Shown: piece after piece, positions 1 to 64,000 of the stretch | Layout of the letters: each line of letters starts with the position of its first letter | Position numbering within the stretch: the first letter of the stretch is position 1 | NCBI GenBank assembly: GCA_000023405.1 | Contig: CP001643.1 | Coordinates: 2,170,001-2,234,000, forward strand | DNA length: 64,000 nucleotides | From: Brachybacterium faecium DSM 4810 | GTDB taxonomy: Bacteria; Actinomycetota; Actinomycetes; Actinomycetales; Dermabacteraceae | Direction of reading: 5' to 3' | Made by a program: the position numbers and the translations under genes | Notes under the pieces: generated by a model | The model's database searches: none | Seen by the model: the letters and a program-made list of their open reading frames with translations, nothing else | Told to the model about the DNA's origin: nothing

Positions 1-995
1 TGCTGGGTCAGCGCGGTGTCGATGTCCTTCAGGCCGTTGCCCGTCACGGTGATCGCGATCGTCGCCCCTGCGGGCACCAGGCCGCGATGCGACTGCTGCA
101 GCAGCCCGGCCACGCCGGCCGCCGACGCGGGCTCGACGAAGATCCCGACCTCCGCCGCGAGCAGCGTCTGGGCGTCGAGGATCTGCTGATCGCTGACCGC
201 GTCGATGAGACCGCCCGAGTCGTCACGGGCCTCGACCGCGAGATGCCAGGAGGCCGGCGCGCCGATGCGGATCGCGGTCGCGATCGTCTCCGGGTCGGTG
301 ATCGGGTGGCCGGCTGCGAAGGGGGCGGCGCCGGCGGCCTGGAAGCCCCACATCTGCGGCAGCGCGTCGGTCACGCCCGCCTCGCGGTATTCGCGGTAGC
401 CCATCCAGTAGGCGGAGATGTTCCCGGCGTTGCCGACCGGCAGGACGTGGATGTCCGGTGCGCGGCCCAGCGCATCGCTCACCTCGAAGGCGGCGGTCTT
501 CTGGCCCTGGAGGCGGTACGGGTTCACCGAGTTGACCAGCTCGATCGGGTGCTCCGCCTCGAGCTTGCGGGCGATCTCGAGGCAGTCGTCGAAGTTGCCG
601 TCGACCTGGATGAGCTTCGCCCCGTGCACCACGGCCTGGGCGAGCTTGCCGGCCGCGATCTTGCCCTGCGGCAGCAGCACCGCGCAGGTGAGCCCGGCGG
701 CGGTGGCGTAGGCGGCGGCCGAGGCGCTGGTGTTGCCGGTGGAGGCGCACACCACGGCGCTCGCCCCGTCGTTCACGGCCTTCGACATCGCCGAGACCAT
801 GCCGCGGTCCTTGAACGAGCCGGTGGGGTTCATCCCCTCGACCTTGATGTGGACGTCCGCTCCCACGGCCTGCGACAGGGCGGGCGCGGGCACCAGCGGG
901 GTGCCTCCCTCCCCCAGCGTGAGGAGGGTGTCGCCCTCGGCGAACGGGAGGTGCTCGCGGTACTCGGCGAGGACGCCGCGCCACTGATGTGCCAT
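1..995 (-). CDS. thrC: Threonine synthase (3' end cut by window edge)
   Basis: Converts O-phosphohomoserine to threonine with PLP. About 331 codons are present; the family is usually 350-360 residues, so only the C-terminal tail is missing. The N-terminal region carries the fold type II PLP site GSFKDRGM with the Schiff-base Lys, followed by the [10 protein letters not shown] phosphate-binding loop. The ATG at 995 is chosen because AAGGAG lies 10 nt upstream; an ATG at 1004 abuts the ribosome binding site and is less likely. The hom stop codon is 5 nt upstream, so the two genes form one operon. thrB would be expected just beyond the window, which is inference. Confidence 0.95.
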
Positions 996-1000
996 GTGGG

Positions 1001-2368
1001 TCATTCTCCTTCGATGCGCAGGACGGAATCGATGCTCAGCACCGTGGCGGTGGAGGAGAACACGTCCAGCGAGGCGGTCATCGCGGACTCGAGCGCGCGA
1101 TGGGTGCTGATGCCGATGTGGGCGCGGGTCGGCTCGCCCTCCTCGCCCTCCTGCTCGAGCAGCTCCTGATGGATGGTCGAGATGGAGATGCCGTACCCGG
1201 AGAAGGTGCCGGCGATCTCCGCGAGGACGCCGGGCCGGTCCTCGACGGTGAGCGAGATGTAGAAGGCGCTGCGCAGCTCGTCCAGCGGGATCGACTCGAG
1301 CTCGGCGTACCGCGACTCGCGCGGTCCGATCCCTCCGTGCACGCGGGCGCGGGCGGCGGAGACCACGTCTCCGAGGATCGCCGATGCCGTCGGCGAACCG
1401 CCGGCGCCCTGCCCGTAGAACATGAGCGATCCGGCGGCGTCGGCCTCGATGAACACCGCGTTGTACGCCTCGGCGACCGCGGCCAGGGGGTGGTGGTCGG
1501 GGATCAGCGCGGGGTAGACGCGGGCGGAGATCCGCTCGCCGTTCTCCTCCTCGATCCGCTCCACGATCGACAGCAGCTTGATGGTGCGGCCCATCCGGGC
1601 GGCGGCGGCGATGTCGTGGGAGGAGACGTGGGTGATGCCCTCGCAGTGGACGTCGGTCAGCCGCACCCGGGAGTGGAAGGCGAGCGAGGCGAGGATCGAG
1701 GCCTTGGCCGCGGCGTCGTGGCCCTCGACGTCGGCGGTCGGATCGGCCTCGGCGTAGCCGAGCTCCTTGGCGGTGGCCAGGGCGTCCTCGAAGCTCGCCC
1801 CGCTGCGGGTCATGGCGTCGAGGATGTAGTTGGTGGTGCCGTTGACGATGCCCAGCACCCGCTGGATGCGGTCGCCGGCGAGGGATTCGCGCACCGGCCG
1901 CACCAGGGGGATCGCCCCGGCGACCGCGGCCTCGAAGTAGAGGTCGACGCCGTGGGTGTCGGCCGCCTCGTACAGCGCCGCGCCGTCCTGGGCGAGCAGC
2001 GCCTTGTTGGCGGTGATCACGCTGGCCCCGTGCGCCATCGCGTCCAGCAGCAGGGTGCGGGCCGGCTCGATGCCGCCCATCACCTCGATGACCAGGTCCG
2101 CCTCGCGCACGAGCGCGGCGGCGTCCTCGGTGAGCAGTGCGGCGGGCACGTGCTCGCCGCGGTCGCGGTCGAGGTCCCGCACGGCCACGCCGACCACGTC
2201 GAGTCGGCCGCCGATGCGGTGGGCGAGCTCGCCGCCCTGCTGGGAGATCAGGCGCAGCACCTCGCCGCCGACGGTGCCGGCCCCGAGGACCGCGACGCGG
2301 AGGGAGGGCAGCGTGGTCAGGGCCGGGGGCTGCGGGGTCCCGAGGCTGCCGGTGGGGTGCTGTGACAT
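1001..2368 (-). CDS. hom: Homoserine dehydrogenase
   Basis: NAD(P)H-dependent reduction of aspartate semialdehyde to homoserine, the branch point to threonine and methionine. The 455-residue protein has an N-terminal Rossmann motif ([11 protein letters not shown], about residues 24-34), the homoserine dehydrogenase catalytic core with [10 protein letters not shown] and [16 protein letters not shown], and a C-terminal ACT domain ([18 protein letters not shown]) expected to bind threonine as feedback inhibitor. The start at 2368 follows a GGAAGGA-type ribosome binding site and removes a long upstream in-frame extension antisense-like in composition. It lies between lysA and thrC, the usual actinobacterial order. 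Confidence 0.95.
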
Positions 2369-2505
2369 GGGCGGAGTGGTCCTTCCACAGGGGCCGACGG
2401 GGGCGGGCGGAACGGGCTCTCGCACTGTATCCGAGGGGAGGAGCCCCCTGTGACCCTGCATGAACGATGATGACGGGACGGCGGTGGCGGGCGGACCGCC
2501 GGGGA

Positions 2506-3918
2506 TCAGCCGACGTCGAGGCCGAGCAGATCCTCCTCGGTCTCGCGACGGATCAGGGTGCGGATCTCGCCGTCGCGCACCGCGATGACAGGCGGGCGCG
2601 GGACGTGGTTGTAGTTCGAGGCGAGGGAGTAGCAGTAGGCGCCGGTGACCGGGACGGAGATCAGGTCGCCGCGCCGCACGTCGGCGGGGAGGTATTCGTC
2701 CTTGACGACGATGTCGCCGCTCTCGCAGTGCTTGCCGACCACGCGCACCACCTCGGGCGCGGCCTCGGAGACCCGCCCGGTGAGCAGGCAGGAGTAGTCC
2801 GCGTCGTAGAGCGCGGTGCGCACGTTGTCGCTCATCCCGCCGTCCACGGAGACGTAGACGCGGTGATGGGGGCCGCCGAGGCGGACGTCCTTCACGGTGC
2901 CCACGGAGTAGAGGGTCTGCGTCGAGGGGCCGGCGATCGCCCGGCCCGGCTCGAAGGCCAGATGCGGCACGTCGAGCTCGAGCTCGTGGCACTGCTTCTC
3001 GACGATCCCGGCGATCCCGGCGGCGAGCGCCTCCGGCGTGGAGGGGGTGTGCTGGGTGTTGTACATGACGCCGAAGCCGCCGCCCAGGTCGAGCTGGTCG
3101 ATGGTGTGGCCGAGCTCGTCGCGCACCCGGGCGACCAGCTGGAGGACGCGGCGGGCCGCGACCTCGAAGCCGCCGGTGTCGAAGATCTGGGAACCGATGT
3201 GCGAGTGGAGGCCGAGCAGATCCAGCTGCGGGGCATCGAGCACGCGGTGCACCGCCTCGAAGGCGGAGCCGCCGGTGAGGGAGAGGCCGAACTTCTGGTC
3301 CTCGTGCGCGGTGGCGATGAACTCGTGCGTGTGCGCCTCGACGCCCGTGGTCACCCGCAGCATGACCCCGGCGCGCAGGCCCAGCCGGGCGGCGATCTCG
3401 TCGACCTGGTCGATCTCGTCGAGCGAGTCGATGACGATGCGGCCCACCCCCGCCTCGAGGGCGCGGCGGATCTCCGAGGCGGACTTGTTGTTCCCGTGCA
3501 GGGCGATGCGGGAGGCGGGGAACCCGGCGCGCAGCGCCACGGCGAGCTCGCCGCCCGTGCACACGTCCAGGCCCAGCCCGTCCTCCTCGACCCAGCGGGC
3601 GACGGCACCGCACAGGAAGGCCTTGCCCGCGTAGTAGACGTCGGCGCCGCGGTGGGGGCGGAACGCCTCGGCGAAGGCGTCGCGGAAGGCGCGGGCGCGG
3701 TGGCGGAAGTCGTCCTCGTCGAGCACGAAGGCCGGGGTGCCGACCTCCTCCGCGATGCGGCGCACGTCCACACCGCCCACCTCGACGGCGCCCTCGGCGT
3801 TGCGGGCGGTGGTGCGGGACCACAGGCCGTCGATGAGGGTGTTGACGTCGGCGGGGTACGGCAGCCAGGTGGGGGCTGCATCGTTGCCGTGAAGGGCTCC
3901 GGCCTCATGGGCGCGCAT
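2506..3918 (-). CDS. lysA: Diaminopimelate decarboxylase
   Basis: Last step of lysine synthesis: meso-diaminopimelate to L-lysine with PLP. The 470-residue product is a type III PLP enzyme with an alanine-racemase-like barrel (YYAGKAFL holds the PLP Lys), the glycine-rich phosphate loop [11 protein letters not shown], and the C-terminal beta domain with the CESGD motif containing the active-site Cys. The ATG at 3918 has AGGAG 5 nt upstream. The gene is first in the lysA-hom-thrC series and is separated from hom by 137 nt, enough for a separate promoter but none is obvious. Confidence 0.95.
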
Positions 3919-4265
3919 GTCTGCTCCTGGTCTCGCACCGTCCTCGCACCGGCATGTGCACCGGGCGGATCGCGCCAGCGGCGCCCCCCGAGCGTAGGTG
4001 CGGCGGGCGCGTCGGCGCACTCGTGTCCGGTCGGCGAACAGGGGCGACAGGTTCTGCCGTCCACCCGGTCGGGCACCATCGGCGCAGGTCAGAACTCCAG
4101 CTCAGAGCGGGATGCGGAACCTCGCAGGAGGATCGGGTGACGGATTCCACTTGATAGTCTCGTGGCGTCGGCGCGGGAGCCACGGCCGATCCCCGTCGGG
4201 CGCCGCTTCCGGGCGTCGCCCGCGCGCTCCCCGCCCTCGAGATCGATCCGACGCGAAGGAGACCC
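3919..4265. other. Divergent intergenic region lysA / otsAB
   Basis: No convincing gene was found in these 347 bases. A TAGTCT hexamer at 4155-4160 could be a -10 box for the trehalose gene, with a transcript leader of about 100 nt, but no good -35 element is visible. The reading frames open here have the composition of GC-rich shadows. Confidence 0.4.
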
Positions 4266-6551
4266 GTGCCCTCATCATCATCCTCGGTCCAGGACCGCTC
4301 CCCCCAACACGAGCTGGTGGTGGTCGCCAACCGCCTGCCCGTGGATTCCCGCACCCTGCCCGACGGCGCGACCGAATGGGTGACGAGCCCCGGCGGGCTG
4401 GTCACCGCGATGGAGTCGGTGATGCGCACCGTCGAGTCCGGCGCGTGGGTGGGCTGGGCCGGATCGCCCGGCGAGGCCCCGGACCCCTTCGACGCCGACG
4501 GGATGCGCCTGTACCCGGTGCGGCTGGACCAGAGCGACGTCGAGCGGTACTACGAGGGGTACTCCAACGCGACCCTGTGGCCGCTCTACCACGACGTAAT
4601 CGTCGATCCCGAGTTCCATCGCGGCTGGTGGGACTCCTACCTCTCGGCCAACCGCCGTTTCGCCGCGGCGGCGGCCCCGGTCGCGGCCCCGGGCGGCACC
4701 ATCTGGGTGCACGACTACCAGCTGCAGCTCGTGCCGCGGATGATCCGGGACAAGCGCAACGATGTGCGCATCGGATTCTTCAACCACATCCCGTTCCCGC
4801 CCGTGGAGCTGTTCTCCCAGCTGCCCAAGCGCAACTCGATCCTGCGCGGCCTGCTGGGCGCGGATCTCATCGGCTTCCAGCGCGAGAGCGACACGCTGAA
4901 CTTCGTCGCCTCGGTGCGCCGCCTGCTCGGCTACCACGTCGACGGCACCACCATCTCCGTGCCCGGCATCGGCGCCGCCCCGGTGCGGGAGGTGCAGGTC
5001 GAGACGTTCCCCATCTCGATCGACTCGGCCGCGGTCTCCGCACTCACCGAGGATCCCGAGATCTGCGAGCGCGCCGCCGAGCTGCGTCGCGAGCTCGGCG
5101 ATCCGGAGAAGGTGGTGCTGGGCGTGGACCGGCTGGACTACACCAAGGGCATCCGGCACCGGCTGAAGGCCTGGGGCGAGCTGCTCGACGACGGGTCGAT
5201 CGATCCCCACGACATCGTGATGATCCAGGTCGCGACCCCCTCGCGCGAACGGGTGGAGGCCTACCGGCAGCTGCGCGACGAGGTCGAGCTGACCGTGGGC
5301 CGCATCAACGGCGAGCACGCCCCCATCGGGCGCCCGGCCGTCTCCTACCAGCACCACTCCTTCGACCGCCGCGAGATGACCGCGCTGTTCATGGCCGCGG
5401 ACGTGGTGCTGGTGACCGCGCTGCGCGACGGGATGAACCTGGTCGCCAAGGAGTACGTCGCCTCCCGCCCGGATCTGCAGGGCGTGCTGGTGCTCAGCGA
5501 ATTCGCGGGCGCCGCGGACGAGCTGCGCGCCGCCGTGCTCGTGAACCCGCACGACATCGATGAGCTCAAGGCTGCGATCCTGCGCTCCCTGGCGATGCCT
5601 CCCGAGGAGCAGGAGGACTCGATGCGGTCGCTGCGCCACCAGGTGATGGAGAACGACGTGCAGGCCTGGGCGCATCACTTCCTCGAGCGCCTCGAGACCT
5701 CGCAGACCCCCGACAGCGAGGACGCGCCGCTCGTGCGCCTCACCGGCGACCGGCCCAGCGATCCCCGCGAGGTCGAGACGGCGCTGGACGAGTTCACGTC
5801 GGTGCCGCGCCTGCTGATCGCCTCCGACTTCGACGGCGTGCTCGCCCCGATCGTCGCCGACCGGGACGCGGTGCAGCCGGACCAAGAGGCGCTCGCCGCG
5901 CTGCGGGAGCTCGCCGACCTGCCGGGCGTGGCCGTCGCGCTGGTCTCGGGCCGCTCCCTCGAGGATCTCGACTCCCACACCGGGATGCCGAGCTCGGTGG
6001 TGCTGGTGGGCTCGCACGGCGCCGAGGTGGGGGCCCTGCCGCCGTGGATGCAGGCCGAGGTGCTCGACAAGTCGGCGCTGAGCATGACCCCCGAGAAGGA
6101 GGAGCAGCTCGAGACGATCACCCGCACGCTGCGCCGCATCGCGCGGGCGCATCCCGGCACGGAGGTCGAGACGAAGCCGACGGCGGCGGTGCTGCACACC
6201 CGCAACGCCACCGGTCGCGGCAGCATCAACGCCACGGAATCCGCGCTCGAGTACGCCATGACGCTGCCGGACGTCACGGTGACGCCGGGCAAGGAGGTGG
6301 TGGAGTTCGCGGTGGTCCACACCTCGAAGGGCGCGGCGATCGACGCGCTCGCCCGTGCCAGCGCCGCCGATGCGTGGCTCTACCTCGGCGACGACATCAC
6401 CGACGAATCCGTCTTCTCCCAGCTCAGCGACCACGACCTCGGCCTGAAGGTGGGCGGCGGCGACACCGCGGCCCGGCTGCGGATCGCGGACACCGGCGCG
6501 GTGCGGGAGGTGCTGCAGCGCCTGCTCGCGCTGCGCGCCGCACAGAGCTGA
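4266..6551 (+). CDS. otsAB: Bifunctional trehalose-6-phosphate synthase/phosphatase
   Basis: Makes trehalose in two steps: UDP-glucose (or another NDP-glucose) plus glucose-6-phosphate gives trehalose-6-phosphate, which is then dephosphorylated. Residues 1 to about 480 are a GT20 synthase (VVVANRLPV, VHDYQLQLVP, GVDRLDYTKGI, ALRDGMNLVAKE). Residues about 515-755 are a HAD-type phosphatase with the nucleophile motif DFDGVLAPI (Asp521) and GDDITDE near the end. The GTG at 4266 follows GAAGGAG by 4 nt. Many actinobacteria encode OtsA and OtsB separately, so the 761-residue fusion would channel the intermediate. It stands alone and ends in a strong hairpin. Confidence 0.93.
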   Translation: MPSSSSSVQDRSPQHELVVVANRLPVDSRTLPDGATEWVTSPGGLVTAMESVMRTVESGAWVGWAGSPGEAPDPFDADGMRLYPVRLDQSDVERYYEGYSNATLWPLYHDVIVDPEFHRGWWDSYLSANRRFAAAAAPVAAPGGTIWVHDYQLQLVPRMIRDKRNDVRIGFFNHIPFPPVELFSQLPKRNSILRGLLGADLIGFQRESDTLNFVASVRRLLGYHVDGTTISVPGIGAAPVREVQVETFPISIDSAAVSALTEDPEICERAAELRRELGDPEKVVLGVDRLDYTKGIRHRLKAWGELLDDGSIDPHDIVMIQVATPSRERVEAYRQLRDEVELTVGRINGEHAPIGRPAVSYQHHSFDRREMTALFMAADVVLVTALRDGMNLVAKEYVASRPDLQGVLVLSEFAGAADELRAAVLVNPHDIDELKAAILRSLAMPPEEQEDSMRSLRHQVMENDVQAWAHHFLERLETSQTPDSEDAPLVRLTGDRPSDPREVETALDEFTSVPRLLIASDFDGVLAPIVADRDAVQPDQEALAALRELADLPGVAVALVSGRSLEDLDSHTGMPSSVVLVGSHGAEVGALPPWMQAEVLDKSALSMTPEKEEQLETITRTLRRIARAHPGTEVETKPTAAVLHTRNATGRGSINATESALEYAMTLPDVTVTPGKEVVEFAVVHTSKGAAIDALARASAADAWLYLGDDITDESVFSQLSDHDLGLKVGGGDTAARLRIADTGAVREVLQRLLALRAAQS

Positions 6552-6563
6552 CCGGGGCAAGAC

Positions 6564-6599
6564 GACGGCCCGCCGCCCCAGCTGGGGCGGCGGGCCGTC
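6564..6599. terminator. Rho-independent-like hairpin after otsAB
   Basis: A perfect 16-bp stem (6564-6579 with 6584-6599) closed by an AGCT loop lies between the convergent otsAB and tRNA-Arg genes. A pyrimidine run (TCTCTCT) follows on the plus strand. It can serve both directions. Confidence 0.8.
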
Positions 6600-6607
6600 T
6601 CTCTCGG

Positions 6608-6680
6608 TGCCCGCGACAGGATTCGAACCTACGACCTTCTGCTCCGGAGGCAGACGCTCTATCCACTGAGCTACGCGGGC
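6608..6680 (-). tRNA. tRNA-Arg (anticodon CCG)
   Basis: The minus strand folds into a full cloverleaf of 73 nt: acceptor GCCCGCG with CGCGGGC, D arm GCTC/GAGC, anticodon stem TCTGC/GCAGA with loop CTCCGGA, T arm with TTCGAAT and discriminator A. The anticodon CCG reads CGG arginine codons. CCA is not encoded. Confidence 0.95.
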
Positions 6681-6758
6681 GAACGTGGGAAGTCTAGCAA
6701 CACCTGCGGGGTGCGGGCGCCTCCGCGGCGGCGGCGCAGTGCAGGTGTGAGGGGTGCC

Positions 6759-7817
6759 TCACCGCGGCAGGGGCAGCTGGGCGCCATGGAGCACGGCCGA
6801 GGGGTCTGCGGCGATGCGCAGTCCGCTGGGCTCGGCGCCCGAGCGCACCAGCAGGTCGCCGACCGCGGCGATCATCGCCCCGTTGTCGGTGCACAGCCGC
6901 GGCGGCGGGATGCGCAGCGTGATGCCGGCGGCCTCGCACTTCTCCTGCGCGACGGCGCGCAGGCGGGCGTTGGCCGCGACGCCGCCGACGATCACCAGGG
7001 TGTCCAGGGCGCGCTCGCGCACCGCCCGGAGCGACTTGGTGACCAGCACGTCCACCACGGCCTGTTCGAAGGAGGCGGCGATGTCCGCGACCGGGACCGG
7101 CTCGCCGGCCCGCTCGAGCGTCTCGACGGTGCGGGCGACGGCGGTCTTGAGCCCGGAGAAGGAGAAGGTGTACGGCGCGTCCTTCGGCCGCAGCATGGCG
7201 CGGGGGAAGGAGTACGCGGTGGGGTCGCCGTCCACGGCGGCGCGGGAGATCGCGGGACCGCCCGGATAGCCGAGCCCCAGCAGCCGCGCGACCTTGTCGA
7301 AGGCCTCGCCGGCGGCGTCGTCCAGGGTGTCGCCGAGGTGCTCGATCGGGTCGCGCACCAGGTCGCCGATGGCGAGTATCGAGGTGTGCCCGCCGGAGAC
7401 GATGAGCACGATGCTGCGCTCGGGCAGCGGGCCGTGCTCGAGGGTGTCGGCGGCGGCGTGCCCGGCGAGGTGGTGGACGCCGTACAGCGGCGCGCCGAGG
7501 GACCAGGCGATGGACTTCGCCGCGGCGAGCCCCACGTGCACGGCGGTCGCCAGCCCGGGCCCGGAGGTGACCGCGACGTGCGAGATGTCGGAGAGCTCGA
7601 CGCCGGCGTCGTCGAGCGCGATCCGGAGCGTGGGGACCACGGCCTCCAGGTGCGCGCGCGCCGCGATCTCGGGGACCACTCCCCCGAAGTCGGCGTGCTG
7701 CGCGGCGCTCGAGGCGAGCCCCTGCCCGAGCAGGACGCCGTCGGAGACGATGCCGAATCCGGTCTCGTCGCAGGAGGATTCGACTCCCAGGACGACAGGG
7801 CTCGCGGTGCTGGTCAC
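6759..7817 (-). CDS. tsaD: tRNA N6-adenosine threonylcarbamoyltransferase
   Basis: Transfers the threonylcarbamoyl group to A37 of tRNAs reading ANN codons, together with TsaB and TsaE. The 352-residue protein starts with [12 protein letters not shown], contains [14 protein letters not shown] and the metal-binding GVHHLAGH (two His), and ends with the TDNGAM region of this ASKHA-fold family. It begins with GTG at 7817, overlapping the stop of the upstream M23 peptidase gene (GTGA), so translation of the two is coupled. The product works in the cytoplasm, unlike the secreted partner, so the coupling does not imply shared function. Confidence 0.95.
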
Positions 7818-8710
7818 CGCAGGAGCGACATCGGGTTGGAGTAGTTGCCCGCCTCGTCCATCTTGGCGAAGTGCAGGTGGCAGCCGGTGGAGCGGCCGGT
7901 GGAGCCGACGTAGCCGACGGTGTCCCCGGCGCTGACGGTCGCGCCCACGGAGGTGTTGAAGCCCTGCAGGTGGTAGTAGCCGGTGATCACGCCGTTGCCG
8001 TGGTCGATCTTCACGCGGTTGCCGGAGGCGTGGTGGTACTCGACGGCGACGACGGTGCCGGACTTCGCGGCCGCCACGGGGGTGCCGCAGGAGGCGCCGA
8101 AGTCGACGCCGTCGTGGCCCTTGAAGTAGCCGAGCACGGGGTGCACGCGACCGCCGAAGCCGGAGGTGATGGGGCCGCTGACGGGGCGGAGGTAGCCGGA
8201 CTCGCTCGCGGGGGCGTCGGCGCTGTCGCCGGCCCCTTCGGCCTCGGTGGGCTCGGGCTCCGGCTCGGGGATGGACACCTCGATGCCGGTGCCCTCGTCC
8301 TCGCTCGCCTCGGCGTCCGCGTCCTGCGCGGGGGCGGACTCGTCGGCGCCGGACTTGTCCTCGACGGCGGTGCGCTCCTCGGAGCGGCTGGCGCCATCCT
8401 CCGAGCGGGTCTCGACGGCGGTCTGCTCGCCGGAGTCCTCCTCGGACTGCACGGCGGGCAGGGCGACGGGGGCGGGGGCCTGCGGTGCGGGTGCGGCGGG
8501 CTGCGCCTGGGCGAGGGTCTCGCCCTGCGGCACGCTCTCGTCGACCCCGGCGGCGGCCGCGGCGAGGGGCGCGGCGATGGTGGCGGTGGCGAGGACGCCG
8601 AGGACCCCGACCTTCACCGCTCCCGCGGAGACGGCCGAGTCACGGTGGGTTCCCCCGACTGCGCGGTGCTTGCGCACCGTGGCGCGTCCTGCGGAGCGAT
8701 GATTCGCCAC
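7814..8710 (-). CDS. Secreted M23-family peptidoglycan endopeptidase
   Basis: Probable cell wall hydrolase of 298 residues. The N-terminus is basic and then hydrophobic ([20 protein letters not shown]), consistent with a Sec signal peptide of about 45 residues. A long acidic, Pro/Ala/Glu-rich spacer (about residues 50-180) leads to a C-terminal LytM-type peptidase domain with the Zn motifs HDGVD and HLHF and the conserved [11 protein letters not shown]. The GTG at 8710 is chosen because GAGG lies a few bases upstream and the signal peptide then starts sensibly; the frame is open to 8812. The 5' leader carries a stem-loop and a direct repeat, described separately. Confidence 0.85.
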
Positions 8711-8795
8711 GTGCTGACCTCTTCCGTACGACTGGAGTAGTTCTCGTGTCTCTGCCTGTCCGAGTGCGACGCCGGACAGGGGAAGTACGCGTCGC

Positions 8796-8815
8796 CGAAC
8801 AACCTCGAACAACCT
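8796..8815 (-). promoter_or_regulatory. 10-bp tandem repeat, candidate response-regulator site
   Basis: CGAACAACCT occurs twice head-to-tail on the plus strand (8796-8805 and 8806-8815); the minus strand reads TTGTTCG with a 10-bp period. One helical turn between half-sites is the arrangement bound by OmpR/PhoB-family dimers, and such a regulator is encoded next door. Binding is inferred. Confidence 0.45.
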
Positions 8816-9089
8816 ACGCGCCGGTCACCAGCGCAGACGAGCAGGTGGGCCGGGTCATTGCCAAGTTTTTGCCCTGATGCCCCAAAGGTTGCCCGATCTT
8901 GACGGCCGTGCCCGGATCAGCGCGGGTCACGTCACGTTCACCACCTTCCCTCGACCCTCCGAAGCAGCTCGACGCGCCGGACGGATCACGCCCGCGGGGC
9001 GCAGGAAGACCCTCCTGCGGCAAGCCCCTCGACCCCTCGCGACCCCGCGCTCCCGCGTGCTTCCGCGCGGGCTCTGCGCAGCTGCCGTC

Positions 9090-9095
9090 TAGAGT
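9090..9095 (+). promoter_or_regulatory. -10 box (TAGAGT), probable leaderless promoter
   Basis: The hexamer ends 6 nt before the ATG at 9102, placing the predicted transcription start at or next to the start codon. No ribosome binding site is present. Confidence 0.5.
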
Positions 9096-9101
9096 GGCGC
9101 C

Positions 9102-9941
9102 ATGTCGACTCCCGAGCAGAACGCAGCCCTCGGCGCCTCCCCCGTGCGGGTGGTCGTGATCGAGGACGAACCGACGATCACGCGCGCGATCGCGGATCGG
9201 CTCACCGCAGAGGGCTGGGAGGTCTCCACCGCCCTGGACGGCCCCTCCGGCGTGCGCACCGTCGCCGAGGTGCGGCCGGACGTGGTGGTCCTGGACGTCA
9301 TGCTCCCGGGCTTCGACGGGCTGGAGGTGTGCCGGCGCATCCAGGCCGACGAACCCGTGCCCGTGCTGATGCTCACCGCCCGCGATGACGAGACCGACAT
9401 GCTGGTGGGCCTCGGCGTGGGGGCCGACGACTACATGACCAAGCCCTTCTCGATCCGTGAGCTCGTGGCCCGGCTGAAGGCGCTACTGCGACGGGTGCGG
9501 CGCGCCGCGCCCCCGCCGCCGAGCGAGTCGGAGAAGCAGGAGGCCCTGCAGATCGGCGACCTGGTGATCGACCGGGCCGGCCGCCGGGTGATGCGCGCCG
9601 GGGCTCCCGCCCACCTCACCCCCACCGAGTTCGATCTGCTGCTGTGCCTGGCCAACGCCCCCGGCACCGTCCTCACCCGCGAGCAGCTGCTGGCAGACGT
9701 GTGGGACTGGGTGGACGCGACCGGCACCCGCACCGTCGATTCCCACGTCAAGGCGCTGCGCCGCAAGCTCGGCTCCGATCTGGTGCGCACGGTCCACGGC
9801 GTGGGCTACGCGCTCGAGATCCCGGAGGACCCCGAGGACGGCGGCGCCGAGGGCGCCGACGGGGCGGCTGGTCCCGCCGGCGCGCCGCCCACCGACCTCT
9901 CGTCGCTCGTCACCCCGAACCTGCCCACCGACGACTCGTGA
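9102..9941 (+). CDS. OmpR/PhoB-family response regulator
   Basis: DNA-binding partner of the adjacent histidine kinase. The 279-residue protein has a receiver domain (about residues 15-130) with acidic pocket E21/D22, phosphoacceptor Asp65 in VVVLDVMLPG and the conserved Lys in DDYMTKPF, then a winged-helix effector domain (about 145-235: LTPTEFDLLLCL, DSHVKALRRKLG, VRTVHGVGYAL). A Gly/Asp/Ala-rich tail follows. The ATG at 9102 has no ribosome binding site but a -10 box 6 nt upstream. The kinase start overlaps its stop (GTGA), so they are cotranscribed and coupled. The stimulus is unknown. Confidence 0.9.
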   Translation: MSTPEQNAALGASPVRVVVIEDEPTITRAIADRLTAEGWEVSTALDGPSGVRTVAEVRPDVVVLDVMLPGFDGLEVCRRIQADEPVPVLMLTARDDETDMLVGLGVGADDYMTKPFSIRELVARLKALLRRVRRAAPPPPSESEKQEALQIGDLVIDRAGRRVMRAGAPAHLTPTEFDLLLCLANAPGTVLTREQLLADVWDWVDATGTRTVDSHVKALRRKLGSDLVRTVHGVGYALEIPEDPEDGGAEGADGAAGPAGAPPTDLSSLVTPNLPTDDS

Positions 9942-11029
9942 TCGGTGCGCAGCGGGAGGGCGACGCCCATCTGCGGGTCTCCGAACGGCTCGATGTCAGG
10001 CCGCTGGACCGCTTCCGCTCCTTCAAGGTCAAGCTCGGCATCCTCGTCGCGGCGAGCGTGAGCGTCGCCGCGCTGCTCACCCAGGTGAGCATCCGGGCCG
10101 GCGTCGAACCGCTGCTGGCGCTGCCGCTCGTGGTGATCGCCGCGCTGGTCTTCACCCAGCTGCTCGCCCGCGGCATGACCTCGCCGCTGCGGGAGATGAC
10201 CGGTGCCGCGCGCGCCATGGCCCGCGGCGACTACAGCCGGCAGATCCGCACCAGCAGCCGGGACGAGGTGGGGCAGCTCGCGTCCGCCTTCTCCACGATG
10301 GCCTCCGAGCTCGAGCAGACCGACCGCATGCGGCGCGACCTCGTCGCGAACGTCTCCCACGAGCTGCGCACCCCGGTCGCGGGCCTGCGCGCCCAGCTGG
10401 AGAACCTCGTGGACGGCGTCACCGAGCCGGACCCGGCGGCGCTCGAGGTAGCCCTCACCGAGACGGAGCGGCTCTCGCAGCTGGTCGACCACCTCCTGGA
10501 CCTCTCGCGGCTGGACGCCGGGGTCATCGATCTGGACGTCGAGCCGGTGGAGCTCACCCCGTTCCTCCACGAGGTCGTGGACGCCGCATCCCTCGCCTCC
10601 GGGGGCCGCGACGTGCGCTGGATCGTCGACGTGGACCCGGCGGACCTGTGGGTGCCCGCGGATCCGGCGCGGCTCCACCAGGTCATCCACAACCTCCTGG
10701 AGAACGCGGCACGCCACTCCCCCGCCGGCGGGCGGATCCACATCTCCGCCGCCCGCACCGGGGACGGCGCCGGCGTGCGCATCGACGTGCACGACGAGGG
10801 TCCCGGCATCGCGCGTGAGGACCGCTCGCGGGTGTTCGAGCGGTTCCAGCGCGGCGGCTACGCCGATGCCTCCGGCGGCACCGGCCTGGGCCTGGCCATC
10901 GCCCGCTGGGCCGTGGGCCTGCACGGCGGCACGATCGAGGTGCTCGACGACCCCCGCAGCGACCGCGCTCACGAGGGCCGCTCCTCCCTGATCCGCGTGG
11001 TGCTGCCGGTCTCCTCACCACAGGGCTGA
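9938..11029 (+). CDS. Sensor histidine kinase
   Basis: Membrane kinase of 363 residues. After a short cytoplasmic N-terminus there are two closely spaced hydrophobic helices (about residues 33-75) with almost no extracellular loop, so it probably senses a membrane or cytoplasmic signal. A HAMP region (MTSPLREMTGAARAMARGDY) leads to the HisKA domain with phospho-His141 in VSHELRTP and a HATPase domain with N box HNLLENAARHS, DEGPGI, and GGTGLGLAI. The GTG at 9938 overlaps the response-regulator stop. Confidence 0.9.
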   Translation: MIGAQREGDAHLRVSERLDVRPLDRFRSFKVKLGILVAASVSVAALLTQVSIRAGVEPLLALPLVVIAALVFTQLLARGMTSPLREMTGAARAMARGDYSRQIRTSSRDEVGQLASAFSTMASELEQTDRMRRDLVANVSHELRTPVAGLRAQLENLVDGVTEPDPAALEVALTETERLSQLVDHLLDLSRLDAGVIDLDVEPVELTPFLHEVVDAASLASGGRDVRWIVDVDPADLWVPADPARLHQVIHNLLENAARHSPAGGRIHISAARTGDGAGVRIDVHDEGPGIAREDRSRVFERFQRGGYADASGGTGLGLAIARWAVGLHGGTIEVLDDPRSDRAHEGRSSLIRVVLPVSSPQG

Positions 11030-11196
11030 GCTGCACTCCGACCCGGGCACGGCCGGGCGTCAGACGCCGCGGATCCGGGCGTCGACCGGGCGGTCCATCA
11101 CCCCGGGGCTCCTGCGGCCTGGTGATGTCAGGCACCCCACGGCGCCTTCCCCTGTGACGCCGCACCGGACGGCGCACGGTGAGCAGCTCCTGCCGC

Positions 11197-11202
11197 TAGG
11201 CT
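11197..11202 (+). promoter_or_regulatory. Candidate -10 box of kgd (TAGGCT)
   Basis: The hexamer lies about 48 nt before the chosen GTG start of kgd. No strong -35 box is visible, so this is a weak prediction. Confidence 0.3.
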
Positions 11203-11249
11203 GGCACCGTTCCGTATCTCTCGACCGTGAGAAGGCTGGCGATCTCAGA

Positions 11250-14200
11250 GTGTCACAGCAGACACAGGACTCCGACTCCCCGGAGTTCGGCCCGAATCAG
11301 TGGCTCGTGGACGCACTCCGCGAGCAGTGGCGAGAGGATCCCTCGAGCGTCGACCCCAGCTGGGCGGAGTACTTCTCCTCCCAGGGATCGATGAGCACCG
11401 GACCCTCCGCCGCCGGGTCATCCCCCGATGCGTCCGCGACGTCGACGACGCCGTCCGCGGACCCGGCTGCCCCCGATGGACAGGGACAGCCCGAGACCCC
11501 TGCGCGCAAGGCCGAGCCCCCGCAGGAGGCGAAGCCCGCCCAGTCCGAGAAGCCCGAGAAGCCCGAGAAGCCCGCGGCGGCAGAGAAGCCTGCGAAGCCC
11601 GCACAGCCCGCCTCCGGCGACTCCGCCGACTCCGGTCCCGCCTCCCCCACCTCCCCGGCCGCCGCACCCGCGACCGGCTCTCAGCCCGTGAAGGAATCCC
11701 CTGCCGTGAACGCTGATCCCGCCAAGGAATCCGCCGCGTCGACGTCCCCCGCCGCCTCGACCACCTCCGACCGCCCCGCGAAGGTCTCCACCACCTCGGA
11801 CCGCCCCGCGAAGGTCCCCACCACCACGGCGCAGATCCCGGCCGTGGAGCTGCGTGAGCCGGAGGTCGTCAAGCTCCGCGGCCCCGCCGCCGCCGTCGCC
11901 CGGAACATGGACGAGTCCCTCGCGGTGCCCACCGCGACGTCGGTGCGCGACGTGCCGGTGAAGCTGCTGTTCGACAACCGCATCGTCATCAACAACCACC
12001 TCAAGCGCCACCGAGCCGGCAAGGTCTCCTTCACCCACCTCATCGGCTGGGCGATGATCGAGGCGATCACCGAGATCCCGGACATGAACAACGGCTTCGA
12101 CCGCGATGAGAAGGGCAAGCCGCTCCTGCTGGAGCGCGAGGACATCAATTTCGGCCTCGCGATCGACATGCCGCGCCCCGACGGCTCCCGCGGCCTCGTG
12201 GTGCCCAGCATCAAGGCCGCCCAGCGGTTCGACTTCCGCGGCTTCTGGCAGGCCTACGAGGAGGTCGTGCGGAAGGCCCGCGCCGGCAAGCTCACGATGG
12301 ACGACTTCTCCCACACCACGGTCTCGCTGACCAACCCCGGCGGCATCGGCACGGTCCACTCGATCCCCCGGCTCATGAACGGCCAGGGCGTGATCGTCGG
12401 CGTCGGCGCGATGGACTACCCGGCGCAGTTCCAGGGCGCGAGCTCCGCGACCCTCGCCGATCTGGCGATCTCGAAGGTCATGACGCTGACCTCGACCTAC
12501 GACCACCGCATCATCCAGGGCGCCGCCTCCGGCGAGTTCCTCAAGCGGATGGGCGACAAGCTGCTGGGCAAGGACGGCTTCTACGATCGCGTCTTCGCCT
12601 CGCTGCGCCTGCCGTACCAGCCGGTCCGCTGGGTACCGGACAACCCCTTCAAGCACACCGACTCCGAGCGCCTCGCACGGGTGATGGACCTGATCCACGC
12701 CTACCGCGTGCGCGGCCACCTCATGGCGGACACCGATCCGCTGCAGTACAAGATCCGCACCCACCCGGATCTGGACGTCGAGACCTACGGGCTGACGCTG
12801 TGGGACCTGGACCGCACCTTCCCCACCCGGGGCCTCGGCGGCAAGTCCCATCTCACGCTGCGCGACATCCTCGGGGTGCTGCGGGACGCGTACTGCCGCA
12901 CCATCGGCGTGGAGTACATGCACATCTCCGATCCGGAGGAGCGGGCATGGATCCAGCAGAAGATGGAGACCCCGCGCAAGCCCTTCGACAAGGCCGAGCT
13001 CACGCACATCATGGACCGGCTCAACGCCGCCGAGGCGTTCGAGACCTTCCTGCAGACGAAGTTCGTGGGCCAGAAGCGCTTCTCCCTCGAGGGCGGCGAG
13101 GCCGTCATCCCGATGCTCGACGCGGTGCTGCACGGCGCCGCCCACGAGGGCCTGGACGAGGTGTGCATCGGCATGTCGCACCGCGGCCGCCTCAACGTGC
13201 TCTCGAACCTCGCGGGCAAGAGCTACGGGCAGATCTTCCAGGAGTTCGAGGGCAACTACGGCCAGAAGCTCGGCTCCGGCGACGTGAAGTACCACCTGGG
13301 CACCGAGGGCACCTACACCTCGCACGACGGCGAGTCCACCAAGGTGTACCTCGCGGCGAACCCGTCCCACCTCGAGGCCGTCAACCCGGTGCTCGAGGGC
13401 ATCGTGCGCGCCAAGCAGGACCGCCTCGAGCGGCCCGAGGAGTTCCCGGTGCTGCCGGTGCTCGTCCACGGCGACGCGGCCTTCGCCGGCCAGGGCGTGG
13501 TCACCGAGACCCTGAACCTCTCGGAGCTGCGCGGCTACCGCACCGGCGGGACCGTGCACGTGATCATCAACAACCAGATCGGCTTCACCACGCTGCCGGA
13601 CTCCTCCCGCTCGTCGTTCTACTCGACCGACGTCGCGAAGTCGACGCAGCTGCCGATCTTCCACGTCAACGGCGACGACCCGGAGGCCTGCGTGCGGGTC
13701 GCCGAGATCGCCTTCGAGTTCCGCCAGAAGTTCCACCGCGACGTGGTCATCGACATGGTCTGCTACCGCCGCCGCGGTCACAACGAGGGCGACGACCCGT
13801 CGATGACGCAGCCGGAGATGTACAAGCTCATCGGGGACAAGCCCTCGACCCGCAAGCTCTACACCGAGGCGCTCATCGAGCGCGGCGACCTCACCGAGGA
13901 GGAGACCGAGGGGCTGGTGCGCAACTTCCAGGAGCACCTGGACGAGGCCTTCGCCTCCACCCGCAGCTCGGGCTCCTCGCAGACCGACGAGCACAACGTG
14001 CAGGGACTGGACCTGCCCGCCTCGCAGCAGGGCTCGGCCGGGCCGCGGGAGGCGACGACCGCCGTCGACGCCGACGTGCTCGAGCGGATCGGGGCGGCGC
14101 ACTCGGAGGTGCCGTCCTCCTTCACGGTCCATCCCAAGCTGATGACGGTGCTGCAGCGCCGCACGCAGATGGCCACCTCGGGGAACATCGACTGGTCCTT

Positions 14201-15203
14201 CGGCGAGCTGCTCGCCTTCGGGTCGCTGCTGCTGGACGGCCACCGCGTGCGCCTGGCCGGCCAGGACTCCCGCCGCGGCACGTTCGTGCAGCGGCACAGC
14301 GTCCTCATCGATCACGAGAACGGCGACACCTGGACCCCGCTGTCCTACCTCTCGGACGACCAGGCGCGGTTCAACGTCTACGACTCCTCGCTCTCGGAGT
14401 TCGCCGCGCTCGGCTTCGAGTACGGCTACTCGGTCGAGAGCCCGCAGTCGCTCGTGCTGTGGGAGGCGCAGTTCGGCGACTTCGTCAACGGCGCGCAGAC
14501 GATCATCGACGAGTTCGTCTCCGCGTCCGAGCAGAAGTGGGGCCAGAACTCGAGCGTGGTCATGCTGCTCCCCCACGGCTACGAGGGCCAGGGACCGGAC
14601 CACTCCTCCGCCCGCATCGAGCGGTTCCTGCAGCTGTGCGCGGAGAACAACATGCGCGTGGCGGCACCGTCCACCCCGGCCAGCTACTTCCACCTCCTGC
14701 GCCGGCAGGCGCTCACCGAGCCGAAGAAGCCGCTGATCGTCTTCACCCCGAAGTCGATGCTGCGCAACAAGGCCGCGGTCAGCGCGGTGGAGGACTTCAC
14801 CACGGGGACCTTCGAGCCCGTCCTGCCGGACACCACCGTGGACCCGGCGAAGGTGCGCCGGGTGCTGCTCACCACGGGCAAGGTCTACTGGGACCTCGTC
14901 GCCCGCCGGAAGAAGCTCGAGGCGGAGGACACCGCGATCGTGCGGGTCGAGCAGCTCTATCCGCTGCCCTCCGAGCAGCTGCAGTCCGTGCTGGACAGCT
15001 ACCCGGACGCCGAGCTGACCTGGGTCCAGGAGGAGCCGCAGAACCAGGGCGCCTGGAGCTTCATGGCGATGAACTTCGCCGTCGAGGTGGGACGCACGCT
15101 GCGTGTCGTCGCCCGCCCGGCCTCCGCCTCCCCGGCCACCGGCTCCAATGCGACGCACAAGGTCGAGCAGGAAGAGCTGCTCTCCCGGGCCTTCGAGGCC
15201 TGA
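11250..15203 (+). CDS. kgd: Multifunctional 2-oxoglutarate dehydrogenase E2-E1 (2-oxoglutarate decarboxylase)
   Basis: TCA-cycle enzyme that decarboxylates 2-oxoglutarate and passes the succinyl group on. The 1317-residue protein has the short N-terminal E1 signature (NQWLVDALREQW, SWAEYF), a roughly 160-residue Ala/Pro/Lys linker, an E2 succinyltransferase catalytic domain (about 210-440, TYDHRIIQGAASGEF) and a thiamine-diphosphate E1 domain to the end (GMSHRGRLNVL, GDAAFAGQGVV, HGYEGQGPDHSSAR). This E2o-E1o fusion without a lipoyl domain is typical of Actinobacteria. The GTG at 11250 is chosen by alignment to the family start; no strong ribosome binding site decides it. The linker contains an exact 30-bp periodicity at 11761-11816. 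Confidence 0.95.
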   Translation: MSQQTQDSDSPEFGPNQWLVDALREQWREDPSSVDPSWAEYFSSQGSMSTGPSAAGSSPDASATSTTPSADPAAPDGQGQPETPARKAEPPQEAKPAQSEKPEKPEKPAAAEKPAKPAQPASGDSADSGPASPTSPAAAPATGSQPVKESPAVNADPAKESAASTSPAASTTSDRPAKVSTTSDRPAKVPTTTAQIPAVELREPEVVKLRGPAAAVARNMDESLAVPTATSVRDVPVKLLFDNRIVINNHLKRHRAGKVSFTHLIGWAMIEAITEIPDMNNGFDRDEKGKPLLLEREDINFGLAIDMPRPDGSRGLVVPSIKAAQRFDFRGFWQAYEEVVRKARAGKLTMDDFSHTTVSLTNPGGIGTVHSIPRLMNGQGVIVGVGAMDYPAQFQGASSATLADLAISKVMTLTSTYDHRIIQGAASGEFLKRMGDKLLGKDGFYDRVFASLRLPYQPVRWVPDNPFKHTDSERLARVMDLIHAYRVRGHLMADTDPLQYKIRTHPDLDVETYGLTLWDLDRTFPTRGLGGKSHLTLRDILGVLRDAYCRTIGVEYMHISDPEERAWIQQKMETPRKPFDKAELTHIMDRLNAAEAFETFLQTKFVGQKRFSLEGGEAVIPMLDAVLHGAAHEGLDEVCIGMSHRGRLNVLSNLAGKSYGQIFQEFEGNYGQKLGSGDVKYHLGTEGTYTSHDGESTKVYLAANPSHLEAVNPVLEGIVRAKQDRLERPEEFPVLPVLVHGDAAFAGQGVVTETLNLSELRGYRTGGTVHVIINNQIGFTTLPDSSRSSFYSTDVAKSTQLPIFHVNGDDPEACVRVAEIAFEFRQKFHRDVVIDMVCYRRRGHNEGDDPSMTQPEMYKLIGDKPSTRKLYTEALIERGDLTEEETEGLVRNFQEHLDEAFASTRSSGSSQTDEHNVQGLDLPASQQGSAGPREATTAVDADVLERIGAAHSEVPSSFTVHPKLMTVLQRRTQMATSGNIDWSFGELLAFGSLLLDGHRVRLAGQDSRRGTFVQRHSVLIDHENGDTWTPLSYLSDDQARFNVYDSSLSEFAALGFEYGYSVESPQSLVLWEAQFGDFVNGAQTIIDEFVSASEQKWGQNSSVVMLLPHGYEGQGPDHSSARIERFLQLCAENNMRVAAPSTPASYFHLLRRQALTEPKKPLIVFTPKSMLRNKAAVSAVEDFTTGTFEPVLPDTTVDPAKVRRVLLTTGKVYWDLVARRKKLEAEDTAIVRVEQLYPLPSEQLQSVLDSYPDAELTWVQEEPQNQGAWSFMAMNFAVEVGRTLRVVARPASASPATGSNATHKVEQEELLSRAFEA
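11761..11816 (+). repeat. 30-bp direct repeat in the kgd linker
   Basis: Two near-identical units with a 30-bp period (11761-11786 and 11791-11816) encode the repeated peptide TTSDRPAKV. The repeat keeps the reading frame, so unit number can change without breaking the enzyme. Confidence 0.8.
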
Positions 15204-15210
15204 GCACCTG

Positions 15211-15240
15211 CGCGGGTCACGGGTTCGCCCGTGACCCGCG
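15211..15240 (+). terminator. Terminator hairpin after kgd
   Basis: A perfect 13-bp stem (15211-15223 with 15228-15240) with a stable TTCG tetraloop starts 8 nt after the kgd stop. No T tract follows. Confidence 0.65.
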
Positions 15241-15285
15241 CCGCCGTTACAGTTGTCGTCCCCCGTCCCCGTCCAGGAGGTCCCG

Positions 15286-15930
15286 GTGCCCACCGTGCCC
15301 ATGACGCCCGCCCCGACCCCGGAGTCCCGGATCCGGATCATCGCGCTCGGAGACGAGCTCCTCGCCGGGGTCGGTGACGCGCGAGCACTGGGCTGGCTCG
15401 GCCGGGCCGTGGCCAGCGAGCAGGGCGCCGAGTGCCGGATCGACGTGTTCAGCGCCGCCCTGCCCGGCGAGACCTCCGCCGAGCTCTCCGACCGCTGGGA
15501 CGCGGACGTGCAGCGCCGCCTCTCCCGCGACGGCCTCTCCGACGGCTCCGTGGATCATCGGATCGTGCTGGCGATGGGCCGCGCGGATGTCGAGTCCGGC
15601 ATCTCCCTGGCGCGCTCGCGGCTGAACCTCGCGAAGATCCTCGACGGTCTCGAAAGGCTGCGCCTTCCCGCGTTCGTGGTGGGGCCGGCCCCCAGCACGG
15701 ACCCCGGGACCACCGCAGCCGTGCGGGATCTCTCCGCCGCGTTCGAGGACGTCTGCTCCCGCCGCCGCATCCCGTACGTCGACACCGTCGGCGGGCTCGT
15801 CGGGCACGACCAGTGGGAGTCCGACCTCGCGCGCACCCCGGGCGATCATCCCGGGCAGACGGGCTACGGCCTCATCGCCTGGCTCGTGCTCCACGCCGGG
15901 TTCGGCCGCTGGCTGGGCACCTCCTCCTGA
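15286..15930 (+). CDS. SGNH-hydrolase-like protein with Glu at the catalytic Ser position
   Basis: Predicted cytoplasmic 214-residue protein of the SGNH/GDSL fold. Block I reads IALGDELLAG, so residue 24, normally the nucleophilic Ser of GDS, is Glu. Block III (normally GxND) reads MGRADVESG, while block V keeps a His in GDHPGQTGYG. The fold is recognisable but the usual Ser-His-Asp hydrolase chemistry should not work; I recall similar GDE variants in other actinobacteria, not verified here. The GTG at 15286 is preceded by AGGAGG at 15275-15280 with a 5-nt gap. Function unknown. Confidence 0.65.
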   Translation: MPTVPMTPAPTPESRIRIIALGDELLAGVGDARALGWLGRAVASEQGAECRIDVFSAALPGETSAELSDRWDADVQRRLSRDGLSDGSVDHRIVLAMGRADVESGISLARSRLNLAKILDGLERLRLPAFVVGPAPSTDPGTTAAVRDLSAAFEDVCSRRRIPYVDTVGGLVGHDQWESDLARTPGDHPGQTGYGLIAWLVLHAGFGRWLGTSS

Positions 15931-15994
15931 ACACGGCCACCTCCCCGATGTGGCACAATCATCGGGTCCACTCGGGCGAAGGAAGGAGATCGTG

Positions 15995-16069
15995 ATGAGC
16001 AAGCGAGGACGCAAGCGCAAGGCTCGCCGCAAGAACAGCGCGAATCACGGCAAGCGCCCCAACAGCTGA
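15995..16069 (+). CDS. Ribosomal protein bL37 (24 residues)
   Basis: A 24-codon gene encoding a very basic peptide (starting MSKRGRKRKARRK, ending NHGKRPNS). The SKRGRKRK start and ANHGKRPN end match the small actinobacterial large-subunit protein bL37. A perfect GGAAGGAG at 15981-15988 lies 6 nt before the ATG, and a strong terminator follows at once, so this is a monocistronic unit. A CACAAT -10-like element is at about 15953-15958. It is easily missed because of its size. Confidence 0.85.
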   Translation: MSKRGRKRKARRKNSANHGKRPNS

Positions 16070-16100
16070 CCGTGATGTCGCCGCGAGCGACGAGACGACA

Positions 16101-16130
16101 GGGCCGCTCCCCTCACGGGAGCGGCCCTTT
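16101..16130 (+). terminator. Terminator after bL37
   Basis: An 11-bp perfect stem (16101-16111 with 16117-16127) and a 5-nt loop are followed by TTT. Confidence 0.8.
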
Positions 16131-16202
16131 CGTCATGCGCGGGGTGCTCAGGACGCCCGGCGGGGGCGTGCCTGGCAGCGGCCCCGTCCCGCACCGGCCG
16201 GT

Positions 16203-16544
16203 TCAGGGGGCGGGGTAGTCGCGGCGCACGGTGGAGGTGCGGGTGATGCGCACCGTGCTGCCGTCGGCCTCCGTGCGCGTCACGGAGACGGTGCGGCACT
16301 GCACGGTGATCCGCTCGCGCAGCTCCGAGGGGGCGCGGTCCGCGCAGCTGCGGCGCACCAGCTCCTTGATGCGGCGCACCTGCTCCCATTCCTCGGCGCA
16401 TTCCGGACAGTCGTCGGTGTGGCGCAGCATCCGCTCCACCATCTCGGCGGGCAACTCGCCGTCGAGCGCCTCCTCGAGCCCGTAGCGCGGGTCGCGGGGC
16501 ACCGGCTGGGACCGGTCGCGGCTCCTGGGATCGTCCTGGCTCAT
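16203..16544 (-). CDS. rsrA: Zinc-binding anti-sigma factor of the SigR system
   Basis: Redox-sensing anti-sigma factor, predicted to hold the adjacent ECF sigma factor until disulfide stress releases it. The 113-residue protein has the ZAS motif H-x3-C-x2-C (RHTDDCPEC) about residues 43-51 and the following [18 protein letters not shown] helix with a third Cys, as in RsrA/RshA. Its ATG at 16544 overlaps the sigR stop (ATGA), so synthesis of factor and antagonist is coupled. The C-terminal tail is variable. Confidence 0.85.
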
Positions 16545-17260
16545 CGTTCCTCCTCCCGGTCCTTCGGGGCCGTCGTCTGCTCGTCGTCCGCTGTGCCGCC
16601 GCGCAGGAAGCCGCTGCGGTAGGCGTAGTCGGAGAGCTTCTCCCGCAGCTGCCGGCGCCCCCGATGCAGGCGGGACATGACCGTCCCGATCGGGGTGTCC
16701 ATGATCTCGGCGATCTCCTTGTACGCGAACCCCTCGACATCGGCGAGGTACACCGCCATGCGGTAGTCCTCCCGCAGCTCGCCCAGGGCATCCTTCACCG
16801 CGGAATCCGGCAGGCGATCCAGCGCCTCCGTCTCCGCGGAGCGCAGGCCGGTGCTGGTGTGCCCGGCGACCTCCGCCAGCTGCCAGTCCTCGACCGTGTC
16901 GGTCCAGGCCTCCTTGGGGCGGCGCTGCCGGGTGCGGTAGAGGGAGATGTAGCTGTTGGTCATGATCCGGTACAGCCAGGCGCGCATGTTGGTGCCGGGC
17001 GTGAACCGGTCACGGGCGCGGAACGCCTTGACGAAGGTGTCCTGGACCAGGTCCTCGGCGTCGTGCGGGTTGCGGGTCATCCGCAGCGCACCGCCGTAGA
17101 GGGAGTCGAGGTGCGAGAGCGCCTCGGACTCGAAGTCGAAGGCCGGAGCGTCGGCGGCCTCGCCGATGCCGGGGCCGTCGGCCGAATCCGCGGCCTGCGG
17201 CGCCTGCTCGGGGTCCGGCAGGCCCGCGTCGGGGCTCGGGGCGGGATCTGTTCTGGTCAT
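16541..17260 (-). CDS. sigR: ECF sigma factor SigR/SigH, thiol-oxidative stress
   Basis: Directs transcription of thioredoxin, mycothiol and protein-repair genes in response to disulfide stress, by family knowledge. The 239-residue protein has sigma2 ([27 protein letters not shown], shown here as [15 protein letters not shown] onward) and sigma4 ([28 protein letters not shown]). The ATG at 17260 is chosen because codons upstream have poorer GC3 and rare codons; its ribosome binding site (GAGGA) is rather close. An in-frame ATG at 17320 has a better GGAGG 6 nt upstream and would add 20 residues, recalling the longer SigR' form of Streptomyces. A SigR-type promoter lies upstream. Confidence 0.9.
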
Positions 17261-17426
17261 CGTCCTCAAACCTACGCCACCGGGCAGGCGCGGAGCGTGC
17301 CCGAGCACTGCTGCGGTCATCGGCTGCCTCCGTCCCCGGCGTGCGCCGGCGTGCTCTCGTGCGGTGAACGTGCGGCGGCGGACGGCCCGGACGCCGGGCC
17401 GGTGCCCGTGCCGCACCGTCCAGTGC

Positions 17427-17454
17427 AACGCGGAGGACGTGACGGATGTTCCCC
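17427..17454 (-). promoter_or_regulatory. SigR-type promoter of sigR-rsrA (autoregulation)
   Basis: The minus strand has GGGAAC (-35, 17448-17453) and CGTT (-10, 17427-17430), with 18 nt between GGAAC and GTT, matching the SigR/SigH consensus GGAAY-N18-GTT. It lies about 170 nt before the sigR start. Autoregulation is the known behaviour of this family. Confidence 0.7.
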
Positions 17455-17538
17455 GGGCGGTAGTCTGGACGCCGGTGACCTGGCCGACACGGCCGATCCA
17501 CCGACCTGCTGACACCCGCCTACGAACGTGAGGACACC

Positions 17539-18105
17539 ATGGCCCTGGTCCGTCGCATCGCACGACCCCTGCTCGCTGCCCCCTTCATCTTCGAGGGCGT
17601 GCGCACCGCGCTGCGCCCCGAGCGGGAGATCGAGGTCTACCCGCAGGCCTTCGACGCCGTCGACTCGGCGATCGCCCACAGCACCGCGCCCGGCTTCGTC
17701 GACGCCCGCGGGCTGATCCGCGCCGCAGGCGTGGTCGCCGCAGGTGCGGGCATGCTGTACGCCACCAACCGCTGCCCGCGCGCCGCTGCGGCGACGCTGC
17801 TGGTCACCACGTCCGTCGGCTGGGCGGGCCGCAAGAAGGTCTGGGAGCTGCGCGGCGAGGAGCTGACCCAGGAGGTCCAGTCCATCCTCACCGACGCGGG
17901 CCTGCTCGGCGGCGTGCTGCTGGCCGTGGTGGACCACGACGGCCGCCCCTCGCTCGGCTACCGGGCCAACCGCTTCATCGAGCGCAGCCAGAAGAAGGCG
18001 GCGGCGAAGCAGCGGGAGCTGGAGAAGAAGGCCGGCACCCTGGAGAAGAAGGCGAAGGGGGCGGTCGAGACCGCTCAGAAGCAGTTCGCCGACCAGAAGC
18101 ACTGA
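17539..18105 (+). CDS. DoxX-family membrane protein
   Basis: Integral membrane protein of 188 residues with about four hydrophobic helices (around residues 5-20, 58-80, 83-100 and 120-137) and a Lys/Glu/Gln-rich cytoplasmic tail likely to form a coiled coil ([21 protein letters not shown]). The [12 protein letters not shown] region resembles DoxX proteins, some of which act with SOD in oxidative stress complexes. It lies upstream of aroA with only 4 nt between them, suggesting cotranscription, and is divergent from sigR. The biochemical role is not known. Confidence 0.75.
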
Positions 18106-18109
18106 ACCG

Positions 18110-19435
18110 ATGAGCTCCGAGGTGCTGTGGAACGCCCCCGTCGCCGACCGTCCGGTCGACGCCCTGGTGCGGGTCCCCGGTTCGAAGTCCCTGACCGCGC
18201 GGTGGATGTTCCTGGCCGCCGCCGCGGATGAGCCGTCGGTGCTGCGCGGTGCGCTGGTCTCCCGCGACACCCGGCTGATGCGCGACGCGCTCGAGCGGCT
18301 CGGCGCCGTGCTCGAGGTGGAGGACGGGGCGCTGCACGTGACCCCGCTGCCCCCGCCGGCCGAGCACCCCGCCGAACCGGTCGAGATCCACACCGGCCTG
18401 GCCGGCACCGTGATGCGCTTCGTGCCGATGCTCGCGGCGCTCCATCACGGCGATGTGCGCTTCACCGGCGACGAGGCCGCCTTCCAGCGGCCGATGGACG
18501 CCGTGGTCGATGTGCTGCGCCAGCAGGGGGTCGAGGTGACCGAGCACGGGGAGCCGGGCCGGCTGCCGCTGACCGTGCACGGCACGGGCCGCCTCCCCGG
18601 CGGGCGGGTCGAGGTCGACGCCTCGGCCTCCAGCCAGTTCATCTCCAACCTGCTGCTGGTCGCCGCCCGTGCGGAGACGGACATCGAGCTGGTGCACGTG
18701 GGCGAGGTGCTCCCCTCCCTGCCGCACATCGACATGACGGTGGAGACCCTGCGCCAGGCCGGGGTCGAGGCCACCCATCAGCTCGACGCCGAGGGCCGCC
18801 ATGCGTGGTCCGTCCGTCACGGCGCGATCCGCCCGCTCGAGGTGACGATCGAGCCCGATCTCTCCAACGCCGGGCCGTTCCTCGCCGCGGCGATGGCCAC
18901 CGGCGGCACGATCGCCGTGGACGACTGGCCCGAGACCACCACCCAGCCGGGGGATGCCTACCGCGACCTGCTGACCCGGATGGGCGGCGAGGTGTGGCGG
19001 GAGGGACGCACCCTCTGCGTGCGCGGCACCGGCACGCTCCGCGGGATCGACGCCGACATGTCCGCCATGGGCGAGCTGGTGCCGACCATGTCGGCGCTGT
19101 GCGCCCTCGCCGAGACCCCCTCGCGCCTCACCGGGGTCGCGCACCTGCGCGGCCACGAGACCGACCGGCTCAAGGCGCTGGCCACCGAGCTCACCAAGAT
19201 CGGGGCCCGCACGAGCGAGCTCGAGGACGGTCTGGAGATCCATCCGGGCGAGCTGCGAGGGGACGTCTTCGAGAGCTACGAGGATCACCGCATGGCCACC
19301 GCCGGCGCGATCATCGGGCTGCGGGTGCCGGATCTGCGGGTGGTCGACATCGGCACCACGCAGAAGACCCTGCCGGACTTCGTGGGGATGTGGCTGTCGA
19401 TGCTGCACCCGGAGCCGGCGGTGGACGACGCGTGA
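18110..19435 (+). CDS. aroA: 3-phosphoshikimate 1-carboxyvinyltransferase (EPSP synthase)
   Basis: Sixth step of the shikimate pathway: shikimate-3-phosphate plus phosphoenolpyruvate gives EPSP. The 441-residue protein has the N-terminal VPGSKSLTARW motif with the catalytic Lys, HTGLAGTVMRF in place of the more usual GNAGTAxRP, SSQFISNLLL, PDLSNAGPF, and the C-terminal DHRMA motif. The length is normal. It begins 4 nt after the DoxX gene and its stop overlaps the rsgA start. Confidence 0.93.
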   Translation: MSSEVLWNAPVADRPVDALVRVPGSKSLTARWMFLAAAADEPSVLRGALVSRDTRLMRDALERLGAVLEVEDGALHVTPLPPPAEHPAEPVEIHTGLAGTVMRFVPMLAALHHGDVRFTGDEAAFQRPMDAVVDVLRQQGVEVTEHGEPGRLPLTVHGTGRLPGGRVEVDASASSQFISNLLLVAARAETDIELVHVGEVLPSLPHIDMTVETLRQAGVEATHQLDAEGRHAWSVRHGAIRPLEVTIEPDLSNAGPFLAAAMATGGTIAVDDWPETTTQPGDAYRDLLTRMGGEVWREGRTLCVRGTGTLRGIDADMSAMGELVPTMSALCALAETPSRLTGVAHLRGHETDRLKALATELTKIGARTSELEDGLEIHPGELRGDVFESYEDHRMATAGAIIGLRVPDLRVVDIGTTQKTLPDFVGMWLSMLHPEPAVDDA

Positions 19436-20499
19436 GGCGCTCGGCGAGGGAGTTCGACGAGAGCGACGTCCGCATCCGCCCCAGCCGGCGCGGATCGCGG
19501 CCCCGCACCAAGGACCGTCCCAAGCATGAGGACGCCGTCACCGCCCGCGTGGTCTCCGTGGACCGCGGGCGGTGGCGGACCCTCCTCGCCGAGGGCACGG
19601 CGCAGCAGCGCGCCGTCACCGCGATGCGCGCCCGGGAGCTGGGCCGCTCCCCCATCGTCCCCGGCGACCTGGTGGGGCTCGTCGGCGACACCTCCGGACG
19701 CGACGGCACCCTCGCCCGCATCGTGCGGATCCAGGAGCGCAGCTCCTTCCTGCGGCGCAGCGCCGACGACGACGACCAGACCGAGCGGCCCCTGGTCGCC
19801 AACGTCGACCTCATGGTGATGGTCACCGCCGTCGCCGATCCCGAGCCGCGCGGCGGCATGATCGACCGCTGCCTGGTCGCCGCCTACGTGGCGGGGATCG
19901 ACACGCTGCTGGTGCTGACCAAGACCGATCTGCGCTCCCCGCAGGAGTTCCTCACCAGCTACGCCCCGCTCGGGCTCGAGCACATCGTCACCCGGCGGGA
20001 GACGCCCCAGGAGGCCCAGGATCCGGCGCATCCCGGGATCGTGGGACTGGACGCGCTGCGCGAACGGCTCTCGGGCCGGGTCAGCGTGCTGGTCGGGCAT
20101 TCCGGGGTGGGCAAGTCGACGCTCCTGAACGCGCTGGTGCCGGGCACCGACCGGGCCATCGGCGTGGTCAACGACGTCACCGGCCGGGGGCGGCACACCT
20201 CCTCCTCGGCGCTCGCGATGCAGCTGCCCGACGAGGCGGGCTGGGTGATCGACACCCCCGGCGTGCGCTCCTTCGGTCTGGGGCACGTGGACCCCGACGA
20301 GCTGCTCGAGGCCTTCACGGACCTCGCGGAGCTGGCCGAGGACTGCCCTCGCGGATGCAGCCATCTCGAGGACGCCCCCGACTGCGGCCTCGACGAGCGG
20401 GTCGCCGCCGGGGACGCCGGCAGCGCGGGCCCGGCCCGGCTGGTCTCCTACCGGCGCCTGGCGACCGCGCTGCGCGAGAACAACCCCTGGGAGACCTGA
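19432..20499 (+). CDS. rsgA: Ribosome small subunit-dependent GTPase A
   Basis: Circularly permuted GTPase that helps mature the 30S subunit. In the 355-residue protein an OB-like N-terminal domain is followed by the permuted G motifs: TKTD (G4), then GHSGVGKSTLLN (G1) and DTPG (G3), and a C-terminal zinc knuckle (CPRGCSH, later Cys). Translation starts at a GTG overlapping the aroA stop (GTGA). aroA-rsgA adjacency is common in actinobacteria. Confidence 0.93.
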   Translation: MRRSAREFDESDVRIRPSRRGSRPRTKDRPKHEDAVTARVVSVDRGRWRTLLAEGTAQQRAVTAMRARELGRSPIVPGDLVGLVGDTSGRDGTLARIVRIQERSSFLRRSADDDDQTERPLVANVDLMVMVTAVADPEPRGGMIDRCLVAAYVAGIDTLLVLTKTDLRSPQEFLTSYAPLGLEHIVTRRETPQEAQDPAHPGIVGLDALRERLSGRVSVLVGHSGVGKSTLLNALVPGTDRAIGVVNDVTGRGRHTSSSALAMQLPDEAGWVIDTPGVRSFGLGHVDPDELLEAFTDLAELAEDCPRGCSHLEDAPDCGLDERVAAGDAGSAGPARLVSYRRLATALRENNPWET

Positions 20500-20600
20500 G
20501 CCAGCCCGGACGGAGACGTGCGCCCGCCCAGACCTTCCACCCGGGCCGTCCGCCCGGATCCCGGCCCGCGTCGCTGCCCGGCAGCGGCTTCTGCGGCCCG

Positions 20601-20606
20601 TACTGT
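20601..20606 (+). promoter_or_regulatory. -10 box (TACTGT), probable leaderless promoter of hisN
   Basis: The hexamer ends 6 nt before the ATG at 20613, and no ribosome binding site is present. Confidence 0.45.
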
Positions 20607-20612
20607 GGGCTC

Positions 20613-21407
20613 ATGTCCTCTCGTTTCGCCGATGACCTGCGCCTGGCCCACGTGCTCGCCGACGCCGTGGACCAGCTGACCATGTCGCGCTTCAAGGCGC
20701 AGGATCTCGAGATCTCCACCAAACCCGATCTCACCGAGGTCACCGACGCGGACCGCGCCGCGGAGCAGCTGGTGCGCTCCCAGCTGTCGCGGTCCCGTTC
20801 CCGCGACCAGGTGATCGGAGAGGAGTTCGGCAGCACCGGGGCGTCGCCGCGCCAGTGGGTGATCGACCCGATCGACGGCACCAGCAACTTCGTGCGCGGG
20901 GTGCCGGTGTGGGGGACGCTCATCGGCCTCATCGAGGACGGCCGCCCCGTGGTGGGCCTGGTCTCGGCCCCGTCGCTGGGCCGCCGCTGGTGGGGCGGCG
21001 AGGGCGTGGGCGCGTGGACGGGCTCGCGCATCAACAGCGCCTCGCGCCTGCAGGTCTCCACCGTCGACGCGGTCGAGGAGGCCTCGCTGTCCTACTCCTC
21101 GCTGCACGGCTGGGCCGATCGCGACCGGCTGCCGCAGATGCTCAACCTCATGCAGCGGTTCTGGCGCACCCGCGCCTACGGCGACTTCTGGTCCTACATG
21201 CTCGTGGCCGAGGGCGCGGTGGACGCCGCCTGCGAGCCGGAGCTCGCGCTGCACGACATGGTCGCGCTGGTCCCGATCGTCACCGAGGCCGGTGGCCGCT
21301 TCACGTCCCTCGAGGGCGAGGACGGCCCCTTCGGCGGCAGCGCGGTGGCGACCAACGGCCTGCTGCACGAGGAGATCCTCGGGGCGCTCGCGCCACGGGA
21401 GGCCTGA
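20613..21407 (+). CDS. hisN: Histidinol-phosphatase, inositol monophosphatase family
   Basis: Mg-dependent phosphatase of 264 residues, predicted to dephosphorylate histidinol phosphate in histidine synthesis. Motifs of the IMPase fold are GEEFG (metal ligands), DPIDGTSNFVRG and the distal YGDFWSYMLVAEGAVD. The VTDADRAAEQ and WG...GVGAW features match actinobacterial HisN more than housekeeping SuhB, but inositol monophosphatase activity cannot be excluded. It follows aroA-rsgA, as in other actinobacteria, but has its own probable leaderless promoter. Confidence 0.85.
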   Translation: MSSRFADDLRLAHVLADAVDQLTMSRFKAQDLEISTKPDLTEVTDADRAAEQLVRSQLSRSRSRDQVIGEEFGSTGASPRQWVIDPIDGTSNFVRGVPVWGTLIGLIEDGRPVVGLVSAPSLGRRWWGGEGVGAWTGSRINSASRLQVSTVDAVEEASLSYSSLHGWADRDRLPQMLNLMQRFWRTRAYGDFWSYMLVAEGAVDAACEPELALHDMVALVPIVTEAGGRFTSLEGEDGPFGGSAVATNGLLHEEILGALAPREA

Positions 21408-21464
21408 GTCACGAGGCGGTGTCCACGCCGGGGCCGCCGTGATCGGTCGCCCAGCTGCGGTCGG

Positions 21465-21470
21465 TAGACT
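21465..21470 (+). promoter_or_regulatory. Candidate -10 box of the PPi-phosphofructokinase gene (TAGACT)
   Basis: The hexamer lies 41 nt before the start codon at 21512, leaving room for a leader with a ribosome binding site. No clear -35 box is visible. Confidence 0.4.
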
Positions 21471-21511
21471 CGGCACGTCGTGTCCCCGAACCGTGAAGGG
21501 AATCCTTCTCC

Positions 21512-22732
21512 ATGACCGTCAAGCGCGTCGCCCTCCTGACCGCCGGTGGCTATGCCCCCTGCCTGTCCTCCGCCGTCGGCGGTCTCATCGAGCGGTACAC
21601 CGAGCTGGTGCCCGATGTCGAGATCATCGCCTACAAGCACGGCTACTGGGGGCTGCTCTCCGGCGAGAAGCTCGTGGTGGACGACGAGGTGCGCGAGAAG
21701 GCGGGCCTGCTGCACAACTACGGCGGCTCCCCCATCGGCAACTCCCGCGTGAAGCTCACCAACACCGAGGATCTCGTCAAGCGCGGTCTGATCGAGGAGG
21801 GCGAGAACGCCCTCGAGGTGGCGGCGAACAAGCTCAAGGACGACGGTGTGGACGTGCTGCACACCATCGGCGGCGACGACACCAACACCACCGCCGCGGA
21901 TCTGGCGAAGTACCTCCACGAGAACGGCCACGAGCTGCAGGTCGTGGGTCTCCCCAAGACGATCGACAACGACATCGTGCCGATCCGTCAGTCCCTCGGC
22001 GCGAAGTCCGCCGCGGAGCAGACCAGCATCTTCGCGCAGAACATCATCGCCGAGCACGGCTCGAACCCGAAGATGCTCATCATCCACGAGATCATGGGCC
22101 GCGCCTGCGGCTACCTCACCGCGCAGGCGGCCGAATACTACCAGGACTGGCACTCGAAGCAGGAGTGGCTGCCCGGCATCGGGCACAAGGCCGAGCGGTG
22201 GGACGTGCACGCGGTGTTCCTGCCGGAGCTCGCGCTGGACATCGAAGCCGAGGCGGAGCGCCTGAAGAACGTCATGGACGAGGCCGGCTGCGTGAACATC
22301 TTCCTCTCCGAGGGTGCCGGCATCCCGGAGATCGTCGCCGAGATGCAGGCCCGCGGCGAGGAGCCCGAGAAGGACCCCTTCGGCCACGTCAAGATCGACA
22401 CCATCAACCCCGGCCAGTGGTTCGCGAAGCAGTTCGCGGAGAAGCTCGGCGCGGAGAAGGTCATGGTGCAGAAGTCGGGCTACTTCTCCCGCTCCGCGAA
22501 GGCGAACCCGGAGGACATCCGCCTCATCAAGTCGATGACCGACTACGCCGTGCAGGTCGCTCTCGAGGGCGGCTCGGGCCTCGTCGGGCACGACGAGGAG
22601 CGCGGGGACGTGCTGCGCGCCGTCGAGTTCGAGCGGGTCGCCGGCCACAAGGCCTTCGACGTCTCCCAGCCGTGGTTCCACGAGGTCATGGAGCGGACCG
22701 GTCAGAAGATCGTCCCCGCCGAGGCGCACTGA
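21512..22732 (+). CDS. pfp: Pyrophosphate-dependent 6-phosphofructokinase
   Basis: Phosphorylates fructose-6-phosphate using PPi, reversibly, so it can serve glycolysis and gluconeogenesis. The 406-residue protein has TAGGYAPCLSSA at the N-terminus, GGDDTNT (Asp instead of the Gly seen in ATP-PFKs) and PKTIDNDI (Lys instead of Gly), the two substitutions that select PPi. EIMGRACGYL and the C-terminal sugar-binding region are present. The length suits the short non-allosteric PPi-PFK group. Confidence 0.92.
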   Translation: MTVKRVALLTAGGYAPCLSSAVGGLIERYTELVPDVEIIAYKHGYWGLLSGEKLVVDDEVREKAGLLHNYGGSPIGNSRVKLTNTEDLVKRGLIEEGENALEVAANKLKDDGVDVLHTIGGDDTNTTAADLAKYLHENGHELQVVGLPKTIDNDIVPIRQSLGAKSAAEQTSIFAQNIIAEHGSNPKMLIIHEIMGRACGYLTAQAAEYYQDWHSKQEWLPGIGHKAERWDVHAVFLPELALDIEAEAERLKNVMDEAGCVNIFLSEGAGIPEIVAEMQARGEEPEKDPFGHVKIDTINPGQWFAKQFAEKLGAEKVMVQKSGYFSRSAKANPEDIRLIKSMTDYAVQVALEGGSGLVGHDEERGDVLRAVEFERVAGHKAFDVSQPWFHEVMERTGQKIVPAEAH

Positions 22733-22763
22733 GACCCTCCGTGACGACCGGGCGGGGTCACCG

Positions 22764-23561
22764 TTGAGCAGCTCCCGCCCGCGCGTGCGCACCTGGCGCC
22801 GCACCCTGCGCGCGCTCGCCCCCACGGGGCGGGCGCGCGCTGCGCTTCCCGGGCACCATGGCGCCGGCGGGCTCCTGCACCTCTCCCCCGGCCCTCGCGC
22901 GACCGCGCTGCGCGAGGACACCGGTCCGCTCGCCCCGGCGCGGCTGCTGCGGCCCCGGCAGGGGCGGCTCGGCGACTGCTGGGTGATCGCCCCGATGCTC
23001 GCGATCCACGAGACGGCCCCCGAGCGCCTGCGCGGCCTGCTGAGCGCCGAGGAGGGCGGTGTGGTCGCCGTGCACCTGCCCGGCATGACCCGGCCGGTCC
23101 GGGTGGATCGCCGCCTCCCGGTCGATTCCCGGGGCATGTTCCAGTACGGGCGGCGCGACGGCGCGAACCCCGGCTGGGTGGGCGTGCTCGAGAAGGCGAT
23201 CGCCGGCCACGTCGCCGGGGACTACGGTGCGCTGCAGCGCGGTGTCGCGCGCTTCGGCTTCGAGCTGCTGCTGGGAGAGCGCGTGCGCACCCTGCTGCGG
23301 AGGCCCGGCGCGGCCCAGATCCTCGCCTGGCGGGACCAGGGCCGGGCGATCGCGGCCTCGACCCATCCGCTCAGCCCCCGCGTGCCGACCTCCGCGGGGC
23401 CGCTGCCGCGCAACCATGTCTTCGCCGTGGTCGGCGCCGACGCGCGCAGCGGGCACGTGCTGCTGCGCAACCCGGTGCGTCCCGAGCAGGTGCTGACGCT
23501 CGATGCTCGCAGCTTCCGGCGCGGCTTCCTCTCGCTGGACGTCACCGCACCGCTGCGCTGA
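22764..23561 (+). CDS. Small calpain-like (C2 family) cysteine protease
   Basis: A 265-residue protein whose central region matches the calpain catalytic core: QGRLGDCW (Cys72), the GWVGVLEKAIAGH region typical between the two halves, NHVFAVVG (His218) and LLRNP (Asn236). The order and spacing of Cys, His and Asn are those of peptidase family C2. There is no signal peptide, only a basic N-terminus. The TTG at 22764 follows GGCGGGG by about 6 nt; an in-frame GTG at 22785 is an alternative. It follows the PPi-PFK gene by 31 nt. Substrate and role are unknown. Confidence 0.7.
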   Translation: MSSSRPRVRTWRRTLRALAPTGRARAALPGHHGAGGLLHLSPGPRATALREDTGPLAPARLLRPRQGRLGDCWVIAPMLAIHETAPERLRGLLSAEEGGVVAVHLPGMTRPVRVDRRLPVDSRGMFQYGRRDGANPGWVGVLEKAIAGHVAGDYGALQRGVARFGFELLLGERVRTLLRRPGAAQILAWRDQGRAIAASTHPLSPRVPTSAGPLPRNHVFAVVGADARSGHVLLRNPVRPEQVLTLDARSFRRGFLSLDVTAPLR

Positions 23562-23665
23562 GCCCCGGTGGTGTGCGCGGCGCCGGGCAGGGGCGTCGCC
23601 GTGCTGCGCGCTCCTGGGCTGGGTCCCGGTGGGCCGGGGCGCCGAAGGGCGGGGCGCGGCGGATC

Positions 23666-24295
23666 TCAGCGCCCGACGGCGTCGAGCCAGGCGTCCGCGA
23701 TGAGGCGGTGCCCGGCCGGGGTGGGGTGCACGCCATCCGCCGCGACGTGCTCGGGGGCGTGGCCTGCTGCCAGCGCACGCTCCAGCACCTCCTCGAGATC
23801 CACGAGACGGTGCCCGCCCTCGGCCGCGAGCCGGCGGATGATCGCCACCTTACCGTCGAGGTCGGTGTGGATCCGTGCGGCCTGCTCGTCGATGTCGGCG
23901 ACGAAGGGCAGGATCATCGCCACGGGAGCCGAGGGAACCCGGGCCGCGAGCTGATCCAGCAGGTGGCGGTATCCCTGCTCGAAGGCCTCATCGGGGACGT
24001 GCTCGCCGCGGGTGAAGCGGTGCCAGGAGTCGTTCACGCCCACATAGACCGTCACGAGGTCCGGCGCGAGGTCGAGGCAGTCCGGCCCGAAGCGGGCCTC
24101 GAGGTCCGCGACCTTGTCCCCGCTGATGCCCCGGTTGATCACCGTCGCCGTCGGTTCGTGAGCGGCGAAGTGCTCGGCGAGCAGGCGCACGTAGCCGTGG
24201 CCGAGCTGCTCGGGATCCTCACGCCGACCGGCATCGGTGATCGAGTCGCCGATGAAGAGCAGTGTGCGTGGGGCGCGCGCGGACGTCGTAGTCAT
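23666..24295 (-). CDS. SGNH/GDSL-family hydrolase
   Basis: Cytoplasmic esterase/lipase-like hydrolase of 209 residues with complete SGNH blocks: FIGDSITDAG (Ser nucleophile), GISGDKV (block II Gly), YVGVNDSW (block III) and DGVHPTPAGH (Asp-His). No signal peptide. Related proteins deacetylate or de-esterify carbohydrates, but the substrate here is not predictable. It is a single gene, convergent with the calpain-like gene. Confidence 0.85.
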   Translation of the reverse strand: MTTTSARAPRTLLFIGDSITDAGRREDPEQLGHGYVRLLAEHFAAHEPTATVINRGISGDKVADLEARFGPDCLDLAPDLVTVYVGVNDSWHRFTRGEHVPDEAFEQGYRHLLDQLAARVPSAPVAMILPFVADIDEQAARIHTDLDGKVAIIRRLAAEGGHRLVDLEEVLERALAAGHAPEHVAADGVHPTPAGHRLIADAWLDAVGR

Positions 24296-24320
24296 GGCGG
24301 CATCGTCCCAGACATGGCAG

Positions 24321-24354
24321 AAGGCCCGGATGGTGTTTCCACCATCCGGGCCTT
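24321..24354 (-). terminator. Terminator of tRNA-Met
   Basis: A perfect 15-bp palindrome (24321-24335 with 24340-24354, loop of 4) lies just downstream of the tRNA gene on the minus strand and before the SGNH hydrolase start. Confidence 0.75.
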
Positions 24355-24360
24355 CCTCTC

Positions 24361-24435
<75 letters not shown>

Positions 24436-24606
24436 GCGACATCAGTAACTCTACGGCCCGCGCCCCGGCGCGTCCAACCGGAGAGGGTCGAACGTGGGCC
24501 ATGACACGTTGGCGGCCCGTTCACCTGCCTGAACGCCGGAACGCCCGGCCGGATCCGGCGCGTGCCGGTGCCGGTCGGGCGTTCTCGGGAGGGAGCTGCT
24601 GCGGGC

Positions 24607-27600
24607 TCAGCCGCCTCCGCCGTCGGACGGCTCCACGGGCAGGCCCTCGCCGCCGAGCTCCTGGTTGGCCTCCAGCGCCCGGTTGAGCGCGTCGGAGACC
24701 CGCTGCTGGGCCTCGCCGTAGCCGGCCCAGTCGCCGCTCTCCATCGCGCTCTCGGCCTCGTTCACGGCCGCGTCCATGTCCTCGAGCGCCTGATCGAGGC
24801 GCTCCTGGGCGGAACCGGTGGTGGCGGGGGGCGGGCTCTGCTGCTCGCCCTCGCCCTCCTCCTCGGCCTGGCCCTCGTCCTCGCCCTCGTCGACGGTGCC
24901 CTCACCGGTCTCGGTGTCTGCGGTGCCGGAGGGGGCATCGGAGTCGGTGACCTCGGCATCGCCCGCGGAGGCGCCGGAGTCGCCGCCGAAGACGAGGTCG
25001 AGCGCTTCGTCGAGCGTCGGCGCGAAACCGATCTTCTCGCCGAAGGAGACCAGCACCATCTGCAGCAGCGGGTACTGGGTGCCGCCGCCGGCCTGCGAGG
25101 ACTGCAGGAACACCGGCTGCACGTAGAGCAGACCGCCGCCGACCGGGAGGGTCAGCAGGTTGCCGTTCTTCACCTCGGAGTTGCCGGACTTCAGCAGGTT
25201 CAGCGCCTGCGAGACGTTCGGCTCCGCATTGAAGGTGGCCTGCACCTGGCCGGGTCCGTTGACCGGGTTCGAGGCCGGCAGCACGAGCAGCGTCATGTCG
25301 CCGAAGGAGTCGGCGGGGTTGCCGCTCTGGATCCCCGTCTCCGAGTCCACGGCGAGGTAGCCGGTGAGCACGTTCTGCCCCTCGGAGGGGATGAAGCTCG
25401 AGGAGAGCATGAACCGCGGCGAGTCCGCGTCCGGCATCTGCATGGTGAGGTACATCGGCGGCTGGGGCGCCTGCTCCCCGGTGGTGCCGTCGGGGTTGGT
25501 GGGCGCGGGGACCGTCGGATCCGGCGGGACCTGCCAGAAGTCCTGCTGGGTGAAGAAGTCGTCCGCGTCCGTCACGTGGTACGTGGCCAGGATCTTGCGC
25601 TGGGCCTTGAAGTAGTCGGCCGGGTAGCGCAGGTGGGACATCAGCTCGCCGCTGATCTCCGAGGCCGGCTGCAGCGCGTCGGGGAACACCTCGGACCAGG
25701 ACTTGAGGATCGGATCCTCCGTGTCCCAGGTGTACAGGGTCACCGAGCCGTCGAAGGCGCTCACGGTCGCCTTGACGGAGTTGCGCATGTAGTTCGCCGA
25801 GCGCTCGCGGTGCATCGCGGTCGCGTTCGGATCGGTCTGCGAGTCGTCGACGGTGTCATCGAGATCCACGGACTGCGCGTACGGGTACTCCGTGGTGGTG
25901 GTGTAGCCGTCGACCACCCAGACCAGCTCGTCATCGACCACGGCCGGGTACATCTGGGAATCCAGCGACAGGAACGGCGCGGCCTCGCGGACCCGCTCGT
26001 GCGGGTCGCGGTCGTAGAGGATCTGCGACTCCTCGTTGAGGTAGTTGGAGATCACGATGTTCGGGTCACGGAACTTGATCGCGTAGAGCAGCTGGTTCAT
26101 GAACCCGCCCACGGAGGGGCCGCCGTCGCCGTCGAAGGTGTTGTAGACCTGGTCGCCGCCCTCCTCCTCGTCGGTGCCGCCGCGCTGGTAGTCGAACTCC
26201 TCGGGCTCGCTGCCCTCGGGGGCGCCCACGACCGAGTAGTCGGGCGAGTGCCGCCCGAAGTACACCCGCTCCTCGTAGTCGCCGAAGGAGCCGTCACCGG
26301 GCACTCCGGACTGCAGGAAGCTCGGCTCGCCGTCCGCGTTGCGGCGGTTGCCGTACGCGGCGGCGGTGCCGTAGCCGTGGGTGTAGATGATGTGCTGGTC
26401 CACCCAGGAGCGATCGGCCAGGCCGAACTTGTCCGGGCGCAGCTCGCGCACACCGATGACGGTGTCCTGCAGCTCGTCGTCGATCTCGTACCGGTCCACG
26501 CTGAGCACCTCGTCGAAGCCCCAGTAGCGACGGTTCGCCTCGCGCTGCTCGAAGGTGGGCGAGATGATGTTGGGGTCCATCAGGCGGATCTGCGCCGTGG
26601 TGGAGGCGTCCTCACGCAGCTGCCCCGGCTCGGCATCGGTGCTCGCCGTGTACGAGACCTCCTCGACGCCGTCGAGGTTGAAGGCGGCGCGGGTCGCGTC
26701 GATGTTGTTCTGGATGTAGGTCTGCTCGAGCGCACGCTCGTTGGGCTGGACCTGGAACTGCTGGATCGCCCAGGGGTAGAGGTTCCCGACCACCAGGGTG
26801 GACAGGATCATCAGGCCGGCGCCGATCGCGGGGATGCGCCAGTCGGAGCGGAAGATCCACACCACGAACAGGGCTGCCACGGCGATCGAGGCGATCGCGA
26901 GGATCGTCTGCGCGGGGAGGATGGCGTGGACGTCCGCGTAGGAGGCGCCCTCGAACCGGGAGTGGGATGCGGTGAGCAGGTCGTAGCGCTGGAACCAGTG
27001 GCCGGCACCCAGCAGCAGCACGTAGATGGTGGCGAGCACGCCGAGGTGGCGGCGGGCCGCACGCGTCACCTCGAGACCGCTCTCCTGGCCCCAGCCCACA
27101 CCGCCGTAGATGAAGTGGCCGACCACCGCACCCACGATGGAGACCAGCAGCACGAACTGGCCGAAGGCGATGAGCATGTCGATCAGCGGCAGCGTGAAGA
27201 CGTAGAAGGCGATGTCGTTGCCGAAGACGGGATCCGTCTGCCCGAAGTCCTGCGGGTGGAGGAAGAGCTGGACGTCCTTCCAGCGGCGGGACAGCGCGAG
27301 CCCGCCGAAGATGCCGATCACGATCGGCGCCCCGTAGGTCAGGCCCCGACGCAGCGGGTCCACCGCGGCCCGGAACTGCTCGAGCGCCTCCTGCTCACGG
27401 GTGATGGGCGGGTACACGGGCCGCTGGTTGTACGCCATGCGGAGGCTCAGGAAGAGCGGCACGGCGAACAGCAGCGCACCGCCGAGGAACAGCACCGCCT
27501 GGGTGCCCCAGCGGGTCATGAGCACATCGGTGTACTCCAGCTGGTCCATCCACAGGTACTTGGTCCACACCTCGGAGGCGATGACCAGCAGGACGACGAG

Positions 27601-27723
27601 CACGGCGAGAGCACCGATCGTGATCGCGAGCGGTGAGATCCTCCGGGGACCGCTCGAACTCGCATCGGGGGCCGGTCGTGGTCGCGGCCGGGGCATGTCG
27701 CCGAACGGGGCGGAGAAACTCAC
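24607..27723 (-). CDS. UPF0182-family membrane protein
   Basis: Large integral membrane protein of 1038 residues. The first about 330 residues hold around seven transmembrane helices, the central region (about 330-900) is a large predicted extracytoplasmic domain (HIIYTHGYGTAAAY, GRHSPDY, IVISNYLNEESQILYDRDPHERV in shorter pieces) and the C-terminus is acidic and low-complexity. This is the actinobacterial UPF0182 family of unknown function. The GTG at 27723 has GAGG 6 nt upstream. It is divergent from a PPA1309-family gene, an arrangement often conserved. Confidence 0.88.
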   Translation of the reverse strand: MSFSAPFGDMPRPRPRPAPDASSSGPRRISPLAITIGALAVLVVLLVIASEVWTKYLWMDQLEYTDVLMTRWGTQAVLFLGGALLFAVPLFLSLRMAYNQRPVYPPITREQEALEQFRAAVDPLRRGLTYGAPIVIGIFGGLALSRRWKDVQLFLHPQDFGQTDPVFGNDIAFYVFTLPLIDMLIAFGQFVLLVSIVGAVVGHFIYGGVGWGQESGLEVTRAARRHLGVLATIYVLLLGAGHWFQRYDLLTASHSRFEGASYADVHAILPAQTILAIASIAVAALFVVWIFRSDWRIPAIGAGLMILSTLVVGNLYPWAIQQFQVQPNERALEQTYIQNNIDATRAAFNLDGVEEVSYTASTDAEPGQLREDASTTAQIRLMDPNIISPTFEQREANRRYWGFDEVLSVDRYEIDDELQDTVIGVRELRPDKFGLADRSWVDQHIIYTHGYGTAAAYGNRRNADGEPSFLQSGVPGDGSFGDYEERVYFGRHSPDYSVVGAPEGSEPEEFDYQRGGTDEEEGGDQVYNTFDGDGGPSVGGFMNQLLYAIKFRDPNIVISNYLNEESQILYDRDPHERVREAAPFLSLDSQMYPAVVDDELVWVVDGYTTTTEYPYAQSVDLDDTVDDSQTDPNATAMHRERSANYMRNSVKATVSAFDGSVTLYTWDTEDPILKSWSEVFPDALQPASEISGELMSHLRYPADYFKAQRKILATYHVTDADDFFTQQDFWQVPPDPTVPAPTNPDGTTGEQAPQPPMYLTMQMPDADSPRFMLSSSFIPSEGQNVLTGYLAVDSETGIQSGNPADSFGDMTLLVLPASNPVNGPGQVQATFNAEPNVSQALNLLKSGNSEVKNGNLLTLPVGGGLLYVQPVFLQSSQAGGGTQYPLLQMVLVSFGEKIGFAPTLDEALDLVFGGDSGASAGDAEVTDSDAPSGTADTETGEGTVDEGEDEGQAEEEGEGEQQSPPPATTGSAQERLDQALEDMDAAVNEAESAMESGDWAGYGEAQQRVSDALNRALEANQELGGEGLPVEPSDGGGG

Positions 27724-27876
27724 AGATAACCTCGGGTGCTTCGGTCTCGGAGCCGGCCGTCCCGCCGACCGCTGCGACGGCGGGGCACCCGGCTCCGGGT
27801 ACAGTGTGGTCCCGCCGCGTGCTGCGGCGGTACCCCCATTCTGTCAGGCCGAACCTGTAAGGGACCTTTCGATCCG

Positions 27877-28419
27877 ATGACGACTCCGGCCCCGGACCCT
27901 CTCGACGCCCCGACTGCCGCTCTGGCGGCAGCTGTCCTCGAGGTGGCCCGCCACGTGGAGGAGTGGCCGCTGCCCTCGCCCCGGCTCTTCGCCCTGGCAC
28001 GCAGCGCGGAGCTCGTGGCGGCCTCGCCCTCGCTCGCGGCGCTGCTCGGCGCGGAGGCGGGCGGAACGCACGACGATCTGCACCTCACCCCCATCGATCT
28101 CGACGACGGCTCATCGACCGGCGACGGCATGCCGGTCACCGATCCGCTCGCGGTCCTCGAATCGGCGCAGTGGCCGGATCTCGCCGCCGGCGGCGCGATC
28201 GCCTGTGATCTCGCGCCCGCCGCGTGGACCGTGCGTGACGCGGAGGATGGCCGCCAGCTTCCCGCGAGGCAGTCTCTGCGGGTCGTGGTCGCGGCGCTGG
28301 CCGATGGCACCACCTGGTCGGCGGTGCATCGCGGCGACGAGGACGGCTATGTCCTCGGCGCCGCGCTGCTGCCGGAGATCTCCGAGGCGCTGGTCCAGAC
28401 CCTGCAGGCCGCCGACTGA
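27877..28419 (+). CDS. PPA1309-family protein
   Basis: Predicted soluble 180-residue protein. The EVARHVEEWPLPSPRLFALARSAEL region (in part EEWPLPSPRLFAL) and a C-terminal GDEDGYVLGAALLPEISEAL-type segment match the actinobacterial PPA1309 family, whose function is not known. The ATG at 27877 is preceded by AAGGGA at a slightly long distance. Its divergent neighbour is the UPF0182 gene. Confidence 0.8.
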   Translation: MTTPAPDPLDAPTAALAAAVLEVARHVEEWPLPSPRLFALARSAELVAASPSLAALLGAEAGGTHDDLHLTPIDLDDGSSTGDGMPVTDPLAVLESAQWPDLAAGGAIACDLAPAAWTVRDAEDGRQLPARQSLRVVVAALADGTTWSAVHRGDEDGYVLGAALLPEISEALVQTLQAAD

Positions 28420-28434
28420 GAGTCGGCGGGAGGG

Positions 28435-28956
28435 TCAGACGGCCGCGGCGAGGGAGTCGTCCTCCGTGGTCTCCTCCCCGGTGAGAGGGCTGCGGTCGGC
28501 GCCGTCCGGCCCATCGGCGTTCCCGGTCGCGGGGCCCGCTCCGCGCGGGATGATCTCGCCCGTGCCCGGGTCGACGTCCGGCGTGTCCTCGCTCCGCAGC
28601 GGCCGGCGGAAGACGGCCGTCCCGTAGGTGAGGTCGTGGCCGATGGATTCGGCCTGCAGGTTCAAGGAGTGGCGCACTGCGCCGTCATCGCCGGTCCACT
28701 CGGAGGTGTTGAGCCGCCCGGTGGCGATCAGCGGCTGACCCTTGCGCACCGAGCGCAGCACGTTCTGGGCGAGCTGACGCCGCACGAACACGGTGATGAA
28801 CTCGGTCTTCCGGTCGGCGAAGTCCTGGCTCGTGGTGTTGTAGTAGCGCCCGGTGACGGCGACGCGCACCTTCGCGGTGACGGAGCCGTCCTCCTGCGGA
28901 TGCGCGGTGGGATCGGCGGTGGCGTTGCCCATGATGATCGTCTGGATGTCCCGCAT
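28435..28956 (-). CDS. ssb: Single-stranded DNA-binding protein
   Basis: OB-fold protein of 173 residues that coats single-stranded DNA. The N-terminal 110 residues carry MGNATADP, RYYNTTSQDF, FVRRQLAQNVLRSVRKG and RLNTSEW typical of SSB; the C-terminal tail is acidic but lacks the usual DDDxPF end, finishing TTEDDSLAAAV. That suggests a specialised or second SSB rather than the one coupled to rpsF/rplI. The ATG at 28956 has GGAAGG upstream. Confidence 0.85.
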   Translation of the reverse strand: MRDIQTIIMGNATADPTAHPQEDGSVTAKVRVAVTGRYYNTTSQDFADRKTEFITVFVRRQLAQNVLRSVRKGQPLIATGRLNTSEWTGDDGAVRHSLNLQAESIGHDLTYGTAVFRRPLRSEDTPDVDPGTGEIIPRGAGPATGNADGPDGADRSPLTGEETTEDDSLAAAV

Positions 28957-29121
28957 GGCGGTGTCCTTCCTGAACGGCCGGGACTGCCCGGCGTCGGCTC
29001 CTTGCCGATGCCTCTCAGCGTTGCCGGAGCGGTCCTGCCCTGCCAGCGCAGGGCGGCGGCTGTGGAGGACCGGGCGCTGTGGAGGAACGGTGGGTCCGCG
29101 CTGCGGGCCCGGGACAGCGAA

Positions 29122-29153
29122 GCGGCCGGCCCCTCCGTGGAGGGACCGGCCGC
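29122..29153 (-). terminator. Terminator after sodA
   Basis: A 15-bp stem with one mismatch (GCGGCCGG at 29122-29129 with CCGGCCGC at 29146-29153, inner arms CCCTCC/GGAGGG) lies about 50 nt past the sodA stop on the minus strand. Confidence 0.6.
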
Positions 29154-29201
29154 CGAGAATCTCCGCGCCGGGTGCCGGACGCTGCCGGAGCGAGATCTCG
29201 C

Positions 29202-29831
29202 TCAGGCCTGCGGGACGACCAGCCCGGACGCGCTCGAGCGCGCGGCCTCGAAACGCGCCTGGACATCCGCCCAGTTCACGATGTTCCAGATCGCCTTGAC
29301 GTAATCCGCCTTCACGTTCTGGTAGTCCAGGTAGAACGCGTGCTCCCACATGTCCAGCTGGAACAGCGGGATCGTCGCGACCGGCACACCGTTCTGCTGA
29401 TCGTAGAACTGCTCGATCACCAGGTTCCCGCCGATCGGCTCATAGGCGAGCACCGCCCAGCCCGAGCCCTGGATCCCCAGCGCCGCCGCGGTGAAGTGAT
29501 CGCGGAACTTGTCGAACGAGCCGAAGAACTCGTCGATCGCCTGCGCCAGCTCACCGGTGGGCTTGTCGCCGCCCTCCGGGGAGAGGTTCTTCCAGAAGAT
29601 CGAGTGGTTCGTGTGACCACCGAGGTTGAACGCCAGATCCTTCGAGAACTGGTTCACCGTCGAGAAGTCACCGGACTCCCGCGCCGCCGCGAGCTTCTCC
29701 AGCGCCGTGTTCGCACCCTTCACATAGGTCGCATGATGCTTGGAGTGATGCAGCTCCATGATCTTCCCGGAGATCGAGGGATCCAGCGCCCCGTAGTCGT
29801 AGTCGAGATCAGGAAGCGTGTACTCCGCCAT
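29202..29831 (-). CDS. sodA: Superoxide dismutase, Fe/Mn type
   Basis: Dismutates superoxide. The 209-residue protein contains the metal ligands and neighbours of the Fe/Mn family: [13 protein letters not shown] (first His), [11 protein letters not shown] (second His) and [11 protein letters not shown] (Asp and third His); the GGG/G residues favour the Mn or cambialistic type. The ATG at 29831 follows AAGGGATGA. It has its own terminator and is divergent from lhr. Confidence 0.95.
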
Positions 29832-29895
29832 GTGGATCATCCCTTCGTCGTGGTGAGCGCGGGACCCGCCGATGCGGGAACCGCCGTGCGTCCAT

Positions 29896-29924
29896 CCTGC
29901 CACGCGGCGACGCATCGTGGCAGG
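29896..29924. promoter_or_regulatory. Inverted repeat between sodA and lhr
   Basis: CCTGCCACG (29896-29904) and CGTGGCAGG (29916-29924) form a perfect 9-bp inverted repeat with 11 nt between, midway in the sodA/lhr divergent region. It could be an operator for either gene; no regulator is assigned. Confidence 0.4.
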
Positions 29925-29983
29925 GTGCGGCCCCGCAGCGCCGTCACGAGGGCTCTGCCCGGCGCGCTGTCGGCGGGCCGGTC

Positions 29984-29989
29984 CACAAT
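29984..29989 (+). promoter_or_regulatory. -10 box (CACAAT), probable leaderless promoter of lhr
   Basis: The hexamer ends 6 nt before the ATG at 29996 and no ribosome binding site is seen. Confidence 0.45.
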
Positions 29990-29995
29990 GGTGCG

Positions 29996-32900
29996 ATGGC
30001 CATGACCCGCCAGGCGCTCCCGTCCTCCTTCTCCCCCGCCACGGCGCGGTGGTTCGAGGAATCGTTCGATGCGCCCACCCCCGCGCAGGCCGCGGCGTGG
30101 GAGGCCATCGACCGTGGGGACGACACGCTCGTGGTCGCCCCCACCGGCTCGGGCAAGACCCTCGCCGCCTTCCTCACCGCGATCGATCGCCTGGCCTCTG
30201 GCCCGGCGCCAGCCGACCGACCGTCAGGTCCGGGCCGCGCCGCGGCGGGGCCCGGACGGGGCGGAGAGCGCGGAGGCGGCGCAGGGCGTGGACGCCGCAG
30301 CACGAGCGTCCTGTACATCTCGCCGCTGAAGGCCCTCGGCGTCGACGTCGAACGCAACCTGACCTCCCCTCTCGTGGGCACGGCCCGCACCGCCGAGAGC
30401 CTCGGCGAGGTGCGCCGTCCCCTGAGCGTGGGGGTGCGCACGGGGGACACCCCCGCCGCCGAGCGGCGACGGCTCGTGACCCATCCCCCGGACATCCTCA
30501 TCACCACCCCCGAGTCGCTGTTCCTCATGCTCACCTCCCAGGCGCGGGAGACGCTGCGCGGGGTGGAGACGGTGATCCTCGACGAGGTGCACGCCGTCGC
30601 GGGCGGCAAGCGGGGCGTGCACCTCGCGCTGTCCCTCGCCCGGCTCGACGCCCTGCTGGAGGCGCCGGCGCAGCGCATCGGTCTCTCCGCGACGGTGGAA
30701 CCGGTGGAGGAGGTCGCCGCCTTCCTCACCGGCTCGGGACGCTCCCGCGAGGTGACGGTGGTGCGGCCCGAGTCCACCAAGCGCTGGGACATCACGGTCA
30801 CGCTGCCCGTGGCGGACCTGCAGTCCATCGAACCTCCCGCCGATGCGGTCGACGACGAGGACGTCACCGGCACGGTCTGGCCGCACGTCGAGCGGGCGGT
30901 GCTCGAGCGCGTCCTCGCGCATCGCTCCACCATCGTGTTCACCAACTCCCGCAGCCAGGCCGAGCGCCTCACCGGCAAGCTGAACCGTCTGCACGCCCGT
31001 CGGGTCGCGGTCGACGCGGCCGCCGGGGCGCCGTCGGCGGACTCTGCGCGCGCCGGCGCGTCCTCCTCGGGCTCCGCGGGCGCGGGAGGCGCGGGAGAGG
31101 AGGACGGCACCGAGGGCGAGGACATCGCCCGCGCCCACCACGGCTCGATGTCCAAGGAGGTGCGCGCCGGGATCGAGGAGCAGCTGAAATCCGGCGCGCT
31201 GCGCTGCGTGGTGGCGACCTCCTCCCTCGAGCTGGGCATCGACATGGGCGCCGTGGACCTGGTGCTGCAGGTGGCCGCGCCGATGTCTGTCTCGAGCCTG
31301 CTGCAGCGGGTGGGGCGTGCCGGGCACGACGTCGGCGCCGTCTCCACCGGCTCGCTGCATCCGCTGCACGCCGCGGACGTGCTGCGCTCCGCCGTCGCGG
31401 TGCAGGAGGCGGTCGCGGGGAGGATCGAACCGCTCGCGGTGCCGCGCAACGCCCTGGACGTGCTCGCCCAGCACACCGTCTCGGCCGCGGCGATGGACGA
31501 CCTGCAGGTCGATGAGTGGTTCGACCTGGTCCGCACCGCACATCCCTACCGCGCGCTGCCCCGCTCCGCCTTCGACCAGACGATCGATCTGCTCGCCGGT
31601 CGGTATCCCTCGACCGATTTCTCCGAGCTGCGGCCCCGCCTGGTCCACGACCACGACACGGGGATCCTCACGGCCCGCCCGGGCGCTCAGCGCCTCGCGG
31701 TCACCAGCGGCGGCACGATCCCGGATCGGGGCCTGTACCCGGTGCACCTGGTGGCCGGGGACGACGACTCCCAGCCGCGCCGGGTCGGGGAGCTCGACGA
31801 GGAGATGGTCTACGAGTCGCGGCGCGGGGACGTGATCACGCTGGGCACCACCAGCTGGAGGATCGAGGAGATCACCGCCTCCCGGGTGACCGTCTCCCCC
31901 GCCTTCGGCCTCTCCGGCCGCATCCCCTTCTGGCACGGCGACGGGGACGGTCGCCCCGCGAGCCTCGGCCGTGCGATCGCCTCGGCGCAGTCCGAGCTCG
32001 CGAGCCTCCCGCGCCCCGAGGCCGAGGACCGGCTCGGCACGCTGGGACTGGACTCCGATGCGCGCACGGTGCTGCTGGACCACCTGGCCGAGCAGCAGCA
32101 CGCGACCGGCACCGTCCCGGGGCCGCAGCAGCTGGTGGTCGAGCGATTCCTCGACGAGCTCGGCGACTGGCGGGTGGTGCTGCACTGCGCGCTCGGGCAG
32201 CGGATCACCGGGCCCTGGGCGCTCGCGGTCGGGGCCCGGGTCCAGGAGCGGTACGGGCTGGACGGCCAGGCGATGGCCGCCGACGACGGGATCGTGCTGC
32301 GCATCCCCCACGGCGAGCAGCCACCGGGGGCGGATCTGTTCGTGTTCACCCCCGAGGAGATCGAGCAGGAGGTGCGCCGGCTCGTCGGCTCCTCCGCCCT
32401 GTTCGCCGCCCGCTTCCGCGAGTGCGCGGCGCGCGCCCTGCTGCTGCCGAGGCGGGACCCGACGCAGCGCTCCCCGCTGTGGCAGCAGCGCCAGCGCTCC
32501 TCCCACCTGCTCGAGGTGGCCCGCCCGCACCCGGACTTCCCGATCATGCTGGAAGCCGCCCGGGAGTGCCTGCAGGACGTCTACGACCTGCCCGCCCTGG
32601 TGGAGCTGATGGAGCAGATCGGGCGTCGGCGCCTCGAGGTGCGGGAGGTGGAGACCCCGGCGCCCTCCCCTTTCGCCCGCTCGCTGCTGTTCGGGTATCT
32701 CGCGCAGTTCATCTACGACGGCGACGCCCCGCTGGCCGAACGCCGCACCGCCGCGCTCGCCCTGGACCAGTCGCTGCTGGCCGAGCTCCTGGGCTCGGTG
32801 AGCCTGCGCGAGCTGCTGGACGCCGAGGTGATCGCCGAGGTCGAGCAGCAGCTGCAGGGGCTCACCGCACAGCGGGCGCTGCGCGGCGGCGAACAGATCG

Positions 32901-34801
32901 CCGATGCGCTGCGCCGGCTCGGCCCGCTCACCGCGGACGATCTCTCACGCCGCACGGCAGAGGGGGTGGACCTCGAGGCGGAGCTCGAACAGCTGACCCG
33001 GGCACGCCGGATCATCAGCGTGCGCCTCGCCGGGCGGGAGCACGTCGCGGCGGTCGAGGACGCCGGCCTGCTGCGCGATGCGCTCGGGACGGCGCTGCCG
33101 CCCGGCCTTCCCCAGGCGCACCTGGCACCGGTGGACCGGGCGGTCCCCCAGCTGCTGGCCCGCTGGGCGCGGGGCCGGGGACCGTTCCCGGCCGCCGACG
33201 CGGTGGAGGCCTTCGGCCTGGCCCCCGGCGTCGCCCGCGGCACGCTCGAGCAGCTCACCGCAGAACGGGTGCTCCAGCAGGGCGAGTTCACCCCGGGTCG
33301 GGACGGCGAGGAATGGGTCGAGGCGGAGGTGCTGCGGCGCATCCGGCGGGCGAGCCTGGCCGCCTCGCGGCGCGAGATCGCGCCGGTGCCGGGCCCGGTG
33401 TATGCGCGGTTCCTCGGGCAGTGGCAGCACCTGGCCGGTCGCCGCGCGGACGGCCGACGCGACCGCCCCACCTGGCGGGACCGGGACGGTCTGCTGTCGG
33501 TGGTCGATCAGCTCACGGGCGTGTCTCTGCCGCTGTCGGCCTGGGAATCCCAGGTGCTGCCCGCCCGGCTGCCGGACGTGACCCCGGCGCTGCTGGATGC
33601 GGCCTTCGCCTCCGGTGAGCTGGTGTGGACCGGGCATGGCCGGCTCGGCGCGGAGGACGGCTGGATCCGGCTCCACCTCGCGGAGGCGCTGCCGCTCGGC
33701 CTCGATGCCTCCGCGCTCGAGGAGGCGGCGGCCTCGCTCACCGAGGGCTCCACGGCCGCGCGGCTGCTCGCCCTGCTGCGCGGCACCCCCGGCGCGCTGC
33801 GACACGGGCAGATCCTCACCGCGCTGGCGGACGAGGGCGAAGCCCTCGCACCGCCGGCCGTGCACGAGGCCCTGTGGGACCTCGCCTTCTCGGGCCTGAT
33901 CACCAATGATTCCTTCGAGGCGCTGCGCAGCTACTCACGCGGCCCGGCATCGAGCCGCGGCTCCCGCGCGGCGGGACGCTCGCGGCCCCTGACGCGTCGG
34001 GGCGCGGCCCGGCTCTCGGCGGCGATGATGCGCCAGGGCGCGGCCAGCGTCTCCGAGCTGGCGGAGGGGCCGGTCGGTGCCGGTCGCTGGTCCGCGGTGC
34101 GGGTGGAGCCGGTGGATCCGGCCGCCCGCGCGGCGGCCCTCGCGACACTGCTGCTGGACCGGCACGGCGTGGTCACCCGCGGCGCGATGGACGTCGAGGA
34201 CATCCCCGGCGGTTTCGCCGCGGTGTACCGGGTGCTCGCCATGCTCGAGGAGAACGGCAGCTGCCGGCGCGGCTATTTCGTCGACGGGCTCGGCGCCTCG
34301 CAGTTCGCCCCGGTCGAGGCGGTCGATCGCCTGCGCGATCGGTGCCATGACGCGGAGGCCGCTCCCGGCCCGGCGGAGAGCCCCGGCGGGGGCGGTGCGG
34401 ACGCGACCACCGTGGCCCTGGCCGTCACCGACCCCGCGAACCCCTATGGCGCGGCGCTACCCTGGCCGGAGCTGACGATCCCGCCGCCGGAAGGCGCGAC
34501 GGTGCGTCCCGCGCGGCGCGCCGGTGCGCTCGTGCTGCTGCGGGACGGGCATGTGCGCGCGGTCGTGGACAAGGGGGCCAAGCACCTGCTGTGGTGGGCC
34601 GAGGAGAGCGCGAGGGACGAGGTCGCCGCGCAGCTCGTGCGGGCGATCGCCGAGGAGTCGCGCCTGCCGCAGCTGCGGATCGAGCGGATCAACGGCCACG
34701 GCATCGACAGCGCACCGGTGGCCGAGATCGCCCGGGCGCTCGTGGACGCCGGCTGCTATCGCTCCCCGCGGTCGCTCCGCCTGCGCGCCGGGGATCGCTG
34801 A
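29996..34801 (+). CDS. lhr: Lhr-type DEAD/DEAH-box helicase
   Basis: Large ATP-dependent 3'-5' DNA/RNA helicase linked to DNA repair. The 1601-residue length is the long actinobacterial Lhr. Visible motifs are [11 protein letters not shown] (Walker A, about residue 46), DEVH (Walker B), SATV (motif III), and RVGRAGHD (motif VI), followed by winged-helix and a long C-terminal region. Two Gly/Ala/Arg-rich insertions occur near residues 68-100 and 340-375, absent from the core family as I remember it. Its stop overlaps the start of nei2 (TGATG), a pairing known from mycobacteria. Confidence 0.93.
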
Positions 34802-35688
34802 TGCCGGAGGGGGACACCGTCGCCCGGCAGTGCCGGATCCTGCACGAGGCCCTCGCCGGGGCCACGCTCACCGGGTGCGATCTGCGGGTGCCGCGCGCCG
34901 CGACGGCGGATCTCGTCGGCTGGTGCGTGCAGGAGGTGCGCCCGCGCGGCAAGCATCTGCTGCTGCGGCTGCTCCCGCCCTCCCCCGGAGCGGTCCCGCT
35001 GACGCTGCACACGCATCTCATGATGGACGGGATCTGGCACGTCGACGGCAGGGCGCTGCGTTCGAGCGACACCAGCGCAGGGCCCCGCCCCGCCGCCACG
35101 ATCCGTGCCGTGCTCACCGCCCGCCATGAGGACGGTCGCCAGACGCGGGCGATCGCATATGACGTGAAGCAGGTGCGCCTGGTGCGCACGGCCGACGAGG
35201 ACTCGCTCGTGGGCCACCTCGGCCCGGATCTGCTGGATCCGCTGTGGGACGACGCCCACCGGGAACGGGCGGTGCAGAACCTCGCCGCCGAGCCGGAGCG
35301 AGAGATCGGCCTCGCTCTGCTCGATCAGCGCAACCTCGCCGGGATCGGCAACATCTACCGCAGCGAACTGTGCTTCCTGCGCCGCGTCCACCCCGCCGCG
35401 CCGACCGGGAGCGCGGGTGATCTGCGCGGGTTCGTCGACCTCGCGCACCGGCTGCTGGTGCTGAACCAGGACCGGGCCGTGCGGGTCACCACCGGCGGGA
35501 TGCTGGGCCGGGACGGAGACCTGTGGGTCTACGGCCGCGGAGGCCGGCAGTGCCGCCGCTGCCGCGCCCGGATCCAGCGCGGCGAGCTCGGCGACCCGCG
35601 TCTGGAGGGCACCGAGCCCCGCGTGCTGTGGTTCTGCCCGCGCTGCCAGGTGGGCCCGGGAGCACCGGCCCGCGGGACAGGTCGGTAG
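34801..35688 (+). CDS. nei2: DNA glycosylase/AP lyase, endonuclease VIII type
   Basis: Base-excision repair enzyme of 295 residues removing oxidised bases. The mature N-terminus PEGD (catalytic Pro2 and Glu3 after Met removal) is of the Nei type, the helix-two-turn-helix reads QRNLAGIGNIYRSE, and a C-terminal zinc finger has CRRC and CPRC. The ATG overlaps the lhr stop, so helicase and glycosylase are translated together, which supports a joint role in DNA repair. Confidence 0.92.
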   Translation: MPEGDTVARQCRILHEALAGATLTGCDLRVPRAATADLVGWCVQEVRPRGKHLLLRLLPPSPGAVPLTLHTHLMMDGIWHVDGRALRSSDTSAGPRPAATIRAVLTARHEDGRQTRAIAYDVKQVRLVRTADEDSLVGHLGPDLLDPLWDDAHRERAVQNLAAEPEREIGLALLDQRNLAGIGNIYRSELCFLRRVHPAAPTGSAGDLRGFVDLAHRLLVLNQDRAVRVTTGGMLGRDGDLWVYGRGGRQCRRCRARIQRGELGDPRLEGTEPRVLWFCPRCQVGPGAPARGTGR

Positions 35689-35750
35689 ACTCTCCCAGGC
35701 ACCTCGCTCCGATCCCGGCCCGGCCGGCGATCGCGGCCCGAGGCGCCCCA

Positions 35751-35823
<73 letters not shown>

Positions 35824-35854
35824 CCCTTCACCACCAGCGCACCAGGAGTTCCGC

Positions 35855-36124
35855 TTGATCCTGAAGGTCCTCACGTTCGGCACGATCGCGCTGCTGCTCC
35901 TGCTGCGGCTGGCGCGCACCCCCTTCGGGGCACGCCTGCTGGGCCTCTCGCAGCGGGTGCTGGGGATCGTGTTCCTGGCGGCGCTGCTGCTCGCCGGTGT
36001 GCTCGCCGTCGTGTTCGAGCAGTGGATCCTGCTCGCCGTGGTGGTGATCCTGCTGGTGATCAGCGGGATCGAGGAGCTCAGAGCTCGCGGCCGTGCGCGG
36101 AGGAGCCCTCGTTCCACGCGGTGA
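35855..36124 (+). CDS. Small membrane protein, two helices
   Basis: Predicted 89-residue membrane protein with hydrophobic segments at about residues 5-19 and 32-70 (the second long enough for two helices) and a basic C-terminal tail (RARGRARRSPRSTR). No family recognised. It starts at TTG 35855 with AGGAG 6 nt upstream, 31 nt after the tRNA. Its last 47 nt overlap the 3' end of the convergent thioesterase gene. Confidence 0.55.
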   Translation: MILKVLTFGTIALLLLLRLARTPFGARLLGLSQRVLGIVFLAALLLAGVLAVVFEQWILLAVVVILLVISGIEELRARGRARRSPRSTR

Positions 36125-36605
36125 CCCACTCGGGCACCACCAGGTGCTCCGGCACCGGTCCCGCCAGCTCCAGCACGTCCTCCATGGGCACCGAACCTCC
36201 GGACGTGCGCAGGAAGCGGGCGCGCACGATCGCATCGGCCACCACGGTCCCGCCGCGGCGGAACACCTGCTCCATGTAGATCCAGCGCTCGTCGTGCCCG
36301 ATGACGCGCGAGGCGAGGTCGAAGCGCTGCCACAGCAGCAGCGAGCGGCGGTAGGTGATGCTCTGTCCGGCCACCACCGGGTACCAGCCGCGCGCGCTGA
36401 TGCGCTGCCAGAACCGGGAACGGACCATGAGATCCATCCTCCCCAGGTCCATCAGCGTGAGATAGCGGCCGTTGTTCATGTGCCGCTGCACGTCCAGATC
36501 CCCGGGGTTCACGCGGAAGGTCACGTGCGAGGTGTCTCAGATGCTCAGCCGGCTGCGCCGACGCACACGCAGCATGAACAGCAGCAGTCGGAAGTACAGG
36601 TTCAC
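36078..36605 (-). pseudogene. Hotdog-fold acyl-CoA thioesterase gene interrupted by TGA
   Basis: The frame from GTG 36605 has a good ribosome binding site (GGAGG about 6 nt upstream) and encodes the usual N-terminus of this family (MNLYFRLLLFML, RRRSRLSI), then meets TGA at 36537-36539 (codon 23). The same frame continues with DTSHVTFRVNPGDLDVQRH and HMNNGRYLTLMDLGRMD, the conserved hotdog start, to a normal end at 36078. A single TGG-to-TGA change (Trp) would explain it. Restart at GTG 36524 could give a 148-residue protein lacking the membrane-proximal helix. So the gene is probably broken, or makes a shortened product. Confidence 0.7.
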
Positions 36606-36708
36606 GCAGGGTCCTCCAGACGTTCGCACCGTCTCGTCGATGAGAGCGGGTGACTGAAGGGTAACCGGCGATGCGGCGCCCCCTCGGCCCCCTCGCGCGC
36701 ACCCGCGC

Positions 36709-36714
36709 TAGTGT
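36709..36714 (+). promoter_or_regulatory. -10 box (TAGTGT), probable leaderless promoter of orn-AGE
   Basis: The hexamer ends 6 nt before the GTG at 36721; no ribosome binding site is seen. Confidence 0.5.
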
Positions 36715-36720
36715 GGTCCG

Positions 36721-38625
36721 GTGACCTCCAGCTCCACACGTGCCATCAACGACCGCATCATCTGGGTCGATTGCGAGATGACCGGCCTCGACAAGCAGCG
36801 CGACGCGCTCGTCGAGATCGCGGTGCTCGTGACCGACGCCGATCTGAACATCCTCGGGGACGGCGTCGACGTCGTCATCAAGCCGCCGGCGGAGGCCCTC
36901 GAGGGCATGGACCCCTTCGTGGTGAACATGCACACCGTCTCCGGCCTGATCGAGGAGCTCGACGGCGGGATGACCCTCCAGGAGGCGCAGGCGCGGTGCC
37001 TCGCCTACGTCCAGCAGTACTGCCCCGAGCCCGGCAAGGCGCCGCTGGCGGGCAACAGCGTCGGCACCGACCGCGTGTTCCTGGACCGCGACGTGCCCGA
37101 GTTCGCCCAGTGGCTCTCCTACCGCACGATCGACGTCTCCAGTCTCAAGGAGCTCGCCAAGCGCTGGTTCCCGCGGGTGTACTACAACATCCCCGCCAAG
37201 CACGGCGGCCACCGGGCGCTCGCGGACATCCGCGAGTCGATCCAGGAGCTCAAGTACTACCGCGAGGTGCTGCTGGTGGATGAGCCGGGACCGACCACCG
37301 CCCAGGCCCAGGCCGCCTCGAAGACCTTCGAGCTGCGCGATGAGCCGGCCGCCGCCCCTGCTGCGGCCCCCGGCCCGCACCGGGTGTGGCTGGAGCGCGC
37401 CTCCCATCGCACATGGCTCGAGGGCGAGAGCGACGGACTCCTCGAGTTCGCCTCCGCCTCCGACCGGGACGACGGCGGCTTCGCCTGGCTCGACGAGGAC
37501 GGCGACGCCGACCTCACGCGCCCCTCGGAGCTGTGGATCACCTGCCGGATGACGCACAGCTTCGCTCTCGGCCACCTGCTGGGTCGCCCGGGCCTCGCCC
37601 GACTCGTCGACCACGGGATCGCCTCGCTGCGCGGCGTCTTCCACGACGACGAGCACGGCGGCTGGTACTCCGCCGTCGCCGGCGGCGAACCGGTGGACGA
37701 CTCCAAGCAGGCCTACGCCCACGCCTTCGTGGTGCTCGCCGCCTCCTCCGCCGTGGCCGCCGGCCGGCCCGGGGCGAAGGAGCTGCTGGATGAGGCCCTG
37801 CGGGTGCTCGACGAGCGGTTCTTCGACGACGCCGCGGGGATGAGCGTAGACACCTTCGACCGCACCTTCTCCACCTGCGAAGAGTACCGCGGGATCAACG
37901 CGAACATGCACACCGTCGAAGGGCTGCTGGCCGCGGCGGACGTCACCGGCGACCGCCGCTGGCTGGACCGCGCCGTCGGCATCGCGACGCGTGCGATCGA
38001 CGAGTTCGCCCGGGCCAACGACTGGGCGCTGCCGGAGCACTACGACACCGACTGGACTCCGCTGCTGGACTACAACCGGGACCAGCCCGCCCACCCGTTC
38101 CGCCCCTACGGCGCGACGATCGGGCACTGGATCGAGTGGGCTCGTCTGGTGCTCCATGCCCGCGCCGCGCTCATCGCGCTCGACGGCGAGGCACCGGAGT
38201 GGATGCTCGAGTCGGCGACCGCGCTGATGGAGAAGTCCGCCGCGGCCTTCGGGGCCGACGGCGCACCGGGCTGGGTGTACACCGTGGACTGGGACGGCAC
38301 CCCCGTCTCCACCGAGCGGATGCACTGGGTCGCGGCCGAGGCCGTCGGCGCCGCCGCCGTGATGCACCAGGTGACCGGGGACCGGATCTGGGCCGAGCGG
38401 TACGAGCAGTGGTGGGAGTACATCGCCGAGCACCTGCTCGACGCCGAGGGCGGCTCCTGGTTCCACGAGCTCGATGCGACCAACACGCCGCAGGGCGTGA
38501 CCTGGCCCGGCAAGCCGGACATCTACCACGCCTTCCAGGCGACGCTCATCCCCCGCCTGCCGGTGACACCGACCCTCGCCGCCGCGATGCGCGACGGGCT
38601 GCTGGACCACGACCTGCGGGCCTGA
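36721..38625 (+). CDS. orn: Oligoribonuclease fused to AGE-family (mannose isomerase-like) domain
   Basis: One uninterrupted 634-residue frame joins two unrelated enzymes. Residues 1 to about 200 are a complete DEDDh oligoribonuclease (WVDCEMTGLD with Asp17/Glu19, AGNSVGTDRVFL, KHGGHRALADI), which degrades 2-5 nt RNAs. An Ala/Pro-rich linker of about 20 residues leads to an N-acylglucosamine 2-epimerase-type barrel (about 222-634: LWITCRMTHSFALG, YAHAFVVLAASS, EYRGINANMHTVEGLL, EHYDTDW, MHWVAAEA), closest in motifs to mannose/sulfoquinovose isomerases. No stop, ribosome binding site or convincing start occurs at the junction (a lone GTG at 37384 has none). Whether the product is processed or internally initiated is unknown. 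Confidence 0.85.
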   Translation: MTSSSTRAINDRIIWVDCEMTGLDKQRDALVEIAVLVTDADLNILGDGVDVVIKPPAEALEGMDPFVVNMHTVSGLIEELDGGMTLQEAQARCLAYVQQYCPEPGKAPLAGNSVGTDRVFLDRDVPEFAQWLSYRTIDVSSLKELAKRWFPRVYYNIPAKHGGHRALADIRESIQELKYYREVLLVDEPGPTTAQAQAASKTFELRDEPAAAPAAAPGPHRVWLERASHRTWLEGESDGLLEFASASDRDDGGFAWLDEDGDADLTRPSELWITCRMTHSFALGHLLGRPGLARLVDHGIASLRGVFHDDEHGGWYSAVAGGEPVDDSKQAYAHAFVVLAASSAVAAGRPGAKELLDEALRVLDERFFDDAAGMSVDTFDRTFSTCEEYRGINANMHTVEGLLAAADVTGDRRWLDRAVGIATRAIDEFARANDWALPEHYDTDWTPLLDYNRDQPAHPFRPYGATIGHWIEWARLVLHARAALIALDGEAPEWMLESATALMEKSAAAFGADGAPGWVYTVDWDGTPVSTERMHWVAAEAVGAAAVMHQVTGDRIWAERYEQWWEYIAEHLLDAEGGSWFHELDATNTPQGVTWPGKPDIYHAFQATLIPRLPVTPTLAAAMRDGLLDHDLRA

Positions 38626-38661
38626 TCCGAGGGGCTGAGCGGGCCCCCGCCCTGCAGGTGC

Positions 38662-39456
38662 TCAGCTGCGCGCCAGCGCCCGTGCCTGCCACCGGCCTGC
38701 GCGGTGCTCGATCCCGATCGGATGATCGAAGCACTCGCTCACCAGGCCGGTGGTGAGCACGTCCTGTGCGCGGCCCGCGGCGTGCACCCGCCCGTCCTTG
38801 ATCAGCAGGGCATGGGTCGTGCTGCTCGGGAGCTCCTCGAGGTGATGCGTGACCAGGATGGTCGCGAGCGAGGGCCGGGCGCGGTGGAGCTCGTCGAGCG
38901 TGGAGAGGAACTGCTCCCGCGCGGCGACGTCCAGCCCGGTCGAGGGCTCGTCCAGCAGCAGCAGCGGAGGGTCCGGCAGCAGGGCGCGCGCGATGAGCGC
39001 GCGCCCTCGCTCCCCCTGCGACATCGTGGGCCAGGTCGCCGCACCGAGCTCCGCGAGCCCGAGCATCTCGATCAGCTCGTCGGCGCGCTCCTGCGTGGCC
39101 TCGTCCGGCACCCAGCGGGGCACCAGCTCGGTGGATCCGGTCGCCCCGGTGAGGACCACCTGCCGCACGGTGAGCGCAGAGGTGAGCGGGTGGCGGGGGT
39201 TGACGTGGCCGATGGACGTGCGCAGCTCCCGGATGTCGACGCGACCGAGCGTGCGCCCGAGCACCTGCACGCTCCCCCGCGTGGGATGGTTCACCGCGCC
39301 GCACAGGCTCAGCAGGGTGCTCTTGCCGGCACCGTTCGGGCCGATCAGCGCCCAGTGCTCGCCTGCGCCCACCCTCATGCCGACGTCCGTGAGGATCGGC
39401 CGACCCTCTCGCACGAAATCGACGGACTCGAGGTGAAGGATCGAACGCTGCGGCAT
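38662..39456 (-). CDS. ABC transporter ATP-binding protein
   Basis: Single ATPase domain of 264 residues: Walker A GPNGAGKST, signature MSQGERGRALIARAL, Walker B LLLLDEPSTGLD, switch THH. The signature lacks the classical LSGG but keeps SQGE, as in ModF-like stand-alone ATPases. No permease is adjacent, so the transported substrate, if any, is unknown. A TAGAGT hexamer on the minus strand ends 7 nt before the ATG, suggesting a leaderless mRNA. It is divergent from a GntR regulator. Confidence 0.85.
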   Translation of the reverse strand: MPQRSILHLESVDFVREGRPILTDVGMRVGAGEHWALIGPNGAGKSTLLSLCGAVNHPTRGSVQVLGRTLGRVDIRELRTSIGHVNPRHPLTSALTVRQVVLTGATGSTELVPRWVPDEATQERADELIEMLGLAELGAATWPTMSQGERGRALIARALLPDPPLLLLDEPSTGLDVAAREQFLSTLDELHRARPSLATILVTHHLEELPSSTTHALLIKDGRVHAAGRAQDVLTTGLVSECFDHPIGIEHRAGRWQARALARS

Positions 39457-39480
39457 GGGCTAAACTCTACACAACTCCTC

Positions 39481-39501
39481 AGACAAGCAGAGAAGCTGTC
39501 T
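39481..39501. promoter_or_regulatory. Candidate GntR operator
   Basis: AGACA (39481-39485) and TGTCT (39497-39501) form an inverted repeat, with GC also matched just inside, in the region between the divergent ABC ATPase and GntR genes. Assignment to the GntR protein rests on position only. Confidence 0.35.
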
Positions 39502-39569
39502 CGTCGGGGAGCAGGCGCTCAGCGCAGCGGGGACGCAGCGCAGCGAGACGACAGCGGCACGGAGGTCCA

Positions 39570-40235
39570 GTGGCACAGGTGAGGCGCACCCCGCTCGCCG
39601 AGCAGGCGGCCGATCTGCTCCTGGAGCGGATCCGCGGCGGCGAGTGGGCGCTCGGCGCGAAGCTCCCCGGCGAGAGCACCCTCGGCCCGCAGCTGGGCGT
39701 GGGCCGCTCCACGGTGCGCGAGGCGATCCGCCGCCTGGCCGGGCAGGGCGTCCTCGCCACCCGCCAGGGGGCCGGAGTCTTCGTCGCCTCGCTGGACGTC
39801 CTCGAGGACTGGCGGACCTCGCTGAGCACGGCCGACATCACCTCGGTGCTCGAGGCGCGCATCGCGATCGAGGTCGAGGCCGCGGCGCTGGCCGCAGTGC
39901 GACGCTCCCCCGCCGAGCTGCGCGCGATCAGGCGTGCGGCCGCGGAACGGGCAGCACAGCGCAGCGAGCTCGAGGCGCACGTCGATGCGGACCTCGCCTT
40001 CCACCGCAGCATCGTCGCCGCAGCGCACAACCCGCTGCTACTGGACCTGTTCGACAGCTTCACCCCGCGCAGCCGGCAGGCGATGATCGATCTGCTGCGC
40101 CGACGCGCGGAGTTCGGCAGCGACACCGACCACGCGGCCCATCGTGCGATCCTCGAGGCGGTCGCCGAGCGCGACGGCGCGGCGGCCTCCGCTCACGCCC
40201 GGCAGCACCTCATCACGCTGCTGCCGGAGGGCTGA
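39570..40235 (+). CDS. GntR-family regulator, FadR subfamily
   Basis: Ligand-responsive DNA-binding protein of 221 residues. The N-terminal winged helix contains LPGESTLGPQLGVGRSTVREAIRRL; the C-terminal FCD domain (about residues 85-215) has the metal-ligand pattern HVDADLAFHRSIV, and DHAAHRAILEAV. The effector is unknown. The GTG at 39570 is preceded by GGAGGT-like bases. It may control the divergent ABC ATPase gene and itself. Confidence 0.88.
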   Translation: MAQVRRTPLAEQAADLLLERIRGGEWALGAKLPGESTLGPQLGVGRSTVREAIRRLAGQGVLATRQGAGVFVASLDVLEDWRTSLSTADITSVLEARIAIEVEAAALAAVRRSPAELRAIRRAAAERAAQRSELEAHVDADLAFHRSIVAAAHNPLLLDLFDSFTPRSRQAMIDLLRRRAEFGSDTDHAAHRAILEAVAERDGAAASAHARQHLITLLPEG

Positions 40236-40250
40236 GGGTCGTCGCGGCGC

Positions 40251-40595
40251 TCAGGAGGTCTGATCGAGCGACGTCTCGAGGCGCTCGATCTTGCCGTCGA
40301 GCTCCCCCTCGTACCCGGGCCGGATATCCGCCTTGATCACCAGGGAGATCCGCGACCCGAAGGGCGCGACCGCGTCGGTGGCGCGCTTGACGACGCCGAA
40401 GACCTCGTCCCAGCTCCCCTCGATCTCGGTGAACATGCTCGAGGTCCTCGAGGGCAGGCCCGACTCCCGCACGATCCTCACCGCGGCGGCCACCGCGTCA
40501 TGGACGCTCGCGCTGTCGGATCCCGCAGCGAGGTCCCGCACGAGGGCCGGGTCGGAGGGTTCACCGGTGGGCTGGACGGAGAAGGCGACGATCAT
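40251..40595 (-). CDS. Thiamine-binding protein, YqgV/MTH1187 family
   Basis: Small 114-residue protein of the thiamine-binding family (ferredoxin-like fold): MIVAFSVQPTGEP at the start, GLPSRTSSMFTEIEGSWDEVF in the middle (shown in part), and a C-terminal KIERLETSL helix. Members bind hydroxymethylpyrimidine or thiamine; the role in the cell is poorly known. The ATG at 40595 follows GGGAG. The gene converges on the GntR gene. Confidence 0.82.
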   Translation of the reverse strand: MIVAFSVQPTGEPSDPALVRDLAAGSDSASVHDAVAAAVRIVRESGLPSRTSSMFTEIEGSWDEVFGVVKRATDAVAPFGSRISLVIKADIRPGYEGELDGKIERLETSLDQTS

Positions 40596-40793
40596 GCCGC
40601 CAGTCTCCCCCTGCACGCCCGACCGCGCAAAGGGCAGATCACCTGTGCGCCGCTGCGGCCAGCAGGCGGGGCGCGAGGTCGCACCGGCAGACGCCGCGAC
40701 GCGCATGCTCCCGGGCGAGGCCCCTCGGCAGGACAGTAGGATCGTCCACGGCGTCCCGGGCCGCGGGCGCCCCCATCGAACAGAACGAGGACC

Positions 40794-41777
40794 ATGACTG
40801 TGCACCGGATCGGAATCGTCGGCTACGGGAACCTGGGACGCGGCGTCGAGATCGCCACCTCCCTCCAGGAGGACATGCAGCTCGTGGGCGTGTTCACGCG
40901 CCGCGACCCGTCCACCGTGAGCACCGTGCACGCGCAGACCCCCGTCCGCTCGATCGACGCGCTCGAGGAGATGCAGGACGAGATCGACGTGCTCGTGCTC
41001 TGCGGCGGCTCGCGGACCGATCTGCCCGAGCAGACCCCTCAGCTCGCCGAGCGCTTCACCGTCGTGGACAGCTTCGACACGCACGCTCGCATCCCCGAGC
41101 ACTTCGCGAAGGTCGACGCCGCCGCCCGCGCAGCCGGCACCACCGCGCTGATCTCCACCGGATGGGACCCCGGCCTGTTCTCGATCAACCGCGTGTACGG
41201 GGAGGCCATCCTCGCCACGGGCACCACCTACACCTTCTGGGGCCGCGGCCTGTCCCAGGGACACTCCGACGCGGTGCGCCGCGTGGACGGGGTCGCCGCC
41301 GCGGTCCAGTACACCGTTCCCTCCCAGGAGGCGATCGCACGCGTTCGCGCCGGCGAGCAGCCCACGCTGAGCACCCGCGAGAAGCACACCCGCGAATGCT
41401 TCGTGGTGCTCGAGGACGGGGCGGACGCCGAGACGGTGCGCGAGGAGATCGTCACGATGCCGCACTACTTCGAGCCCTACGACACGACGGTGACCTTCCT
41501 CAGCGCCGAGGAGCTCGCCCGCGACCACCAGGGCATGCCCCACGGCGGCTTCGTGATCCGCTCCGGGGAGTCCTCGCCCGGCACCACGCAGACCATCGAG
41601 TACCGCCTCCAGGAGGACTCGAACCCCGAGTTCACCGCGAGCGTGCTCGTCGCGTACACCCGGGCCGCGGCGCGACTGGCCGCCGCCGGGGAGCACGGCG
41701 CGAAGACCCCGTTCGACGTGGCACCGGGCCTGCTCTCCCCGAAGTCTCCCGAGCAGCTGCGCGCCGAGCTGCTCTGA
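40794..41777 (+). CDS. ddh: meso-Diaminopimelate D-dehydrogenase
   Basis: NADP-dependent one-step synthesis of meso-diaminopimelate from tetrahydrodipicolinate and ammonia, feeding lysine and meso-DAP peptidoglycan. The 327-residue protein has the Rossmann motif GIVGYGNLGRGVE, CGGSRTDLPEQ, STGWDPGLFSINR and GRGLSQGHSDAVRR, all typical of the Corynebacterium-type enzyme. It points to meso-DAP in the cell wall. AACGAGG lies just before the ATG. It complements lysA in this window. Confidence 0.93.
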   Translation: MTVHRIGIVGYGNLGRGVEIATSLQEDMQLVGVFTRRDPSTVSTVHAQTPVRSIDALEEMQDEIDVLVLCGGSRTDLPEQTPQLAERFTVVDSFDTHARIPEHFAKVDAAARAAGTTALISTGWDPGLFSINRVYGEAILATGTTYTFWGRGLSQGHSDAVRRVDGVAAAVQYTVPSQEAIARVRAGEQPTLSTREKHTRECFVVLEDGADAETVREEIVTMPHYFEPYDTTVTFLSAEELARDHQGMPHGGFVIRSGESSPGTTQTIEYRLQEDSNPEFTASVLVAYTRAAARLAAAGEHGAKTPFDVAPGLLSPKSPEQLRAELL

Positions 41778-41908
41778 GCGAGGACGCGCACCGAGAACGC
41801 CACCGGCCGGGCATCGGCTGCTCCCGCAGCCGATGCCCCGGCGCCCGATGCAACGCGTCTCACACTGCGCGAGGCGGTTCCGGGCTGGGATATGCCCTGG
41901 CGAACCGG

Positions 41909-41914
41909 TATATT
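41909..41914 (+). promoter_or_regulatory. -10 box (TATATT) of tRNA-His
   Basis: An unusually AT-rich hexamer for this genome, 30 nt before the mature tRNA 5' end, with transcription expected to start near 41921. Confidence 0.5.
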
Positions 41915-41944
41915 GTTCTCTCGTTGCGGGCTTCCGCTCGCACA

Positions 41945-42019
41945 TGGTGGTCGTAGCTCAGTTGGTAGAGCTCCTGGTTGTGGTCCAGGCGGTCGCGGGT
42001 TCAAATCCCGTCGATCACC
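41945..42019 (+). tRNA. tRNA-His (anticodon GTG)
   Basis: Cloverleaf with acceptor GTGGTCG/CGATCAC, anticodon loop TTGTGGT (GTG), T loop TTCAAAT. The extra 5' G (41945) can pair with C at 42019, the G-1:C73 identity element of tRNA-His. A terminator follows 7 nt later. Confidence 0.95.
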
Positions 42020-42025
42020 CCAAGA

Positions 42026-42051
42026 AACGCCCTGGCGACAGGGCGTTTTTT
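42026..42051 (+). terminator. Terminator of tRNA-His
   Basis: Perfect 9-bp stem AACGCCCTG/CAGGGCGTT with GCGA loop, running into six T residues (42046-42051). Confidence 0.92.
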
Positions 42052-42122
42052 CATGCCCCGGCGCAGTCCGCCCCCATGTCCCACGTTCATGCCCCGGCAC
42101 GAGCCGCCCCCATGTCCCACGC
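42051..42122 (+). repeat. 36-bp tandem repeat, two copies
   Basis: Units 42051-42086 and 42087-42122 differ only in a five-base central block and the last base. Both contain TCATGCCCCGGC and CCGCCCCCATGTCCCACG. They start directly at the end of the tRNA-His terminator. Confidence 0.8.
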
Positions 42123-42199
42123 AGGCCGCCCAGCACGGCCGCCCCCGGGTCCCGGCCCCACCCCACCTCCGCACCGCACCGCACCCCAACACCTCGCCA

Positions 42200-42221
42200 C
42201 CCCCTCCCCCTCCCACGCCCC
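42200..42221 (-). other. G-quadruplex motif on the minus strand
   Basis: The plus strand has C runs at 42200-42204, 42206-42210, 42212-42214 and 42218-42221, so the minus strand carries four G runs of 3-5 with loops of 3, 1 and 1 nt, fitting the standard G3+N1-7 pattern. Confidence 0.6.
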
Positions 42222-42244
42222 TACCAGCGGGTTATGTGCTGCTG

Positions 42245-42262
42245 AGTGCCACGGTTGGCACT
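42245..42262. promoter_or_regulatory. Palindromic operator candidate upstream of the flavoprotein gene
   Basis: AGTGCCA-CGGT-TGGCACT is a perfect 7-bp inverted repeat. The left part, GAGTGCCACGG (42244-42254), recurs exactly at 42389-42399, next to the predicted transcription start. Two sites for one regulator would fit. Confidence 0.5.
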
Positions 42263-42417
42263 GGGGCGCTCATGACCGTGGAGTCTTCGGCGTGCCGGCT
42301 CGGCCGGTGTGGGATCGCGAGCAGGGCGGGGCGTCGCGGCAGGAGCTCCCGTGGCTCTGGGCAAAGCTCCAGCGCGCGGCTACCGTAGGAGTGCCACGGG
42401 CAGGTCGGGAGGTCGCC

Positions 42418-44940
42418 ATGGCACAGCTGCCGGATCGTGCAGACATCGTCGTCGTCGGAGCCGGAGTGGTGGGCAACGCCGCCGTCGCCCATCTCGCGGA
42501 CCACGGCTGGCGCAGCATCGTCCAGATCGACAAGGGTCCCCTTCCCGATCCGGGAGGCTCCACCGGTCACGCCTCGAACTTCGTGTTCCCCGTCGACCAC
42601 TCCAAGGAGATCACCGATCTCACCGTCGACTCGCTGCGCCAGTACGGCGAGCTCGGCGTGCTCACCCGCTGCGGCGGCATCGAAGCGGCCCGCAGCGCCG
42701 AGCGGATGCAGGAGCTCACCCGGCGGATGAGCTCCGCCCGCGCCTGGGGCGTGGAGGCGCATCTGCTCTCCCCCGCCGAGATCCACGAGCTCGTCCCGCA
42801 TTGCGAGGCGAGCCTGCTGATCGGCGGCTTCTACACCCCCACCGGTGCGATCGTCGATCCGCTGCGCGCCGGGGAGCTCTTCCGCGAGAGGGCTCGGGCC
42901 GCGGGCGCGCTCACCACCGTCGCCGAGACCGAGGTGACCGGCATCGAGGTCACCTCCGGGCGGGTGCGCCGCGTGCTCACCGATCGCGGAGAGATCGAGA
43001 CCGAGCTCGTGCTCATCGCCTGCGGCGTGTGGAGCCCGCAGGTCGCCGCCCTCGCCGGAGCCGCGCTCCCGCTCACCCCGGCGGTGCACCAGATGCTCGA
43101 CCTCGGGCCGATCCCCGCGCTCGCCGCGACCGACGACTGGGTGAGCTTCCCGCTGCTGCGCGACATGGACAACCTCATGTACGAGCGCCAGCGCGGCGCG
43201 GACCTCGAGATCGGCTCCTACGCGCATCGGCCCCTGCTGCATGATCCGAGCGAGATCCCGCCGGTCGGGAACCACCCGGGCCAGGCCAGCCCCACGAGCT
43301 TCCCCTTCACGGAGGAGGACTTCACCGCGCAGCTGGCCCATGCCCGCGAGCTCTTCCCCCGCCTGCTCACCGATCCGGAGCCGCCGCGGAAGGCGGCGCT
43401 CAACGGGCTGCTCTCCCTCACGCCCGACGGCGGTGCTCTGGTCGGCGAGACGCCGGAGGTGGCCGGGCTGTGGTCCGCCGCCGCGGTGTGGATCAAGGAG
43501 GCGGCCGGGGTGGGGCGCATGGTCGCCGAGCTGATCACCGAGGGCAGCAGCGAGATCGATGCCCACGGCTCCGACATCGCCCGCTTCCATCCCTCGCAGC
43601 GCACCCGCGAGCACGTGCGGGCTCGCGCCGCCGAAGGCTTCCCCAAGGTGTACGGCATCAGCCATCCGCGCGAGCAGTGGCTCTCGAACCGGCCGCTGCG
43701 CACGAGCGCCCTGCACTCGCGCACCGACGCCCTCGGGGCGGAGCACTACGAGGCCGCCGGCTGGGAGCGTCCCCAGTGGTATGCCGCGAATCGGCCGCTG
43801 CTGGAGGAGTTCGGGGACGCCGTGGACCACCGCACCCACGAATGGGACGCCCGCTGGTGGTCCCCGCTCATCGAGGCCGAGCACCTCGCGATGCGCGAAC
43901 GAGTGGCGCTGGTGGACCTCGCCGCCTTCGCGATCCTCGACGTCTGCGGCCCCGGAGCGCTGGGCTTCCTCGAACACCTCGCGATGGCGCGGATCGACGT
44001 GCCCGTCGGCAGGGTCGTGTACACCCCGCTGCTCACCCCGGCCGGCACCTTCCGCAGCGACCTCACGATCGTGCGCCGCAGCGCCACGGAGTTCCGCGTG
44101 ATCACCGGCGGCGCGGAGGGCGGGCGAGATCTCGCCTGGATGCGCCGCCATCTGCCGGCCGACGGGACCGTGCAGCTGACCGACTCCACCTCGGCGCTCA
44201 CCACGATCGGGCTGTGGGGGCCGCGAGCCCGCGACCTCGTCCAGCCCCTGACCGGCCAGGACCTCTCCGATGCCGCCTTCGGCTTCGGGACCGGCCGCGA
44301 GGCCGTGATCGCGGGCGTGCCGGTCTCGATGCTGCGGATCAGCTACGTGGGCGAGCTCGGCTGGGAGCTGCATGTCGCCGCCGAGCTCGGGCCCCGGCTG
44401 TGGGACCGGCTGTGGGAGGCAGGACAGGAGCACGGCGTGCTCGCCGCCGGGATCGGCGTGTACGGCACCACCGGCCGTCTCGAGAAGGGATACCGGCTGA
44501 TGGGGGCCGAGCTCACGGGCGAGTACGACCCGGTCGAGGCGGATCTCGCCCTGCCGCGGGTCAAGCGGGCGGAGTTCCTGGGCAAGCAGGCCTATCTCGC
44601 CTCGCGCGAGCGCGGACCGGCCGCGATGCTGTGCACCCTCGCGCTGACGTCTCCGCCCCGTGATCCCGCCGCGGCGCGCTGTCCCACCGGTGGGGAGCCG
44701 GTGCTCTCCGTCGAGGGCGATCCCCTGGTGGACGCCCGCGGCCGCCGCTCCTTCGTCACCTCGGCCGGCCCTGCCCCGTCGTTGGGGCGGTACCTGCTGC
44801 TGGCCTACCTGCCGCCGGCGCAGGCCGTGCTCGGCACCAGGCTCGCGGTCGAGTACCTCGGGCAGCGGCTGGGGGCCGAGGTGCTGACCGTCGGCCGCAC
44901 CCCGGCCTTCGATCCGGAGGACTCGCGGATGAAGGGCTGA
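42418..44940 (+). CDS. FAD-dependent dimethylglycine/sarcosine oxidase-like protein with GcvT domain
   Basis: Predicted N-demethylating flavoenzyme of 840 residues. The N-terminal DAO-type FAD domain has VVVGAGVVGNAAVAHLADHG (about residues 11-30) and STGHASN, a likely covalent-flavin region with a conserved His. The second half (about 440-840) is a folate-binding GcvT-like module (GLWGPRARDL, ISYVGELGWELH, GYRLMGAELTGEYDP). Family members oxidise dimethylglycine or sarcosine and pass the one-carbon unit to tetrahydrofolate as 5,10-methylene-THF. GGGAGG 5 nt before the ATG at 42418 fixes the start. The substrate is inferred. Confidence 0.82.
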   Translation: MAQLPDRADIVVVGAGVVGNAAVAHLADHGWRSIVQIDKGPLPDPGGSTGHASNFVFPVDHSKEITDLTVDSLRQYGELGVLTRCGGIEAARSAERMQELTRRMSSARAWGVEAHLLSPAEIHELVPHCEASLLIGGFYTPTGAIVDPLRAGELFRERARAAGALTTVAETEVTGIEVTSGRVRRVLTDRGEIETELVLIACGVWSPQVAALAGAALPLTPAVHQMLDLGPIPALAATDDWVSFPLLRDMDNLMYERQRGADLEIGSYAHRPLLHDPSEIPPVGNHPGQASPTSFPFTEEDFTAQLAHARELFPRLLTDPEPPRKAALNGLLSLTPDGGALVGETPEVAGLWSAAAVWIKEAAGVGRMVAELITEGSSEIDAHGSDIARFHPSQRTREHVRARAAEGFPKVYGISHPREQWLSNRPLRTSALHSRTDALGAEHYEAAGWERPQWYAANRPLLEEFGDAVDHRTHEWDARWWSPLIEAEHLAMRERVALVDLAAFAILDVCGPGALGFLEHLAMARIDVPVGRVVYTPLLTPAGTFRSDLTIVRRSATEFRVITGGAEGGRDLAWMRRHLPADGTVQLTDSTSALTTIGLWGPRARDLVQPLTGQDLSDAAFGFGTGREAVIAGVPVSMLRISYVGELGWELHVAAELGPRLWDRLWEAGQEHGVLAAGIGVYGTTGRLEKGYRLMGAELTGEYDPVEADLALPRVKRAEFLGKQAYLASRERGPAAMLCTLALTSPPRDPAAARCPTGGEPVLSVEGDPLVDARGRRSFVTSAGPAPSLGRYLLLAYLPPAQAVLGTRLAVEYLGQRLGAEVLTVGRTPAFDPEDSRMKG

Positions 44941-44970
44941 GCCCGCTCTGGCCCTCGAGGGCCCGGTGCC

Positions 44971-45045
44971 CTGCGGGGCCGCGCCCTGCGGGGCCGTGAG
45001 CTGCGGGGCCGTGCGCTGCAGGGAGGTGCGCTGCGCGGACGTGCT
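44971..45045. repeat. 15-bp minisatellite, five units
   Basis: Five units in strict 15-bp period (44971, 44986, 45001, 45016, 45031), all starting CTGC; the first three share CTGCGGGGCCG and the last two are diverged. The array fills the gap between the flavoprotein stop and ends at the base before the IclR stop codon (CTA at 45046-45048). Confidence 0.85.
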
Positions 45046-45864
45046 CTACGGCGTCTCGGGGAGGTGTCCCAGGCGCCGGGAGATCTCCGCCGCCGCAGCG
45101 CGCACCTGCTCGGCGGCCGCGGGCAGGCGGTCGTGCCCGAGCCGGTAGGCGGGCCCGGCGGCCGACAGCGCGGCGACCACCTCCCCCTCGGTTCCGTGGA
45201 TCGGTGCCGCCACCGCGTTCAGCCCCTCCTCGAACTCCTCCTCCGCGAGGGCCCAGCCGCGCTCGACCACCTGCTCGAGCTGGCGCCTCAGCACGGAGGG
45301 GTCCTGCACGGTGCGCGCCGTGAAGCGCTCGAGCGCGGTGCCCAGAACCGTCTCGCGCTGCGCCGGGGGCAGATGCGCCAGCAGCACCTTCCCGCTCGAG
45401 GTGGCATGCAGGACGGTCGCATCCCCCACCCAGTTGTGCAGCGCCACGGTGCGGGTCCCCTGGACCTGGTGGAGGTTCACCGCGGCCCCGGAGCGGTACA
45501 CGGCGAGGTTCACCGTCTCGCCCAGCTCCTCGGCGAGCGCCTCGCACACCGGGCCGCCCGCCGCGGTGAGATCGAGGCGCGGCCGCGTCGCCGCGGCGAG
45601 GCGCAGGATCCCGATGCCGAGCCGCACCGGCCCGCCCTCGACCTGCCGTTCGACGAGATCGTGCGCCTCGAGAGCGGAGATCAGCCGCGACGCCGTGGAC
45701 TGGTGGACCCCGAGCTCGTGAGCGAGACGCCCCACTGCGGAGCCGCCGTCGCGAGCGAGGATCTCCAGCACCCGCGCCGCCCGGTCCACGGACTGCACCG
45801 CGCCGGCCCCCGGTGCCGGCCGCTCCGGTCGCTGCTGAGCGGTCCTGTTCCTCGCCTCTGCCAT
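45046..45864 (-). CDS. IclR-family transcriptional regulator
   Basis: DNA-binding regulator of 272 residues: winged helix with VDRAARVLEILA, LAHELGVHQSTASRLISALE, and a C-terminal GAF-like effector domain (LHATSSGKVLLAHLP, GLNAVAAPIHG). The ATG at 45864 is preceded by GGAGGG about 6 nt upstream; longer in-frame starts exist but lack support. It lies between the flavoprotein and the divergent demethylase-like gene, so it probably controls the one-carbon genes. The effector is unknown. Confidence 0.88.
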   Translation of the reverse strand: MAEARNRTAQQRPERPAPGAGAVQSVDRAARVLEILARDGGSAVGRLAHELGVHQSTASRLISALEAHDLVERQVEGGPVRLGIGILRLAAATRPRLDLTAAGGPVCEALAEELGETVNLAVYRSGAAVNLHQVQGTRTVALHNWVGDATVLHATSSGKVLLAHLPPAQRETVLGTALERFTARTVQDPSVLRRQLEQVVERGWALAEEEFEEGLNAVAAPIHGTEGEVVAALSAAGPAYRLGHDRLPAAAEQVRAAAAEISRRLGHLPETP

Positions 45865-45890
45865 CTCGGACCCTCCACCCCCTCGGCTCA

Positions 45891-45922
45891 TGCGCATGGC
45901 GCATTCCATTGCGCATTGCGCA
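45891..45922. promoter_or_regulatory. Cluster of GCGCA half-sites, candidate IclR operator
   Basis: TGCGCA, itself a palindrome, occurs at 45891-45896, 45910-45915 and 45917-45922, with a related GCGCAT at 45899-45904. They lie between the divergent IclR gene and the demethylase-like gene, where autorepression and control of the operon would act. Confidence 0.55.
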
Positions 45923-45967
45923 CCAGGATGCCACAGTGGATGACGGACACGATTCCTGGAGGCCACG

Positions 45968-47245
45968 ATGACCGTGAACCCGAATCCCCATGTGCTGCTG
46001 TACCCCCGCATCCGCAAGTCCCCGTTCTTCTACGCCTCACGGCGTCACGGGGTCGCGATGTACAGCGTCTACAACCACACGTACCACCCCCGCCACTACG
46101 GCGACCCCGTCGCGGAGTACTGGGCGCTGCTGGAGGGCGTCACCCTCTGGGACGTGGGCGTCGAGCGGCAGATCGAGATCTCCGGCCCGGACGCCTTCGA
46201 CTTCACGAACCTGCTGGTGACCCGCGACCTCTCGAAGTGCGCGGTGGGGCAGTGCAAGTACGTGTTCCTCACCGATCAGCACGGCGGGATCCTCAACGAC
46301 CCGATCCTGCTGCGGCTCGAGGAGAACCGCTTCTGGCTGTCCCTGGCCGATTCGGACATCCTGCTGTGGGCCCGCGGGGTCGCGACCCATGCCGGCATGG
46401 ACGTCTCGATCGAGGAGATCGACGTGGGCCCCGTGCAGGTGCAGGGCCCGAAGTCCTACGCGGTGATGCGGGACCTGCTGGGCGAGGCAGTGGCGGACCT
46501 CCGCTACTACTACCTGCACGACTTCACGCTCGACGGCATCGACGTCACCGTCTCCCGCACCGGCTACACCGGCGAGATCGGCTACGAGATCTACGTGCAC
46601 GACGCCTCGCAGAACGCGGAGAAGCTCTGGCAGCTCGTGCTCGAGGCCGGGGAGCCGCACGGGCTGCGGGTCATCGGCCCCTGCCACATCCGCCGCATCG
46701 AGGGAGGCATGCTCGCCCACGGCGCGGACATCACGGTGCAGACCACCCCCTTCGAGGTCGGCATGGGCTACGACTGGATGGTCGACCTCGAGCAGGAGGC
46801 GGACTTCGTCGGCAAGGACGCCCTGCGCCGCCTCAAGGCGGAGGGACCGCGGTGCAAGCTCGTGGGCCTCGAGATCGGCGGGGAGCCGCTGGGCAGCTAC
46901 AACGACGGCTCGATGATCGATGCCTTCCCCGTCCACCACGACGGCGCGGTGGTCGGGCAGGTGACCTCGGCCTGCCACTCCCCGCGGCTGGAGAAGAACA
47001 TCGGGCTCGCCCTCGTCCCGGCCGCGCTCTCGGAGATCGGCACCCGGTTCCAGATCGACACCGGTCCGCGACCCGGCGCGCAGCTGCCCTCCGGCGAGGA
47101 GCTCGTCGAGGCGGTCGTGGTGCCCAAACCGTTCATCGACCCCACGAAGGAGCAGCCGAAGGGCGATGTGACCGCCCTCGGCCGCGGCGAGGACACCAGG
47201 AGCACCGATGCCGCCGCGGGGAGCCGCGACGCAGCCCGCGCCTGA
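45968..47245 (+). CDS. Tetrahydrofolate-dependent demethylase-like protein, GcvT family
   Basis: Predicted 425-residue folate-dependent methyltransferase. It has the GcvT fold (LWDVGVERQIEISGPDAF, RTGYTGEIGYEIYVHD, PFEVGMGYDWMVDL, FVGKDALRRL) but an N-terminus unlike true glycine-cleavage T-proteins (RIRKSPFFYASRRHGVAMYS), and no gcvP/gcvH is nearby. That resembles LigM/DesA O-demethylases and DmdA, which move a methyl group to THF. GGAGG 7 nt before the ATG supports the start. The MetF-like gene overlaps its 3' end by 38 nt, as expected if the product is 5-methyl-THF. Substrate unknown. Confidence 0.78.
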   Translation: MTVNPNPHVLLYPRIRKSPFFYASRRHGVAMYSVYNHTYHPRHYGDPVAEYWALLEGVTLWDVGVERQIEISGPDAFDFTNLLVTRDLSKCAVGQCKYVFLTDQHGGILNDPILLRLEENRFWLSLADSDILLWARGVATHAGMDVSIEEIDVGPVQVQGPKSYAVMRDLLGEAVADLRYYYLHDFTLDGIDVTVSRTGYTGEIGYEIYVHDASQNAEKLWQLVLEAGEPHGLRVIGPCHIRRIEGGMLAHGADITVQTTPFEVGMGYDWMVDLEQEADFVGKDALRRLKAEGPRCKLVGLEIGGEPLGSYNDGSMIDAFPVHHDGAVVGQVTSACHSPRLEKNIGLALVPAALSEIGTRFQIDTGPRPGAQLPSGEELVEAVVVPKPFIDPTKEQPKGDVTALGRGEDTRSTDAAAGSRDAARA

Positions 47246-48032
47246 GGAGGAGCGCGCCGCCCAGTTCGAGGTCATCCCGCTGCGCGGCATCGCCGAGGAG
47301 GTCCTCGCGCAGCTCCCGGCCGGTGCGCGCGTCACCGTCACCGCGTCCCCGGCGCAGGGGCTGCCCGCGACGCTCGAGGTCACCTGCACCCTGGCGCGGC
47401 ACGGCTTCTGCGCGATCCCCCATCTCGCCGCCCGGATGCTGCGGGACCCCGGGGAGGTCGCGGAGGTGCTCGCACGGCTCGGCGAGGCCGGGGTGAGGGA
47501 GGTGTTCGTCATCGCGGGCGATGCACCGCATCCCGCGGGCCGCTTCGAGGGCGCGCTGGATCTGCTCGAGGTCCTCTCCCCCTCGGGGATGCGCGCCGGG
47601 ATCGGGGCGCACCCCGAGGGCCACCCCTTCCTCGACGAGGCGGCAGCCCTGTCGCTGCTGCGCGCCAAGGCGGAGCATGCCGCGTACGCGGTCACCCAGA
47701 TGAGCTTCGAGGCCGTGCCGCTGCTGGCCTGGACGCGCCGGCTGCGCGAGGAGGGGATCACGCTCCCCGTGCGCCCGGGGATCGCGGCGCCGGCGAGCAC
47801 GGCCCGGCTGCTGCGCATCGGCACCCGCATCGGGGTGGGGCGCTCCCTGCGCCTGCTCGGCGCTGACGGCTCGGGGATGCTGCGGCTGCTCGGCCCCGGG
47901 CAGTGGGACCCCGGCCCTCTGCTCGCACAGCTCGCGTCCGCCGCCGCGGAGCCGGGACTGGCCCTGCACGGACCGCATCTGTACACCTTCAACGCGGTGC
48001 GGGCGGCGCGCGAGGCCGTCACGTCGTGGTGA
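47208..48032 (+). CDS. Methylenetetrahydrofolate reductase-like protein
   Basis: Predicted 274-residue MetF-like TIM barrel flavoprotein: LEVTCTLARHGF, LARLGEAGVREVFVIAGDAPHPAGRF (in part EVFVIAGDAP) and a TQMSFEA segment correspond to the folate/FAD-binding strands. It is shorter and more diverged than housekeeping MetF and lacks the usual N-terminal FSxEFFPP strand, so it is probably a catabolic partner that oxidises 5-methyl-THF to 5,10-methylene-THF, as MetF does beside LigM in Sphingobium. CAGGAG precedes the ATG, which lies inside the demethylase gene. Confidence 0.75.
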   Translation: MPPRGAATQPAPEEERAAQFEVIPLRGIAEEVLAQLPAGARVTVTASPAQGLPATLEVTCTLARHGFCAIPHLAARMLRDPGEVAEVLARLGEAGVREVFVIAGDAPHPAGRFEGALDLLEVLSPSGMRAGIGAHPEGHPFLDEAAALSLLRAKAEHAAYAVTQMSFEAVPLLAWTRRLREEGITLPVRPGIAAPASTARLLRIGTRIGVGRSLRLLGADGSGMLRLLGPGQWDPGPLLAQLASAAAEPGLALHGPHLYTFNAVRAAREAVTSW

Positions 48033-48140
48033 CCGGCCCGTCGAGGTTCTCTCACCGTCCGTCCGTCGCGGCTCCACCGGCTCTCCAGAGAGTTCTGGCA
48101 TGGTCGGAGATCCGATCCTCCCCGGAAGGAACAGCGCGAC

Positions 48141-48965
48141 ATGGACGAGACCGCAACGGGCGATACCGACACCTCCGCGGAAGTGGGTGCTCTCGTCCGC
48201 GCCCAGCAGGCCCGCCTCCTGCGCGCGGACACGGATCCGGAAGAGCTCGCCGCAGGGCTGCGCCGCGTGCACGCGGAGCTCACCACGCTGCAGATGCACT
48301 ACCAGTTCGGCATCGACGAGGTGCGCACGAAGGTGGACATCCTGCGCCGCGAGTTCGAGCTGATGCACGAATACAGCCCCATCGAGCACGTGCGCACTCG
48401 GCTGAAGTCCACCGAGAGCCTCATCGACAAGGCCGTGCGCACCGGCGGCGAGATGACGATCCCCGCCATCCGCGCCCGAGTCATGGACATCGCCGGGATC
48501 CGGATCACCTGCAGCTTCGTCTCGGACGTCTACTGGATCGCGGACATGCTCGCCCGCCAGCGGGACCTCGAGGTGCTCACGGTCAAGGACTACATCGCCT
48601 CGCCCAAGCCCAACGGATACCGCTCGCTGCACGTGATCGTGCAGGTGCCGGTCTACCTCTCCGAGCACACCGAGCTGGTGCCCGTCGAGCTGCAGCTGCG
48701 CACCATCGCGATGGATTTCTGGGCCAGCACCGAGCACAAGCTGAACTACAAGTACCACCGGAACCTCCCGTCACGGCTGCAGGGGGAGCTGGACGACGCC
48801 GCCCGTGTGGCCGCGGATCTCGACGAGCGCATGGAGCGGCTGCGCGCCGAGATCCGCCCGCGCCCGGAGTCACCGGCCGACGAGGACGACGGCGGCAGCC
48901 CCGAGGAGCCGCCGGCGCCGCACCGGTCTCCCGACCGATCGGCCCCGCTCTCCCCCCTAGCGTGA
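48141..48965 (+). CDS. Small alarmone synthetase (RelA/SpoT synthetase domain)
   Basis: Makes (p)ppGpp-type alarmones from ATP and GDP/GTP. The 274-residue protein has only the synthetase domain: RVMDIAGIRITCSFVSDVY (in part), DYIASPKPNGYRSLH with the G-loop Tyr, and VELQLRTIAMDFWASTEHKLNYK. No HD hydrolase, TGS or ACT domain. It resembles RelQ/RelP-type proteins; the C-terminal 60 residues are acidic and Pro-rich. GGAAGGA lies before the ATG. Confidence 0.88.
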   Translation: MDETATGDTDTSAEVGALVRAQQARLLRADTDPEELAAGLRRVHAELTTLQMHYQFGIDEVRTKVDILRREFELMHEYSPIEHVRTRLKSTESLIDKAVRTGGEMTIPAIRARVMDIAGIRITCSFVSDVYWIADMLARQRDLEVLTVKDYIASPKPNGYRSLHVIVQVPVYLSEHTELVPVELQLRTIAMDFWASTEHKLNYKYHRNLPSRLQGELDDAARVAADLDERMERLRAEIRPRPESPADEDDGGSPEEPPAPHRSPDRSAPLSPLA

Positions 48966-48974
48966 CGGCGCGCA

Positions 48975-48980
48975 CATAAT
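48975..48980 (+). promoter_or_regulatory. -10 box (CATAAT), probable leaderless promoter
   Basis: The hexamer ends 6 nt before the ATG at 48987; no ribosome binding site is visible. Confidence 0.5.
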
Positions 48981-48986
48981 GGGCGC

Positions 48987-49778
48987 ATGACGGATGCGAC
49001 GACAGACCGACGAGTCCTGATCACCGGAGCGCACGGCGGCGTCGGCTCCCAGCTGGCGCGGGAGCTGGCCGCCGAGTACGACCTGGTGCTGCACTTCCGC
49101 CGCGCCGAGGACGCCCCGCCCGGCACCGAGTACCGCCTCGCCGAGCTGGACGAGTACGACCAGGTGCGCGCCATGATGGAGGGCGTCGACACGGTGGTCC
49201 ACATGGCCGGGGCCTCCTCCCCGGAATCCTCCTGGGAAGCGGTGCTCACGGCGAACATCATCGGGGTGCGCAATGTGCTCGAGGGCGCCCGCGACGCGGG
49301 CGTGCGCCGGGTGGTGCTGGCCTCCTCGAACCACGCGATGGGGATGTACGACCGCTACGAGCAGTGGCCGGTCTACCCCGATCAGCTGCAGCGCGCCGAT
49401 TCCCTGTACGGCGTCTCGAAGGTGTTCGGCGAATCGCTGGGCCGCTTCTACCACGACGAGCACGGCCTGGACGTCATCAACCTGCGGATCGGCTGGGTCG
49501 CGGAGGATCCGCTCGCCGCGGAGGAGGACGTGCTGAGGGCGATGTGGCTGAGCCCCGGAGACTGCCTCCGCGTGGTGCGCCGCGCCATCGAGGCGCAGGT
49601 GCGCTTCGGGATCTACTACGCCATCTCCAACAACCCCAACCGGCGCTGGTCGATGACCAACACCCAGCTCGAGCTCGGCTACCGGCCCCAGGACGCGTGG
49701 ACCGACCTGCCCGGAGCGCACGAGCACGTCGTCGAGGGCGGCGCGGCGGTGCGAGACGACTGGCCCCTCGGCTCGTGA
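48987..49778 (+). CDS. NAD-dependent epimerase/dehydratase, uronate dehydrogenase-like
   Basis: Extended short-chain dehydrogenase of 263 residues: VLITGAHGGVGSQLA (NAD-binding), HMAGASSPESSWE, SSNHAMGMYDRYE and YGVSKVFGE (Tyr-x3-Lys). The SSNHxxG and absence of a long C-terminal substrate domain are close to uronate dehydrogenases, which oxidise hexuronates; other sugar substrates are possible. It starts as a probable leaderless transcript and its stop overlaps the next start (GTGA). Confidence 0.8.
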   Translation: MTDATTDRRVLITGAHGGVGSQLARELAAEYDLVLHFRRAEDAPPGTEYRLAELDEYDQVRAMMEGVDTVVHMAGASSPESSWEAVLTANIIGVRNVLEGARDAGVRRVVLASSNHAMGMYDRYEQWPVYPDQLQRADSLYGVSKVFGESLGRFYHDEHGLDVINLRIGWVAEDPLAAEEDVLRAMWLSPGDCLRVVRRAIEAQVRFGIYYAISNNPNRRWSMTNTQLELGYRPQDAWTDLPGAHEHVVEGGAAVRDDWPLGS

Positions 49779-50491
49779 CGGGGGCGGCCGCGGCCGCGCG
49801 TGCGCTGGTCGCGCTGCTGATCCTCGCCGCGCTGTGCACCAACGCCGTGGACGCCGCGCGGGACGGCCTGCTCGCGCAGAACGTCTCCTACTTCACGAAT
49901 CAGTCGAATCTGCTGTTCGTGGCCGTGATCGCCGCCGGAGCGCTCTTCGGCGGCGCGCTCGACGGCGCCCTCGAGCGGATCCGTGGCCTGACGCCGGCGC
50001 CCGCCCGGCGGACCCCGGGCGCACCGCCGGATCCGCGGCGCCCGCCCTGGTTCGACGACGTGCGCGGCGCGGTCGCCTTCTGCTTGGCGATGACCGGCAT
50101 CATCTATGCGCTGCTGGTGGCGCCCCTGGACGAGCTGCTGCGCTGGGACATCGGCTGGACCGGGATCGTCCTGCACCGGCTCGCCCCGGTGGTGGCGCTC
50201 GCCGACTGGCTGCTCACCCCGCGCCGCAGGAGCCCGAGCGCGCGGCGGATCCTGTGGTGGCAGCTGTACCCGCTGGGCTTCCTGACGCTGACCTGGACCC
50301 GCGGCGCCGTCACCGGCTGGTACCCCTACGAGTTCCTCGACCCCACGGCCTCCTCGTGGGCGCAGGTGCTGAGCACCACCGTGATCGTGCTGCTCGCCTT
50401 CCTCACGATCGCCACACTGGTGCACCTCGGCGGAGGATGCCTGCGACGGAGGAAGGTCCCGCAGGTCACGGCCACCCCGGCAGTACCGTGA
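49775..50491 (+). CDS. Pr6Pr-family membrane protein
   Basis: Integral membrane protein of 238 residues with about six helices, including ALVALLILAALCTNAV at the start, a VSYFTNQSNLLFV segment and RGAVTGWYPYEFLDP near the C-terminal helices, both hallmarks of the Pr6Pr/FAR-17a-AIG1-like family of unknown function. The GTG at 49775 overlaps the dehydrogenase stop, so the two are coupled. Confidence 0.8.
   Translation: MTGAAAAARALVALLILAALCTNAVDAARDGLLAQNVSYFTNQSNLLFVAVIAAGALFGGALDGALERIRGLTPAPARRTPGAPPDPRRPPWFDDVRGAVAFCLAMTGIIYALLVAPLDELLRWDIGWTGIVLHRLAPVVALADWLLTPRRRSPSARRILWWQLYPLGFLTLTWTRGAVTGWYPYEFLDPTASSWAQVLSTTVIVLLAFLTIATLVHLGGGCLRRRKVPQVTATPAVP
50484..50489 (+). promoter_or_regulatory. 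-10 box (TACCGT), probable leaderless promoter of the P450
   Basis: The hexamer ends 6 nt before the ATG at 50496 and overlaps the preceding stop codon. Confidence 0.4.
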
Positions 50492-50495
50492 CGGG

Positions 50496-51674
50496 ATGAG
50501 CGCACCGACCTTCGACCCGACGCACCTCGAGCCCCGCAGCGCGACCGACGAGCAGCGCGCCGAGGCCCCGCTGGCCCGGACGCCCGACGGCACCTGGGTC
50601 GTGCTCGGGCACGAGGAGGCGGTCGCTGTCGCCGGTGATCATGAGTCGTTCTCCTCGGCGGTCTCCCGGTTCCTACAGGTGCCGAACGGTCTGGACGGGG
50701 CCGAGCATGCCGCCTTCCGGCAGGTGCTGGACCCGTTCTTCGGGCCTGAGCCGATGGCGCAGCTCGAGCCGGTGGTGCGCCGCGTCGCCGCGGAGCTGGT
50801 CGAGGAGCTGCTGGCCGACGTCGGCGCGGCGGGCACCGAGATCGACGCCGTCGCCGCGCTGGGGGCCGTGTTCGCGGTGCGGGCGCAGACCGCGTGGCTC
50901 GGCTGGCCCGCGCAGCTGGAGCGGGAGCTGCTGCAGTGGATGGTCGACAACCACGAGGCGTCCCGCTCCGGGGAGCTGGCCCGCACCGCGGAGGTCGCCG
51001 AGCGCTTCGATGCGATCATCCGCTCGGTCGTCGCGCCCCGCCGCGCTCTCGGCGACCATGCCCCGGCGGATGTCACCACCGCGCTGATGCGCGTGCGCGT
51101 GCCGCTGCCGGGCCTGCCCGGAGACCCGGGGCGGGAGCTGCGCGACGAGGAGATCGTCTCGGTGCTGCGCAACTGGACCGGAGGTGATCTCGGCTCGATC
51201 GCGCTGTGCATCGGGGTGCTGCTGACGGGCATCGCCCGCGCCCCGCAGCTCGCCGAGCGGCTGCGGGTGGGCACGGACGAGGAGGCCGCCGCGATCATCG
51301 ACGAGCTGCTGCGCATCGACGACCCGTTCGTCGCGAACCGGCGGGTGGCCACCTGCCCGGTGACCGTCGCCGGGCACGAGATCGGCGCCGGCGAGCGGGT
51401 GCAGATCCACTGGACCTCCGCGAACCGGGACGAGCGGGTGTTCCCGGATCCGGAGGCCTTCGACCCGGCCGCCCACGCCGAGCACAACCTCGTCTACGGC
51501 ACGGGGCGGCACGTCTGCCCGGGCCGCCCCCTGGCGACCCTGGAGCTGCGGGTGGCGCTGCAGGAGCTGCTCGCGGTCGCCGACGTGGCGCCGGCGCCGA
51601 CCCCGGGCGAGCGCGAGATCGCCCCGGTGGGCGGCTGGGCGCATGCCCCCGTCGTGCTGACCCCGCGCGGCTGA
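50496..51674 (+). CDS. Cytochrome P450
   Basis: Soluble haem monooxygenase of 392 residues. The haem loop is YGTGRHVCPGRPLA with ligand Cys341, the K helix has ELLR (ExxR), and the I helix has TGGDLGSIA where the usual acidic-Thr pair is replaced by Asp-x-x-Ser-like residues, so oxygen activation may differ. No ferredoxin or reductase gene is adjacent. The substrate is unknown. It lies 4 nt after the Pr6Pr gene but may also have its own leaderless start. Confidence 0.88.
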   Translation: MSAPTFDPTHLEPRSATDEQRAEAPLARTPDGTWVVLGHEEAVAVAGDHESFSSAVSRFLQVPNGLDGAEHAAFRQVLDPFFGPEPMAQLEPVVRRVAAELVEELLADVGAAGTEIDAVAALGAVFAVRAQTAWLGWPAQLERELLQWMVDNHEASRSGELARTAEVAERFDAIIRSVVAPRRALGDHAPADVTTALMRVRVPLPGLPGDPGRELRDEEIVSVLRNWTGGDLGSIALCIGVLLTGIARAPQLAERLRVGTDEEAAAIIDELLRIDDPFVANRRVATCPVTVAGHEIGAGERVQIHWTSANRDERVFPDPEAFDPAAHAEHNLVYGTGRHVCPGRPLATLELRVALQELLAVADVAPAPTPGEREIAPVGGWAHAPVVLTPRG

Positions 51675-51680
51675 GCCGCG

Positions 51681-52523
51681 TCAGTCGTGGCCGGCCGCGA
51701 TGAGCGTCTCGAGCTCTGTGATCGCGGCCGGGTCCCCGTGGATGCCCACCTCCTGCGGCCCCTCGGCGAGGTGGCTGAGGGCGAGCGCCCGCCCCCAGGC
51801 CCACAGGTCCAGGGCGAGGGCGGATCCCGTGGCGCGCGCCCGAGGCAGGGCGTCGGCATCGGCCGGTCCGTCCAGGAGGCGGCCGACGGGGACGTCGAAC
51901 TCCTGGCCGTCCCGCGGCCGGGTGCCGCGCCAGCGGCTGATCTCCAGCCAGCGCGGGCTCCCGCCCTGGGTGCGGATCTCGATCGCGGCGACCGGGGCGG
52001 TGCGCGCCCACTCGGGGATCCACTCGTGGGCGGCGGGCCACATCACCTCCAGCACGTGGTCGAGGCCGTCCGCGGCCGTGCGAGGGTCGATGGTGCTCAC
52101 CGGGCGGCCGGCGGTGAGCTCGGCATCGACGCGATGGATGGTCGCCTCATGAGTCTGCATGCGCCGGGTGATGCCCACGCCCTGACATGCGGAGTACCAG
52201 AACCAGGCGGGATCGCCGTCCGCGTGCGCCTCGAGCTGTGCCAGGAGCGCCTCGGTCGCGGCCTCGCGGCGCTCGAGCAGCGCCTGCCTCTCCTCGGGGC
52301 GCGGGGCCTTCGCCCCCTCGATCGCCATGACCTCCTCCTCGGTGGTGGCGCCCGTGGCGAGGATCTGCGCCCAGAACTCGTGGACCTCGGTGAGATGCCA
52401 GAGCAGATCATCAGCTGTCCACTCGGGACAGGTGGGGACCTGCTGCGCCGGGTCGGTGCGGGTCAGCGCGGAGGCGAACCGCTCGGCCTCGTGGCGGATG
52501 GTGGTGATCGCGTCGTCGCTCAT
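51681..52523 (-). CDS. Maleylpyruvate isomerase-family protein (DinB-like)
   Basis: Predicted 280-residue protein with an N-terminal mycothiol-dependent maleylpyruvate isomerase/DinB-like helical bundle (PTCPEWTADDLLWHLTEVHEFW, HEATIHRVDAE) and a C-terminal domain of the same family. His residues in LLWHL, HEFW and THEATIHR could bind a metal. Members act as mycothiol-dependent enzymes; no specific reaction can be assigned. It is divergent from the copper operon, with the CsoR operators 67-116 nt upstream of its ATG. Confidence 0.75.
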   Translation of the reverse strand: MSDDAITTIRHEAERFASALTRTDPAQQVPTCPEWTADDLLWHLTEVHEFWAQILATGATTEEEVMAIEGAKAPRPEERQALLERREAATEALLAQLEAHADGDPAWFWYSACQGVGITRRMQTHEATIHRVDAELTAGRPVSTIDPRTAADGLDHVLEVMWPAAHEWIPEWARTAPVAAIEIRTQGGSPRWLEISRWRGTRPRDGQEFDVPVGRLLDGPADADALPRARATGSALALDLWAWGRALALSHLAEGPQEVGIHGDPAAITELETLIAAGHD

Positions 52524-52589
52524 GCCCCCATCGAAGCACTCCGGGGTGACGAGCGACACCGCTCTCCCCCGTCGACCCCCTTGCCGAAC

Positions 52590-52606
52590 ATACCCCTCGG
52601 GGGTAT
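52590..52606 (+). promoter_or_regulatory. CsoR operator 1
   Basis: ATACCCCTCGGGGGTAT is a near-perfect palindrome matching the CsoR box (TACCC...GGGTA). Confidence 0.8.
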
Positions 52607-52620
52607 AAGTGGAGGGACCG

Positions 52621-52639
52621 GATACCCCTCGAGGGTATC
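52621..52639 (+). promoter_or_regulatory. CsoR operator 2
   Basis: GATACCCCTCGAGGGTATC, a near-perfect 19-bp palindrome of the same type, 31 bp from the first box and 22 nt before the copZ start. Two CsoR tetramers could bind side by side. Confidence 0.85.
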
Positions 52640-52661
52640 GAAGCACGACGAAGGAGACACC

Positions 52662-52877
52662 ATGAGCGCGACCACCACCCAGTTCCAGGTGACCGGCATG
52701 ACCTGCGGCCACTGCGAGATGTCCGTCCGCGAGGAGGTCAGCGAGGTGCCTGGCGTCCAGGGCGTCGAGGTCAGCCACGAGACGGGCCTGCTGACGGTCT
52801 CCTCCACGCAGGGCGTCGACGACGCGGCCGTGCTCGCCGCGGTCGACGAGGCCGGCTACTCGGCGGTGCGCGCCTGA
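52662..52877 (+). CDS. copZ: Copper chaperone, HMA domain
   Basis: Cytoplasmic Cu(I) carrier of 71 residues with one heavy-metal-associated domain; GMTCGHC supplies the Cys15/Cys18 metal site. AAGGAG lies 6 nt before the ATG, just downstream of two CsoR operators. It delivers copper to the CopA pump encoded in the same operon. The stop overlaps the start of a small membrane peptide (TGATG). Confidence 0.93.
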   Translation: MSATTTQFQVTGMTCGHCEMSVREEVSEVPGVQGVEVSHETGLLTVSSTQGVDDAAVLAAVDEAGYSAVRA

Positions 52878-53014
52878 TGAGAGCCGGTCTCCGGGTGGCG
52901 CTCTACGGCCTGCTGCTGGTGATCCTGTTCGGCGCCTCGGTCCTGCTGGCCGATGCGCTGGTGCCGGCCGCCTGGGTGGATGCCTGGTCCGGGACCGGCA
53001 CCTCCGGCCGCTGA
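52877..53014 (+). CDS. 45-residue single-pass membrane peptide in the copper operon
   Basis: A short frame, easily missed, between copZ and copA. Its ATG overlaps the copZ stop (TGATG), giving direct translational coupling. The peptide begins [11 protein letters not shown], has one hydrophobic helix ([18 protein letters not shown]) and ends in a short polar tail ([13 protein letters not shown]). There is no Cys, Met cluster or His pattern for copper binding. It may assist CopA assembly or be a remnant of the small membrane proteins often found upstream of actinobacterial copA. No family assigned. Confidence 0.6.
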
Positions 53015-53078
53015 CCCCCGCCTCCCGCTCGTCCCCGTCCCACGCCGCGGTGCTCCGGCCCGCGAGGAAGAAGCCGTC

Positions 53079-55385
53079 ATGTCCACTCCCCCGTCCCCGC
53101 TGCCGCTGGGCGCCGATATCGAGCTCGAGATCGGCGGCATGACCTGCGCCTCGTGCGCGAATCGGATCGAGCGCAAGCTGAACAAGCTCGACGGGGTCTC
53201 GGCCGCGGTCAACTACGCCACCGAGAAGGCGCGCGTCTCCGCCCCCGCCGAGTACGACGTGCAGGACCTCATCACGGTGGTGGAGCAGTCCGGCTACAGC
53301 GCGGTGCTGCCGGCCTCGCGCCAGGACAGCGCCGCCGCGGACGAGGACGAGGAGCGGGAGGATCCCGAGCTGCGCTCGCTGCGGCACCGCCTGCTCGGCG
53401 CCGTGCTGCTGTCGGTGCCGGTCATCGTCATCTCGATGATCCCGGCGCTGCAGTTCACCCACTGGCAGTGGGCCGCGCTCACCCTCACCGCACCCGTGAT
53501 CGTCTGGGCCGCCTGGCCCTTCCATCGCGCGGCGGCGCTCAACCTGCGACAGGGCACCGCGACCATGGACACCCTGATCTCCGTGGGCACGATCGCGGCG
53601 TTCCTGTGGTCGCTGTACGCGCTGTTCCTGGGCAGCGCGGGCGAGCCCGGCATGACCCACGAGTTCTCGCTGACCATCGGGCGCACGGACGGCTCGGCGA
53701 ACATCTATCTCGAGGTCGCTGCGGGCGTGACGATGTTCATCCTGCTGGGCCGCTATTTCGAGAAGCGCTCCAAGCGGCAGGCGGGTGCCGCGCTGCGCGC
53801 CCTGCTGGACATGGGCGCCAAGGACGTCGCCGTCCGGCGCGACGGCGTCGAGATCCGCATCCCGGTCGGCGAGCTCGCCGTGGGCGACGAGTTCGTGGTG
53901 CGCCCCGGCGAGAAGATCGCGACCGACGGGGTGGTCGTCTCCGGCAGCTCCGCGGTGGACGCGTCGATGCTCACCGGCGAGTCGGTGCCCGTCGAGGTCG
54001 GGCAGGGCGATGCCGTCACCGGTGCGACGGTCAACGCCGGCGGCCGCCTGGTGGTGCGCGCCACCCGTGTGGGCAGCGATACGCAGCTCGCCCAGATGGC
54101 GAAGATGGTCGAGGACGCCCAGTCCGGCAAGGCCGAGATCCAGCGCCTGGCCGACAGGGTCTCCGGCGTCTTCGTGCCGGTCGTCATCGCCGTGGCGGTG
54201 ATCGTGCTCGGCGCCTGGATCGGTGCGGGCTTCCCCCTCGAGGCGGCGTTCACCGCCGCGGTGGCGGTGCTGATCATCGCCTGCCCATGCGCGCTGGGGC
54301 TCGCGACCCCCACCGCTCTGCTGGTGGGCACGGGGCGCGGCGCCCAGATGGGGATCCTCCTCAAGGGCCCCGAGGTGCTCGAGTCCACCCGCGCGGTGGA
54401 CACGGTGGTGCTGGACAAGACCGGCACCGTCACCACCGGGACGATGACCCTCACCGAGGCGGTCACCGCCGAGAGGGTCGACCGCCTCGAGCTGCTGCGC
54501 CATGCCGGCGCGGTCGAGGATTCCTCCGAGCATCCCATCGCCCGGGCGATCGCCCGGGGAGCGGCCGCGGAGGCCGGTCCGCTGCCGGTGCTCGAGGACT
54601 TCGAGAACCTCGCCGGCCGCGGTGTGCGCGGCACGGTGGAGGGTCGCACCGTCCTCGTCGGCCGCACCAGCCTGCTCGAGGGCCGGGCGCTGCCCGAGCC
54701 GCTGCAGGCGGCGCTGGAGGCGGCGCAGGCGCGCGGCCGCACCGCCGTGGTCGTGGTCCGCGACGGCGCCGCCGACGGCGTGCTCGTGGTGGCCGACGCG
54801 GTCAAGCCCAGCAGCGCGCAGGCGATCTCCCAGTTCAAGGGCCTCGGCCTCTCCCCCCTCCTGCTCACCGGCGATCACCGCGCGGTGGCGGAGCAGATCG
54901 CCGCCGAGGTGGGCATCGAGGAGGTCATCGCCGAGGTCCTCCCGCAGGACAAGGTCGACGTGATCACCCGCCTGCAGGGCGAGGGCAAGGTCGTGGCGAT
55001 GGTGGGCGACGGCGTGAACGACGCCGCGGCCCTCGCCCAGGCCGATCTGGGCCTGGCCATGGGCACCGGCACCGACGTCGCGATCGAGGCCGGGGACATC
55101 ACGCTCGTGCGCGGCGACCTGCGCAGCGCGGCCGACGCCATCCGCCTGTCCCGTCGTACCCTGAGCACGATCAAGGGCAACCTGTTCTGGGCCTTCGCCT
55201 ACAACACCGCAGCCATCCCGCTCGCGGCGCTGGGCCTGCTGAACCCGATGCTCGCCGGGGCCGCGATGGCGTTCTCGAGCGTGTTCGTGGTGGGCAACAG
55301 CCTCCGCCTGCGCTCCTTCCGCTCCCGCGCGCTCGACGCCCCGCAGTCCTCGACGTCCGCCCAGCAGCCCGTCCCGGCGACCTGA
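53079..55385 (+). CDS. copA: Copper-exporting P1B-type ATPase
   Basis: Pumps Cu(I) out of the cytoplasm. The 768-residue protein has one N-terminal HMA domain (GMTCASC, Cys23/Cys26), transmembrane helices from about residue 105, the actuator TGES, the intramembrane CPC site (IIACPCALG), the phosphorylation motif [11 protein letters not shown] (SEHPIARAI), and the [10 protein letters not shown] hinge. The ATG at 53079 follows GAGGAAG. It is the main gene of the CsoR-controlled operon. Confidence 0.95.
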
Positions 55386-55407
55386 CCTCACTCCCGGAGG
55401 AATCCCG

Positions 55408-55767
55408 ATGACCACCACCGATCCGATCCGTCCCACCGATCCCGCCGAGCCCGTGTGCACGCACGATGAGGCGCACGGGGAGCATCATCACGGCTACATC
55501 TCCGACAAGTCCCGATACCTCGCCCGGCTCAAGCGCATCGAGGGGCAGGCCCGGGGCCTGCACCGCATGGTCGACGAGGAGAAGTACTGCATCGACATCC
55601 TCACGCAGATCAGCGCCCTGAAGAGCGCGCTGGACGGCGTGGCGATGGGCCTGCTCGACGACCACCTGCAGCACTGCGTGCTCGATGCGGCCCGGGCCGG
55701 GAGCGAGCAGGGCGAGGAGAAGCTCAAGGAGGCCTCCGCGGCGATCGCCCGGCTCGTCCGCTCCTGA
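55408..55767 (+). CDS. csoR: Copper-sensing repressor CsoR
   Basis: Cu(I)-responsive repressor of 119 residues, all-alpha DUF156 fold. Cys61, His86 and Cys90 have exactly the Cys-25-His-4-Cys spacing of the trigonal Cu(I) site of CsoR. A His-rich N-terminal extension (HDEAHGEHHHG) may also bind metal. GGAGG precedes the ATG. It is last in the operon headed by the two operator palindromes it probably binds, so copper induces its own repressor. Confidence 0.93.
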   Translation: MTTTDPIRPTDPAEPVCTHDEAHGEHHHGYISDKSRYLARLKRIEGQARGLHRMVDEEKYCIDILTQISALKSALDGVAMGLLDDHLQHCVLDAARAGSEQGEEKLKEASAAIARLVRS

Positions 55768-55792
55768 CCACCTCCCCTCGCTTCGCACAATC

Positions 55793-55828
55793 CGGGCGAA
55801 ACCCCAGGTCGCCGGGACTTTTCGCCCG
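55793..55828 (+). terminator. Inverted repeat after the copper operon
   Basis: CGGGCGAAA (55793-55801) pairs with TTTCGCCCG (55820-55828), 18 nt apart, 26 nt after the csoR stop. It may terminate the operon or act in control of the downstream TetR gene; the loop is long for a terminator. Confidence 0.4.
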
Positions 55829-55955
55829 TTCGGCCTGTGCGGGGTGAGGTACTGTGGTGCTCCCAGGGGAGTCGTGGCTCCGGCCAGCGGGGCGAGGCGG
55901 CCCGGAGACACTCGTCACCGCCTCTGCCCAGAGGGCCAGACGATGAAGGAGAGCG

Positions 55956-56738
55956 ATGTCGGAACGCATGGCGAGCAGGGACGCGCAGGGATCGGCACGC
56001 CCGACGGAGAAGACCCCGAACCGCACGGCCTCCGCTCCGCCGCACGGGACCGCCGCTGCTCCCGCGCCGAGCGCCGAGACGCGGACGAGCGCGGGTTTCG
56101 GAGGTTTCGGGCCCCGCCTGGCCCCGCGGGACCGCCGCGAGGAGATCGTCGACGGCGCCGCGGAGATGTTCGCCGAGCACGGATACCACGGGGCGAGCCT
56201 GCGCGACATCTCGAGCCACATCGGGATCTCGCACTCGGGGATGCTGCACCACTTCGAGTCCAAGGACGCGCTGCTGGACGGGGTGATCGACCGACTCGAG
56301 GAGCATGCGCAGGTGGCGCTCGACCGCGCCGAGGAGCTCGCGGCGGATCGAGGTGCCCTGCTGCGCGGGCTGGCCGAGGTGTGGCATCCCGCGTCGCTGC
56401 CGATCCGACTGCTGGCCACGCTCGATGCCGAGTCGGTCAACGAGGACCATCACGGCCGGTATCGGATGGCCCGTCTGCGCCGGGTGCACGAGCACATCCT
56501 GGAGAGCTGCTTCAGCGCGTTCGCCGAGCGGGGTCTGCTGCGCGAGGACGCCGATCCGGCGTTCGCCGGCCGAGCGCTCCTGGCGGTGGTGCTCAACCTC
56601 GCCGTGCGGGAGAAGACCGTCCGCCCGCTGCAGCACCGCTCGCATGACGACGCCCCGCTGAAGGACCTCGCCATGCAGGTCGCCACCTCCTTCCGCGACG
56701 AGCCCGCCGAGGAGTCCGCTCCCTCCCCCGAGGCCTGA
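55956..56738 (+). CDS. TetR-family transcriptional regulator (paralogue 1)
   Basis: Regulator of 260 residues. A low-complexity Ala/Pro/Thr-rich extension (about 65 residues) precedes the TetR helix-turn-helix (EMFAEHGYHGASLRDISSHIG in part, HIGISHSGMLHHFESKDALL) and a ligand domain with RMARLRRVHEHILE and VLNLAVREKTVR. It is strongly similar along its whole length to the TetR domain at 62683-63336. AAGGAGA 4 nt before the ATG supports the start; a TACTGT -10-like element is about 100 nt upstream. Targets unknown. Confidence 0.88.
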   Translation: MSERMASRDAQGSARPTEKTPNRTASAPPHGTAAAPAPSAETRTSAGFGGFGPRLAPRDRREEIVDGAAEMFAEHGYHGASLRDISSHIGISHSGMLHHFESKDALLDGVIDRLEEHAQVALDRAEELAADRGALLRGLAEVWHPASLPIRLLATLDAESVNEDHHGRYRMARLRRVHEHILESCFSAFAERGLLREDADPAFAGRALLAVVLNLAVREKTVRPLQHRSHDDAPLKDLAMQVATSFRDEPAEESAPSPEA

Positions 56739-56837
56739 GCACCCGCTCGGGAACACCCGCCCGGACGGAAGGATCAGCCGCTGTCCCAGCACCGCGGCAG
56801 CACAGCACCGGCGCGGTGCAGCGTCTCGACAGGACGC

Positions 56838-57419
56838 TCACCCACGGAGCGGATCGCCCTCGCGCCAGCGGTCCAGGACCTCATCGACCTCCGCCAGGTC
56901 GGCCTGCCGGTCGCCGACCAGCAGGTCCAGGATCATGTGCATGTGGTCCTCGCGCTCGTCCGCCACGGCGTCGACGACGATGGTGGCGCGCAGGTTGTGG
57001 GCGTAGGCGTCGCGGGCCGTCTGTGCGATGCACGCGTGGGCGGAGACCCCGGCGATCATCACCCGGTCCACGCCCAGGTTCCGCAGCCGCAGCGGCAGGT
57101 CCGTGCCCAGCCAGGCGCTGTCGCGCGTCTTCTCGAGGCGTGTCATCCCGGTGGTGTCCAGCTCCGCGACGGTCGCGGTGCCGGCGTCGCCGTGGAACAG
57201 GAACCCCTGGTCGTCGTCGAGCATGCTGAGGGTCCAGGTGGAGCGGTCGCGGCTGTGCTCGGTGGAGATCAGGAAGATCGGCACCCCGGCCCGCCGCGCC
57301 CCCTCGGCGAGCCGGTGCACCGCGGCGAGCAGCCGGGGGCGGGCCGCGGCGAGCACCCGGTTCGCGAAGAACGCCTCCTGCAGGTCCACGAGCAGCAGGG
57401 CGCAGTCGTGTCGTCTCAC
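56838..57419 (-). CDS. Isochorismatase-family cysteine hydrolase
   Basis: Soluble 193-residue hydrolase: LLVDLQEAFF (catalytic Asp), TRLEKTRDSAW region with a Lys, and GVSAHACIAQTARDAY with the nucleophilic Cys. Family members hydrolyse isochorismate, nicotinamide, ureido acids or similar amides; the substrate cannot be told. The GTG at 57419 overlaps the stop of the upstream SDR gene (GTGA), so the two are coupled and may act on related compounds. Confidence 0.82.
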   Translation of the reverse strand: MRRHDCALLLVDLQEAFFANRVLAAARPRLLAAVHRLAEGARRAGVPIFLISTEHSRDRSTWTLSMLDDDQGFLFHGDAGTATVAELDTTGMTRLEKTRDSAWLGTDLPLRLRNLGVDRVMIAGVSAHACIAQTARDAYAHNLRATIVVDAVADEREDHMHMILDLLVGDRQADLAEVDEVLDRWREGDPLRG

Positions 57420-58309
57420 GGGGTGGGGCTGCCTCCGGTCACGGCCAGGGTCTCCCCCAGCACATAGCTGGACTCGGAGGAGGTGAGGAAGACGTACGCC
57501 GGTGCGAGCTCGGTGGGCTGGCCGGCGCGTCCCAGCGGGGTGCTCTTGCCGAACTCCGGCAGCGCCTCCTTCGGCTGCCCGTCGGAGACCTGCAGCGGCG
57601 TCCAGATGGGGCCCGGGGCGACCGCGTTGACGCGGATGCCGCGGGAGGCGACCTGCTGGGCGAGCCCCTTGGTGAAGGTGTTGATCGCGGCCTTCGTGGA
57701 GGCGTAATCCACGAGCGTGGGCGAGGGCTGGTAGGCCTGGATCGAGGTGGTGTTGACGATCGTGGAGCCGGGGACCAGGTGCGCCAGCGCGGCCCGGGCG
57801 ATGCGGAACATCGCGTGGATGTTCACCGCGAAGGTCGACTCCCACTGCTCGTCATCGATCTCCTCGAGCGAGTCGACGGCGATCTGGCGGCCCGCGTTGT
57901 TCACCAGCGCGTCGAGGCCGCCCAGCCCCTCCACCGCGTCCGCGACGAGGCGGCGGCAGAACGCGGCGTCGGCGAGGTCGCCGGGCAGGAGCACCGCGGC
58001 GCGTCCCTCGGCGCGGATCACCTCGGCGATGTGCTGCGCGTCCTGCTCCTCCTGGGGCAGGTAGTTCAGCGCCACGTCGGCCCCCTCGCGGGCGAAGGCG
58101 ATCGCGACGGCGGCGCCGATCCCGGAATCGGCGCCGGTGAGGAGGGCTCGGCGGCCCTCGAGCCGGCCCGTGCCGCGGTAGGACTCCTCACCGCGGTCGG
58201 TGCCGGGGATCAGCTCGGCGTCCAGGCCGGGCTCGGGCTGGTGCTGCTTCGGCGGGGTGATCTCGGGGAAGCGGGTGACGGGATCGGTGAAGGTCAGCTG
58301 GTCGGCCAT
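57416..58309 (-). CDS. Short-chain dehydrogenase/reductase, stress type
   Basis: NAD(P)-dependent oxidoreductase of 297 residues. A 45-residue N-terminal extension (PPKQHQPEPGLDAEL) precedes the Rossmann fold with GADSGIGAAVAIAFAREGAD, NNAGRQ, and the catalytic YASTK. This long N-terminus is typical of YhdF/YghA-type stress SDRs, often in general stress regulons. It is first in a pair with the isochorismatase gene. Confidence 0.88.
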   Translation of the reverse strand: MADQLTFTDPVTRFPEITPPKQHQPEPGLDAELIPGTDRGEESYRGTGRLEGRRALLTGADSGIGAAVAIAFAREGADVALNYLPQEEQDAQHIAEVIRAEGRAAVLLPGDLADAAFCRRLVADAVEGLGGLDALVNNAGRQIAVDSLEEIDDEQWESTFAVNIHAMFRIARAALAHLVPGSTIVNTTSIQAYQPSPTLVDYASTKAAINTFTKGLAQQVASRGIRVNAVAPGPIWTPLQVSDGQPKEALPEFGKSTPLGRAGQPTELAPAYVFLTSSESSYVLGETLAVTGGSPTP

Positions 58310-58394
58310 GGGGCTCTCCTCGGCGAGGTATGGGGCGGTCGATGTGGTCGATGGCGCCGTTGCGCTGGTGCGGTCGGTGCGGGGGCGGTCCGGC

Positions 58395-59597
58395 TCAGGG
58401 GACGGCGGGGGCGGAGGCGATCGTGGGGTCGAGCACCACCTTGATGCAGCCGTCGTGCTTGCGCTGGAAGAGGTCGTAGCCCACGGGGGCCTCGTCGAGC
58501 GGCAGCCGGTGCGTCACCAGATCGCCGACGCCGAGCGGATCCTCCGGGTCCTCGACCAGGGGGAGCAGCGCGTCCGTCCAGACCCGCACGTTGCACTGCC
58601 CCATCCGCAGCTGGAGCTGCTTGTCGAACATGGTCAGCAGCGGCATCGGGCTCGCGGCGCCGCCGTAGACGCCCGCGAGGGAGACCGTGCCGCCGCGCCG
58701 CACGAGGTCGATCGCGGTGTGCAGGGCGGCGAGTCGATCCACGCCGGCCCGCTCCATGACGGGCCGCGCGATCGCATCGGGGAGCCTGCCCGCGATGGTC
58801 TGGGCGAGGCCGGCCATCGGGCTGCCCTGCGCTTCCATCCCCACCGCGTCGATCACGGCATCCGGGCCGCGCCCCTGGGTGTGCTCGCGGATCTCGCCCA
58901 CCGCGCCCTCGGCGAGGTCGAGCACCTCGATGCCGTGCCGCGCAGCCATGGCGCGCCGTTCGGGCACCGGGTCGACCCCGAACACCCGCGCCCCGAGGTG
59001 CTGGCCGATCCGGGCGGCGAGCTGGCCCACCGGCCCCAGGCCGAGCACGGCGAGGCTGCGGTGCTCGGGCACGCCGGCGTACTGCACGGCCTGCCAGGCG
59101 GTGGGCAGGATGTCGCTGAGGAACAGGTAGGTGTCATCGGGCAGCTCGGTGCCCACCGGCATCAGCCCGTAGTCGGCGAACGGGACGCGCAGGTATTCGG
59201 CCTGACCGCCGGGCACCTGGCCGTAGAGCTTCGAGTACCCCAGCAGCGCGGCCCCCGAGCCGTGCTCGGTGACCTGGGTGGTCTCGCACTGAGAGGGCAG
59301 GCCCTGCCGGCACATCGCGCACTGCCCGCAGGAGATCGTGAAGGGCACCACGACCCGGTCCCCCGGCCGCACCGAACGGACCTCGGCGCCCACCTCCTCG
59401 ACGATGCCCATCGGCTCGTGGCCGATGATGTCGCCGGGGCTCATGAACGGTCCGAGCACCTCGTACAGGTGCAGATCGGAGCCGCAGATCGCGGTCGAGG
59501 TGACGCGGATGAGGGCGTCGGTGGGCTGCTGGATCGTCGGATCGGGCACGGTCTCGACGCTCACGTGCTCGGTGCCCTGCCAGGTCACTGCTCTCAT
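58395..59597 (-). CDS. Zinc-dependent alcohol dehydrogenase, formaldehyde dehydrogenase-like
   Basis: Medium-chain dehydrogenase of 400 residues. Catalytic Zn ligands are in ICGSDLH and GHEPMG; the structural Zn lobe has four Cys in CGQCAMCRQGLPSQC; the NAD fold has VLGLGPVGQLA. The longer C-terminal half, with DAVIDAVGMEAQG, matches the glutathione-independent formaldehyde dehydrogenase-like subgroup. The ATG at 59597 has GGGAGG 6 nt upstream. Actual substrate unknown. Confidence 0.85.
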   Translation of the reverse strand: MRAVTWQGTEHVSVETVPDPTIQQPTDALIRVTSTAICGSDLHLYEVLGPFMSPGDIIGHEPMGIVEEVGAEVRSVRPGDRVVVPFTISCGQCAMCRQGLPSQCETTQVTEHGSGAALLGYSKLYGQVPGGQAEYLRVPFADYGLMPVGTELPDDTYLFLSDILPTAWQAVQYAGVPEHRSLAVLGLGPVGQLAARIGQHLGARVFGVDPVPERRAMAARHGIEVLDLAEGAVGEIREHTQGRGPDAVIDAVGMEAQGSPMAGLAQTIAGRLPDAIARPVMERAGVDRLAALHTAIDLVRRGGTVSLAGVYGGAASPMPLLTMFDKQLQLRMGQCNVRVWTDALLPLVEDPEDPLGVGDLVTHRLPLDEAPVGYDLFQRKHDGCIKVVLDPTIASAPAVP

Positions 59598-59655
59598 GGT
59601 CCCGCCTCCCGGTGGTGAGCTCTGGGTCACGGTCCACGCTATGGGCGCTGCGCGC

Positions 59656-60744
59656 TCATGTCCTCAGAGTCGACCGAAAGGTCTGGGTGCGCGGCAGCTC
59701 GGGGACGGGGGCCACGACCACGTCGTGGACCTTCCAGTCCAGCGCCTGGACCGCCTCGCGCAGCTGGGCGATCTGGTGGACCGAGGGCTCGGCGCCGGGC
59801 CGCGGGACGGCGAACACCTCGACGTGGAAGACATGCCCCTCGTCGCGGACCCGCGCGGAGGCCTCGCCCACCCATGGTGCCTCCTGGACCCGCAGCTCGA
59901 TCTCGCGGGTCAGCGGATGCGGCGCGGCGTCGTCGTAGGTGCGCGCCTCGGCGTCGGTGAGCCCTCCGATCGAGCTGCGGAGGTTCTTCACCCCGTCGCG
60001 GAGGATCGAGACGGAGACGAGCAGCGCGGCCGCCGCATCGGCCCACCACAGCCCGAACCCCACGCCCAGCACGCCGGCGATGGTGGCGACCGCGGTGGAC
60101 CAGTCCGCCTTGCCCATGTCCGCATCGGCGAACAGCACCTTGTCGTGCAGCTGCTCGGAGAGCGTCAGCTTCTTCAGCCCGAGGATCACCGGGCCGATGC
60201 TCGTCACGACCATCACCGCGACCATCAGCCAGCCGGCCCAGATCCCCTGTCCCCACAGCACCGTGAGGCCGATCGGCGGGCGCTCGACCGTCACCAGGGT
60301 CTTCACCGCATCGATCGCGAGGTACCCGCCCATGGCGAGCAGGGCCGTGGCGGCGACCAGGTGCGCCACGCCGATCGAGCGGTGGAAGCCGTAGGGGTGC
60401 AGCCGGTCGGGTCGCTTGCGGATGCGGTGCGCAGCGACGAGGAAGGCGATCGGCGGGAGCAGGGAGAGGATGTCCTCGGCCCAGGCCGCGCGCATCGCCT
60501 GGGACTGGCCGGCGACGAGGGCGACCAGCACGACGGTCGCGCTCATCCACGCGAGCGTGATCCATTCCAGGCGGATCGCGCGGCGCAGCACGGCGCGCTG
60601 CTCCGCGCCGAGGGCGTCGTGGCCGGAGCCGGTCGCCTCTCCCCCGCCCTCGCCGCCGCTCGTGCCCCCTGCGCCGCTCGGGCCGCCCGGGCCGCTGCTG
60701 GCGTCCGCGCTCTCCGCGTCGGCCGTGCCGTGCACGGCGTTCAC
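59656..60744 (-). CDS. Cation diffusion facilitator-family transporter
   Basis: Predicted metal/proton antiporter of 362 residues with about six transmembrane helices after a Gly/Ser-rich N-terminus (about residues 1-45) and a C-terminal cytoplasmic domain. The helix 2 and helix 5 metal sites read AEDILSLLPP and DMGKADW rather than the usual HxxxD pairs, so it belongs to a divergent branch and its metal, if any, is uncertain. Its GTG overlaps the stop of the lipoprotein gene upstream (GTGA). Confidence 0.78.
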   Translation of the reverse strand: MNAVHGTADAESADASSGPGGPSGAGGTSGGEGGGEATGSGHDALGAEQRAVLRRAIRLEWITLAWMSATVVLVALVAGQSQAMRAAWAEDILSLLPPIAFLVAAHRIRKRPDRLHPYGFHRSIGVAHLVAATALLAMGGYLAIDAVKTLVTVERPPIGLTVLWGQGIWAGWLMVAVMVVTSIGPVILGLKKLTLSEQLHDKVLFADADMGKADWSTAVATIAGVLGVGFGLWWADAAAALLVSVSILRDGVKNLRSSIGGLTDAEARTYDDAAPHPLTREIELRVQEAPWVGEASARVRDEGHVFHVEVFAVPRPGAEPSVHQIAQLREAVQALDWKVHDVVVAPVPELPRTQTFRSTLRT

Positions 60745-61241
60745 AGCTCACCGCCGCGCTCGGCGAGGAAGCGTTCGAGGTCCACCAGCAGGGCGTTCTC
60801 CCCCGGTGCCACCCCCACCGCGATCTCGACCGTCTTCCCGTCGGGGCCCTTCACCTCGGTGTAGGGGCGGGTCAGGGCGATCTCCGCGGTCCAGGGGGCA
60901 TCTGCCGGCAGGCCCCCGATCACCACGTCGAGCTCCCCGGCGGCCATCTGGGCGGCCAGGACGTTCTCGCCGCCGGGCACCCAGTCGATCTCTGCCTCGA
61001 GGGTCTCGGCGTAGTCGGTGAGCAGCTCCACCTCGCTGCCGCTCACGCCGCCGTCGGCGTCGATCTGCGTCCACGGCGGGTTCTCGCTGATCCCCACCCG
61101 CAGCTGTCCGCCGCGGGCACGATCGAGCGCGCCCTGGGCGTCTGCGGGGAAGCCGCCCTGGCAGCCGGTCAGGACCACGAGCAGCACGCCCACGAACAGC
61201 AGTGAGCGCAAGCGGTGGAGGATCATGCGGTGAAGGACCAT
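60741..61241 (-). CDS. Substrate-binding lipoprotein, family 3 type, short
   Basis: Predicted exported 166-residue lipoprotein. The signal peptide ends in a lipobox (LLVVLTGC, Cys about residue 27). The mature part resembles the first lobe of extracellular solute-binding family 3 proteins (LRVGISENPPWTQID, GSEVELLTDYAETL, GELDVVIGGL). It is much shorter than the usual 220-250 residues, so the second lobe is reduced. The ATG at 61241 has GAGGGAG 9 nt upstream. It is coupled to the CDF transporter gene rather than to ABC permease genes. Confidence 0.7.
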   Translation of the reverse strand: MVLHRMILHRLRSLLFVGVLLVVLTGCQGGFPADAQGALDRARGGQLRVGISENPPWTQIDADGGVSGSEVELLTDYAETLEAEIDWVPGGENVLAAQMAAGELDVVIGGLPADAPWTAEIALTRPYTEVKGPDGKTVEIAVGVAPGENALLVDLERFLAERGGEL

Positions 61242-61468
61242 GTGCGTCATCTCCCTCTGCCCGGCCGTGCAGGCCGCACTCCGCGCGGGATCGCCGCGCG
61301 CGCTCACTGTAGAGGAGCACGCCCCGGACAGAGCCATCCGATCGGTTGAGCCGGTGGCCTGCGCCGGGGTGGGCCGCGTTGACGGGCGGGGTCGGGGCGG
61401 GTGTGATGGTCGCGTGACGCTCCGTGTCACCGCTGCCCAGTGCCGCGCACCGCGACAGGAGGCCGAGG

Positions 61469-62209
61469 ATGTTGGACGAGCTGGGAACCCTCCGCGATCA
61501 GCAGCTGAGCACGATGCAGTCGTTGATCATGGAGAGCGAGGACATCACCGAGTTCCTGCGGGAGTTCACCGAGCTGCTGGCCCGCCAGCTCTCCCGGGGC
61601 GGCACCACCCGGTGGTGCGCGATCACGCTGCTGCGGAACCGCAAGGCCGCCACCGCCGTCTCCTCGGGGGCGCAGGCGCACGCGCTCGACGAGCTGCAGA
61701 ACACCTTCACCGACGGCCCGTGCATGCGGGCGATCCGCGAGAACGCGGTGATCCGCGCCGGCGACCTCCGCACGGACAACCGCTGGCCCGACTATCAGGC
61801 CGCGGCCGTGCGGCAGGGGGTCCGCGCCGTGCTCGGACTCCCCTTCGACCTCGATGAGGACGCTCAGGCGGGATTGAACGTGTACTCCGCCGAGGTCAAC
61901 GACTTCTGCCCCGAGACGATCCGTGCGATCGAGCTCGAGCTCGAGCAGGCCTCCAACGCCCTCCGCCTCGCAGTGCGCATGGCGCACGAACGCGAGTCCC
62001 GCCATGACCTGCACGCCGCGATGCAGCACCGGACGGTGATCGACCTGGCCGTCGGCATCATCATGGGCCAGAACCGCTGCAGCCAGGAGGAGGCGGTCAC
62101 CATCCTCAAGACGGCCTCGAACCATCGCAACATGAAGCTGCGGGACCTCGCGGCCGAGCTGGTGGCCTCCATCACCCCCACGCCGCCCACGACCTCCTTC
62201 GACACATGA
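61469..62209 (+). CDS. GAF-ANTAR RNA-binding antiterminator
   Basis: Regulator of 246 residues: a GAF sensory domain (about 20-165, FTDGPCMRAIRENAVIRAGDL, GLNVYS) and a C-terminal ANTAR domain (HRTVIDLAVGIIMGQNRCSQEEAVTIL in part IDLAVGIIMGQNRCS), which binds two-hairpin RNA antiterminators. No receiver Asp is present. The ATG at 61469 has AGGAGG 6 nt upstream. It stands next to a STAS-domain frame, a common neighbour. Confidence 0.85.
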   Translation: MLDELGTLRDQQLSTMQSLIMESEDITEFLREFTELLARQLSRGGTTRWCAITLLRNRKAATAVSSGAQAHALDELQNTFTDGPCMRAIRENAVIRAGDLRTDNRWPDYQAAAVRQGVRAVLGLPFDLDEDAQAGLNVYSAEVNDFCPETIRAIELELEQASNALRLAVRMAHERESRHDLHAAMQHRTVIDLAVGIIMGQNRCSQEEAVTILKTASNHRNMKLRDLAAELVASITPTPPTTSFDT

Positions 62210-62238
62210 TTGTGACCGGGCACCGGACGGGCTAAGCT
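62210..62238 (+). promoter_or_regulatory. Promoter of the STAS-TetR gene
   Basis: TTGTGA (62210-62215) and TAAGCT (62233-62238) are spaced by 17 nt, one of the best sigma70-type promoters in the window. Transcription should begin near 62245. Confidence 0.6.
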
Positions 62239-62255
62239 CAAGGCGAGGTCTAGCA

Positions 62256-62291
62256 GGAGGCCTCGTCATCGTGTTGCACGAAAAGGCCTCC
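62256..62291 (+). promoter_or_regulatory. Leader stem-loop overlapping the ribosome binding site
   Basis: GGAGGCCT (62256-62263) pairs perfectly with AGGCCTCC (62284-62291), loop 20 nt. The right arm includes the AAAGG that would serve the ATG at 62296, so folding could hide it. Confidence 0.45.
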
Positions 62292-62295
62292 GCTC

Positions 62296-63336
62296 ATGCC
62301 CCACACGCTCTCGGTCACCGTCCACGTCGATCTCGACCTCCAGGAGGTCACGCTCGCCGTCACGGGGTGCCTCACCGCGGACACCCACGTGTCCCTGCTG
62401 CCGATCATCGCGCAGGCCCGGGGTCTGAACCCGGCCCCGCGCATCACCCTGGACCTGCTGGGCACGGGCCACATCGACGTCGACGGGCTGATGCCGCTGC
62501 AGCGGCTCATCGAGCTCGACCCGGACAGCGCCTCCGCCCCGGTGACCTATCGCGTCCCCGACCCGCTGCCGGTGTGCAGGCGCACGGTGAGGACCGCGCC
62601 GACGAGCTGGGCCCCTGCCGGCTCCGTCGGGGTGGATCCCGTCGACGGGTCGCCGCTCGCACCACGTCACGCAGGAGCTGACGTGCGCGGCGGCGCCGCG
62701 GTCAAGGCACCGCCCGCCCCCGCACCGGCCGGTCGGGCCGTGCGCCCCCGCACCCGCCGGGACGAGATCCTCGAGGGCTCCGCGCAGATGTTCGCCGAGC
62801 ACGGCTACTACGGGGCCAGCCTGCGCGACATCAGCAAGCACATCGGCATCTCCCATCCGGGGCTGATGCATCACTTCGCCTCCAAGGAGACGCTGCTCGA
62901 CGCGGTCATCGACAGCCTCGAGGCCCATGCGCAGCGTGCCCTGGATCAGGCGGAGGAGATGAGCACGGATCCGAAGGAGCTGCTGCGTGCGCTGGCCGCC
63001 CACTGGCATCCCTGTTCGCTGCCCGTCCAGCTGCTCACCACGCTCAGCGCGGAGTCCGTCAGCGGGGATCACCCCGGGCGCTTCCGGATGGCGCGGCTGC
63101 GCCGAGTCCACGAGCACGTGCTCGAGCAGTGCTTCAGCGAGCTCGGCGCACGAGGTCTGCTGCGCCCCGGTCTCGATCCCGCCTTCGCGAGCCGGGCCAT
63201 GTTCGGTCTGGTGCTCAACCTCGCGGTGCGGGAGAAGACGGTGCGCACGATGCAGAACGGTCATCACGACGACGCCCCGATCGAGGAGCTCACCCGGCTG
63301 GCCCGCTCCTTCCTGGGGGCCGAGCTGCCGCAGTGA
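62296..63336 (+). CDS. STAS domain fused to TetR-family regulator (paralogue 2)
   Basis: A single 346-residue frame. Residues 1 to about 90 look like a STAS/anti-sigma-antagonist domain (VTLAVTGCLTADTH, RITLDLLGTGHIDVDGLMPL), though no phosphorylatable Ser is obvious. After a roughly 60-residue Ala/Pro-rich linker, residues about 150-346 are a TetR regulator (FAEHGYYGASLRDISKHIG, HFASKETLLDAV, RMARLRRVHEHVLEQC) close to the protein at 55956-56738. A GTG at 62683 with AGGAG 5 nt upstream could produce TetR alone (217 residues). Both products may exist. Confidence 0.75.
   Translation: MPHTLSVTVHVDLDLQEVTLAVTGCLTADTHVSLLPIIAQARGLNPAPRITLDLLGTGHIDVDGLMPLQRLIELDPDSASAPVTYRVPDPLPVCRRTVRTAPTSWAPAGSVGVDPVDGSPLAPRHAGADVRGGAAVKAPPAPAPAGRAVRPRTRRDEILEGSAQMFAEHGYYGASLRDISKHIGISHPGLMHHFASKETLLDAVIDSLEAHAQRALDQAEEMSTDPKELLRALAAHWHPCSLPVQLLTTLSAESVSGDHPGRFRMARLRRVHEHVLEQCFSELGARGLLRPGLDPAFASRAMFGLVLNLAVREKTVRTMQNGHHDDAPIEELTRLARSFLGAELPQ
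62673..62685 (+). promoter_or_regulatory. Internal ribosome binding site and GTG start for a short TetR
   Basis: AGGAG followed by CTGAC and GTG (62683-62685) is in frame inside the STAS-TetR gene. It is stronger than the site at the long start, so the TetR protein alone may be the main product. Confidence 0.55.
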
Positions 63337-63363
63337 CCCCGGGCGGCGAGGAAGGCCCTGCTG

Positions 63364-63420
63364 CTCGCAGTGGCGGTCCAGCCGGACTCGTTAGAGTGCA
63401 TGCGGTCCGTCCACTGCGAG
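63364..63420. promoter_or_regulatory. 10-bp inverted repeat flanking a -10 box
   Basis: CTCGCAGTGG (63364-63373) and CCACTGCGAG (63411-63420) are perfect inverted copies. Midway lies TAGAGT (63392-63397), a -10 box for the ABC transporter gene starting at 63431. A regulator bound to both arms would enclose the promoter. Confidence 0.5.
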
Positions 63421-63430
63421 AAAGTCCTTC

Positions 63431-64000
63431 ATGCCTGCTCCCTCCAGCCTCATCGCCAGTTCCCTGCACGCCGGCTACCCGGGCGAGGAGGTGCTGAGCG
63501 GGATCGATCTGACCGTCCACCCCGGCGCGGCCCCGCTCGGCCTGCTCGGCCCCTCCGGAGCGGGCAAGACCACGCTGCTGGCGACCCTCAGCGGGGAGCA
63601 CAAGCCCTCCGCGGGCCGGGTCACCTGGGACGGCCGCGACGTGACGAGGCTGCGCGGGAAGGAGCGGCGCCGCTTCCGGGCGGCCGTCCGCTTCGTCTCG
63701 CAGTACGCGATGACGATCTCCGATCCGCGGGAGACGGTCAGCTCCCGTCTCGAGCTCGCCGCGAAGGAGGCTCGCAAGGGAGGGCGCACCCACGCCGTCT
63801 CCCCCGCCGAGATGCTCGCGAGCGTCGGCCTGCCCGACGGTCTCCTGCCGCGCACGATGCGCACCCTCTCCGGCGGGGAGACCCAGCGGGTCGCGCTCGC
63901 GACCGCGCTCGCCACCCGGCCGGAGATCCTGGTGCTCGACGAGCCGCTGACCGCGGTGGATCCGAACACCCGCACCGAGATCGCCGCCACCCTCGCCGCG
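63431..64000 (+). CDS. ABC transporter ATP-binding protein (3' end cut by window edge)
   Basis: The first 190 residues of an ATPase: Walker A GPSGAGKTT, Q loop with SQYAMTISDPRETV, signature TLSGGETQRVALATAL, Walker B ILVLDEPLTAVD. The pattern is that of peptide/nickel-type (Dpp/Opp) or similar importer ATPases, but no permease is visible in the window. The ATG at 63431 is preceded by GAAAG. It follows the TetR regulator by 94 nt and may be its target. Confidence 0.85.
   Translation, partial: MPAPSSLIASSLHAGYPGEEVLSGIDLTVHPGAAPLGLLGPSGAGKTTLLATLSGEHKPSAGRVTWDGRDVTRLRGKERRRFRAAVRFVSQYAMTISDPRETVSSRLELAAKEARKGGRTHAVSPAEMLASVGLPDGLLPRTMRTLSGGETQRVALATALATRPEILVLDEPLTAVDPNTRTEIAATLAA

Follow-up and report, generated by a model that had tools for sequence, protein, structure and literature searches.

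The closest described systems to the gene analyzed here are two kinds of free-standing enzyme. The nearest solved structures to its first half are the oligoribonucleases (Orn) of Mycobacterium smegmatis (7wik) and Blastococcus (9f7m). The M. smegmatis Orn is described as a homodimer in which a C-terminal ‘handshake’ helix (residues 186-195) packs on the partner subunit, and the chain ends at residue 209, with residues 197-209 disordered (PMC9676404). In OrnVc, a phosphate cap is described as consisting of S108, Y129, R130 and S135 (PMC6613908). The nearest solved structures to the second half are those of Salmonella and E. coli YihS (2zbl, 7ag4 and 2rgk), a sulfoquinovose/mannose aldose-ketose isomerase. 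YihS enzymes are described as interconverting mannose, fructose, glucose, lyxose and xylulose, and the same source gives a three-histidine rule for enzymes of this type (PMC7762179). Among the matches listed in the open-licence PubMed Central literature, we found no description of a fusion between an Orn and such an isomerase.

One reading frame with two complete domains

We analyzed a window of 64,000 nucleotides from the genome of Brachybacterium faecium DSM 4810 (a single contig of 3,614,992 bases). A sequence-only reading of this window had claimed one uninterrupted frame at positions 36721-38625, and we confirmed 634 codons without an internal stop. The same reading had described a complete DEDDh oligoribonuclease joined by an Ala/Pro linker to a complete isomerase of the AGE family, and Pfam and NCBIfam comparisons agree that both domains are full length. 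The gene and its parts are as follows.

36721..38625, + strand: fusion gene of orn and isomerase, 634 aa, from a GTG start to a TGA stop, joined frame conserved
36742..37272, + strand: oligoribonuclease (DEDDh) core, residues 8-184, with D17, E19, D117, H164 and D169
37273..37335, + strand: Orn C-terminal tail, residues 185-205, with a predicted helix at 193-202, from the alignment to 7wik and the structure model
37336..37383, + strand: variable Ala/Pro linker, residues 206-221, with low pLDDT at 208-217, a dN/dS of 0.80 and a length that differs among species
37384..38610, + strand: YihS-type AGE-superfamily aldose-ketose isomerase domain, residues 222-630, with R276, H397, H469, E472 and H603

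Pfam RNase_T matches residues 14-176 of the fusion (84.6 bits) and GlcNAc_2-epim residues 252-607 (378.7 bits), while the NCBIfam oligoribonuclease model covers residues 10-193 with 246.7 bits, above its cut-off of 106, and the NCBIfam isomerase match spans residues 224-624. Given that both domains are full length and are joined in 37 distinct fused sequences (36 from Brachybacterium and one from the genome G065, after removal of identical sequences), the frame is not a product of chance. An AlphaFold2 model of the fusion monomer, built on 54 sequences, gave both domains with confidence, placed a helix at 193-202 behind the nuclease core and had low confidence at 208-217; with a pTM of 0.69, it leaves open how the domains are positioned relative to each other. 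Because the Orn part takes in the further predicted helix, the linker proper is confined to approximately residues 206-221. The B. faecium genome contains one match to the YihS-type isomerase family and one Orn match.

The oligoribonuclease half

Like the fusion, the Orn proteins of M. smegmatis and Blastococcus have a DEDDh core, with 53-54% identity in the structural match; however, both are free-standing, whereas the Brachybacterium protein continues into the isomerase. The phosphate cap is present as S113, Y134, R135 and S140, as judged from the spacing from D117 and an alignment to REXO2. The C-terminal helix of 7wik is also predicted in the fusion, since M. smegmatis residues 186-195 align with residues 192-201 of the window protein, in agreement with the predicted helix at 193-202. 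The Orn half would most likely dimerise, with its tail helix gripping the partner subunit. The fusion would then lengthen a naturally loose Orn tail beyond the part that aids dimerisation, and it may have been tolerated because the extension falls outside that part.

The Orn half would most likely clear dinucleotides and short oligonucleotides, converting dinucleotides into mononucleotides. We considered a link to c-di-GMP as the main reading and rejected it, because a search of the B. faecium genome gave no GGDEF match; for the same reason, the probable role of this half lies in RNA turnover and not in the breakdown of c-di-GMP. Streptomyces ornA null mutants are described as slow-growing, so that Orn is not always indispensable in actinobacteria (PMC10126417), and actinobacteria are described as often possessing both Orn and NrnC (PMC8492067). 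Orn may not be the only dinuclease of B. faecium: the genome has one RNase D/NrnC-like match (PF01612) and one DHHA1 match, the latter inside a frame of 912 aa that, by its length, is presumably alanyl-tRNA synthetase.

The isomerase half

The YihS structures show 44-46% identity to the isomerase half with target TM-scores of 0.95-0.97, and the match to the YihS fold of 2zbl had an E-value of 4.1e-42 and a target TM-score of 0.97. YihS and the isomerase half share the active-site histidines and arginine, although YihS is free-standing, unlike the Brachybacterium domain. All three histidines of the YihS-type rule are found (H397, H469 and H603), and the alignment pairs H469 with H248 of the Salmonella YihS, the residue mutated in 7ag4. 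We do not call this half a D-mannose isomerase, because its full-length match to the corresponding equivalog model, NF051846, scored 485-487 bits, below the cut-off of 600; all four free-standing relatives that were scanned (L056, L112, L116 and L118) likewise scored below 600. The isomerase half would, by its similarity to YihS, interconvert mannose with fructose or another such aldose with its ketose. In favor of this, B. faecium, the type species, is described as using mannose (PMC3035206); against it, the genome also contains a mannose-6-phosphate isomerase.

Distribution of the joined frame

The sequence-only reading had left it open whether relatives encode one protein or two, and whether the gene is a true fusion or the junction stop was lost recently in this strain. 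We therefore searched 47 Dermabacteraceae genomes (38 from Brachybacterium and nine from other genera). A frame spanning the junction was found in 37 of the 38 Brachybacterium genomes, a count that includes G001, G002 and G004, whose contigs stop within the isomerase; the sole exception was G005 (750 contigs, 88% complete), which had no match. One genome, G022 (85% complete), carries a frameshift near residue 530 of the joined frame. The joined frame thus runs through Brachybacterium and not one strain, which bears out a true fusion at the gene level and refutes a recent loss of the stop in this strain. The joined gene looks like a real, long-standing and Brachybacterium-wide fusion of two known enzymes.

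Among the nine genomes of other genera, only G065 is fused. In the other eight (G060-G064 and G066-G068), orn and the isomerase gene are adjacent but in separate frames. Dermabacter and three other genera of the family have the same two genes in the same order and on the same strand, and their isomerases group with those of Brachybacterium; however, each of their frames has its own stop and start, in contrast to the joined Brachybacterium frame. In Dermabacter hominis (L050), an in-frame TAG separates the two genes. Stop and start overlap as ATGA in G062 and as GTGA in G066, and the spacing is also tight in G064 (TGATATG), G067 and G068.

We also noted additional distant Orn-like matches with 36-38% identity beside the main Orn in G023 (L126) and G066 (L127), and a second isomerase with 47% identity (L128, contig C286) in the fragmented genome G002.

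Outside the family, we examined 248 genomes of the order, including 19 of Dermabacteraceae. Among the matches listed, no sequence spanned both domains in the 229 genomes of other families, five of which had no match. In a sample of 394 genomes of the class (19 without a match at 1e-60), only two genomes, both Brachybacterium, spanned both domains and the other 392 did not, again among the matches listed; in both samples a fused gene may appear as two separate matches, as it did for G026. An Orn match was found within 2.6 kb upstream of none of the 35 listed non-family isomerases with frames of at least 600 aa, with all four family controls positive and with less than 600 bases available upstream of L187 and L201. 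Similarly, Orn was found in none of 53 isomerase loci of other families (L056-L065 and L067-L109, from the best 80 of 129), for most of which the flanks covered approximately 4 kb per side, whereas L071 and L088 had next to no upstream DNA. The adjacency of orn and the isomerase gene looks specific to Dermabacteraceae.

Conservation of the two halves

The DEDDh residues D17, E19, D117, H164 and D169 are present in all 45 distinct sequences, fused and separate, as are R276 and H397 of the isomerase. H469 and E472 are found in all 44 sequences that reach them, and H603 in 43 of 43. We then calculated dN/dS for 34 Brachybacterium sequences, leaving out the G065 sequence and L018 and L051, two fused sequences that finish at a contig edge, and including the frameshifted L045. 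The median values were 0.21 for Orn, 0.36 for the Orn tail, 0.80 for the linker (from 531 usable pairs of 561) and 0.25 for the isomerase; synonymous rates are compressed in such GC-rich genes, so that the contrast counts more than the values. Both halves are under purifying selection, and the linker is much less so.

Origin of the fusion

In a tree of rpoB and rpoC from 20 genomes, four genomes with separate genes (G064, G066, G067 and G068) lay outside a group of Brachybacterium with G065 and Dermabacter (support 99.6/100), within which G065 and Dermabacter formed a pair (100/100). In a quick tree of 68 isomerase sequences, G066 branched first, G065 again fell with Dermabacter (98), and Brachybacterium joined G064, G067 and G068 (85, weak). 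The sister of Brachybacterium thus differs between the two trees. In both, however, a separate pair branches first, which marks separate genes as the older state, and the fused lineages never form one group. Therefore, at least two events are needed, either two fusions (in Brachybacterium and in G065) or one fusion followed by splitting. In our judgement, the ATGA overlap in G062 and the close gene spacing in the outer genera make two fusions slightly likelier than one fusion with later splits.

We suppose that the family's ancestor already had the isomerase gene immediately downstream of orn, the two forming a compact and perhaps translationally coupled pair. A minor alteration of the junction in the lineage of Brachybacterium would then have removed the stop and joined the two frames. 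We also considered a foreign origin of the isomerase in some genera. This was unsupported, since the 15 chosen Dermabacteraceae isomerases form one group in the 68-sequence tree, though with an SH-aLRT of only 87.

As a side observation, the separate isomerase of one Dermabacter group (loci L112, L113 and L115, of which L112 and L113 are in the tree) has a long branch (0.69). It keeps the active-site residues and possibly has an altered substrate.

Probable bifunctionality and alternative explanations

We consider that a genus-wide fusion of a formerly adjacent gene pair, yielding a bifunctional protein with independent halves, is the best explanation, and one that is probably correct. The isomerase half would act as a tethered but independent enzyme on a flexible linker. 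Both activities would run side by side, and the fusion would mainly fix their co-expression at 1:1. A functional link is not needed to explain the fusion, because the adjacent gene pair existed beforehand.

It is also conceivable, if rather unlikely, that one gene gives two products, the full fusion and, by internal initiation close to the Orn C-terminus, a free isomerase. The following two elements bear on expression, the second of them on this alternative.

36709..36714, + strand: TAGTGT, a putative promoter hexamer that resembles a -10 element and ends 6 bases ahead of the GTG start
37264..37278, + strand: candidate internal start at V186 (GTG, 37276-37278) with its candidate ribosome site, GAGGTG, six bases ahead of it, -9.5 kcal/mol

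The sequence TA(C/G)TGT occurs at exactly the same position in 11 of 31 upstream stretches, the window included, which suggests that the fusion mRNA is leaderless in these species. As for the second element, the absence of a ribosome binding site and of a good start codon between the domains had been claimed; this stands for the linker, where the GTG of V222 lacks a Shine-Dalgarno sequence (-1.7 kcal/mol), but not for the Orn tail just upstream, where GAGGTG lies six bases ahead of the GTG of V186. We defined the junction region for start-like codons as 180 bases before to 30 bases after the isomerase anchor. In this region, 19 of the 37 fused sequences have an in-frame start-like codon with a pairing energy of -9 kcal/mol or lower, a level reached by only 35 of 1132 start-like codons within the much longer domain stretches. 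However, counted by sequence the background is equal, since 19 of 37 also carry one or more of these sites within a domain, albeit over a longer stretch. In addition, the V186 site is spelled by the Orn residues EVLLV in GC-rich codons, the sequences are related and the site is not at an identical position in all of them, and in 10 of the 37 no site of the junction region reaches -5 kcal/mol. Where the isomerase is a separate gene, the Shine-Dalgarno pairing of its start ranged from -6.6 to -10.5 kcal/mol (eight sequences), although this proves little by itself because 388 of the 1132 in-frame start-like codons within the domains also reach -5 kcal/mol. Some extra free isomerase from an internal start is possible.

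A more improbable alternative to independent halves is that nucleotides or RNA ends on which one half acts alter the activity of the other. The persistence of the fusion across Brachybacterium and its presence in G065, which is not its sister in either tree, argue for such a linkage, and nucleotides, chiefly ATP, are described as stimulating related N-acetylglucosamine epimerases (PMC6333288). However, this stimulation is reported from a different branch of the superfamily, the linker is fast-evolving and flexible by prediction, and the two genes are apart in eight of the nine other genomes of the family. An elaboration that we rate marginally lower still is a two-way metabolic sensor, in which RNA turnover, through dinucleotides or mononucleotides, tunes isomerisation, or sugar tunes the clearance of nano-RNA, and for which selection joined the genes twice within the family. 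That the fusion persists across the genus, and may even have arisen a second time, could reflect selection for physical linkage, which an explanation by independent halves would underrate. The architecture that persists here unites a core RNA-decay enzyme with an enzyme of carbon metabolism, while the unfused pair survives in neighboring genera; fused and unfused genera constitute a natural before-and-after test of a functional link versus mere gene order. If such a link exists, nucleotide salvage and sugar use would meet at an unexpected point of control. Finally, a recent stop loss or a sequencing error confined to DSM 4810 is hardly credible, given the joined frame in 37 of the 38 Brachybacterium genomes.

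Gene neighborhood

We found no hint to function in the neighborhood of the 22 loci checked (flanks of approximately 4 kb, with several loci representing the same species twice). The neighboring thioesterase gene recurs in five of these loci and the glycosylase gene in three, and the downstream ABC and GntR genes recur in none. Further downstream in the window, and separate from the fusion, the gene at positions 40794-41777 encodes a diaminopimelate dehydrogenase C-terminal domain.
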